Source: a virus
Direction: 5' to 3' (one strand)
Virus record (IMG/VR): IMGVR_UViG_3300042914_002803
Coordinates: 1 to 31,022 of that record
DNA length: 31,022 nucleotides
Below the pieces are notes generated by a model, which made no database searches, was not told where the DNA came from, and saw only the letters and a program-made list of their open reading frames with translations. The translations under genes were made by a program, and so were the position numbers. Positions 1-31,022 of the stretch are shown here, piece by piece (positions within the stretch are counted from its first letter, which is position 1; every line of letters begins with the position of its first letter).

Positions 1-59
1 GTCTTCCGCTGTCTCTCCCTGAGGCTCCACGGACGCCGTCAGCGCCACCAGGAGGCCGT
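1..59. other. right side of the cos-like region and leader of the terminase operon
   Basis: 59 non-coding bases precede the first gene. Bases 1-11 form half of the junction dyad with the window end (31011-31022). AGGAGG at 50-55 serves the start at 60. No promoter-like boxes were recognised, so the terminase operon is probably transcribed through from the block at 29922-30924 after circularisation. Confidence 0.45.
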
Positions 60-311
60 GTGGCTGCTCGCAAGCCGAGTCGTGGACTACCACCGCAGAG
101 CCGACTCGACGACCTGACAGCGGCTCGGAGCCGACTGATCGAGGCGCTCGCTGCTGCCGATGTGCGAGAGCTGCCAGCGATCGTGCGCGAGCTGCGGGCG
201 GTGCTGGTCGAACTCGACGAGTTGAAGCCGGCCGAGAAGGGGAACGCTGTCGATGACCTCGCTGCTCGACGAGCCGCTCGTCGGAAGTCAACAGCCGACG
301 CTGCTCGTTGA
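60..311 (+). CDS. putative terminase small subunit
   Basis: An 83-residue, charged, largely helical protein lies directly upstream of the large terminase and overlaps it by 59 bases. Small terminase subunits recognise the packaging site and hand DNA to the large subunit. The helical ALAAADVRELPAIVRELRAVLVELDEL segment (middle of the protein) and the Arg/Lys-rich C-terminus resemble short small-terminase-like proteins of actinobacterial phages, but no diagnostic catalytic motif exists in this family. GTG at 60 is chosen because AGGAGG sits at 50-55, although the spacing of 4 is short. Function rests mainly on position, next to the large subunit and just inside the proposed packaging site. Confidence 0.62.
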   Translation: MAARKPSRGLPPQSRLDDLTAARSRLIEALAAADVRELPAIVRELRAVLVELDELKPAEKGNAVDDLAARRAARRKSTADAAR

Positions 312-1671
312 ACCGGGCGGCGTCTCCAGCGCTGGCGCGGAGGCGGTCGAGCTTGCCAGGTCGGCCGGCCTGCTGTTGGACCCGTGGCAGGAGCTGGTGC
401 TCGAAGGCGCGCTGGCTGAACGTGCCGACGGCAAGTGGGCAGCGTTCGAGTGCGGTGTCGTCGTGTCACGCCAGAACGGGAAGGGCGCGATCCTCGAAGC
501 GCGCGAGCTGGCCGGCCTGTTCCTGTTCGGCGAGGAACTGATCCTGCACAGCGCACATGAGTTCAAGACTGCGCTGGAAGCGTTCCGCCGGGTGCTCACG
601 CTTGTGCAGAACACTCCCGACCTGGAGGCGAAGGTCGCGAACGTGCGGACGTCGCACGGCGAGGAGTGCATCGAGTTGAAGACCGGCGCACGGCTGCGGT
701 TCGTCGCCAGGTCGAAGTCATCGGCCCGAGGCTTCTCGGGCGACACGGTGATTCTCGACGAGGCGTACCTGCTGCCGTCGGCGGCGATGGCGGCGCTGCT
801 GCCGACGTTGTCGGCTCGACCGAACCCGCAGGTCTGGTACACGACGTCGGCACCACCTGCAGTCGATGAGGGGTCCGAGCAGATTCGACGGCTCCGTGCA
901 CGCGCCCAGTCGTCCGAGCCGGGGCGACTGTTCTGGGCTGAGTGGTCGAACGACACGAAGGTCGACCCGACCGATCGGACAGCCTGGGCTCGGGCGAACC
1001 CCGGCCTGGGCCTGCGGATCGACCCGGAGTTCGTCGACTCGGAACGACAGACCCTCGCCGCCAAGGTCTTCGCCGTGGAGCGTCTGGGCGTGTGGCTCAC
1101 TGAGTCGGAGTCGTCGAAGATTCCGGTGGAACGCTGGGACGAACTCGGCGACGACGACGCGGCGTGCGACATCGACGAGCGGCTGGTGTTCGGCGTCGAC
1201 ATGCCGCCCGACCGGAGCTGCGTGACGTTCGCCGTCTCAGATGGCGACGTGGTCGAGCTGGCCGAGCAGGTGCCGCCTGATCGGGCTGTGGCGTGGATGG
1301 TTGAACGCTGGGAGCGGTGGCAGCCGATGGCTGTCGTGCTCGATGCGGCCGGGCCAGCAGGTTCGCTGGTTCCCGACCTGGTCGCGGCCGGCGTGCGTGT
1401 CGAGGTGACCCGGACGCGTGACTTCGTAGCTGCCTGCTCAAGGTTCTACGACGCTGTGGTGTCAGGGACGGTCCGGCATCGTCGCCAGCCGTTGCTGACG
1501 TTGGCGGTGGGGTCAGCGCAGACCCGACGTGTCGCTGACGCGTGGGCGTGGACGAGGAAGTCGACGATCGACATCTCGCCGCTGGTCGCTGCGAGCCTGG
1601 CGCTGTTCGGGGCCCAGACGTTGTCGCCGGTTGAAGACGTGGATGAGCCGAAGCCGTTGGTGGCGTACTGA
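253..1671 (+). CDS. terL: terminase large subunit
   Basis: DNA-packaging motor of 472 residues with an N-terminal ATPase and a C-terminal RNase H-like nuclease. The Walker A variant SRQNGKG is at residues 72-78, Walker B VILDE at 166-170, and the coupling motif YTTSAPP at 196-202. Nuclease metal-binding acids are probably D316 (FGVDMPPD), D364 (VVLDAAG) and D440 (STIDISPL). Length fits the actinophage family. The ATG at 253 has AAGGGG at 237-242 as ribosome-binding site. The enzyme would work at the procapsid portal with the small subunit encoded upstream and probably with the HNH protein at 30676-30924. Confidence 0.95.
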   Translation: MTSLLDEPLVGSQQPTLLVEPGGVSSAGAEAVELARSAGLLLDPWQELVLEGALAERADGKWAAFECGVVVSRQNGKGAILEARELAGLFLFGEELILHSAHEFKTALEAFRRVLTLVQNTPDLEAKVANVRTSHGEECIELKTGARLRFVARSKSSARGFSGDTVILDEAYLLPSAAMAALLPTLSARPNPQVWYTTSAPPAVDEGSEQIRRLRARAQSSEPGRLFWAEWSNDTKVDPTDRTAWARANPGLGLRIDPEFVDSERQTLAAKVFAVERLGVWLTESESSKIPVERWDELGDDDAACDIDERLVFGVDMPPDRSCVTFAVSDGDVVELAEQVPPDRAVAWMVERWERWQPMAVVLDAAGPAGSLVPDLVAAGVRVEVTRTRDFVAACSRFYDAVVSGTVRHRRQPLLTLAVGSAQTRRVADAWAWTRKSTIDISPLVAASLALFGAQTLSPVEDVDEPKPLVAY

Positions 1672-1679
1672 GGAGCGAG

Positions 1680-1814
1680 ATGGATCTGTCCGACGTGCTG
1701 AAGGTGGCGGGTGCCGTCGCTCTGGTCGCCGCAGGGTTCACGATCGGTCTGACCGTCGGCCTGGCTGTATTCGGCGTGCTGCTGGTTGCTGCCGGCGTGA
1801 TCTCGGAGCGTTGA
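1680..1814 (+). CDS. 44-residue membrane protein between terminase and portal
   Basis: A very short gene fills the gap between large terminase and portal. It starts with ATG at 1680 after AGGAG at 1671-1675, and it stops at 1812-1814, immediately before the portal start. The product begins MDLSDVLKVAGAV and is almost entirely hydrophobic (Ala, Val, Gly, Leu), ending VISER. It would form one long or two short membrane-spanning helices. Good start signals and tight packing support a real gene. Its role is unknown; small membrane proteins at this place occur in some actinophages, but nothing in the sequence points to a specific activity. Confidence 0.6.
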   Translation: MDLSDVLKVAGAVALVAAGFTIGLTVGLAVFGVLLVAAGVISER

Positions 1815-1815
1815 C

Positions 1816-3024
1816 GTGGCCTTGTTCCGTGTACGCCGCGACAGCGGTGTTGAGCAGCGCTCGTATGCGATGTCGCAGCTGTCCGCGCCGTGGTCCGGCG
1901 TGGTCGTGGCCGACACGGGCCGGGTCGTCACGGTCGATCGTGCGCTGCACGACGACGCCGTGTGGGCCTGTGTCGACCTGTTGGCGTCATCTGTGGCATC
2001 TCTGCCGGTCGATGTGGTCCGATCGGACGGTGTTGCACGCCGCCCGGTGACCCCTGTGCCGTCGATCATCGCCTCGCCGTCGGGTGTCGTGACGCTTGAC
2101 GTGTGGCTCTACCAGGTGGCGTTCTCGATGGTGACCGACGGCTCGGCCTGGGGTCGTGTCACGTCGTTCAACGAGCGGGGCTACCCGACGTCGATCGAGC
2201 TGCTGAACCCCGGCGCGGTGCGCAACCGGCGCCTCGTCGATGGTGTCCCGACCGTCGACGTCGAGGGCGAACAGCTGCAGCGCTGGCCGAACGGCGACCT
2301 GTGGCACGCACCCGGCAAGGTGGTGCCAGCAGGGTCGTGGTTCGGCCTGTCGCCAGTCGAGTACGGCGCGAACGAGATCGACGCGAGTCTCGCCATTCAG
2401 GCGTACGGAGGCCGCTACTTCACCGACGGCGGACACCCCTCGGCGATCGTGTACACCGACCAGACGATCGACGCAGACGCTGCGCAGAAGATCAAGCAGG
2501 CGTGGCTGAAGGCGACGTCGGGATCGCGTGAGCCGGCAGTGTTCGGCTCGGGCTGGAAGTACGAGTCGATCCAGTCCAGCCCGGAGTCGGCGCAGCTGGT
2601 CGAGTCGAAGCGCATGGCTGCCGTGCAGATCGCACGTCGCTTCATGGTGCCGCCGGCGATGGTGTTCGCTGCGATGTCTGGCGAGTCGATCACCTACCAG
2701 AACGTGTCGCAGTCTGACCTGCAGTACCTGAAGCACAGCCTCGACCGCATCCTGGTCCGCATCGAGAAGGCGCTCGGGGCGCTGCTGCCGGGTCCGCAGC
2801 TCGTCAAGTTCAACCGCGACGCCCTGCTGCGCGCCGACACGACCACCCGCTACGCCGCCCACCAGGTCGCGCTCACCAACGGCTGGCGCACCGTCAACGA
2901 GGTTCGTGCGCTCGAAGACGAAGCGCCGTTCGACAATCCCCGCTACGACGAGCCCGGCCTGCACAGCGACGCACCCGACCCGTCCGACGACGACTCGCCC
3001 GACGTGGTTGCTCCGACGACGTGA
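1816..3024 (+). CDS. portal protein (HK97 family)
   Basis: The 402-residue portal forms the dodecameric channel at the capsid vertex through which the terminase pumps DNA and to which connector proteins bind. Family features visible are the N-terminal WACVDLLASSVASLPVDVV segment and the region IARRFMVPPAMVFAAMSGESITYQNVSQSDLQYL, followed by a long helix (SLDRILVRIEKAL) as in the HK97 gp3 family. GTG at 1816 follows the tiny membrane gene by one base, with GGAG at 1805-1808. The acidic C-terminal tail (DPSDDDSPD) overlaps the protease region. Size and order are ordinary for the family. Confidence 0.93.
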   Translation: MALFRVRRDSGVEQRSYAMSQLSAPWSGVVVADTGRVVTVDRALHDDAVWACVDLLASSVASLPVDVVRSDGVARRPVTPVPSIIASPSGVVTLDVWLYQVAFSMVTDGSAWGRVTSFNERGYPTSIELLNPGAVRNRRLVDGVPTVDVEGEQLQRWPNGDLWHAPGKVVPAGSWFGLSPVEYGANEIDASLAIQAYGGRYFTDGGHPSAIVYTDQTIDADAAQKIKQAWLKATSGSREPAVFGSGWKYESIQSSPESAQLVESKRMAAVQIARRFMVPPAMVFAAMSGESITYQNVSQSDLQYLKHSLDRILVRIEKALGALLPGPQLVKFNRDALLRADTTTRYAAHQVALTNGWRTVNEVRALEDEAPFDNPRYDEPGLHSDAPDPSDDDSPDVVAPTT

Positions 3025-3032
3025 GGTTCGAC

Positions 3033-3824
3033 ATGACCCACCCCACCGACAACCTGCTCCGCGCCGCTGCGTGGGACCGCGCCGCCTCGATCGACGAGGA
3101 CGCCGATGGTCGCACCATGTTCGGCCACTTCGCAGTGTTCAACGACTGGACCGAGATCGACTCCACCTACGAAGGCCGGTTCCTGGAGCGGATCATGCCC
3201 GGCGCGTTCGCCGACACGTTCGACGCGAAGGGCGACACCATCCGGGTGCTGTACGACCACGGCCGCGACCCGCAGATCGGCAACAAGCCGCTCGGCCAGG
3301 TGCTTGCACTCCGTGAGGACGAGCGAGGCGCAGCGTACGAGGTGAGCCTGTTCGACACCGGCTACGTCAACGAGCTGCTCCCAGCCCTGCAGGCCGGCCA
3401 GCTCGGTGCGTCGTTCCGGTTCCGTGTCGTCGACGAGCAGTGGTCGACACCGTCGAGGTCGACGACACACAACCCGGAACGGCTGGAGGAGCGGTCGATC
3501 ACCCGGCTCGAACTGTTCGAGTTCGGCCCGGTCACGTTCCCGGCCTACGCGTCGGCGACCGCAGGTCTGCGGTCGCGCACCGACGAGTTCCTCGACGCCC
3601 TGAACGACCCGATGTTCGTCGCCCGGTTCACCGAGCGTGTCGGCATCGACGTCGCCGAGCGTGTCATCGCTTCCCTGCCAGCGGCCGACGGCCCAGCGCA
3701 GAACCAACCGACCAGCAGCGCAGCGGCCGACGGCCCCGACGTGACGGTCACCCCAACCATCCCGAGGGCCACGACGCTCACCGCGCAGGCCCTTTCCGAC
3801 CTCACCAAGAGGAGACGACCGTGA
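3033..3824 (+). CDS. prohead (capsid maturation) protease, HK97 family
   Basis: Serine-type maturation protease of about 263 residues that cuts scaffold and capsid N-termini inside the procapsid. The signature core GHFAVFNDWTEI, the FLERIMPGAF segment, VLYDHGRDPQIG containing the probable catalytic His, and the LQAGQLGASFRF segment with the probable catalytic Ser match the HK97 gp4/herpesvirus assemblin-like fold. The later LFEFGPVTFPAYASA segment is also typical. ATG at 3033 is preferred to GTG at 3021 because GAGG at 3023-3026 is correctly spaced for it. The C-terminal tail (AAADGPDVTVTPT) is low-complexity. It overlaps the capsid gene by four bases, so the two are probably co-translated. 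Confidence 0.92.
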   Translation: MTHPTDNLLRAAAWDRAASIDEDADGRTMFGHFAVFNDWTEIDSTYEGRFLERIMPGAFADTFDAKGDTIRVLYDHGRDPQIGNKPLGQVLALREDERGAAYEVSLFDTGYVNELLPALQAGQLGASFRFRVVDEQWSTPSRSTTHNPERLEERSITRLELFEFGPVTFPAYASATAGLRSRTDEFLDALNDPMFVARFTERVGIDVAERVIASLPAADGPAQNQPTSSAAADGPDVTVTPTIPRATTLTAQALSDLTKRRRP

Positions 3825-5278
3825 AGTACCTGGAGATCCTGCGAGCCAAGCTCGCATCCCTCACCGAGGAGCGCGACGCCGCCATCGCCGAGATGGAGTC
3901 CGTCACCGAGGCCGCCGTGGCCGAGGAGCGTTCCGCCCTGACCGCCGACGAGGACGTGGCGTTCGCCGCTGCCCGGTCCAAGGTCGACGAGCTGGACAAC
4001 GAGATCGACGCCGTGCAGGAGCGCGTCGGCGAACTCGAAGCCCTCGCCGCCCGCCAGCAGGCCGCTGCGGTCGTCCCGCAGACCGTCCACCACATGCGTC
4101 GCACCGAGGACGCCGACAGCGTCGAGCGTGACGTCGCGACCCTGAAGCCCGCCGAGGCCCGGTCCATCGCGCTCGCGACGCTGGAGCGCAAGGACGAGCT
4201 GGGGCTCGCCCCGGAGCAGCTCGACAAGGTCGAGGGCCTGCTGCGGTCGCACACTGCGGACTGCCGCGGCGACAACCTCGCCCGCCGGCTGATCCTCACC
4301 GAGTCCGAGCACTACCGCTCGGCGTGGCAGAAGGCCGTGACGAGCACCACCCCGGTGTTCACCCCGGAGGAAGGTCGCGCGCTGCAGGCATGGGACGAGT
4401 TCCGCGCCGCCAGCATCGGCACCGACACCGCCGGTGGCTTCGGCGTGCCCGTGCTCATCGACCCCACCGTGATCCTGACCGGGCAGCAGACGCTCAACCC
4501 GTTCCGTCAGATCGCCACGGTGCGGACGATCACGACCGACGAGTGGAAGGGCGTGTCCAGCGCCGGTGTGTCCTGGTCGTTCGACAGCGAGGCAGCCGAG
4601 GTGTCCGACGACGCCCCGACCCTCGCCCAGCCGAGCGTCGCGACCCACATGGCCCGCGGCTTCATCCCCTACTCGATCGAGATCGGGGCCGACTACCCGG
4701 GCTTCGCGAACGAGATGGCGGCGCTGCTCGCCGCCGGCCTCGACGAGCTGGAGTCGTCGGCGTTCGCGACCGGCACCGGTTCCGGCCAGCCGTTCGGCAT
4801 CCTGACGGCGCTCGACGCCAACACGAACGTCGAGGTGGCTCTCACCACCGACGGCTCGTTCTCGGCGACCGACGTCCGCAAGGTGTGGTCGGCGCTGCCC
4901 GACCGGGCGAAGGCGAACGCGACCTGGGTGATGTCCGCCGACGTGGCGAACGACATCTCGGCGTTCGGCTCCTCCTACGGGGCGGACTCGACCGTCGACC
5001 TGACGGGTCAGGTCGAGACCCTCAAGGGCCGGCCGGTCGTCATCTCGTCGTACTTCCCGGACTTCACCGGGGCGACCGCTGCGCAGAACGTGCTGGTCGT
5101 CGGTGACTTCAGCCGGTTCTACGTCGTGGATCGCGTCGGGCTCACCGTCGAGCTCATCCCGCACCTGTTCGGCGCGACCAACTCCCGGCCCACCGGCCAG
5201 CGGGGCTGGTTCGCCTACAAGCGGGTCGGCTCGGACAGCGTCGACGACACGGCGTTCCGTCTGCTCCAGCAGACCTGA
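3821..5278 (+). CDS. major capsid protein (HK97 fold) with fused N-terminal scaffold domain
   Basis: Main shell protein, 485 residues. Residues about 1-85 are a charged coiled coil (LRAKLASLTEERDAAIAEM and SKVDELDNEIDAVQERV) like the delta/scaffold domain of HK97 gp5, which the neighbouring protease would remove. The HK97-fold part follows, with typical TDTAGGFGVPVLIDPTVI, an SWSFDSEAAEVSDDAPTLAQP E-loop region, GSGQPFGILTALDAN and a C-terminal GWFAYKRVGSDSVDDTAFRLL. GTG at 3821 overlaps the protease stop and has AGGAG at 3810-3814. A strong hairpin at 5302-5334 follows the gene. Confidence 0.94.
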   Translation: MKYLEILRAKLASLTEERDAAIAEMESVTEAAVAEERSALTADEDVAFAAARSKVDELDNEIDAVQERVGELEALAARQQAAAVVPQTVHHMRRTEDADSVERDVATLKPAEARSIALATLERKDELGLAPEQLDKVEGLLRSHTADCRGDNLARRLILTESEHYRSAWQKAVTSTTPVFTPEEGRALQAWDEFRAASIGTDTAGGFGVPVLIDPTVILTGQQTLNPFRQIATVRTITTDEWKGVSSAGVSWSFDSEAAEVSDDAPTLAQPSVATHMARGFIPYSIEIGADYPGFANEMAALLAAGLDELESSAFATGTGSGQPFGILTALDANTNVEVALTTDGSFSATDVRKVWSALPDRAKANATWVMSADVANDISAFGSSYGADSTVDLTGQVETLKGRPVVISSYFPDFTGATAAQNVLVVGDFSRFYVVDRVGLTVELIPHLFGATNSRPTGQRGWFAYKRVGSDSVDDTAFRLLQQT

Positions 5279-5301
5279 GCCTGAGGCTCACCAGTGATCG
5301 A

Positions 5302-5334
5302 GGGGTCGGGCGTTGTCTCGGCACGCCCGACCCC
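5302..5334 (+). terminator. hairpin after capsid gene, probable terminator or attenuator
   Basis: A perfect 12-bp stem (GGGGTCGGGCGT at 5302-5313 pairing with ACGCCCGACCCC at 5323-5334) encloses a 9-base loop. It lies between the capsid stop and the next start at 5373. No U-run follows, so it may attenuate transcription, stabilise the capsid mRNA 3' end, or be processed. This would let capsid message outnumber downstream message. Confidence 0.6.
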
Positions 5335-5354
5335 AGGTCACAGCAACTGACAGT

Positions 5355-5368
5355 CACAGAAGGGACCA
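5355..5368 (+). promoter_or_regulatory. start-associated motif CACAGAAGGGACCA, copy 1
   Basis: The motif CACAGAAGGGACCA ends four bases before ATG 5373. It contains a Shine-Dalgarno-like AGAAGGGA core. Near-identical elements precede the starts at 10165, 15144, 26472 and 26957. It lies directly downstream of the hairpin at 5302-5334. Confidence 0.55.
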
Positions 5369-5372
5369 ATCC

Positions 5373-5582
5373 ATGAAGTACCGCTACGCGGTCACGACGG
5401 CCGTCACGTCGTGGCAGGGCGACAAGGTCGTGCTCAATCGCGGCGACGCGTGGCACGCCACCGACCCGTTCGTGAAGGCCAACCCGGACCTGTTCGTCGA
5501 CGAGCCACCGATCGTACGTGGTCACGTCGTCGAGTCGGCGTCGCGTGCGCCTGGCGAGAAGCGGACGACGAAGCGTGGGTGA
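5373..5582 (+). CDS. small protein after capsid, unknown function
   Basis: A 69-residue protein begins MKYRYAVTTAVTSWQGD. It has a compact beta-rich N-terminus (VVLNRGDAWHATDPFVKANPDLF) and a basic disordered tail (RAPGEKRTTKRG). ATG 5373 is preferred to an upstream in-frame ATG at 5313, because the earlier start would run through the hairpin and the start-associated motif at 5355-5368. Small proteins of this kind are often encoded just after the capsid in actinophages, where they might be head accessory proteins. I do not recognise a defined family. It overlaps the glycosyltransferase start by eight bases. Confidence 0.7.
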   Translation: MKYRYAVTTAVTSWQGDKVVLNRGDAWHATDPFVKANPDLFVDEPPIVRGHVVESASRAPGEKRTTKRG

Positions 5583-6384
5583 CGTCGCGCTGTGCTACCC
5601 GCACGGCAACGAGGTCGGGCACAACTTCCACCTGTCGATGATGCGCCTGCTCGCGTACGACTTCGAGCACGGCCAGCGCATCGGCCCGTGGCTGATGATG
5701 CGCTCGGGTTCGGGCGGCATCGACGAAGCCCGCAACGAGATCACAGCCGACTTCCTCAAGCTGCCCGACAGCGTCGAGTGGATGTGGTGGCAGGACACCG
5801 ACATGGGGTTCGAGGCCGACCATCTGGAGAAGCTGCTGGCCGCAGCCGACCCGGTCGAGCGACCGATCGTCGGTGCGTTGTGCTTCGCCTGGAAGGAGTC
5901 GGCGCTCGACGGGCTCGGCGGCTTCTACTGCGTGCCACGTCCGACGATCTTCGACTGGATCGAACACGACGACGGACACAAGCGTTTCACTGGCAAGGCC
6001 GAGTGGGACCGTGACCAGTTGCTGCAGCTGGCTGGCACCGGCACCGGTTCGCTGCTCGTCCATCGGTCGGTCGTTGAAGCCATCGCCGCAGAGGCCGACA
6101 CGCAGGGGCTGTGGTTCGACCGGTTGCGCGGTTCGGACGGCAAGCGCTTGGGAGAGGACATCTCCTTCTGCGTCAGGGCCACCGCTGCGGGGTTCCCGAT
6201 CCACGTCGACACGTCGCTGAAGACGAACCACCTGAAGCAGCTGTGGGTCGACGAACGCATCTTCGACCAGATGATGGTCGTTGCGAAGATCGCTGCGCAG
6301 CTCGACGACGCCGACTCCGGTCACGTGACACTCCAGCCAGAGGCGAGGAACCGTGCTGAACGGCGCGCTGCGGCTCGGGCCTGA
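5575..6384 (+). CDS. glycosyltransferase, GT-A fold (family 2-like)
   Basis: A 269-residue enzyme predicted to transfer sugar from a nucleotide-sugar donor. The N-terminal ALCYPHGNEVGHNFHLSM strand-loop, the GIDEARNEITADFL segment (residues 48-61), and WMWWQDTDMGF with the metal-binding DTD at 74-76 are typical of GT-A enzymes in phage genomes. A later GEDISFCVRATAAGFPIHVDTS segment matches the acceptor-side ED motif. GTG 5575 overlaps the preceding gene, and the start is set by the beginning of the conserved strand. Placement among head genes, followed by a multi-pass membrane protein, suggests glycosylation of a virion component or of the cell surface. The acceptor cannot be deduced. The C-terminus is basic (RNRAERRAAARA). 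Confidence 0.85.
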   Translation: MGDVALCYPHGNEVGHNFHLSMMRLLAYDFEHGQRIGPWLMMRSGSGGIDEARNEITADFLKLPDSVEWMWWQDTDMGFEADHLEKLLAAADPVERPIVGALCFAWKESALDGLGGFYCVPRPTIFDWIEHDDGHKRFTGKAEWDRDQLLQLAGTGTGSLLVHRSVVEAIAAEADTQGLWFDRLRGSDGKRLGEDISFCVRATAAGFPIHVDTSLKTNHLKQLWVDERIFDQMMVVAKIAAQLDDADSGHVTLQPEARNRAERRAAARA

Positions 6385-7186
6385 CGCTCGCCGCTATCTC
6401 CTCGCCGGTGCCGGCGAACCGGTGGCGCGACCGTTCCACCTGCGGATACTGCTCCCGTTGCTGTGTCGCGACGACGTGCGGCGCTGGTGGCTGGTCTGGT
6501 TCACGTCGTGGCCGCTGGCTGCCACTGGGGCGACCTGGTGGGCCGTCGGCATGGGAGCGTCGTGGACGCAGGCAGCGTTCGTTGCTGTCCTGCTGCTGGC
6601 TCTACCGGGCGTCCTCGGCCCGCCGGTCGCTCGGCCGGTTGGTGTCGACCTGCCGTGCCTGGCGGTGTCGCTGTGGGCCGCTGGCTGCTTCGCTCACGAC
6701 CTGCCTGTCGTCGGTGTCGCCGTGGCCGTCGTGGCCGTCCTCATCCGTGAGCAGGCGCCCATCTGGATCGCCCTGTGGGCATGGAATCCGTGGGCGCTGC
6801 TGGCGCTGATCCCGAGCGTCATCGTGGCGCTGGTCCGCAGCTCCGACATTGACCCGATCACTGCGCTGCCAGCGTTGAAGCGGGTTCACGACCACCCGGT
6901 CGCCACAGCGTTCGAGCATCGAGCTGGACGCTGGCGTGACGCGTGGCTGTTGGTGATGCCGTGGGGTGCGACGCTCGCTGCGCTGATCGCACCGACCCCG
7001 CAGGTGGTTGCCACGCTCGCGATCGCCCACGGCCAGCTGCTGGTCGCCACGGACACCGTGCGACTGCTCGCGAACGCCGCCGGCCCGGTGATGGCGCTGG
7101 CAGCCACGAACGTCATTCCGTCCGCCTGGTGGCCTGTCGCCGCCGTCCTGTCGATCTTCTGGTGGCGCAAGCCCGAGCTGGTGTGA
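6353..7186 (+). CDS. multi-pass membrane protein, possibly GT-C-like glycosylation partner
   Basis: A 277-residue protein with about seven or eight hydrophobic helices (roughly residues 44-65, 71-90, 99-115, 116-131, 136-162, 197-213, 215-240, 245-272). The pre-membrane stretch ARPFHLRILLPLL (25-37) resembles the P..R.L.P.L entry sequence of polytopic GT-C-like membrane proteins. The late segment ATDTVRLLANAAGPVMAL (232-249) has the D..R...P spacing seen in several of them. These likenesses are impressions from motif spacing, not a family assignment. GTG 6353 has GAGG at 6345-6348 and lies inside the end of the glycosyltransferase gene, so the two are probably coupled. No signal peptide or catalytic site could be confirmed. 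Confidence 0.75.
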   Translation: MLNGALRLGPDARRYLLAGAGEPVARPFHLRILLPLLCRDDVRRWWLVWFTSWPLAATGATWWAVGMGASWTQAAFVAVLLLALPGVLGPPVARPVGVDLPCLAVSLWAAGCFAHDLPVVGVAVAVVAVLIREQAPIWIALWAWNPWALLALIPSVIVALVRSSDIDPITALPALKRVHDHPVATAFEHRAGRWRDAWLLVMPWGATLAALIAPTPQVVATLAIAHGQLLVATDTVRLLANAAGPVMALAATNVIPSAWWPVAAVLSIFWWRKPELV

Positions 7187-7196
7187 GGAGGTTCCC

Positions 7197-8036
7197 GTGA
7201 GAGTCCAGCAGGGAGCCGCAACAGTCGTCGTCACCGACCCGTTCGACGCAACGCCCTCGTCGGTGTCGGCCACAGCCACCCGAGCGTCGACCGGTGCGGC
7301 GATCAGCCCTGCCCCTGCGACCGCCGTGGTCGGAAACCGGGTCAAGGTGACGTTCACGGCAGCCGACCACACGAACAGCCTCGACGACCTGCTCGTCAAG
7401 GTGTCGGCCACCGTCAACTCACTCGCGACGCACCAGACGTTCGCCGTCGAGGTCGTCGGCTCCCACTACGTGACCCTCGGGGCCCTGCGCGACGAGCCGC
7501 AGCTCAACGACTCCAGCCGCTACCCCGACACGCTGCTAGCCGAGGTTCGAGACGAAGTCGAGGGCTACGTCGAGGAAGCGGCGAACGTGGCGTTCGTGCC
7601 ACGGTTCGGTGCCGAGTCCCACACCGGGGACGGCTCGACCACGCTGGTGCTGCGCCACAACCGGGTGCGGTCGGTGAACGCAGTGTCGATCGACGGTGTC
7701 GCTCAGACGGTCGCCGACTTCGAGCTGCTCGACGGTGACGTCCTGCACCGCAAGTCGGGGCTGGCCTACACGTGGGCCGATCCGGTCGCAGTGACGCTCA
7801 CCCACGGCTACGACCGCCCGCCGGCGCAGCTCGTCCGCCAGGTCCGCAAGGCGATTCGTTCTGAGGTGCTGGCACGCGGCGCCCAGGCTCCGTCGGATCG
7901 GCTCTGGGAACAGACCGCCGACGGGCTCACCGTCAGGTTCTCGACCGCCGACTTCGGCGCTGGTCGATTCACCGGGCAGCTCGCGCTCGACGCAGCGATC
8001 CACGCCTACGGCTACGCCCGCCTCGGGTTCGCGTGA
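7197..8036 (+). CDS. head-tail connector with N-terminal beta-sandwich domain
   Basis: A 279-residue protein. The first 90 or so residues (VVVTDPFDATPSSVSATATRAS and the HTNSLDDLLVKVSATV region) look like an Ig-like beta-sandwich. The following helical part (SSRYPDTLLAEVRDEVEGYVEEAANVAFVPRF) matches the start of gp6-type head-tail adaptors that dock on the portal ring. The C-terminal half (HGYDRPPAQLVRQVRKAIRSEV) also fits that family. GTG 7197 has a strong GAGGAGG at 7185-7191. The location after the head genes and before the tail terminator supports the role. The N-terminal domain probably decorates the outside of the neck. Confidence 0.75.
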   Translation: MRVQQGAATVVVTDPFDATPSSVSATATRASTGAAISPAPATAVVGNRVKVTFTAADHTNSLDDLLVKVSATVNSLATHQTFAVEVVGSHYVTLGALRDEPQLNDSSRYPDTLLAEVRDEVEGYVEEAANVAFVPRFGAESHTGDGSTTLVLRHNRVRSVNAVSIDGVAQTVADFELLDGDVLHRKSGLAYTWADPVAVTLTHGYDRPPAQLVRQVRKAIRSEVLARGAQAPSDRLWEQTADGLTVRFSTADFGAGRFTGQLALDAAIHAYGYARLGFA

Positions 8037-8503
8037 TGGCGACGGGCTTCCAGCGGGTCGAAGCTCTCGACCGCCTCCGGGCAGTCATCGACGACGTGAA
8101 CTCCGATCGCGACGTGACCGTGCTGGTCGGCCCACCACGCGATCCTCAGCAGGAGAAGCTCGTCGTGATCGGCGACGTCAGCGGCCAGCTGCAGGTGCCG
8201 CACCTGACGGCGGGTCGAAAGCACTACGACGACGAGTTCTCCGTCGAGGTGCTGTGCATCGCCTGGGACGCCGGCGCACCCGACTTCGCCGTCGCAGACG
8301 AGCGCTGTCAGCAGCTCGCCGAGCTGGTCCGTGACGCCGTCGCCGACCGGCCGAGGCTGGAGGCGCGTGTCGGCGCTGACGGACTGGACGGGGTCGTTCA
8401 CGCAGTCGTCGGTCGGGTCGACGGCCCGAACCGCTGGTGGAACCCCGAGGGTGTCGGGTCCGCCATGCGCGTGAATGTCGACATCCTGGTCCGCATCACC
8501 TGA
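8036..8503 (+). CDS. tail terminator-like protein
   Basis: A 155-residue protein with alternating strands and helices: RDVTVLVGPPRDPQQEKLVVIGDVSG, then FSVEVLCIAWDAG, then a helix CQQLAELVRDAVADRP, then strands ending VNVDILVRIT. That order resembles the tail terminator/tail completion fold that caps the tail tube and joins it to the connector. It begins at ATG 8036, which shares one base with the previous stop (GTG 8033 is an alternative). Position between connector and tail tube agrees. The assignment is by fold-like pattern and synteny only. Confidence 0.65.
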   Translation: MATGFQRVEALDRLRAVIDDVNSDRDVTVLVGPPRDPQQEKLVVIGDVSGQLQVPHLTAGRKHYDDEFSVEVLCIAWDAGAPDFAVADERCQQLAELVRDAVADRPRLEARVGADGLDGVVHAVVGRVDGPNRWWNPEGVGSAMRVNVDILVRIT

Positions 8504-8511
8504 GGAGTGAC

Positions 8512-8694
8512 GTGAAGAAGCTCACCTACATCGGCCCGCATGACGCAGTCGAGATCGAGGTCGCACCCCGCAAGTGGGTCGAAGTGAAGCAGGGCGCCGC
8601 CGTCGAGGTCGGCGACCAGCTCGCTGGAGGGCTGCTCGAACAGCCCGACAACTGGAAGGCCGCCACCAAGACCACCAAGTCCCAGGAGGACTGA
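8512..8694 (+). CDS. small protein before the tail tube gene, unknown function
   Basis: A 60-residue protein begins (V/M)KKLTYIGPHDAVEIEVAPRKWVEV and continues with VGDQLAGGLLEQPDNWK. It looks like a small beta-barrel domain with a polar tail (KAATKTTKSQED). GTG 8512 follows GAGGAG at 8502-8507. Short proteins of this pattern commonly sit between tail terminator and tail tube genes in actinophages, where they are of unknown function. The stop is two bases before the next ATG, so translation is likely coupled. Confidence 0.7.
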   Translation: MKKLTYIGPHDAVEIEVAPRKWVEVKQGAAVEVGDQLAGGLLEQPDNWKAATKTTKSQED

Positions 8695-8696
8695 CG

Positions 8697-9680
8697 ATGC
8701 CCATCGAGTCGCAGCTCGGCACCAAGGACGAGACCACCTACGGCACCGCCGTCACGGTCGACCGGTTCGTGCCGTTCATGTCCGAGAACATCCAGCCCGA
8801 GACGTTCCGCACCCGCACCCCGGCCCTGCGCGCCAACAAGCGGACGCACCGCACCGACGAGTACGTGCCCGGCATCCTCGGCTACGCCGGGTCGATCGAG
8901 GTTCCAGTCCAGTCGAAGGGCTTCGGCATCTGGCTCAAGCGCGCGCTCGGTGCGGTCACCACGACCGGTCCGACCGGCGGCGCGTACGCGCACGTCGGGA
9001 CGATCGACCCCGACGAGTGCCCGCAGAGCTTCACGATGCAGGTCAACCGGCCGTTCGCCCCGTGCGCCGGCACCGACCAGGCGTTCACGTGGGAGGGCTG
9101 CCAGGTGAACAGCTGGGAGCTGTCCTGCTCCGTCGACGAGGTGCTGAAGTTCAGCGCTGAAGTCGTCGCCGAGGACGGCACCACCGGCACGGCGCTCGCG
9201 TCGGCTTCGTACCCGACGTCCGTCGAGCCCTTGAGCTGGGCCGGTGCGTCGATCACGGTGGAGGGCACCAGCGTGCCGATCTCGTCGTTCACGCTGTCGT
9301 GCAACAACAACCTCCAGACCGACCGCCACCACCTGAGGGCCAACACTCGCCGCTCGAAGGCGCCCCGATCGGACTTCCCGGAGATCACCGTCAGCTTCGA
9401 CGCTGACTTCGACAGCCTGACGCAGTACAACCGCTTCGTCGCCGAGACCGCTGCGAACAGCCGGGCGACCGTGGTGTTCACCTGCAACGCTCCGACGGCG
9501 ATCACGACCGGCACGTTCCCCGGCGTCGTCATCACGCTGGAGGAGGTCGACATCACGAACGCTGCCGTGAACGTCGGCGGCACCGAGATGCTGACCCAGT
9601 CGATCGAGGGCATGGTCCTCGACGACGGCTCCAACGAGCCGATCAGCTTCAGGTACACGTCGGCCGACACGACGCCCTGA
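8697..9680 (+). CDS. major tail (tube) protein
   Basis: A 327-residue protein that should polymerise into the tail tube. It begins MPIESQLGTKDETTYGTAVTVDRFVPF, a typical tail-tube opening of actinophages. Beta-rich repeats follow (GSIEVPVQSKGFGIWLK, FTWEGCQVNSWELSCSVDE, VPISSFTLSCNNN) with the late FPGVVITLEEVDITNAAVNVGGTEML segment. AGGAGGA at 8684-8690 is an excellent ribosome-binding site for ATG 8697, consistent with a highly expressed structural protein. Length and position, just before the tail chaperone region, fit the phage tail tube family. Confidence 0.87.
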   Translation: MPIESQLGTKDETTYGTAVTVDRFVPFMSENIQPETFRTRTPALRANKRTHRTDEYVPGILGYAGSIEVPVQSKGFGIWLKRALGAVTTTGPTGGAYAHVGTIDPDECPQSFTMQVNRPFAPCAGTDQAFTWEGCQVNSWELSCSVDEVLKFSAEVVAEDGTTGTALASASYPTSVEPLSWAGASITVEGTSVPISSFTLSCNNNLQTDRHHLRANTRRSKAPRSDFPEITVSFDADFDSLTQYNRFVAETAANSRATVVFTCNAPTAITTGTFPGVVITLEEVDITNAAVNVGGTEMLTQSIEGMVLDDGSNEPISFRYTSADTTP

Positions 9681-9683
9681 CCT

Positions 9684-10121
9684 GTGGGCACGGGCCACAT
9701 TGAGGTCCACGGCGAGAAGGAACTGCGTGCGGCGATGCGCCGCATGGGGGTCGAAGGCGCCGGCAAGGCCATTCGGGTCGCCCACAAGAACGTCGCGAAG
9801 CTCGTCGAGGGACGGTCACGAGGTCGGGGCACCGCCCAGCAGGTCAGGGCTGCACGCGCCCTGCTGGGCAAGGGCACGCAGAAAGAGGCCGTGCTGGCGA
9901 TCCGCAACCTGGGCTCGGTGCCGTTCGGCATCGGGGCGTTCATGGGTGCGCAGCGCTACAAGCAGTTCCCCGACTGGGTCGGCAACGACTGGGACCTTGA
10001 GTCCGGCACGGGTCCGTACGTGATCGCCGAGGTCATCGCGTCCGGCAGGCAGGACATCATCGAGGCGTTCATCGACGAGATGCGCACGGCTGCCGAATCT
10101 CTCGGTCTCGACTGGGACTGA
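9684..10121 (+). CDS. HK97 gp10-like tail completion protein (tentative)
   Basis: A 145-residue basic protein. The N-terminal VHGEKELRAAMRRMGVEGAGKAIRVAHKNVAKLVEGRSRG resembles the helical opening of HK97 gp10-like proteins, which help join head and tail. The unusual central part (VPFGIGAFMGAQRYKQFPDWVGNDWDL) and C-terminal helix (DIIEAFIDEMRTAAESLGL) are compatible but not diagnostic. In the usual order this gene precedes the terminator, whereas here it follows the tail tube. GTG 9684 has no clear ribosome-binding site but sits three bases after the tail tube stop. A different tail-assembly role is possible. Confidence 0.5.
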   Translation: MGTGHIEVHGEKELRAAMRRMGVEGAGKAIRVAHKNVAKLVEGRSRGRGTAQQVRAARALLGKGTQKEAVLAIRNLGSVPFGIGAFMGAQRYKQFPDWVGNDWDLESGTGPYVIAEVIASGRQDIIEAFIDEMRTAAESLGLDWD

Positions 10122-10124
10122 ACG

Positions 10125-10143
10125 CGACCCGTCCCACGGGTCG
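10125..10143 (+). terminator. hairpin upstream of tail chaperone gene
   Basis: A perfect 8-bp stem (CGACCCGT at 10125-10132, ACGGGTCG at 10136-10143) has a 3-base loop. It lies five bases before the start-associated motif at 10148-10161. There is no U-run. It could be a weak terminator or an RNA element affecting translation of the tail chaperone. Confidence 0.45.
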
Positions 10144-10147
10144 ACAC

Positions 10148-10161
10148 CACAGAAGGGACAA
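10148..10161 (+). promoter_or_regulatory. start-associated motif CACAGAAGGGACAA, copy 2
   Basis: CACAGAAGGGACAA lies three bases before ATG 10165. It differs from copy 1 (5355-5368) by one base and likewise follows a hairpin. Confidence 0.55.
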
Positions 10162-10164
10162 CCG

Positions 10165-10521
10165 ATGCCACCACGCGAGTACAAGGCGAAGAACGCCGCC
10201 GACGTGTCGATGACGTTCATGGTCGACGGGGTGCGATACCCGTTCAACCTGGCGGACATCTCGGCGAACATGGAGCTGGAGCTGTACAACCAGTCGGGCG
10301 GCCTGCGCCTCCTCAAGGTCATCAACGAGGTGACCGAAGCGCCGGCCGGGTTCCACATCGCTGCACTCGTCTTCCTGTCGCGTCGATCGCAGGGCGATCA
10401 GGTCACGTTCGACGAGGTCGCCGACCACATGGGTCTGGCGTCCGAGATCGAGGTCATCGTCGACGACGACGAGGACCTCGAGGTCGAGGTTGACCGCCCG
10501 GAAGCCATCGCCGCCGGCTGA
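10165..10521 (+). CDS. tail assembly chaperone, short (G) product
   Basis: A 118-residue protein that would bind the tape measure protein during tail assembly. The body MTFMVDGVRYPFNLADISANMELELYNQSGG, a helical GGLRLLKVINEVTEAP stretch and the acidic tail (VDDDEDLEVEVD) are typical of actinophage G proteins. The gene sits between tail tube and tape measure. A minority of ribosomes are expected to shift -1 near its end to make the longer GT product (see 10165-10670). The start is fixed by the motif at 10148-10161. Confidence 0.85.
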   Translation: MPPREYKAKNAADVSMTFMVDGVRYPFNLADISANMELELYNQSGGLRLLKVINEVTEAPAGFHIAALVFLSRRSQGDQVTFDEVADHMGLASEIEVIVDDDEDLEVEVDRPEAIAAG

Positions 10522-10670
10522 GGCGGCACCTGCCTGAACTCGCCCACTGGTTCGGTCTGCGCCCCTGCGACGTCGACGACCTGACCTACGGCGAGCTCAA
10601 CGAGTTCCTGTCACGTCTGTCGAAGACCCCGCCGGTCGGGGCGACCTTCATGGTGTCGCCCAAGGAGTGA
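10165..10670 (+). CDS. tail assembly chaperone, long (GT) product by -1 frameshift
   Basis: After the G stop at 10519-10521 the -1 frame stays open to 10668-10670. It encodes a characteristic T-like tail: RRRLRRHLPELAHWFGLRP, then DVDDLTYGELNEFLSRLSK. That frame is closed upstream by TGA at 10491-10493, so the slip must fall between there and the G stop. The best heptamer is CCCGGAA at 10497-10503, with CCG and GAA as zero-frame codons. Slippage there would give join(10165..10503, 10503..10670), 168 residues. The T part has no start codon or ribosome-binding site of its own. Conserved frameshifting at this site is established for long-tailed phages; the exact heptamer here is inferred. Confidence 0.78.
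10497..10503 (+). other. candidate -1 slippery heptamer CCCGGAA
   Basis: It sits in the only window (10494-10521) where a -1 shift can join the G and T frames. The P-site codon CCG re-pairs as CCC, which is good. The A-site GAA to GGA re-pairing is imperfect, so efficiency may be modest or P-site driven. Confidence 0.5.
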
Positions 10671-10676
10671 GCCTGC

Positions 10677-12878
10677 ATGGCACGCAACGAGGTTCGGGTC
10701 ACCATCACCGGCGACGCGCAGGGGTTGCGCAGCGCACTCGGCCAGGCCGAAGGCCAGCTGGGCGGTTTCTCGTCGAGGATGGAGGCGATCGGCGGCAAGC
10801 TGCGCGACGTCGGCCAGACGATGACGCTCGGCCTGACACTGCCGATCGTCGGGGCCTTGGGACTCGGCGTGAAGTGGGCGGGCGAACTCGAAGACGCGCA
10901 GGCCATGAGCCAGCAGGTCTTCGGGTCGATGTCCGGGCAGATGGACGCGTGGGCGTCGAACTCGGCGCAGGCGTTCGGCCTGTCGAGCGGCGACGCCATC
11001 GAGTGGGCGAACCAGATGGGCATCCGTCTCCGTCAGATCGGCGGAATGTCCGAGGAGACGGCCGCGACCACGTCTCAGAATCTGGTGCAGCTCGCCGGCG
11101 ACTTCGCGTCGGCGTTCGGCGGCTCGGTCGACGAGGCAGCCCAGGCGCTCGGCTCGGCCCTCACGGGCGAGTTCGAGCCGTTGAAGCGCTACGGCGTCGT
11201 CATCAACGACGCAGCCCTCAAACAGAAACTGTTCGAGATGACGGGCAAGGAGGCGACCGGCACGCTGACCGCTCAGGAGAAGCAGCTGGCGACCCTGGCG
11301 CTCATCACCGAGCAGGCGTCGATCGTCCAGGGCGACTACGGCCGCAACGCCGAGGGTGCCACGAACAGCCAGCGGACGATGATCGCAGCGCTGAAGGACG
11401 CCGGGACGACCCTCGGCACCGTCCTGCTGCCGTTCGTCACGAAGGCCGCTCAGTTCATCTCCGACCTGGCGTCACGGTTCCAAGGTCTGGACCCGACGAT
11501 CCAGAAGGTGATCGTGATCGCCGGCGTCGTCGTCGCAGCCCTCGGCCCGGTCATCTACGTCGCCGGCCTGCTCGCCACCGCGATCGGCTTCATCGCGTCA
11601 CCCGTCGGCCTCGTCGTCGCCGCGATCGCCGCGCTCGTCGCAGCGTTCGTCTACTTCTACAAGACGAACGAAGGGTTCCGAGAGTGGGTCAACGGCGTCG
11701 TGTCAGCCGTGCGCGATCGGCTGGTTCAAGCGTTCAACTACTTCAAGGACGAGATTCTTCCGCAGCTCATCGCTGCGTTCCAGAACTTCCGTGACAACGT
11801 GCTGCCGCGCATCGTCGAGGGATTCCAGTGGCTGTTCGAGCGGGCCCAGCCGGTGTTCCAAGCGATCGGCGAGTTCATCCAGGCGTACCTGATCGCGTGG
11901 GTCGCGGCCTTCCAAGGCTTCGTCGACACGGTCCGTGGCCTGTGGGAGTTCCTGTGGCCGGTCATTCAGGCGGTCGTCGCCAACGTGTGGCCGGGCATCC
12001 AGACGATCATCGAGTCGGCGCTCACGTTCATCCGCGGAATCATCGAGACGTTCACGGCGCTCCTGTCTGGCAACTGGTCCGGCGTCTGGGAGGGCATCAA
12101 GACCATCACGTCTGGCGTCCTCAACTCGATCGTCGGCATCTTCCAAGTCGCCGCCGGGATTCTGATCTCGGCCGTGCAGGGGCTCATGGCGATGCTCGGC
12201 CCCATCTTCTCGGGCGGCCTCAACTTCCTCCGGTCGGCAGCGAGTTCGGTGTGGGGCGGAATCACCGGCATCATCGACGGTGCTGCCAGTCTGATCCGCT
12301 CAACGGTGTCGGGCATCGGGTCATTCTTCTCAAGCGTCTGGAGCGGACCTCTGGGCGACATGCTCCGAGGGGTGCGGGACGGGTTCAACTCGGTCGTCGA
12401 CTTCATCGGCGGCATCCCCGGATCAATCACCCGAGCAATCGGCAACCTCGGGAGTCTGCTGTACAACGCCGGTAAGGCGGTGATGACCGGACTGCTCAAC
12501 GGGATCAAGGAAAGCGCCCAAGGCGTCTACGACTTCGTGTCGGGCATCGCCGGACGTATCGCCAGCCTGAAGGGTCCGCTGGACTACGACCGCAGGCTCC
12601 TGATCCCTGCGGGTCACGCCATCATGGACGGCCTCGGCGAAGGTCTGGCCGACGGGTTCGTCAACGTCTCCAAGCTGGTCGACACGATGGCCCCGTCGAT
12701 CTCAGCGACGGTCAACCAGCCGGTGCCCAGCCCGCAGGCCGTCATGGCCGGTGCCGGCGGACCGTCGATCAACGTGACGGTCAACGCCGGCGTGGGCGAC
12801 CCAGCTGAGATCGGCCGCCAGGTCGTCGACGTTCTCAAAGCGTACGAGCAGCGCAACGGCACCTACTGGAGAAACTGA
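10677..12878 (+). CDS. tape measure protein
   Basis: The longest gene (733 residues) encodes the protein that sets tail length and probably enters the cell envelope during infection. The N-terminus VRVTITGDAQGLRSALGQAEGQLGGFSSRMEAIGGKL is typical. Helical repeats and a hydrophobic block near residues 280-330 (VIVIAGVVVAALGPVIYVAGLL, then VGLVVAAIAALVAAFVYFYK) follow. Several Trp-rich amphipathic repeats come after (FRDNVLPRIVEGFQWLFERAQPVF, LWEFLWPVIQAVVANVWPGIQ). ATG 10677 has AAGGAG at 10662-10667. By the usual rule of about 0.15 nm per residue, the tail would be roughly 110 nm. The stop overlaps the next ATG by one base. Confidence 0.93.
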   Translation: MARNEVRVTITGDAQGLRSALGQAEGQLGGFSSRMEAIGGKLRDVGQTMTLGLTLPIVGALGLGVKWAGELEDAQAMSQQVFGSMSGQMDAWASNSAQAFGLSSGDAIEWANQMGIRLRQIGGMSEETAATTSQNLVQLAGDFASAFGGSVDEAAQALGSALTGEFEPLKRYGVVINDAALKQKLFEMTGKEATGTLTAQEKQLATLALITEQASIVQGDYGRNAEGATNSQRTMIAALKDAGTTLGTVLLPFVTKAAQFISDLASRFQGLDPTIQKVIVIAGVVVAALGPVIYVAGLLATAIGFIASPVGLVVAAIAALVAAFVYFYKTNEGFREWVNGVVSAVRDRLVQAFNYFKDEILPQLIAAFQNFRDNVLPRIVEGFQWLFERAQPVFQAIGEFIQAYLIAWVAAFQGFVDTVRGLWEFLWPVIQAVVANVWPGIQTIIESALTFIRGIIETFTALLSGNWSGVWEGIKTITSGVLNSIVGIFQVAAGILISAVQGLMAMLGPIFSGGLNFLRSAASSVWGGITGIIDGAASLIRSTVSGIGSFFSSVWSGPLGDMLRGVRDGFNSVVDFIGGIPGSITRAIGNLGSLLYNAGKAVMTGLLNGIKESAQGVYDFVSGIAGRIASLKGPLDYDRRLLIPAGHAIMDGLGEGLADGFVNVSKLVDTMAPSISATVNQPVPSPQAVMAGAGGPSINVTVNAGVGDPAEIGRQVVDVLKAYEQRNGTYWRN

Positions 12879-13552
12879 TGAGCTACTCGTCGAACTGGAC
12901 GAACCGGACGTCGATCTTCGACAACGGCGACACGATCGAGGGCGACCACGTCAAGGCGCTGTACGACGAACTCGGCGAAGACCCGGGGTCAATCTTTGAG
13001 GGTATCGGGCTTCCGTACCGTTCCGGCTCGTTCGTCCCGCTCAATCAGGGAATGGTCTCCGCCAATACGTTCACGTTCGATGCTCTGTCGCTCTGGCCGT
13101 TCCTCCTGTCCCGGTCCGTGATGTTCGACCGGATCGGCGTCTACGTCACCGTCATAGGGTCCGCTTTGACGGTGACCCGCCTCGGTATCTACCGCTCAAC
13201 TGCGAACGGGACTCCATCTACGCTTGTCTCCGGCTCGGAGGTCACTCAGAGCGGGACGGTGCTCTCGGCGTCGACCGACACCGGAAACGTGATCTCCGTT
13301 GCGTTGACTCCGGGCCGCTACTACGCGGCGGCGGTGGTGCAGGGATCGGGAACGTCGCCGACTCTGCAACGTGCATCGACACCACTAGAAGCCCTTACGG
13401 CTGTCTCAAGTACGAACTACGCGGTGGCGCACAACACGAACATTTCGTGTCTGTTCCTGGCAGGGGTCAGCGGGGCGCTTCCGGCGGACTTGACTTCGTC
13501 GTCCGTCGCTCACGGATCTTCCGCCCCCTCCATCGTCGCTCGGATGGTGTGA
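12878..13552 (+). CDS. tail-tip protein with anchor and beta-sandwich domains, likely receptor-related
   Basis: A 224-residue protein begins MSYSSNWTNRTSIFDNGDTIEGDHVKALYDEL. The GDxIEaxHVxxLyDEL part resembles N-terminal anchor segments of phage tip and fibre proteins. The rest is beta-rich (VMFDRIGVYVTVIGSALTVTRLGIYRSTANG, YYAAAVVQGSG), like a small jelly-roll. Codon use is noticeably less GC-rich than in neighbours (codons such as AAT, CTT, GGT, CTA), suggesting recent exchange. Its place between tape measure and the next tail protein, where a distal tail protein usually stands, is unusual. It may be a swapped-in receptor-binding module. Confidence 0.6.
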   Translation: MSYSSNWTNRTSIFDNGDTIEGDHVKALYDELGEDPGSIFEGIGLPYRSGSFVPLNQGMVSANTFTFDALSLWPFLLSRSVMFDRIGVYVTVIGSALTVTRLGIYRSTANGTPSTLVSGSEVTQSGTVLSASTDTGNVISVALTPGRYYAAAVVQGSGTSPTLQRASTPLEALTAVSSTNYAVAHNTNISCLFLAGVSGALPADLTSSSVAHGSSAPSIVARMV

Positions 13553-13555
13553 CCT

Positions 13556-15130
13556 GTGAGTGTCTACGGGACGGCCGTCTACGGAGCCGACACCTACGGC
13601 GTTCCATCCGGCGTGTGGCCGTTCCTGCAGGTCTGGATCGGGACAACACGCGAGTCCGAGTCGCTGGTCCTCGACGACCCCGACCGTGGCGTCCTGGATG
13701 ACGCCACACTGGGCGACAACCTCGGGTTCGTCTGGGACAACGTCACCGACGACGTCGTGGATCAGGGCGTGTCGATCAACCGGGGGTCGACACGGTCGCA
13801 GGGTCCGTACTTCAGGTTCGAGGCCGGAGCGGCGTCGTTCCAGCTGGTGAACCAGGGCGGCAAGTACGACCCGACCAACTCGTCCTCCATCTACACGGTC
13901 GCCGGCCAGACGCAGCTGCGGCCGAGCCTGCCTATCAAGATCGAGGCGACCTACCAGGGCGAGGTCTACCCGATGTTCATCGGGTACGTGTCGAAGTGGG
14001 ACGTGACCTACCCGTCGGTCGGTGCGTCGGTCTCGACGGTCGACGTGGTCTGCACCGATGTCGTCGGCGTGCTGTCGGCAGCGGACAAGGCCGAGTCGCC
14101 GCAGCAGGGAGCAGGCGACACGGTCGCCGCTCGCATCGATCGGGTGCTGGACAACGTCGGCTGGCCGGCTGACGGTCGCCAGTTCGAGTCGTCGACGACC
14201 GAGTCGCTGCAGGCGACGACGATGTCGCAGAGCGCGTGGACCGACATCCTCCTGGCTGTCGACAGCTTCAACGGCTACGTGTTCGCCGACCGAACCGGCA
14301 CGCTCGTCTACCGCACGAAGTCGTCGTTCCCACGTCGGCCGTCGGTGAGGTTTGGCGAGAACGGAATCTCCATCGACGACCTGCGGGTCACGTCCGATGT
14401 CGAACAGGTCTACAACAGCGTCAAGCTCGGCCGGGTCGGGGCAACTGTCGTCGCGGTCGAGGACAGCAACAGCCGTGCGCTGTACGGCCTGCGCGGCTAC
14501 AACCGGTCCGACCTGCTGTGCGCGACCGACGACCAGGTGTCGCAGTCTCTCGACTACGTGCTGTCACAGTTCGCCGACCTGCAGCTCCGGGTCGAGGCCG
14601 TCCGAGTGTCGGCGACCGATGCCGACTCGGCGTCCACGTGGCAGGCGCTGCTGGGCATCGAGGTGCTGACCAGGATGGCGACGACGGTCGTGACGCCCGA
14701 CGCTCGCGAGATCGAGATCGAGGGGCTGCTGCGTGGGCTGTCGCTGACAGTCACCCGGTTCGGATGGTCGTGGGTGCTGTCGACGACGCAGGCCCCGGAC
14801 CGGGGCGGCGAGTTCACGCTGGACTCTGAGACCGACGGAGTCCTCGCTCCATTCACCGGCTTCCAGGTGCAGGTGTTGAGCGGTTGGTATCAGTGGCTGG
14901 CAACCAGCACAGGGCTCGCACCGGGTGCCAGCACGCTGACGTTCAACAATCTGTCGTCAGGAAGCTCAGTCGGAACACTGCGTGAGTACCTAGCCATCAC
15001 GCTCGGCTGGAGCATTCAGGAAGCGATCCGCTTCGACTCTGAGTTGTGCGAGGTCTACTCCGCGGAGTTCGACCGCCTGATTTCGTCCGTCGTCAACTCA
15101 CTCGACTACCCCGAACTCGCTGCGTTCTGA
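13556..15130 (+). CDS. minor tail protein (baseplate/tail-tip hub-like)
   Basis: A 524-residue protein begins with Tyr-Gly repeats (SVYGTAVYGADTYGVPSG). It contains a beta-rich segment (FRFEAGAASFQLVNQGGKYDPTNSSS) and LRPSLPIKIEATYQGEVYPMFIGYVSKWDV, commonly seen in minor tail proteins near the tail tip. A helical/beta domain follows (AARIDRVLDNVGWPADGRQFES, WTDILLAVDSFNGYVFADRTGTLVYR). The C-terminal 90 residues (GWYQWLATSTGLAPGASTLTFNN onward) use a lower-GC codon set than the rest. GTG 13556 follows the upstream stop by three bases. A distal-tail/hub function is inferred from place and domain style. Confidence 0.75.
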   Translation: MSVYGTAVYGADTYGVPSGVWPFLQVWIGTTRESESLVLDDPDRGVLDDATLGDNLGFVWDNVTDDVVDQGVSINRGSTRSQGPYFRFEAGAASFQLVNQGGKYDPTNSSSIYTVAGQTQLRPSLPIKIEATYQGEVYPMFIGYVSKWDVTYPSVGASVSTVDVVCTDVVGVLSAADKAESPQQGAGDTVAARIDRVLDNVGWPADGRQFESSTTESLQATTMSQSAWTDILLAVDSFNGYVFADRTGTLVYRTKSSFPRRPSVRFGENGISIDDLRVTSDVEQVYNSVKLGRVGATVVAVEDSNSRALYGLRGYNRSDLLCATDDQVSQSLDYVLSQFADLQLRVEAVRVSATDADSASTWQALLGIEVLTRMATTVVTPDAREIEIEGLLRGLSLTVTRFGWSWVLSTTQAPDRGGEFTLDSETDGVLAPFTGFQVQVLSGWYQWLATSTGLAPGASTLTFNNLSSGSSVGTLREYLAITLGWSIQEAIRFDSELCEVYSAEFDRLISSVVNSLDYPELAAF

Positions 15131-15141
15131 GAAGGGACACA
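15128..15141 (+). promoter_or_regulatory. start-associated motif TGAGAAGGGACACA, copy 3
   Basis: GAGAAGGGACACA precedes GTG 15144 and overlaps the previous stop codon. It shares GAAGGGAC with the other copies but has no hairpin before it. Confidence 0.45.
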
Positions 15142-15143
15142 CT

Positions 15144-15755
15144 GTGGCCGCACGATTCAAGACGTTCACCGCCGGGTCGGTGCTGACCGCCAGCGAGGTC
15201 AACACGTACCTCGCCAAGCAGGCCGTCATCAACTGCGACAGCTCGTCGGACTACCCGTCGGCACCGGTCGTCGGGATGACGGTCTACGACCTGGCCGACG
15301 ACGCCCTGTACATCTACGCCGGCGCGACGTCCGGGTGGAAGCCGCCGTGGAACTTGCCGTGGGGTCAGGTCGGATCGGCCACCACTTCAACGGCGACGAC
15401 GTCGATCTCGTCAAGCTACTCCGACCTCACGGGCCTGTCGGTGACGTGGACGGCGGTCGCGAACCGCCGCTACAAGGTCACCGGCTACAGCGACCTGTCG
15501 TCGACGTCAGCGTCGATCGCCCGCCTCGCCATCACCGACGGTTCGGCGAACGTGAAGGCTCAGGCGCAACAGGCGCTGGCGGCGAACGACGTCGCTGCGC
15601 AGACCGTGTTCGAGCTGTTCACCGGGACGGCCGGTTCGACGACCCGCAAGCTGCGAGGGCTCGTCACGGCCGGCACCGGGGCCACCCAGTCGAACGTGTA
15701 CGGACCGCACCTGATCCTCGTCGAGGACATCGGACCGGCAGGGGCTCCGTCGTGA
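15144..15755 (+). CDS. minor tail protein with common actinophage N-terminal anchor
   Basis: A 203-residue protein begins MAARFKTFTAGSVLTASEVNTYL. The tFtaGsvLtAseVNtyL pattern is widespread at the N-termini of tail and fibre proteins in actinophages. The next part, CDSSSDYPSAPVVGMTVYDLADDALYIYAG, resembles a beta-hairpin 'phage structural' motif. The C-terminal domain (TWTAVANRRYKVTGYSDL, ARLAITDGSANVKAQ, LRGLVTAGTGA, LILVEDIGP) looks like a beta-sandwich that could bind a ligand or cap a trimer. It is likely part of the tail tip; which receptor, if any, it contacts cannot be told. Confidence 0.75.
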   Translation: MAARFKTFTAGSVLTASEVNTYLAKQAVINCDSSSDYPSAPVVGMTVYDLADDALYIYAGATSGWKPPWNLPWGQVGSATTSTATTSISSSYSDLTGLSVTWTAVANRRYKVTGYSDLSSTSASIARLAITDGSANVKAQAQQALAANDVAAQTVFELFTGTAGSTTRKLRGLVTAGTGATQSNVYGPHLILVEDIGPAGAPS

Positions 15756-16096
15756 ACCTGACGATCGACGACACCGGCGGTCGGGTCGACTGGACCGTCG
15801 CCCAGAACTGTGTGTGGCGCAGCGACTTCGTGTCGAGCGTTGACGGCGTGGTCGAGGACATCACGTCGGCGACGATCGTCGCGAAGGTCACGGCGTCGTC
15901 GACGTCGGCGACGTCGTTGAAGACGTTCACCGTGACGAAGACCGACGCGACAGCGGGTGCGTGGAAGATCGTCGTGGCCGACTCGGATGCCAACCTGGCG
16001 CCCGGCACGTACTGGTGGGCGATGGACATCGACACCGGTGACGGTGACGAGCCGGTCATGTCGGGTGAGTTCGTCGTGGAGGCGTGGGTCGCATGA
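15752..16096 (+). CDS. small tail-tip associated protein, BppU-like N-domain style
   Basis: A 114-residue beta-rich protein begins (V/M)NLTIDDTGGRVDWTVAQNCVWRSDF. It has an immunoglobulin-like alternation of strands (ITSATIVAKVTAS, TFTVTKTDATAGAWKIVVADSDANLAPGTYWWAMDI, SGEFVVEAW). This resembles small baseplate-attachment domains that precede fibre genes in siphoviruses. GTG 15752 overlaps the previous gene by four bases. The stop overlaps the next ATG in the same way, so these three genes are translated as a unit. Function is inferred from position and fold style. Confidence 0.6.
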   Translation: MNLTIDDTGGRVDWTVAQNCVWRSDFVSSVDGVVEDITSATIVAKVTASSTSATSLKTFTVTKTDATAGAWKIVVADSDANLAPGTYWWAMDIDTGDGDEPVMSGEFVVEAWVA

Positions 16097-16998
16097 GCCG
16101 CGTCGTCGAGGTGATCCAGTACGGCACCGCTGCAACCGGCGGTCGCCGGTTGAAGGTTGAGGTCGGACGCGTCGGGCGTCAGGGTGCGACCGGGGCCACG
16201 GGTGCGACGGGCCCGGCAGGTGCGACCGGCGCAACCGGAGCTCAAGGCCCCGCCGGCCAGGGTGTCCCGGTCGGCGGGTCGACCGGGCAGGTGCTCTCGA
16301 AGGTGTCGGGCACCGACTACGACACGACGTGGTCGACGGTGTCGGGTGGCGGTGGCGCCCCGGCGGCGCACGCTGCGTCGCACCAGGACGGCGGCAGCGA
16401 CGAGCTGGCGTTGGACGCCTCGCAGCTGACGTCGGGCACGCTCGCCACCGCACGCCTCGGCAGCGGCACCGCCAACAGCGGCAAGTTCTTGCGTGGCGAC
16501 CAGACGTGGGCGAGCCCGACCCCGTGGACCGTCATCACGGACACGACGCTCAGTTCGGCAGCAGCGACGTTCAGCGTCACGGTGACTGGCTACAGCGTGG
16601 TGGAGGTCTACCTCACGGGTCGATCAACCGACACCGGGTTCGCAGCCCTCGGGATGCGAGTGCTGTTCAACTCCGACAGCGGAACCAACTATCTGCTCAA
16701 CAACTCTGCGGCTGCGACCGTCCTCGCACCGGGGTCCATCCCCGGTTCCCTAACCAATACGGACCGAACGGGAATCTGGCAGGCGAGCGTATCGCTAGGT
16801 GGTGTCGGGAAGCAGACGTCGCTCGTCTACCGCAACGCATACGTCACGTCGACAGGGACGACCGGACTCCCAGCGTCCAGCACCTCCGGGTCGGGCCACT
16901 ACATCAACACCTCCGCTGCGATTACCTCAATGACCATCTACCCGTCGTCTGGAAACTGGGCGGTCGGGACGAGCCTCCTAGTTCTCGGGAGAGTGTGA
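16093..16998 (+). CDS. collagen-like tail fibre / receptor-binding protein
   Basis: A 301-residue fibre-type protein. A short N-terminal part (MSRVVEVIQYGTAATGGRRLK) precedes nine Gly-X-Y triplets (residues about 31-57, GAT/GPA/GAQ). Two familiar fibre linkers follow: GGSTGQVLSKVSGTDYDTTWS and the LATARLGSG... with KFLRGDQTWASP segments. The final about 150 residues form a beta-rich head (TVTGYSVVEVYLTGRSTDTGF, TSLVYRNAYVTSTGT, MTIYPSSGNWAVGTSLLVLGRV) with lower-GC codon use than the shaft. ATG 16093 has GGAGG at 16078-16082. Trimeric collagen-like shafts with variable heads are typical of host-recognition proteins. Confidence 0.82.
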   Translation: MSRVVEVIQYGTAATGGRRLKVEVGRVGRQGATGATGATGPAGATGATGAQGPAGQGVPVGGSTGQVLSKVSGTDYDTTWSTVSGGGGAPAAHAASHQDGGSDELALDASQLTSGTLATARLGSGTANSGKFLRGDQTWASPTPWTVITDTTLSSAAATFSVTVTGYSVVEVYLTGRSTDTGFAALGMRVLFNSDSGTNYLLNNSAAATVLAPGSIPGSLTNTDRTGIWQASVSLGGVGKQTSLVYRNAYVTSTGTTGLPASSTSGSGHYINTSAAITSMTIYPSSGNWAVGTSLLVLGRV

Positions 16999-17243
16999 TG
17001 GAACGCACCGACGAGTTCGGTACATGGCATAGCGACGACGGGTCGTGTTGGGTTCTCACCGAGCCATCCCAAGCGTTTCGTGATCTCCAGACACCCGACC
17101 CGCCCTATGCGCCGCTCGACGCGACCGGGGCGCTCGCCACGCTGCTCGTCGTCGAGGGCGTGCTGGACATCGACGACGCCGCCAACGCGATCCACGAGCA
17201 GCCTGCGCATCTCGAACACGAGGCGCAGGCGTGGGCGCTGTGA
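16998..17243 (+). CDS. small protein after the fibre gene, unknown function
   Basis: An 81-residue acidic protein begins MERTDEFGTWHSDDGSCWVLTEPSQAFRDLQ. It shares one base with the fibre stop. The C-terminal half is helical (TGALATLLVVEGVLDIDDAANAIHEQPAHLEHEAQAWAL). It may be a fibre chaperone or a tail-tip accessory protein, going by position alone. I do not recognise a family. Confidence 0.65.
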   Translation: MERTDEFGTWHSDDGSCWVLTEPSQAFRDLQTPDPPYAPLDATGALATLLVVEGVLDIDDAANAIHEQPAHLEHEAQAWAL

Positions 17244-17527
17244 TCGTGGCCCTCACCGAGGGCGAGCGCATCGGCATCCTCGGGCTCGTCGGTGTCTGCA
17301 TCACCGCAGCGGCGTCAATCAGCGCAGTCGTGATCGGCCAGAAGGTGCGACGTGAGAACAGCGACCAGCACGGCGAGTCCCAGCGTCTGCTGGTGACCCT
17401 CGCCGACAAGGTCGACGGCCACGGCCAGAAGCTCGACCAGGTCGCCGACCGGGTGGAGTCGGTCGCTGCACGCGTCGACCACGCCCACTCAAGGATCGAC
17501 AACCACAAGCGGAGGTGGTTCCGGTGA
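17231..17527 (+). CDS. membrane-anchored coiled-coil protein of the lysis region
   Basis: A 98-residue protein with one N-terminal transmembrane helix (about residues 14-34, GILGLVGVCITAAASISAVVI). A basic stop-transfer (GQKVRREN) and a heptad-rich helix (LVTLADKVDGHGQKLDQVADRVESVAARVDHAHSRI) follow. This build resembles small membrane proteins (DUF2746-like) that accompany holins in actinophages. GTG 17231 has GAGG at 17220-17223; GTG 17240 is also possible. It overlaps the previous gene and lies directly upstream of the holin, so a role in lysis, for example as second holin or antiholin, is likely but unproven. Confidence 0.7.
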   Translation: MGAVIVALTEGERIGILGLVGVCITAAASISAVVIGQKVRRENSDQHGESQRLLVTLADKVDGHGQKLDQVADRVESVAARVDHAHSRIDNHKRRWFR

Positions 17528-17739
17528 GCAAGTTTCAGCGTGACCTGATCGAGCGTGTCCTCCGGACGATGGTGCAGGCGGCGATCGCCGTGGCCGTCGT
17601 CCACCTGTCCGACCCGGCGTTCACCATCGACAGTCTCCAAGGCGTCGCCGTGGCCGCGATCGCCGGCGGCATCTCGGCTGGGATGGCGCTGATCGGGAGG
17701 ACCATCGGCGACCCCGACTCGGGCAGCTGGGAGTCCTGA
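17524..17739 (+). CDS. holin (r1t-like)
   Basis: A 71-residue membrane protein. The basic N-terminus (SKFQRDLIERVLRTMVQAAIAVAVV) leads into the first hydrophobic helix, and a short loop (DPAFTIDSL) precedes a second Ala/Gly-rich helix (VAVAAIAGGISAGMALIG). The ERxLRTxxQA pattern and size fit phage r1t-type holins, which form the pores that release endolysin. GTG 17524 overlaps the preceding stop and has GGAGGT at 17511-17516. The endolysin gene follows after one base. Confidence 0.82.
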   Translation: MSKFQRDLIERVLRTMVQAAIAVAVVHLSDPAFTIDSLQGVAVAAIAGGISAGMALIGRTIGDPDSGSWES

Positions 17740-17740
17740 C

Positions 17741-18532
17741 GTGGGGTCTGCTGCAGACGTCCTCCGTATCGCTGGAGCCGAGGTCGGCTACGTCGAAGGT
17801 CCGAACAACTGGTCGAGGTACGCCGTCGGTGGCGCTCAGAACCAGCCGTGGTGCGGCAGCTTCGTCGACTGGACTTTCCGTCAGGCTGGCGTCAGGGGTG
17901 AGCCGTCGTCGGTGTGGACGCCGTCAGGGCTGCAGGGGCACCGGCAGCGTGGGACGGCGATCGACCGGAACGGCCCAGTCCAACCCGGCGACGTCGTCTA
18001 CTTCGACTGGCAGGGTGGCACCGGCACCCAAGGCGTCGACCACGTCGGGATCGTGACCGGGGTCCGGCAGGACGGCCGGGTCGAGACCATCGAGGGCAAC
18101 ACGTCCCCGACGGACCAGGGCAGTCAATCGAACGGCGGGCAGGTCGCTCGTCGCGTCAGGCCCCGTAGCGTCATCGCTGGCTTCGGTCGGCCCCGCTACG
18201 ACAGCACGCCCGCACCGGCACCGCAGCCGACGAACCCCGACCAGGTGGCTGCGTTCCGACGCTACGCCGCAGCCGTCAACATCCGGGACCTGACGAAGGC
18301 CGGGACGTTGCGGCAGGGCGACCGTGGCGCTGGCGTGCTGGCGCTGCAGCGCAGCCTCAACCTCGCAGCTGCGAAGTCACTCGCCGAGGACGCCAGCTAC
18401 GGACCGTCGACGGCCAGCGCCGTGCGTGACCTTCAGCGTCTGTTCAAGCTCGCCCAGGACGGGGTCGTCGGCCCACAGACGAAGGGCGCGCTGATCTTCC
18501 TCCTCGGCCGAATCGAGCGCGGGGACGCGTGA
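17741..18532 (+). CDS. endolysin: CHAP peptidase with peptidoglycan-binding domain
   Basis: A 263-residue cell-wall hydrolase. The N-terminal CHAP domain (about 1-155) shows the catalytic Cys38 in PWCGSFVDW, His100 in VDHVGIVTG and the EGN motif at 117-119. A Pro-rich linker (TPAPAPQPTNP) leads to a C-terminal PG_binding_1-type domain (about 187-260: GTLRQGDRGAGVLALQRSLN, YGPSTASAVRDLQRLFKLAQDGVVGPQT). CHAP enzymes cut peptide links in peptidoglycan. No signal peptide is seen, so export through the adjacent holin is expected. GTG 17741 is one base after the holin stop. Confidence 0.93.
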   Translation: MGSAADVLRIAGAEVGYVEGPNNWSRYAVGGAQNQPWCGSFVDWTFRQAGVRGEPSSVWTPSGLQGHRQRGTAIDRNGPVQPGDVVYFDWQGGTGTQGVDHVGIVTGVRQDGRVETIEGNTSPTDQGSQSNGGQVARRVRPRSVIAGFGRPRYDSTPAPAPQPTNPDQVAAFRRYAAAVNIRDLTKAGTLRQGDRGAGVLALQRSLNLAAAKSLAEDASYGPSTASAVRDLQRLFKLAQDGVVGPQTKGALIFLLGRIERGDA

Positions 18533-18789
18533 CCGGTCGCAACCTGCGTGCCATCGCCGAGTCGAAGGCACGACGGGCCGGCTACCCGGCGCGCCTCGCC
18601 CTGTTCGTCGAGTCGCTCGACGCCGACGACCGCGCCGAGGTCGACGAGGTGTTCTTCGGTGAGCCCCGCCTGTCAAACCAGCAGGTCGCCGACGCGCTCA
18701 TGGAGGCGTTCGCCGACCACCCGCAGATCGCCCGGTTCCGGGTGACTGACAACGAGGTGCTCCGATGGCGGGCAAAGCACGCAACCTGA
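18529..18789 (+). CDS. small helical protein sharing an N-terminal motif with the next gene
   Basis: An 86-residue protein begins MTGRNLRAIAESKARRAGYPARLALFVESLD. Its second half, RLSNQQVADALMEAF...RVTDNEVLRWRAKH, could be a helix-turn-helix-like domain. The motif RNLRAIAxxK also occurs at the start of the following phosphoesterase gene (residues 6-12 there). This suggests duplication of a short module or a shared interaction tag. GTG 18529 overlaps the endolysin stop. I do not recognise a family; it may be a DNA-binding partner of the phosphoesterase. Confidence 0.65.
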   Translation: MTGRNLRAIAESKARRAGYPARLALFVESLDADDRAEVDEVFFGEPRLSNQQVADALMEAFADHPQIARFRVTDNEVLRWRAKHAT

Positions 18790-19958
18790 GGGCGATCGCT
18801 GCAACGAAAGGCCCACAGACCGCAGCACGCCGGTCGGGCACCCCGACCGGTGAGTGGCGACCCGGCTACGAACTCGACGGTGAGAGCGGCCAGCTCGTCA
18901 CCGACGCCATCCCCGACGGCGTCGACGTCGACTGGGACCGCATCTTCCGACACTGGAACCTCGACCCGGAGCTGTGGGTCGTCGTCGACGGCAGCCTGCG
19001 CGTCAACGCGTGGGAGGGTCCGACAACCGAGGGGACCCGCATCTTCCGGCAGTACAAGGCGACGATCCGACGCCGGCCGAACGCGAGCCGACCGTCGGTC
19101 GTCGACCCGGTCCTCGACCAGCTGGCCCGACGTCGGCCACGTCGAGCCGACCCGCTGCCCGACGGGCCGCACGCGTTCGTCTGCGCCTGGGCCGACTGGC
19201 AGGTCGGCGGGCACGGGACCGTCGAGGAGTTCGTCGCACGCTTCGAGGCGTCGCTCGACGCCGTCGCCGCTCGAGCCCGACGGGCCGTCCGGGCGGGGGC
19301 CTCCCAGCTGGTCGTCGGGTTCCTCGGCGACATGGTCGAGGGCGTCGACGGGCAATACTCGTCGCAGCTGTGGGAGATCACCCTCGACGGACGCAGCCAA
19401 CGGCGCATGGTCCGTGCCGCCGAGGCGAAGGTGCTGACTGTCCTCGCCCCGCTGTTCGCCTCGACGACGGTCGTCGCCGTGCCCGGCAACCACGGACGCT
19501 CCGGCCCCAAGGTGCTCACGTCGGCCCACGACAACGCCGACCTGGAGTGTTTCGAGGTCGTCGCCGACAAGCTCACCGGCTCCGGCTTCGCTGCCACCCA
19601 CGACGTCACGTTCATCGAGAACCCCGAGTCCGTCGTCGCGCTCGTCGAGGCTGCCGGGACGCAGCTGCTGTGGGTGCACGGCGACCAGGTGCGCGGCGAC
19701 CCGTCAAAGCTGATCGACTGGTGGCGACGCGTGGCGTTCACCCGATGGCAGGACGCCGACTGCGGCCAGATCCTCCTCGCCGGCCACCGGCACCACCTCC
19801 GCGTCGAGGAGCTGGCGCACCGACGCTGGCTCATGCAGTGTCCGACCCTGGGCGGCGAGTCCAAGTGGTTCGCCGAGCTGGGGGGTGGCACCTCGCAGCC
19901 CGGCACCCTCAGCTTCACCACCGCCGACGGCGCGTGGTGGGGCCTGCACGTCGACTGA
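18765..19958 (+). CDS. metallophosphoesterase (calcineurin-like/DNA exonuclease-like)
   Basis: A 397-residue protein. After a basic N-terminus with RNLRAIA, the metal-binding motifs appear in order: ADWQVGG, LGDMVEG, VPGNHGR, VHGDQVRG and LLAGHRHHLR. The first motif has Gln where many relatives have His (D-x-H), as seen in several phage members. Such enzymes cleave phosphodiester bonds; some act as SbcD/Mre11-like nucleases. It overlaps the previous gene by 25 bases and is the last gene before the hairpin at 19988-20043. The substrate is unknown; a late-expressed DNA-processing role is possible. Confidence 0.85.
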   Translation: MAGKARNLRAIAATKGPQTAARRSGTPTGEWRPGYELDGESGQLVTDAIPDGVDVDWDRIFRHWNLDPELWVVVDGSLRVNAWEGPTTEGTRIFRQYKATIRRRPNASRPSVVDPVLDQLARRRPRRADPLPDGPHAFVCAWADWQVGGHGTVEEFVARFEASLDAVAARARRAVRAGASQLVVGFLGDMVEGVDGQYSSQLWEITLDGRSQRRMVRAAEAKVLTVLAPLFASTTVVAVPGNHGRSGPKVLTSAHDNADLECFEVVADKLTGSGFAATHDVTFIENPESVVALVEAAGTQLLWVHGDQVRGDPSKLIDWWRRVAFTRWQDADCGQILLAGHRHHLRVEELAHRRWLMQCPTLGGESKWFAELGGGTSQPGTLSFTTADGAWWGLHVD

Positions 19959-19987
19959 GACCTGCGCTCCTCCCAGCGCAACGGATG

Positions 19988-20043
19988 GAACCCCCCGGCT
20001 CCCGCGCCCACCCTTCTGGGGCGACGGTCGAGTCGGGGGGTTC
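19988..20043. terminator. bidirectional terminator between convergent phosphoesterase and integrase genes
   Basis: Complementary arms at 19988-20001 (GAACCCCCCGGCTC) and 20030-20043 (GAGTCGGGGGGTTC) form a 14-bp stem with one G-T pair and a 28-base loop. It stands between the + strand late operon and the - strand integrase, where it can stop transcription from both sides. Confidence 0.75.
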
Positions 20044-20048
20044 TGTCG

Positions 20049-20816
20049 TTACTGGCCGTAGGCGTCGCGCAGGTCGTCGACGCTGACGTGCGTGTAGTGC
20101 CGGGAGGTCGTCTGCACCGAGTCGTGGCGCAGCAGCGTGGCGACCAGGTGCAGGGGCACGCCCCGTCGGGCCATCTCGGTGCCGCAGGTGCGACGCAGGC
20201 TGTGGGGGCCGTGGCCCTCAATGCCCGCAGCGGCGAGCCGGAGGTTGACCCGTCGGCGCAGCGACCCGACCTTCACCCCGAACACGCTGCCGCTGGCTGG
20301 CTCCGGCCACGCCTCGGCCACCCACGTCGGGACCGGGATCATCGCCGTCTTCGCGCCCTTGCCGTGGACGACGAGCAGCTCCTCGTCGACGTCGAGGTCG
20401 TCGGCGTCGAGGGCGGCGACCTCGGCGATGCGCAGCCCACAGGTCAGCTGCAGCTCGACGAGCAGGTGGTCGGCCGGCGTCGTCACCGCCCGCCGCAGCG
20501 CCGTCACCTGCTCAGGCGTCAGCACCTTCGGCGGGGTGCGCGGCACCGTCGGCGTGCGCACCAGCTGGGCCGGGTTGTCGCTGCGCACCCCGGCGGCGAC
20601 GAGCCAGTCGAGCAGGCCCCGCACCGCGATGATCGCCGCCCGGCGCGACGCCGGGGCGAGATGTTCCGTCGTCTGCCACCAGTCGAGGAACGCCTCGACG
20701 TCACACGTCGCAGGATCGCCGACGGCTGCGACGAACTGCCCGAGGATGACCCGGCGCTGCTTCAGCGACGTCGGCGCGTAGTTGCGCGACGCCAGGTAGT
20801 GATCGACACCGACCAT
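20049..20816 (-). CDS. int: tyrosine integrase (compact, 255 residues)
   Basis: Site-specific recombinase that would integrate the phage into the host chromosome. The N-terminal SAM-like core-binding domain covers roughly residues 1-90 (YLASRNYAPTSLKQRR). The catalytic domain shows Arg129 (TCGLRIAEV), Lys154 or 156 (HGKGAKTAMIPV), His205 and Arg208 (PHSLRRTCGTEM), His231 (LLRHDSVQTT) and the nucleophile Tyr241 (RHYTHV). It lacks the extra N-terminal arm-binding domain of lambda Int and looks XerC-like. ATG 20816 is chosen because GGAGG lies on the - strand at 20829-20825. The frame is open further upstream to 21017 but is not protein-like there. Confidence 0.92.
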   Translation of the reverse strand: MVGVDHYLASRNYAPTSLKQRRVILGQFVAAVGDPATCDVEAFLDWWQTTEHLAPASRRAAIIAVRGLLDWLVAAGVRSDNPAQLVRTPTVPRTPPKVLTPEQVTALRRAVTTPADHLLVELQLTCGLRIAEVAALDADDLDVDEELLVVHGKGAKTAMIPVPTWVAEAWPEPASGSVFGVKVGSLRRRVNLRLAAAGIEGHGPHSLRRTCGTEMARRGVPLHLVATLLRHDSVQTTSRHYTHVSVDDLRDAYGQ

Positions 20817-21249
20817 GAGATGCCCCTCCGTCTCGTTGGCCCGAGTGCCGGAATGTGTATTGGGAGACGGCGACTTTGTCAATGGGACGGTATTGACGGA
20901 GTCGAGGGTGAGCTGCGTGGTGTGCAGCGGGTCGGTGTGGCAGCCGGACCGACCCGCAGTGTCGTTGTGGCGGAGGCTGCCCGTCTGACCCACGGGTAAC
21001 TGTCTCGTCCACGACACGCAGTGGGGGCCGCTTCGGCTTCAGGTCCTCGAAGTACCAAACGACCGGCCAGCCGGTCACGTCGGCCCAGAGGATCAGCTGG
21101 TGGACGTTCGGGGTCGTCCGGTCGCTCTCCCAGTTGTTGATCGTGCGACGCGACACGCCCAACGCCTGAGCCATCTGGTCGGGCGTGACGTCTGAGAACT
21201 CCCTGGTCTGGTTCAGCCGGCCACCGAGTGTCTTCCTGCGGTTGTGCAT
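20701..21249 (-). CDS. HTH repressor-like protein with extended, integrase-overlapping frame
   Basis: Residues about 20-60 form a HTH_3/Cro-C1-type domain (VTPDQMAQALGVSRRTINNWESDRTTPNVHQLILWADVTG), followed by WPVVWYFEDLKPKRPPLRVVDETV. Beyond residue about 85 the sequence looks non-protein-like (SDGQPPPQRHCGSVRLPHRPAAHH), yet no stop occurs until 20701, inside the integrase gene. The likely functional protein is the first 85 or so residues. The tail may be removed when phage integration changes the 3' end, as in integration-dependent immunity. ATG 21249 is used; an in-frame ATG at 21384 would lie across the operator region. GGGAG stands about 10 bases upstream. Likely the immunity repressor. 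Confidence 0.65.
   Translation of the reverse strand: MHNRRKTLGGRLNQTREFSDVTPDQMAQALGVSRRTINNWESDRTTPNVHQLILWADVTGWPVVWYFEDLKPKRPPLRVVDETVTRGSDGQPPPQRHCGSVRLPHRPAAHHAAHPRLRQYRPIDKVAVSQYTFRHSGQRDGGASHGRCRSLPGVAQLRADVAEAAPGHPRAVRRSRRRSCDV
20854..20882 (-). promoter_or_regulatory. predicted integrase promoter TTGACA-N17-TACACA
   Basis: On the - strand, a consensus -35 TTGACA (20882-20877) is 17 bases from a TACACA -10 (20859-20854). Transcription would start about 30 bases upstream of the integrase ATG. A dyad (20878-20897) overlaps the -35 box, so a repressor could occlude it. It lies inside the extended repressor reading frame. Confidence 0.6.
20878..20897. promoter_or_regulatory. dyad GTCAAT-N8-ATTGAC overlapping the integrase -35 box
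   Basis: Perfect 6-bp inverted arms (20878-20883 and 20892-20897) separated by eight bases. The left arm is part of the integrase -35 box. Operator function is inferred from position and symmetry. Confidence 0.45.
20927..20957. repeat. 10-bp inverted repeat upstream of integrase; terminator or candidate attP core
   Basis: Perfect arms GCGGGTCGGT (20927-20936) and ACCGACCCGC (20948-20957) flank 11 bases. Near-direct repeats (GGTGTGCAGCGG at 20919-20930 and GGTGTGGCAGCCGG at 20934-20947) overlap the structure. It may end repressor transcription or be paired recombinase core sites of attP. There is no U-run in the - direction. Confidence 0.45.
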
Positions 21250-21324
21250 GGGGGGCACGCTCCCACCACCGGGCGCTGCGCGCAAGGATTCAGGGGAATC
21301 GGGCAGAAAGTTTCCCGAGGGTCG

Positions 21325-21353
21325 TTGATTCGGTGTCACACCCCGAGTAGAAA
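21325..21353 (+). promoter_or_regulatory. predicted early promoter TTGATT-N17-TAGAAA
   Basis: A -35 box TTGATT at 21325-21330 and -10 box TAGAAA at 21348-21353 have ideal 17-base spacing and would drive the early operon from about 21360. A dyad lies in the spacer and another overlaps the -10 box. Confidence 0.6.
21332..21342. promoter_or_regulatory. dyad GGTGT-C-ACACC in the early promoter spacer
   Basis: Perfect 5-bp inverted arms around a single central base, placed between the -35 and -10 boxes of the predicted early promoter. A bound repressor here would block RNA polymerase. It is a candidate operator for the HTH protein at 20701-21249. Confidence 0.45.
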
Positions 21354-21357
21354 CTCG
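21344..21357. promoter_or_regulatory. dyad CGAGT-AGAA-ACTCG over the early -10 box
   Basis: Five-base inverted arms with a 4-base centre include the TAGAAA -10 box. This could be an operator half-pair or a chance small palindrome; the neighbouring dyads make an operator more likely. Confidence 0.35.
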
Positions 21358-21366
21358 TGCCACAGC

Positions 21367-21382
21367 GGGCAACTGATTGCCC
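21367..21382. promoter_or_regulatory. dyad GGGCAA-CTGA-TTGCCC downstream of the early promoter
   Basis: Perfect 6-bp inverted arms around CTGA, just after the predicted transcription start. It is a candidate operator, or a short leader hairpin in the early transcript. Confidence 0.45.
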
Positions 21383-21485
21383 ACCTTGGCAGTTACCGAT
21401 CGCCTGCTGGCACCACAACCACAACGCCCGCCGGTCCGTGCCGGGAAGCAAGGGACCGACGGGCGTCGAGCACCAGGGAGGCTAC

Positions 21486-21692
21486 ATGGCCCAGCGATTC
21501 ACCACACTCACCGCAGTCCACCTGTGGGGGGACGTCGAGGTCGAGACGAGGTACCTCACTCCCGGCCGGTACGCCGTGATCGTCGGCGACGTCCAGCTGT
21601 TCATGACCCTCGACCAGCTGCGGGCGTTCGCCGAGCAGGTCGCCGAGATCGCCGCTGCCCACACGGCCGACGTCGAGGAGGTGGCGTCGTGA
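21486..21692 (+). CDS. first early gene, 68 residues, unknown function
   Basis: First gene of the rightward early operon, about 125 bases after the predicted start of transcription. ATG 21486 has GGGAGG at 21476-21481. The protein (MAQRFTTLTAVHLWGDVEVETRYLTPGRYAVIVGDVQLFMTLDQL, then a helix AFAEQVAEIAAAH) has a small beta domain followed by a helix. In related phages a cro-like gene often occupies this place, but no HTH is visible here. Function unknown. Confidence 0.7.
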   Translation: MAQRFTTLTAVHLWGDVEVETRYLTPGRYAVIVGDVQLFMTLDQLRAFAEQVAEIAAAHTADVEEVAS

Positions 21693-21913
21693 GCATCCTC
21701 GCAGCCCTCGCCGAGGTCGTGTCGGTCACGGCGTTCCTCGTCATCGTCCTCGCCGGCAGCTACTTCATCTGCCAGCGCAGCGGCCTGAACGCACGCTGGA
21801 ACCGGCACGTCCGGTCGGACCTGGTCGTGAAGCGTCCGACCGAGTCACCTACTGAGCTGTACCTGCGCCGCCAGCGTGAGGAGGCCCGGTCGTGGCAGGA
21901 GGTCGACCGATGA
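21689..21913 (+). CDS. small early membrane protein
   Basis: A 74-residue protein with one N-terminal transmembrane helix (LAEVVSVTAFLVIVLAGSYFICQ, about residues 7-29) and a charged cytoplasmic tail (VRSDLVVKRPTESPTELYLRRQREEARSWQEVDR). GTG 21689 follows GAGGAGG at 21675-21681 and overlaps the previous gene by four bases. Small early membrane proteins can serve in superinfection exclusion, but nothing here proves that. Confidence 0.7.
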   Translation: MSILAALAEVVSVTAFLVIVLAGSYFICQRSGLNARWNRHVRSDLVVKRPTESPTELYLRRQREEARSWQEVDR

Positions 21914-22269
21914 CCCGCCAGGAGGAAGTGCGGGAGTCGGCAGCGATCCTGCTGGACACCCTCGGCGACGCCCAAGAGCTGCTCGACAGCGTGCGGCCGA
22001 TGCTCGACCAGGTGCGCCGGTGGCCGGGCGCTCTCCACGACGGCGTCATGTGCGACCTGTACGTCGAGGCCGACGCTCTCTACCGGGAGATCAACCACGT
22101 CGTGTCGGCGCTCAAGACGCAGGTCACGAACGCCGCCCAGCTCGGGCCAGTGACCACGTCGGACGGCAGCCGAGGGTGGAAGGCGACGAAGCTCGGCTTC
22201 GCCTCCCGCATGGGCAGCGTCTACCGCCTCGACCCGCTCCGCAGCGAGGAATTGGGGGAGCTGACGTGA
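21910..22269 (+). CDS. early protein, 119 residues, unknown function
   Basis: Mostly helical, with a long amphipathic N-terminal helix (QEEVRESAAILLDTLGDAQELLDSVRPMLDQVRRW) and a second helix (YVEADALYREINHVVSALKTQV). A beta-like end follows (GSRGWKATKLGFASRMGSVYRL). ATG 21910 overlaps the previous stop and has AGGAGG at 21897-21902. No known motif is recognised. Confidence 0.7.
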   Translation: MTRQEEVRESAAILLDTLGDAQELLDSVRPMLDQVRRWPGALHDGVMCDLYVEADALYREINHVVSALKTQVTNAAQLGPVTTSDGSRGWKATKLGFASRMGSVYRLDPLRSEELGELT

Positions 22270-22481
22270 GCCGCGCCGACCACCCCGCCGAACGGCGACG
22301 CCGGATGCGTGTCGTCTCCACCGACAACGCTCACCTGATCGAGTGGTGGGCGTGCGAACGGGCGCAAGCCCGACGGGAAGAAGCGACCACCCGACTGCTG
22401 CACACGCTCGCCTGGTCGGTCGCAGCCCTCACCGCCACGCTCGTCGCCGTCACACTCCTCGACGCCGTCAGGGGGGCGTGA
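22266..22481 (+). CDS. small early membrane protein with C-terminal anchor
   Basis: A 71-residue protein has a basic, Arg-rich N-terminal half (HPAERRRRMRVVSTDNAHLIEWWACERAQARREEATTR). Its C-terminal transmembrane helix is LAWSVAALTATLVAVTLL, followed by DAVRGA. It would sit in the membrane as a tail-anchored protein with most of it in the cytoplasm. GTG 22266 overlaps the previous gene by four bases. Function unknown. Confidence 0.65.
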   Translation: MSRADHPAERRRRMRVVSTDNAHLIEWWACERAQARREEATTRLLHTLAWSVAALTATLVAVTLLDAVRGA

Positions 22482-22482
22482 G

Positions 22483-22767
22483 ATGGCAGCAAGGAAGGAA
22501 CAGTCGTTCCATTGGAGCCGAGAGGCCCGACGGGTCCAGGTGCTCGGCGGCGGGACGAACGTGCGCATCTTCGACCATGAAGGCCTGAGCTGGGTGATGC
22601 ACGATCGGGACGCCAGCTGCGCTGCGGCACTGCAGACACTCCTCGCCTACGTCGCCGACCATGACAAGGAGTGCGCCGAGCGCATCTACTCGGAGCTGCC
22701 CGAGGTGTGGCGTGAGCGTGCCGATCGCGACCTCACGAAGGCCGACGAGGACGAGGTGATCCGGTGA
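22483..22767 (+). CDS. early protein, 94 residues, unknown function
   Basis: The sequence begins MAARKEQSFHWSREARRVQVLGGGTNVRIFDHEGLSWVMHDRD. A Cys-containing helix (ASCAAALQTLLAYVADHDKECAERIYSEL) and an acidic C-terminus follow. It begins one base after the previous stop and shares four bases with the next gene. No family is recognised; the short beta part might bind a partner protein. Confidence 0.65.
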   Translation: MAARKEQSFHWSREARRVQVLGGGTNVRIFDHEGLSWVMHDRDASCAAALQTLLAYVADHDKECAERIYSELPEVWRERADRDLTKADEDEVIR

Positions 22768-22985
22768 CCGCCGGCACCCAGTACGACGTCGCCTACCTGC
22801 TGCAGCTGGAGGTGCGCCGGGTGAGCCGCCAGCGCGACCGGCTGCTCGCAGCGATCGCCGCCCACCGGGCTGCGTGCGTCGCCGACGACGCCGACGACGC
22901 CACCCAGCACGACGCCGACGTCGCCCTGTGGGAGACCGCTGCGACGTTCGGCGATCGTGACGGCGGGAACGGGGTGCAGGCGTGA
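22764..22985 (+). CDS. early coiled-coil protein, 73 residues, unknown function
   Basis: A helical protein (QYDVAYLLQLEVRRVSRQRDRLLAAIAAHRAACVADDADDATQHDADVALWETAATFGD) with an acidic middle. Overlaps at both ends indicate coupled translation with the neighbouring genes, including the RusA gene downstream. Function unknown. Confidence 0.6.
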   Translation: MTAGTQYDVAYLLQLEVRRVSRQRDRLLAAIAAHRAACVADDADDATQHDADVALWETAATFGDRDGGNGVQA

Positions 22986-23425
22986 GCAACCCTGTCGTCA
23001 GGTTCAGCGTCGTCGGCACCCCGGTTCAGCAGGGCTCGAAGCGTCACGTCGGCGGTGGGCGCATGATCGAGGCAGCGAACGGGCACCGGGAATGGCGTCA
23101 CGCCGTCGCCACCGAGGCCGCGGCCGTCGCCGCCCGGCGCACCGACACGCCCCTCGACGGGCCGCTGTGCCTGTCGGTGGCGTTCTCGTTCCCGATGCCC
23201 GCGTCCAGGCCGAAGCGTCTGCTGCGCATCGGTCGCGCCTGGAAGCAGACAGCCCCGGACCTCGACAAGCTGATTCGCTCCGTCGGCGACGCTCTCACCG
23301 TCTCGGGTCTGATACGCGACGACGCCCGGATCGGGATGGTGATGGCGTCGAAGGTCGAGACGACCGACGCCGCCGGAGCCGACATCGCACTCTGGCCCCT
23401 CGACGCGCTCGGGGGTGACCGGTGA
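22982..23425 (+). CDS. RusA-family Holliday junction resolvase
   Basis: A 147-residue nuclease of the RusA fold that resolves four-way DNA junctions and branched replication intermediates. The N-terminal VVGTPVQQGSKRHVGGGR fits the family opening. The acidic and basic active-site set appears as TAPDLDKLIRSVGDAL (D93, D95, K96, D103) and LIRDDARI (D113, D114). Phages often use RusA to clean up DNA before packaging or during recombination. GTG 22982 overlaps the previous gene by four bases. Confidence 0.9.
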   Translation: MSNPVVRFSVVGTPVQQGSKRHVGGGRMIEAANGHREWRHAVATEAAAVAARRTDTPLDGPLCLSVAFSFPMPASRPKRLLRIGRAWKQTAPDLDKLIRSVGDALTVSGLIRDDARIGMVMASKVETTDAAGADIALWPLDALGGDR

Positions 23426-24432
23426 GCCACCGACAGCACGGCACCCGAGCGAAGTACACGATCGACGGCTGTCGCTGCGACGACTGCCGGGACGCGTCGA
23501 GGCTGTACGAGCTGGAGCGTCGGAACGCCCTCACCCCACGCCTCGTCTCCGCTGAGCCTGCTCGACGTCACGTCCTTGAGCTCATGGCGCAGGGCCTCGG
23601 GTTCAAGCGTGTCGGCCAGCTGGCCGGGCTGTCGACGTCGACGATGACGGCCCTCATCTACGGCAAGCCCGGCCGGCCACCGACCAAGCGCATCAAGCCG
23701 TCGACGGCCGAGGCGATCCTGGCGGTGAGCTGGAGTGTCGACCACCTCGCCGACGGGACGAGGATCGACGCTGCCAGCACCCACGCCAACATCGCCAAGC
23801 TCACCGCCGCCGGTGTCCCGCGTGCCCGCATCGCTGAGCGTCTCGGCACCACCACCCTGCAGATCCCCGCCGGTCGACGCTACGTCACCGCACGCACCGC
23901 CCGGATCATCGCCGGCATGGCAGCCGATCTGGACGCCGGGACGCTGGTGACGGTCCGACGCTCACGCCACGGCGATCAGACGATCGCCCCGCCGGCAGCC
24001 GAGAAGCCCCGCCGCACGTTCGCCGAGTCCGACGAGATCGACCGGCTGTTCAACGAGCTGGCCGACGTCGTCCTGGAGCGACAGCAGCCGTGGCGTGCGC
24101 AGGCTGCGTGCCGCGGTGAGGACCGGCCGACGTGGGTGTGGTTTACGGCGCGCGGTGACGTCCCGACGCAGGCGAAGGCCCGGCGCATCTGCACGGCGTG
24201 TCCGGTTCGCGCCGAGTGCCTCGCCTACGCCGAGTCAAAGCGCCTGCGGATCGGCATATGGGGGGGCGTGTCGATCCACGCCCACCTGCGCCAGAACGCC
24301 CCGACCGTCGAGTGCCCCGAGTGCGGCGACGCGTTCGTCGCCCAGGGCCAGCAGAAGGTGTGCAGCGAGGAGTGCCGCCACGCCCGGCACCACCGGCAGA
24401 AGATGCTGAGCCACCAGCGGGCGGCGTCGTGA
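23422..24432 (+). CDS. multi-domain WhiB-family protein with HTH regions and zinc ribbon
   Basis: A 336-residue regulator-like protein. The N-terminal HGTRAKYTIDGCRCDDCRDASRLYELERR (C17, C19, C22) is a Cys motif common in actinophage regulators. Two helix-turn-helix-like stretches follow (GLGFKRVGQLAGLSTSTMTALIYG, about 58-81; LTAAGVPRARIAERLGTTTLQI, about 127-148). The WhiB core has C230, C257, C260 and C266 (C-x26-C-x2-C-x5-C) and GIWGG at 278-282; WhiB proteins normally hold a [4Fe-4S] cluster. The C-terminus holds a probable zinc finger (C298, C301, C314, C318) and a basic end. It probably reprograms transcription, of phage or host. Confidence 0.85.
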   Translation: MSHRQHGTRAKYTIDGCRCDDCRDASRLYELERRNALTPRLVSAEPARRHVLELMAQGLGFKRVGQLAGLSTSTMTALIYGKPGRPPTKRIKPSTAEAILAVSWSVDHLADGTRIDAASTHANIAKLTAAGVPRARIAERLGTTTLQIPAGRRYVTARTARIIAGMAADLDAGTLVTVRRSRHGDQTIAPPAAEKPRRTFAESDEIDRLFNELADVVLERQQPWRAQAACRGEDRPTWVWFTARGDVPTQAKARRICTACPVRAECLAYAESKRLRIGIWGGVSIHAHLRQNAPTVECPECGDAFVAQGQQKVCSEECRHARHHRQKMLSHQRAAS

Positions 24433-24893
24433 TCGTCCACGCCGAGCCGTTCCACGGCAACGAACCCTCCGATCGCATCGAGGCGATCACGCACCTGCTG
24501 CAGCGTCCCGACTGGCACGCCGAGGCTGTGTGTCGCGGCCGGACCGACGTGATGTTCCCGAAGTCGAGGAACCGGTCACAGCGGTGGGCCGAGGCGATCG
24601 CCGTCTGCGACGGCTGCCCGGTGCGAACCCCGTGCGCCGAAGCCGCCGACGAGCGCCCTGAGATTCACGGGGTGTGGGGTGGCCGGCGTCGGATGCCCGA
24701 GGCCGGGAAGTTCTCCGTGATCGACCTCATGGTCGACGTCGGCGGCTGGTGGTCCGCACCGCAGCTCGCCGAGACGACCGGCTGGACCCAGCAGATGGCT
24801 CGCAGGCGACTCCGGGAGCACCTCCTCGCCGGACGCCTGGAGTGCCGCAACGAAGGGCGCACCGTGTTCTACCGACCGACAGGAGCGAAGTGA
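24429..24893 (+). CDS. WhiB domain fused to a C-terminal winged-helix-like domain
   Basis: A 154-residue protein. The WhiB core carries C35, C60, C63 and C69 (VCDGCPVRTPC) and GVWGG at 81-85. It is followed at about 95-150 by a winged-helix-like unit (VIDLMVDVGGWWSAPQLAETTGWTQQMARRRLREHLLAGRLE, then VFYRP). The second WhiB gene in a row, it overlaps the first by four bases. WhiB proteins usually are about 80-130 residues without such an extension. The fusion suggests direct, sequence-specific DNA binding in addition to partnership with the host sigma factor. Confidence 0.82.
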   Translation: MIVHAEPFHGNEPSDRIEAITHLLQRPDWHAEAVCRGRTDVMFPKSRNRSQRWAEAIAVCDGCPVRTPCAEAADERPEIHGVWGGRRRMPEAGKFSVIDLMVDVGGWWSAPQLAETTGWTQQMARRRLREHLLAGRLECRNEGRTVFYRPTGAK

Positions 24894-26224
24894 GCAACGA
24901 CCTCGAAGACCTGACCCGCGTCGAGCCCCGTCGCGACCGTTGGGGGCGACCGCTGATCCTGCCGAAGGGTGGCGACAAGCCCGTCGCCTACACCCGGCCC
25001 ACGACGATCGCCGACACCCTCGACGACCGGCACAACCTGGAGCTGTGGATGCAGCGCCAGGTGGCCCTCGGCCTCGCCGCCCGACCCGACCTCGTCGCCC
25101 GGATCGCCACCACCAGCCCCGACGACAAGTCGGCCCTGAACGGCATCTGCTCCGACGCACGGGACGCCGCCGGCAGCAGCGCCGCGGCGAACATGGGGAC
25201 GGCGATCCACGCTGCCGTCGAACAGGTCAACCGCGGCCACGACGCCCCAGCGATGTTCGCCGACGCGATCGCCGAGTACACCGCCGCCCTCGAACGCCAC
25301 GGCCTGACCGTCAACCCGGACCACGTCGAGCAGTTCTGCGTGAACGAACCGATCCACGCCGCCGGGACGTTCGACATGATCGTCGAGCACGACGGACGCA
25401 GCTACATCGCCGACCTGAAGACCGGGGCGTCGATCGCCTGGTCGGGGCGCAGCTTCGCCGTCCAGCTCGCCATCTACGCCGGGGCGACCAGCTACTACGA
25501 CGTCGCCACCGACACCCACAGCGAACCTGTCGACGTCGACCGGGAGCGGGCGATCATCGTCCACCTGCCCGCGGCCGGTGGGCCGTGCACCATCCACTGG
25601 CTCGACATCGCCGCTGGTGCTGAAGCCCTCGAACACGCCCTGTGGGTGCGTCGCTGGAGGAAGAACGACGACCTGGTGCGCGACCTGGAGCCCGTCGAAC
25701 GGCCGAAGGCCCGCCGGAAGTCGGCCGGGAAGCCGAAGCGCACCCTCGAACCGGTGCCGATGCCCGACCTGCCCCCGGAGACCGAGGCTGCGGCACGGGC
25801 GAACGCCCGACCTGCACCGATGCTGAAGCTGCACCCGTCCGAGGGCGACCTCGTCGCCGTCGAACTCGTCCACGAACTCCGCGACCGTGCCCTCGCCTCC
25901 GACGAGGAGCCGACCATCCGACGCTGGGTGCAGGAGTCACGGGACGCTCACTGCGACTACTCGATGGGGCGCGGCCTGCACTCGGAACGACGCTTCCTCA
26001 TCTCGTCGGCGTCGGTGACGCTCGCCGAGGGCGGCGACGGCGACGAGTGGGCGCGGGCCGTGCTCGCTGTCGTCCTCGGCGACGACGCCCACAAGCTGTC
26101 CGTCACCGTGGGCCAGCTGCTCGGCACGCTCACCCGTGAGCAGGCTGTCACCGTCGACGAACTCGCCCGCACCGCCGTCGCCCACTACGACGACGCCGGC
26201 CGACTCCAGGTGGTCCCGGCGTGA
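24890..26224 (+). CDS. RecB/Cas4-type nuclease (PD-(D/E)XK)
   Basis: A 444-residue protein. The central nuclease (about 90-215) shows GTAIHAAVEQVNRG (H107), AAGTFDMIVE (D162), YIADLKTG (D175, K177) and AVQLAIYAG (Q192, Y196), the motif order of RecB-like exonucleases. The N-terminus (VEPRRDRWGRPLIL) and a C-terminal part (about 300-444, helical; LVAVELVHELRDRAL) have no recognised function. Such nucleases process DNA ends for recombination near phage SSB genes. GTG 24890 has AGGAG at 24881-24885. It could work with the SSB encoded just downstream. Confidence 0.87.
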   Translation: MSNDLEDLTRVEPRRDRWGRPLILPKGGDKPVAYTRPTTIADTLDDRHNLELWMQRQVALGLAARPDLVARIATTSPDDKSALNGICSDARDAAGSSAAANMGTAIHAAVEQVNRGHDAPAMFADAIAEYTAALERHGLTVNPDHVEQFCVNEPIHAAGTFDMIVEHDGRSYIADLKTGASIAWSGRSFAVQLAIYAGATSYYDVATDTHSEPVDVDRERAIIVHLPAAGGPCTIHWLDIAAGAEALEHALWVRRWRKNDDLVRDLEPVERPKARRKSAGKPKRTLEPVPMPDLPPETEAAARANARPAPMLKLHPSEGDLVAVELVHELRDRALASDEEPTIRRWVQESRDAHCDYSMGRGLHSERRFLISSASVTLAEGGDGDEWARAVLAVVLGDDAHKLSVTVGQLLGTLTREQAVTVDELARTAVAHYDDAGRLQVVPA

Positions 26225-26433
26225 GCCCCGACGACGCACCTCGGATCATCGCCGTCTGGGACATCGTCCTCGACCAGCGGCAAGGCGTCCACGGTGGCAT
26301 CACCCAGCGCGTCGCCATGCTGCCGACCGACCTGGCCGACATCGTCGCCTGCCTCAAGTCCTGCCACACGACCATCGTCGAGCTGCGCGCCGAGGTGCAG
26401 CGGCTCTCCACCATCGCCCGGCCGAACGGCTGA
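26221..26433 (+). CDS. small early protein, 70 residues, unknown function
   Basis: The sequence MSPDDAPRIIAVWDIVLDQRQGVHGGITQRVAMLPTDL is followed by a helix (DIVACLKSCHTTIVELRAEVQRLSTIA). It overlaps the nuclease gene by four bases and precedes SSB by 38 bases. No family is recognised. Confidence 0.6.
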   Translation: MSPDDAPRIIAVWDIVLDQRQGVHGGITQRVAMLPTDLADIVACLKSCHTTIVELRAEVQRLSTIARPNG

Positions 26434-26455
26434 AGCGAAACACCAACCAACCAAC

Positions 26456-26469
26456 CACAGAAGGACCAA
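26456..26469 (+). promoter_or_regulatory. start-associated motif CACAGAAGGACCAA, copy 4
   Basis: It is two bases before ATG 26472 of SSB. It differs from copy 1 by one missing G. No hairpin precedes it; instead there is a CCAACCAACCAAC run at 26443-26455. Confidence 0.55.
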
Positions 26470-26471
26470 CC

Positions 26472-26861
26472 ATGACCAGCAACGACCTTGACTGGGAGTT
26501 CGAGGAACTCTCGACCTCCGGCACGTTCGCCACGTTCAAGTCGCTCGGCGACAGCTACACGGGGCGCATCGAGCAGTTCAGCGTCGACGGCGGCACCGAC
26601 TTCGACGGGAACCCCGTGCCGCTCCTCGTCCTCGCCACCGTCGACGGCACCGTCAAGATCACTGGCTCCCAGGCGTCGCTGCGCCGGCAGATGACCGACC
26701 TCGCCACCCGGCTCACCGTCGGCCACGGCTGCAAGGTCACCTACGACTCGGACTACGAGACGAAGCACGGCACGAAGGGGAAGTCGTTCGCCGTCGCCGT
26801 CACCCCGACGCCCGTCGCGCCGATCGTGCCGACGTACAGCGACGACGAGGCCCCGTTCTGA
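26472..26861 (+). CDS. ssb: single-stranded DNA-binding protein (phage type)
   Basis: A 129-residue protein with a beta-rich OB-like body (TFATFKSLGDSYTGRIEQFSVDGG, PLLVLATVDGTVKITGSQ, KVTYDSDYETKHGTKGKSFAVAV) and an acidic, aromatic-ended tail (TYSDDEAPF). The tail is the hallmark of SSBs that recruit partners. SSB protects single-stranded DNA during replication and recombination. Its own start-associated motif and a strong hairpin directly after the gene suggest an individually tuned expression level. The body is not typical of E. coli-type SSB, so it belongs to a phage branch of this fold. Confidence 0.78.
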   Translation: MTSNDLDWEFEELSTSGTFATFKSLGDSYTGRIEQFSVDGGTDFDGNPVPLLVLATVDGTVKITGSQASLRRQMTDLATRLTVGHGCKVTYDSDYETKHGTKGKSFAVAVTPTPVAPIVPTYSDDEAPF

Positions 26862-26884
26862 CCTGAGCGCCACTGCCACCAGTT

Positions 26885-26917
26885 GGCCCGGTCCGGGATT
26901 GCGCCCCGGACCGGGCC
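26885..26917 (+). terminator. strong hairpin after ssb
   Basis: A perfect 13-bp stem (GGCCCGGTCCGGG at 26885-26897, CCCGGACCGGGCC at 26905-26917) with a 7-base loop. There is no U-run. It can end or attenuate transcription after ssb, before the next gene. Confidence 0.7.
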
Positions 26918-26934
26918 GGTGTCCATCAGTCCTC

Positions 26935-26948
26935 CACAGAAGGGAACC
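26935..26948 (+). promoter_or_regulatory. start-associated motif CACAGAAGGGAACC, copy 5
   Basis: It is eight bases before ATG 26957, longer than at copies 1, 2 and 4. It follows the strong hairpin at 26885-26917, as seen also for copies 1 and 2. Confidence 0.5.
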
Positions 26949-26956
26949 CGAAAGAC

Positions 26957-27373
26957 ATGGCGACACTACTGATCCCCACGCCCATCTGGGCCACGCCCGA
27001 CGGCTGGTTCACGACCACCGCCCACACGCTCGAACAGGCCGACGACGAGCAGCTCGTCGATCACTTCCACCGGCTCGCCTGCGCCTGCATCCTCGCCGCC
27101 GACCAGGGCGTCCACAACGTCGCGCTCGTCGCTGCCCGACGCTGGTCGGAGTGGGTGATCGGCGTCCGGCTCGGTGACGGCGTCACACCCGACGGGAAGC
27201 CGATCAACCCCGGCCCGGCGTTCGCCAAGCTCACCCCACGGCAGCGCCTCACCTGCTGTCAGATGGGACGCCTCGACGGCGACGTCCTCCACGACCACCT
27301 CCGGCGTGCCACGTCGATCGACGAGGTCGGACGCCAAGCCTGCCTGCGCTACGTCGACGCAGTGGTGGCGTGA
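26957..27373 (+). CDS. early protein, 138 residues, unknown function
   Basis: The sequence MATLLIPTPIWATPDGWFTTTAHTL is followed by helices (EQADDEQLVDHFHRLACACILAADQGVHNVALVAARRWSEWVIGV). A Pro-rich loop (TPDGKPINPGPAFAKLTPRQRLTCCQMG) and a helical end come next. It starts after the hairpin and copy 5 of the repeated motif, and it overlaps the primase-like gene by four bases. The overlap suggests stoichiometric production with it, perhaps as a replication accessory protein; I do not recognise a family. Confidence 0.65.
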   Translation: MATLLIPTPIWATPDGWFTTTAHTLEQADDEQLVDHFHRLACACILAADQGVHNVALVAARRWSEWVIGVRLGDGVTPDGKPINPGPAFAKLTPRQRLTCCQMGRLDGDVLHDHLRRATSIDEVGRQACLRYVDAVVA

Positions 27374-29163
27374 CCGACCTCGACCCACGCGAAGCGAACT
27401 TCCGAGATGCGCTCGCGATGCGCGCCAAGCTCGCCGAGGCGCGCATCGCACAGCGCGAGCAGACGCTCGTCGACAACGCCGACCCGGCGACCGAGGCGAT
27501 CCTCGCCGACCTCGTCAACCAGCGCGTCACAGCGTCACAACCCGAGCCCCTTGTCGAGCACGTCGAGCTGCCCGACTGGCCCGTCGACGTGCTGCCCGAC
27601 TGGGTGGCCGACCACGTCACCACCACCGCGGCCCGGCTCCAGGTGCCCGTCGACCTCTGCTGCCAGCTGGCCGTCGGCGTCCTCGCCTCGATCACCCAGG
27701 GCCACGTCCGGGTCGCCGTCGACGACTGGGCCGAACCGACTGCGCTGTTCTGTTACTGCGCCATGCACTCCGGTGCCGGCAAGTCCCCGGCCGAGAAGGC
27801 GATTGTCGGGCCACTGCGGGAGTGGGAACGCCGCCGGCGGGCCGACACCGCCGACGACCACGCCATCGCCGACGCCGAGTGGAGGGTCGCACAGAAGCGC
27901 GTCAAGGAACTCGAATCACAGCACGCGAAAGGTGCGTGCGACCTGTCGGAGTTCCGGGAGGCTGCGATCCGTGCCGCCGACCCGCGACCTGCGCCGTTCC
28001 GGCTCACCGTCGACGACACCACGCCCGAACGCCTCACCCAGCTCCTCGCCGCCCACAAGCGGCTCGCCCTCATCTCCACAGAAGCCGGGCTCCTCGACAT
28101 GGTCGCCGGGGCCTACGCCGCGAACTCCCAGGCGAACCTCGACGTGTACCTCAAGGCGTGGGCCGGCGAAACGATCATCCGGGACCGCAAGGGCGGCGAC
28201 GGCGGGCCCGAGACCACCGTCGTCGAGGACGCCCTGCTGTCGGTCGTCCTGACGATCCAGCCGTCGGTCATCGAGAGGTACCAGCAGACCCAGCCGGAGC
28301 TGCGTGGCCGCGGGTTCTTCGCCCGGTTCATGCCGTCGATGCCGACGTCGCTGGTCGGCACCCGGAGGTTCGCCAAGCGTGGCGGCCCAGGGCCTGAGGC
28401 CGATTGCTACGCCGCCCGGATCGCCGACCTCGCCGACACCCTCAGCGGCCCCGAGTTCACCATCACGCTCGACGACGACGCCGCCGAGGAGTTCTACGGG
28501 TGGTGCGAACAGATGGAGGCCGACCTCGCCCCCGGCCGGCCCCTCGAACCTCTGCACGACGCCTCGTCGAAGATCAGGTCGTCCACGCTCAGGCTCGCTG
28601 CGATTCTCACCACAGCGTCCACCCAGGCGCTCACCGTCGACGTCGCCACGATGCGGGCGGCGATCAGGGTGGGCGACTACTGGGTGGCGCACGCGATGGC
28701 CGTTGAAGGTGTCGTCCTCGGTGCCGACTCCGAGGACCAGCACGCCGTGGACGTGGCCGTCGACATCCTCAACTGGTGCCGGAAGCACAGCCGAACGGAG
28801 TTCACCCCGAGGGACGTCCACCTGTCGCTGCGACGTCGGTACTACCACGTCGAGGACCTCGTTCCCGGCCTGGAGCTGCTCGAAGCGAAGGGCTGGGTGT
28901 GGTTCGTGCTGGGCGAGTTGACCGACGTCGGCCAGCGTGGTGCGCGCGTTCTCGCGCGAACTCGGCCCGAAGTTCTCACGCGCAGCGTTCAGCATCTCAC
29001 GGACAGCGGAAGTACGCGTACAAGTACGCGTACGCGCTTAGAGCAGGGGAAAACACCTCCTCCTCCTCCCAAAAGCACACCCACAGACGAGGACCCGGAC
29101 CCTGCGCGCGTACGCGTACTTGTACGCGAACTCACCGAGGCCGACCTGGGGCCCTTGCTGTGA
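27370..29163 (+). CDS. primase/helicase-like protein (DUF3987 type)
   Basis: A 597-residue protein. After a helical N-terminus, ALFCYCAMHSGAGKSPAEKAI contains a P-loop-like HSGAGKS (133-139). Next come FRLTVDDTTPERLTQLLAAHKRLALISTEAGLLDMVAG and RFMPSMPTSLVGTRRF. The order and style match DUF3987/YfjI-like proteins, thought to act in replication initiation, often found with SSB genes. The C-terminal 50 residues are low complexity (STRTSTRTR, PPPPPKSTPTDEDPDP, ARVRVLVRE). The DNA there carries a 23-bp inverted repeat. The overlap with the preceding start (GTGA) indicates coupling. Confidence 0.82.
   Translation: MTDLDPREANFRDALAMRAKLAEARIAQREQTLVDNADPATEAILADLVNQRVTASQPEPLVEHVELPDWPVDVLPDWVADHVTTTAARLQVPVDLCCQLAVGVLASITQGHVRVAVDDWAEPTALFCYCAMHSGAGKSPAEKAIVGPLREWERRRRADTADDHAIADAEWRVAQKRVKELESQHAKGACDLSEFREAAIRAADPRPAPFRLTVDDTTPERLTQLLAAHKRLALISTEAGLLDMVAGAYAANSQANLDVYLKAWAGETIIRDRKGGDGGPETTVVEDALLSVVLTIQPSVIERYQQTQPELRGRGFFARFMPSMPTSLVGTRRFAKRGGPGPEADCYAARIADLADTLSGPEFTITLDDDAAEEFYGWCEQMEADLAPGRPLEPLHDASSKIRSSTLRLAAILTTASTQALTVDVATMRAAIRVGDYWVAHAMAVEGVVLGADSEDQHAVDVAVDILNWCRKHSRTEFTPRDVHLSLRRRYYHVEDLVPGLELLEAKGWVWFVLGELTDVGQRGARVLARTRPEVLTRSVQHLTDSGSTRTSTRTRLEQGKTPPPPPKSTPTDEDPDPARVRVLVRELTEADLGPLL
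29011..29128. repeat. 23-bp perfect inverted repeat with GTACGCGTAC palindromes inside the primase-like gene
   Basis: Arms at 29015-29037 and 29106-29128 are exact reverse complements, separated by 68 bases. The 10-bp palindrome GTACGCGTAC occurs three times (29012-29021, 29024-29033, 29110-29119). The intervening sequence is strongly purine/pyrimidine biased (GGGGAAAACACCTCCTCC-type). The arms encode unlike peptides (STRTSTRTR-like versus ARVRVLVRE), so selection acts on DNA or RNA rather than protein. A replication origin or a binding site for a dimeric protein is the leading idea. Confidence 0.75.
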
Positions 29164-29399
29164 GCAGGCACGACGACGAGGTCTACGACTTCCTGTACTC
29201 GATCGCCGCCGGCGTCGCCCTGCGTGAAGCGGCCGCTTACCTCGTCACCGCGCTCAAGATCATTCGCGCCCTCGGCTACGACACGAACGACCTCGACCTC
29301 TGGCCCGTCGTCCTCGCCGACGCCGCCTGGGAGTTCGACCCCACCTGCACCCGAGCACCACAGGAGTACCGCCATGCCCAGGACCAAACGCCCGAGTGA
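29160..29399 (+). CDS. small early protein, 79 residues, unknown function
   Basis: (V/M)SRHDDEVYDFLYSIAAGVALREAAAYLVTALKIIRALGYDTNDLDLWPVVLADAAWEFDPT is an acidic, helical protein. GTG 29160 overlaps the primase-like gene by four bases, and its end overlaps the next gene by 26 bases. It could assist the primase-like protein, but this is by position only. Confidence 0.6.
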   Translation: MSRHDDEVYDFLYSIAAGVALREAAAYLVTALKIIRALGYDTNDLDLWPVVLADAAWEFDPTCTRAPQEYRHAQDQTPE

Positions 29400-29838
29400 A
29401 CTCGCTCAGACCGCGGGCTTCATCCACCTCGCAGCTCGACGCTGCCAGGCCGACGTCGCCGTCGTCCTCGGACGGCTGCGCGACTGGTCGGCCGGTGCGT
29501 CGAACACCTCGAGCGGACCGTCCCCGAAGAACCAGGTCGGCAGGCCCACCGAGGCGCAGGCCCTCGGTCACGACCAGTTCGGCCAGCTGCGCGAACAGCT
29601 CGTCCACCAGCTGCTCATCGCCGACCGTGCGATGCGCAACGTCGAGTCGATCCGACGCCAGGTCATGGACGACCCACCGAGCCGACACCCCGAGGAGCGT
29701 GGGCTGGCGAAGTGCTGCAACATCCACGGCTGCCCCGACGACGCGTGGGCTGAGCGTGCCGGTCGCTGCGACACCTGCTACCGCTACCACCGGCGCAACG
29801 ACCTCGACCGTCGCAACCCGACCGAAGAAACTGCGTGA
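29374..29838 (+). CDS. early protein with C-terminal Cys cluster (zinc finger-like)
   Basis: A 154-residue protein. The N-terminal half is helical (RPSELAQTAGFIHLAARRCQADVAVVLGRLRDW). A long helical segment follows (GQLREQLVHQLLIADRAMRNVESIRRQVMDD). The C-terminus has CCNIHGCPDDAWAERAGRCDTCYRYHRR, with Cys and His spaced like a zinc-binding element and a basic follow-up. ATG 29374 has AGGAG at 29362-29366. Last gene of the early operon before the hairpin at 29884-29899. Possibly nucleic-acid-binding. Confidence 0.65.
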   Translation: MPRTKRPSELAQTAGFIHLAARRCQADVAVVLGRLRDWSAGASNTSSGPSPKNQVGRPTEAQALGHDQFGQLREQLVHQLLIADRAMRNVESIRRQVMDDPPSRHPEERGLAKCCNIHGCPDDAWAERAGRCDTCYRYHRRNDLDRRNPTEETA

Positions 29839-29883
29839 AGTCGTGGACAGCGTCGACGTGACTGTGGGACATTGGGTATCTGA

Positions 29884-29899
29884 CCGGGCGTGTGCCCGG
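29884..29899 (+). terminator. rho-independent-like terminator at the end of the early operon
   Basis: Stem CCGGGC / GCCCGG (29884-29889, 29894-29899) with loop GTGT, followed by a T-rich stretch (CCTTGTTCGTT). This is the most classical terminator-like element in the window. Weak promoter-like boxes occur just upstream (TCGACG at about 29855, TATCTG at about 29877), not convincing enough to annotate. The next gene begins at 29922. Confidence 0.65.
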
Positions 29900-29921
29900 C
29901 CTTGTTCGTTGCGGAGGGTCC

Positions 29922-30191
29922 ATGCCACGTCGGCCTGACCCACGTCACGACGTCTGGCTCGTCGAGTGGCTGGATGCCTCCGACGCGTTCCCGACCTGGC
30001 AGAAGGCGTCGAGCGTGAAGCGCTCCGACCGTGAGCAGCTGGTCCAGTCGGTCGGCTACCTCGTCGAGGACACCGACGAGTTCGTGACGCTGGCGACCAG
30101 CACCGTCGACTCCGATGACGACGACGATCACTTCGGTGGTGGCATCCACATCCCGACTGCGCTGGTGCGACGTCGCACCCAGCTAGCGTGA
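29922..30191 (+). CDS. small acidic protein at the start of the packaging-side gene block
   Basis: An 89-residue protein: MPRRPDPRHDVWLVEWLDASDAFPTWQKASS, then SVGYLVEDTDEFVTLATSTVDSDDDDDHFGGGIHIPTALVRRRTQ. The VGYLVEDTDEFVTLA and GGGIHIPTALV parts look like a small beta-barrel often seen in phage genomes as a protein of unknown function. ATG 29922 has GGAGG at 29913-29917. It overlaps the next gene by four bases. An alternative start at 29892 would place the terminator hairpin inside the gene. Confidence 0.65.
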   Translation: MPRRPDPRHDVWLVEWLDASDAFPTWQKASSVKRSDREQLVQSVGYLVEDTDEFVTLATSTVDSDDDDDHFGGGIHIPTALVRRRTQLA

Positions 30192-30676
30192 AGCTCACCG
30201 TCCTCGCCGGCCTGCCCGGTTCAGGCAAGTCGACGTGGGCGACGGCGCAGGCGCTGACAACTGGCGCTGCAGTCGTCACCGTCGACGACATCCGAGTCGG
30301 CAACGCTGACCCGGCATCAACGATCAACCGGGCTCGACGTCGAGCTGCAGCGACTCTGAGCGCAGGGGCTGACCTGATCGTCGACTCCTGCAACGTGCAC
30401 GCCCAGGTCCGCCGCAGCTGGCTCAACGTCGGACGGGCAGCCGGCGCTCGCTGCGTCCTGCTGTTCATTGACACGCCAGTTGCGCTGTGTCGTTCACGCA
30501 ACCAGCAGCGCCCAGTCGGCGAACGTGTCAGCGCCGAGACCTACGACCGGTATCTGTTGGCTGCACAGTCAACCCTGGCAGCGGTTGCCAGCGAGGACTG
30601 GGATGAGGTGAGCGTCGTCGCTGGCGACGGTGACCTGCCATCCCCTGGTGTGACCGCCACGTCGAGGAGCTGGTGA
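30188..30676 (+). CDS. P-loop kinase, polynucleotide-kinase-like
   Basis: A 162-residue protein with Walker A GLPGSGKST (residues 8-16), a TVDDIR Asp pair (33-34) and LIVDSCNVHAQVRRSW, the 'D.tN...R' part of the T4 Pnk kinase domain type. It then continues with VLLFIDTPVALCRSRNQQRPVGERVSAETYDRYL, including a lid Arg region. It likely phosphorylates 5' ends of DNA or RNA, perhaps repairing nicks. It lacks a phosphatase domain. It overlaps both neighbours and is encoded with the HNH nuclease close to the packaging site. Confidence 0.8.
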   Translation: MKLTVLAGLPGSGKSTWATAQALTTGAAVVTVDDIRVGNADPASTINRARRRAAATLSAGADLIVDSCNVHAQVRRSWLNVGRAAGARCVLLFIDTPVALCRSRNQQRPVGERVSAETYDRYLLAAQSTLAAVASEDWDEVSVVAGDGDLPSPGVTATSRSW

Positions 30677-30924
30677 TGGCAGCAGGACATGGGCGACGAG
30701 GGCGACCGTGGCTTCGGCTGCGTGCCGAGGTGCTGGCATCGTCCGACGTCTGCTGGTTGTGCGGCCTGCCTGGGGCGGACACCGTCGACCACATCCTGCC
30801 GCTGTCGCTGCACCCTGAGCTGGCGCATGACAGGTCGAACCTCGCGCCCGCACACAACCGGTGCAACGCGTCGAAGGGCGCGTCGACCACCCGCACCCCG
30901 GCTGCGTCCTCGCGCCGCTGGTGA
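30676..30924 (+). CDS. HNH endonuclease, packaging-associated
   Basis: An 82-residue protein with CWLC (C26, C29), the catalytic VDHI (D38, H39), Asn55 and HNRCN (H60, C63). This is the compact HNH nuclease with zinc site found just upstream of terminase genes in cos-type phages, where such proteins assist terminase cutting of DNA. ATG 30676 is preferred over GTG 30673 because GAGGAG (30664-30669) is properly spaced. The Arg-rich ends suggest DNA binding. The proposed cos region follows directly. Confidence 0.88.
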   Translation: MAAGHGRRGRPWLRLRAEVLASSDVCWLCGLPGADTVDHILPLSLHPELAHDRSNLAPAHNRCNASKGASTTRTPAASSRRW

Positions 30925-31022
30925 GGCCCGGTCGGGTCGAACCTGAGAATCCTGAGAACCTGAGAATCCTGAGAATCGGTCGGGTCGAACGGATGTTCTT
31001 TCGCAGGGGCCAGCGGGAGACT
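30925..31022. other. non-coding packaging/cos-like region at the window end
   Basis: This region lies between the HNH gene and the window end, continuing at 1-59. It carries the repeat array at 30929-30990. If the two window ends are joined, bases 31011-31022 and 1-11 form a dyad with 10 of 11 pairs around T31022, the sort of symmetry expected for staggered terminase cutting. The inference is that this is the cos region of a linear phage genome that circularises. Confidence 0.55.
30929..30990. repeat. nested repeats: 14-bp direct repeats flanking four CCTGAGAAT-type units
   Basis: CGGTCGGGTCGAAC occurs at 30929-30942 and again at 30977-30990. Between them CCTGAGAAT-type units start at 30942, 30951, 30959 and 30968 (period 9, 8, 9), the second with C or a shared base at its end. 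Such arrays next to terminase genes are typical binding sites for the small terminase subunit. Confidence 0.7.

What the first reader, a model, noticed from the sequence alone, without database searches (positions are those of the whole stretch)
29011..29128. 23-bp perfect inverted repeat with palindromic iterons inside the end of a primase/helicase-like gene
Two exact 23-bp reverse-complement arms (29015-29037, 29106-29128) carry three GTACGCGTAC palindromes and flank 68 bases of strand-biased A- and C/T-rich DNA. The protein encoded by the two arms differs, so the symmetry is kept for DNA or RNA. Lying in the last gene of a replication block, it is a good candidate replication origin, a centromere-like or operator site for a phage DNA-binding protein (the WhiB/HTH proteins are candidates), or a large RNA hairpin before the next start.
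Basis: partly seen in the sequence, partly recalled or inferred. Interest (0 to 1): 0.72.

Follow-up and report, generated by a model that had tools for sequence, protein, structure and literature searches.

The report
Phage replication origin inside helicase gene
The mirror-image repeat at the end of this phage's helicase gene looks like the place where the phage starts copying its DNA, two opposed sets of short binding sites around an opening zone, and many related phages carry the same layout with different letters.

Summary
In detail: two exact 23-bp reverse-complement arms (26 of 27 bp when extended) flank 68 bp inside the last 51 codons of a DUF3987 (YfjI-type) helicase gene. Keeping the protein and reshuffling synonymous codons never gave an arm over 18 bp in 1000 trials. 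The same layout lies at the 3' end of DUF3987 helicase genes generally: 37 of 63 distinct genes have an inverted match of at least 17/20 bp, against 4 of 339 other gene ends on the same contigs (p about 1e-30). The arms are convergent arrays of 9-12-bp iterons whose sequence differs between relatives. The spacer is lower in G+C and usually carries a pyrimidine microsatellite on the helicase coding strand. The protein is modelled as an MCM-like AAA+ helicase with a C-terminal winged helix, followed by a disordered tail that is exactly what the repeat DNA encodes. Best explanation: an iteron-type replication origin read by the helicase's own winged helix, as known for SaPI/PICI Rep and SCCmec Cch2. 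An RNA hairpin or a WhiB/HTH operator is poorly supported. The GTACGCGTAC palindromes are not conserved. No binding or replication was tested. A new variant of a known kind.

The parts
27370..29163 (+). DUF3987 / YfjI-type helicase gene (597 aa), predicted MCM-like AAA+ core plus C-terminal winged helix
   Evidence: PF13148 E 3e-77; phrog_2373 DNA helicase; AlphaFold2 pLDDT 83; MCM matches Z about 18; SCCmec Cch 5dgk listed
28729..29004 (+). codons 454-545: C-terminal winged-helix domain, the proposed reader of the iterons
   Evidence: predicted helices 454-472, 480-486, 494-506 and strands 510-514, 528-531, pLDDT mostly about 90; in the window/L004 pair 7 of 11 non-synonymous changes outside the tail fall here
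29012..29035 (+). left iteron array: two 12-bp direct repeats GTACGCGTACAA, GTACGCGTACGC
   Evidence: core NNCGNGTAC kept in L004 and L005
29108..29131 (-). right iteron array, opposite orientation: read on the minus strand GTTCGCGTACAA, GTACGCGTACGC
29038..29105 (.). 68-bp spacer, proposed unwinding region (GC 0.60 against 0.68 for the window); exactly 68 bp also in L004 and L005
29043..29053 (+). purine-rich tract GCAGGGGAAAA (one C) just before the pyrimidine repeat
   Evidence: similar purine-then-pyrimidine order seen by eye in many relatives' spacers
29056..29070 (+). pyrimidine microsatellite CCTCCTCCTCCTCCC on the coding strand
   Evidence: such repeats on the coding strand in 23 of 36 family spacers, on the other strand in 4
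29005..29133 (+). codons 546-588: predicted disordered tail, encoded by the origin DNA
   Evidence: pLDDT under 50 for residues 546-588

Best explanation
[quoted passage not shown] Two convergent arrays of 12-bp iterons (core NNCGNGTAC, two per array) flank a 68-bp unwinding region with a purine-rich tract followed by a pyrimidine repeat on the coding strand. Proposed mechanism: the C-terminal winged helix of the DUF3987 protein binds the iterons, places two MCM-like hexamers facing each other, the spacer melts, the helicases load on single strands and replication starts in both directions. Shown here: the arrays, their family-wide recurrence at this place, covariation of the arms, strand bias of the spacer repeat, and the predicted fold. 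Inferred: binding by this protein, melting, hexamer loading, bidirectional replication.
For: Relative L005 (54-58% protein identity) keeps the same architecture with the same 68-bp spacing and different arm letters; across window, L004 and L005 four arm pairs change on both sides and none on one side only. Among 63 distinct DUF3987 genes, 37 have an inverted match of at least 17/20 within 300 bp of the stop, against 4 of 339 other gene ends in the same loci; controls inside the gene 2 of 170; many DUF3987 loci in bacterial genomes show it too. Iterons run forward on the left and reverse on the right, mostly with period 9. Spacer GC is lower than the locus in 39 of 40. The pyrimidine repeat is on the coding strand in 23 of 36. 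Predicted fold: MCM-like core plus winged helix, then a disordered tail exactly where the DNA carries the array. Iteron similarity correlates with winged-helix similarity after the helicase core is partialled out (r 0.38, permutation p 0.001; core given winged helix 0.18). Five of six relatives carry a Prim-Pol domain in long open frames of the size of their helicase frames, and a Streptomyces plasmid has prim-pol, DUF3987 and the array as its only annotated replication genes. Precedent: PICI origins are two iteron sets flanking an AT-rich region immediately 3' of rep (PMC6092414); SaPI Rep and SCCmec Cch2 use their C-terminal domain to bind such iterons (PMC7581432).
Against: No binding, footprint or replication data. 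Only two relatives share this particular iteron family. The window's spacer is G+C 0.60, not AT-rich in absolute terms. About 40% of DUF3987 genes score below the cut-off, and a T1-like phage (Rtp) has no array. Cumulative GC skew is only loosely compatible: minimum near 30.6 kb, and coding direction confounds it. No Prim-Pol gene was found in this record, so the priming enzyme is unknown.
Confidence: 0.85

Rival explanations
1. A long RNA hairpin at the end of the helicase message, controlling decay, translation of the next gene or termination.
For: The RNA folds far better than shuffles (z -9.4) and the arms covary.
Against: Mismatches across arms are not clearly enriched for G-U (22 of 109; 18 expected if all twelve types were equal); no pair changes on one side only; several relatives have unequal arrays, for example 9 forward against 3 nearby reverse iterons in L182 and 7 against 1 exact cores in L181, which a hairpin does not explain but iterons do; many arrays lie well after the stop codon; no Rfam match reaches its gathering score.
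Confidence: 0.06
2. Operator or centromere-like sites for another phage protein (WhiB-like, HTH repressor, a partition protein).
For: Repeated sites and nearby DNA-binding genes, including two WhiB-domain proteins.
Against: The array follows the DUF3987 gene family across phages, a plasmid and bacterial genomes; iteron similarity tracks the helicase winged helix; convergent arrays around a low-GC, strand-asymmetric spacer fit an origin better than an operator.
Confidence: 0.05
3. A recombination or packaging site (att, resolution or cos/pac-like) that happens to lie in the gene end.
For: Inverted repeats flanking a spacer are typical of recombinase sites, and the phage has an integrase.
Against: Iteron sequence, spacer length and iteron number vary widely between relatives while position relative to the helicase is kept; an origin precedent with the same layout exists.
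Confidence: 0.03

Closest known systems
SaPI / PICI replication origins (Rep or Pri-Rep with downstream ori)
   Same: Two sets of iterons flanking a presumed melting region, at the 3' end of the initiator helicase gene; for SaPIs the C-terminal domain of the helicase is the reported reader (PMC6092414, PMC7581432)
   Different: The helicase here is DUF3987, matched best to MCM; the array lies inside the coding sequence; the element is a phage with capsid, portal and tail genes; the spacer carries a strand-specific pyrimidine repeat. [quoted passage not shown]
SCCmec Cch / Cch2 helicases and putative SCCmec origin
   Same: Self-loading helicase with a C-terminal DNA-binding domain and iterons downstream of its gene (PMC7581432); Cch (5dgk) is listed among fold matches of the window protein
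   Different: The Cch2 site has three short direct repeats whose deletion, not that of the inverted repeats, abolished binding; here convergent 12-bp arrays; DUF927 or D5-type rather than DUF3987
Phage P4 alpha protein and its ori/crr
   Same: Primase-helicase initiator that reads its own origin repeats (general knowledge; PMC6092414 mentions alpha and its cognate site)
   Different: No sequence comparison made here; this protein has no primase domain, though relatives carry Prim-Pol
Lambda-type origin in the O gene
   Same: Iterons inside the coding sequence of an initiator gene
   Different: Lambda has four tandem iterons in one set (PMC11447400); here two opposed arrays, and the initiator is itself the predicted helicase

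Membership tests
SaPI/PICI-type replication origin | located at or immediately 3' of the initiator helicase gene | tested here: met
   inside the last 51 codons; same position across the family
SaPI/PICI-type replication origin | two sets of iterons flanking a central region | tested here: met
   two convergent arrays of 12-bp iterons, 68-bp spacer
SaPI/PICI-type replication origin | AT-rich melting region between the iterons | tested here: inconclusive
   window spacer GC 0.60 against 0.68; 39 of 40 family spacers lower than their locus, mean -0.15
SaPI/PICI-type replication origin | specific binding of the iterons by the helicase C-terminal domain | not testable with these tools
   only indirect: co-variation of iterons and winged helix
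SaPI/PICI-type replication origin | drives autonomous replication together with rep | not testable with these tools
   needs a replication assay
PICI (the element) | satellite without its own virion genes | tested here: not met
   portal, capsid and tail-tube genes present
DUF3987 (PF13148) | match above the curated cut-off | tested here: met
   260.6 bits against a cut-off of 27
MCM-like AAA+ helicase with winged helix | fold of the AAA+ core and C-terminal winged helix | tested here: met
   6mii_E Z 18.3, 274 residues, 3.6 A for the core; some chains align through residue 534, but at 8-11 A rmsd, so the winged helix rests mainly on the model's own secondary structure; predicted model only
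Lambda-type O-gene origin | single tandem iteron set in the initiator gene | tested here: not met
   two opposed arrays
Curated RNA structure family (Rfam) | match at gathering threshold | tested here: not met
   best 24.1 bits, far below gathering scores

The most novel reading that the evidence does not exclude
DUF3987 proteins are a large class of MCM-like self-loading initiator helicases of phages and plasmids, each with its private origin in or just after its own gene, and the strand-fixed pyrimidine microsatellite in the spacer is a single-strand loading signal (comparable in role to DnaA-trios), so that origins could be read directly from sequence.
Probability: 0.4. Interest if true: 0.75.

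Novelty: new variant of a known kind. Interest (0 to 1): 0.62.

Why it matters
Replication origins of most uncultivated phages are unknown. If this layout is what it seems, the origin can be found from sequence in a large share of phages and plasmids with a DUF3987 helicase, and a domain of unknown function gains a concrete role as initiator helicase. It would extend an origin organisation described as unique to PICIs to phages, and give a bacterial-virus system for how two MCM-like helicases load at opposed sites. The embedding in a disordered protein tail shows how a phage can place an origin inside coding sequence.

Tried and rejected
DNA-level search for close relatives in public phages and plasmids: no match. 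Pattern scans of viral contigs: the exact 22-bp left-arm pattern found nothing; the degenerate 21-bp pattern gave 119 stretches, of which only the L004 contig showed the long inverted repeat. Rfam: only sub-threshold chance hits. Palindromic GTACGCGTAC as the conserved unit: rejected, broken in L004 and L005. RNA hairpin: argued against by lack of clear G-U enrichment and by unequal arrays. GC skew: too weak and confounded by coding direction. A first pass over bacterial-genome loci with a crude gene finder mis-oriented several and was redone with a profile. A sequence profile against the PDB gave only a weak hit to LidA, taken as chance. Literature: eight held papers mention DUF3987 with replication; I looked inside three of these and in the TLS paper, by term search only, and none described such an origin for DUF3987.

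Full report
Observation. It is by far the longest exact inverted repeat with a span under 400 nt in the window (next 13 bp). Keeping the protein and resampling synonymous codons gave at most 18 bp in 1000 trials. The gene is DUF3987, in a phage family annotated as DNA helicase (PHROG 2373).

Close relatives. Two loci encode close homologues. L004, an IMG/VR contig, is 97% identical in protein; L005, a contig in a Conexibacter MAG, about 54-58%. Both carry the repeat at the same place with a spacer of exactly 68 bp, but with different arm letters. Four arm pairs change on both sides, none on one side only (three sequences only, 16 of 500 shuffles reach this). Within each arm lie two 12-bp direct repeats with the core NNCGNGTAC. 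The palindromic form seen in the window is not kept. Between window and L004, 4 of 5 codon changes in the arms are non-synonymous, against 12 of 46 elsewhere, so the arms are not kept for the protein.

Family-wide pattern. I collected about 90 DUF3987 genes, mostly from viral contigs, and measured the best 20-bp inverted match near the stop codon. At least 17/20 was found in 58 of 87, against 2 of 170 windows upstream in the gene and 5 of 147 windows downstream. After removing near-duplicates and requiring a loop of 20-200 bp: 37 of 63 against 4 of 339 ends of other open frames in the same loci, Fisher p 9e-31. Many DUF3987 loci in bacterial genomes show it as well, some with short loops of 12-18 bp. 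The arms are tandem iterons, forward on the left and reverse on the right, mostly with period 9: TTTTTGTCC types, CATGCGCGT, CATTCGCGT, ATGTCGCGC and others. Some arrays are in the gene, others just after it. The spacer has lower G+C than its locus in 39 of 40 and a pyrimidine microsatellite on the coding strand in 23 of 36 spacers, on the other strand in 4. The unit of that repeat changes (CCT, CTT, CT, ACTT, TTTA, TTTC) but place and strand do not.

Protein. AlphaFold2 gives a confident model: core 73-450, winged helix about 454-545, and residues 546-588 disordered. These 43 residues are encoded by 29005-29133, which is the origin DNA; the first iteron starts 8 bases after the last winged-helix codon. 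The core matches MCM helicases (Z about 18, 274 residues) and SCCmec Cch is in the Foldseek list. These are fold resemblances of a predicted model. Five of six relatives checked have a Prim-Pol domain. A circular Streptomyces plasmid of 18 kb has prim-pol, DUF3987 and the array, and no other annotated replication gene (its gene table may be incomplete).

Who reads the iterons. Across 46 loci, iteron similarity follows winged-helix similarity beyond what the helicase core explains (partial r 0.38, p 0.001, against 0.18 the other way). A partial Mantel test is known to be optimistic for related sequences, so this is supporting, not proof. In the close pair, 7 of 11 non-synonymous changes outside the tail fall in the winged helix (17% of the length), against 7 of 33 synonymous (Fisher p 0.02).

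Explanation. The best account is an iteron-type origin read by its own helicase. [quoted passage not shown] The hairpin account is weaker: no clear G-U excess, unequal arrays in several relatives, arrays beyond stop codons. What is not shown: binding, melting, loading, replication. The T1-like phage Rtp has a distant DUF3987-type helicase and no such array, and for the T1-like phage TLS the authors report no such repeats (PMC11447400), so the pattern belongs to part of the family.

Novelty. The kind, an iteron origin next to a self-loading helicase, is known. New, as far as the held literature shows, are its occurrence as a general feature of DUF3987 helicase genes of phages, its embedding in a disordered tail, and the strand-fixed spacer repeat. 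Only open-licence papers could be searched.

Noticed in passing
window 30928-30990: Short direct repeats (CCTGAGAATCCTGAGAACCTGAGAATCCTGAGAATC) bracketed by two copies of GGTCGGGTCGAAC, just after the HNH gene near the window's end; may be a packaging or terminase-related site.
   Followed up: no
window 26885-26917: Perfect 13-bp inverted repeat GGCCCGGTCCGGG / CCCGGACCGGGCC with a 7-nt loop, kept letter for letter in L004, terminator-like in shape.
   Followed up: no
window 23422-24432 and 24435-24893: Two adjacent genes with WhiB domains, the first also with HTH-like segments.
   Followed up: partly
window 26472-26858: Protein without Pfam or PHROG match that ends in DDEAPF, like the acidic tip of single-strand binding proteins; two genes upstream of the helicase.
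   Followed up: no
L127, L179, L184, L191, L183: Relatives with arrays carry a Prim-Pol domain in long open frames that match the size of their helicase frames; the window record has no Prim-Pol match, so its primase is unknown.
   Followed up: partly
L255 (phage Rtp) 3650-4200: T1-like DUF3987-type helicase gene end without an iteron array.
   Followed up: yes
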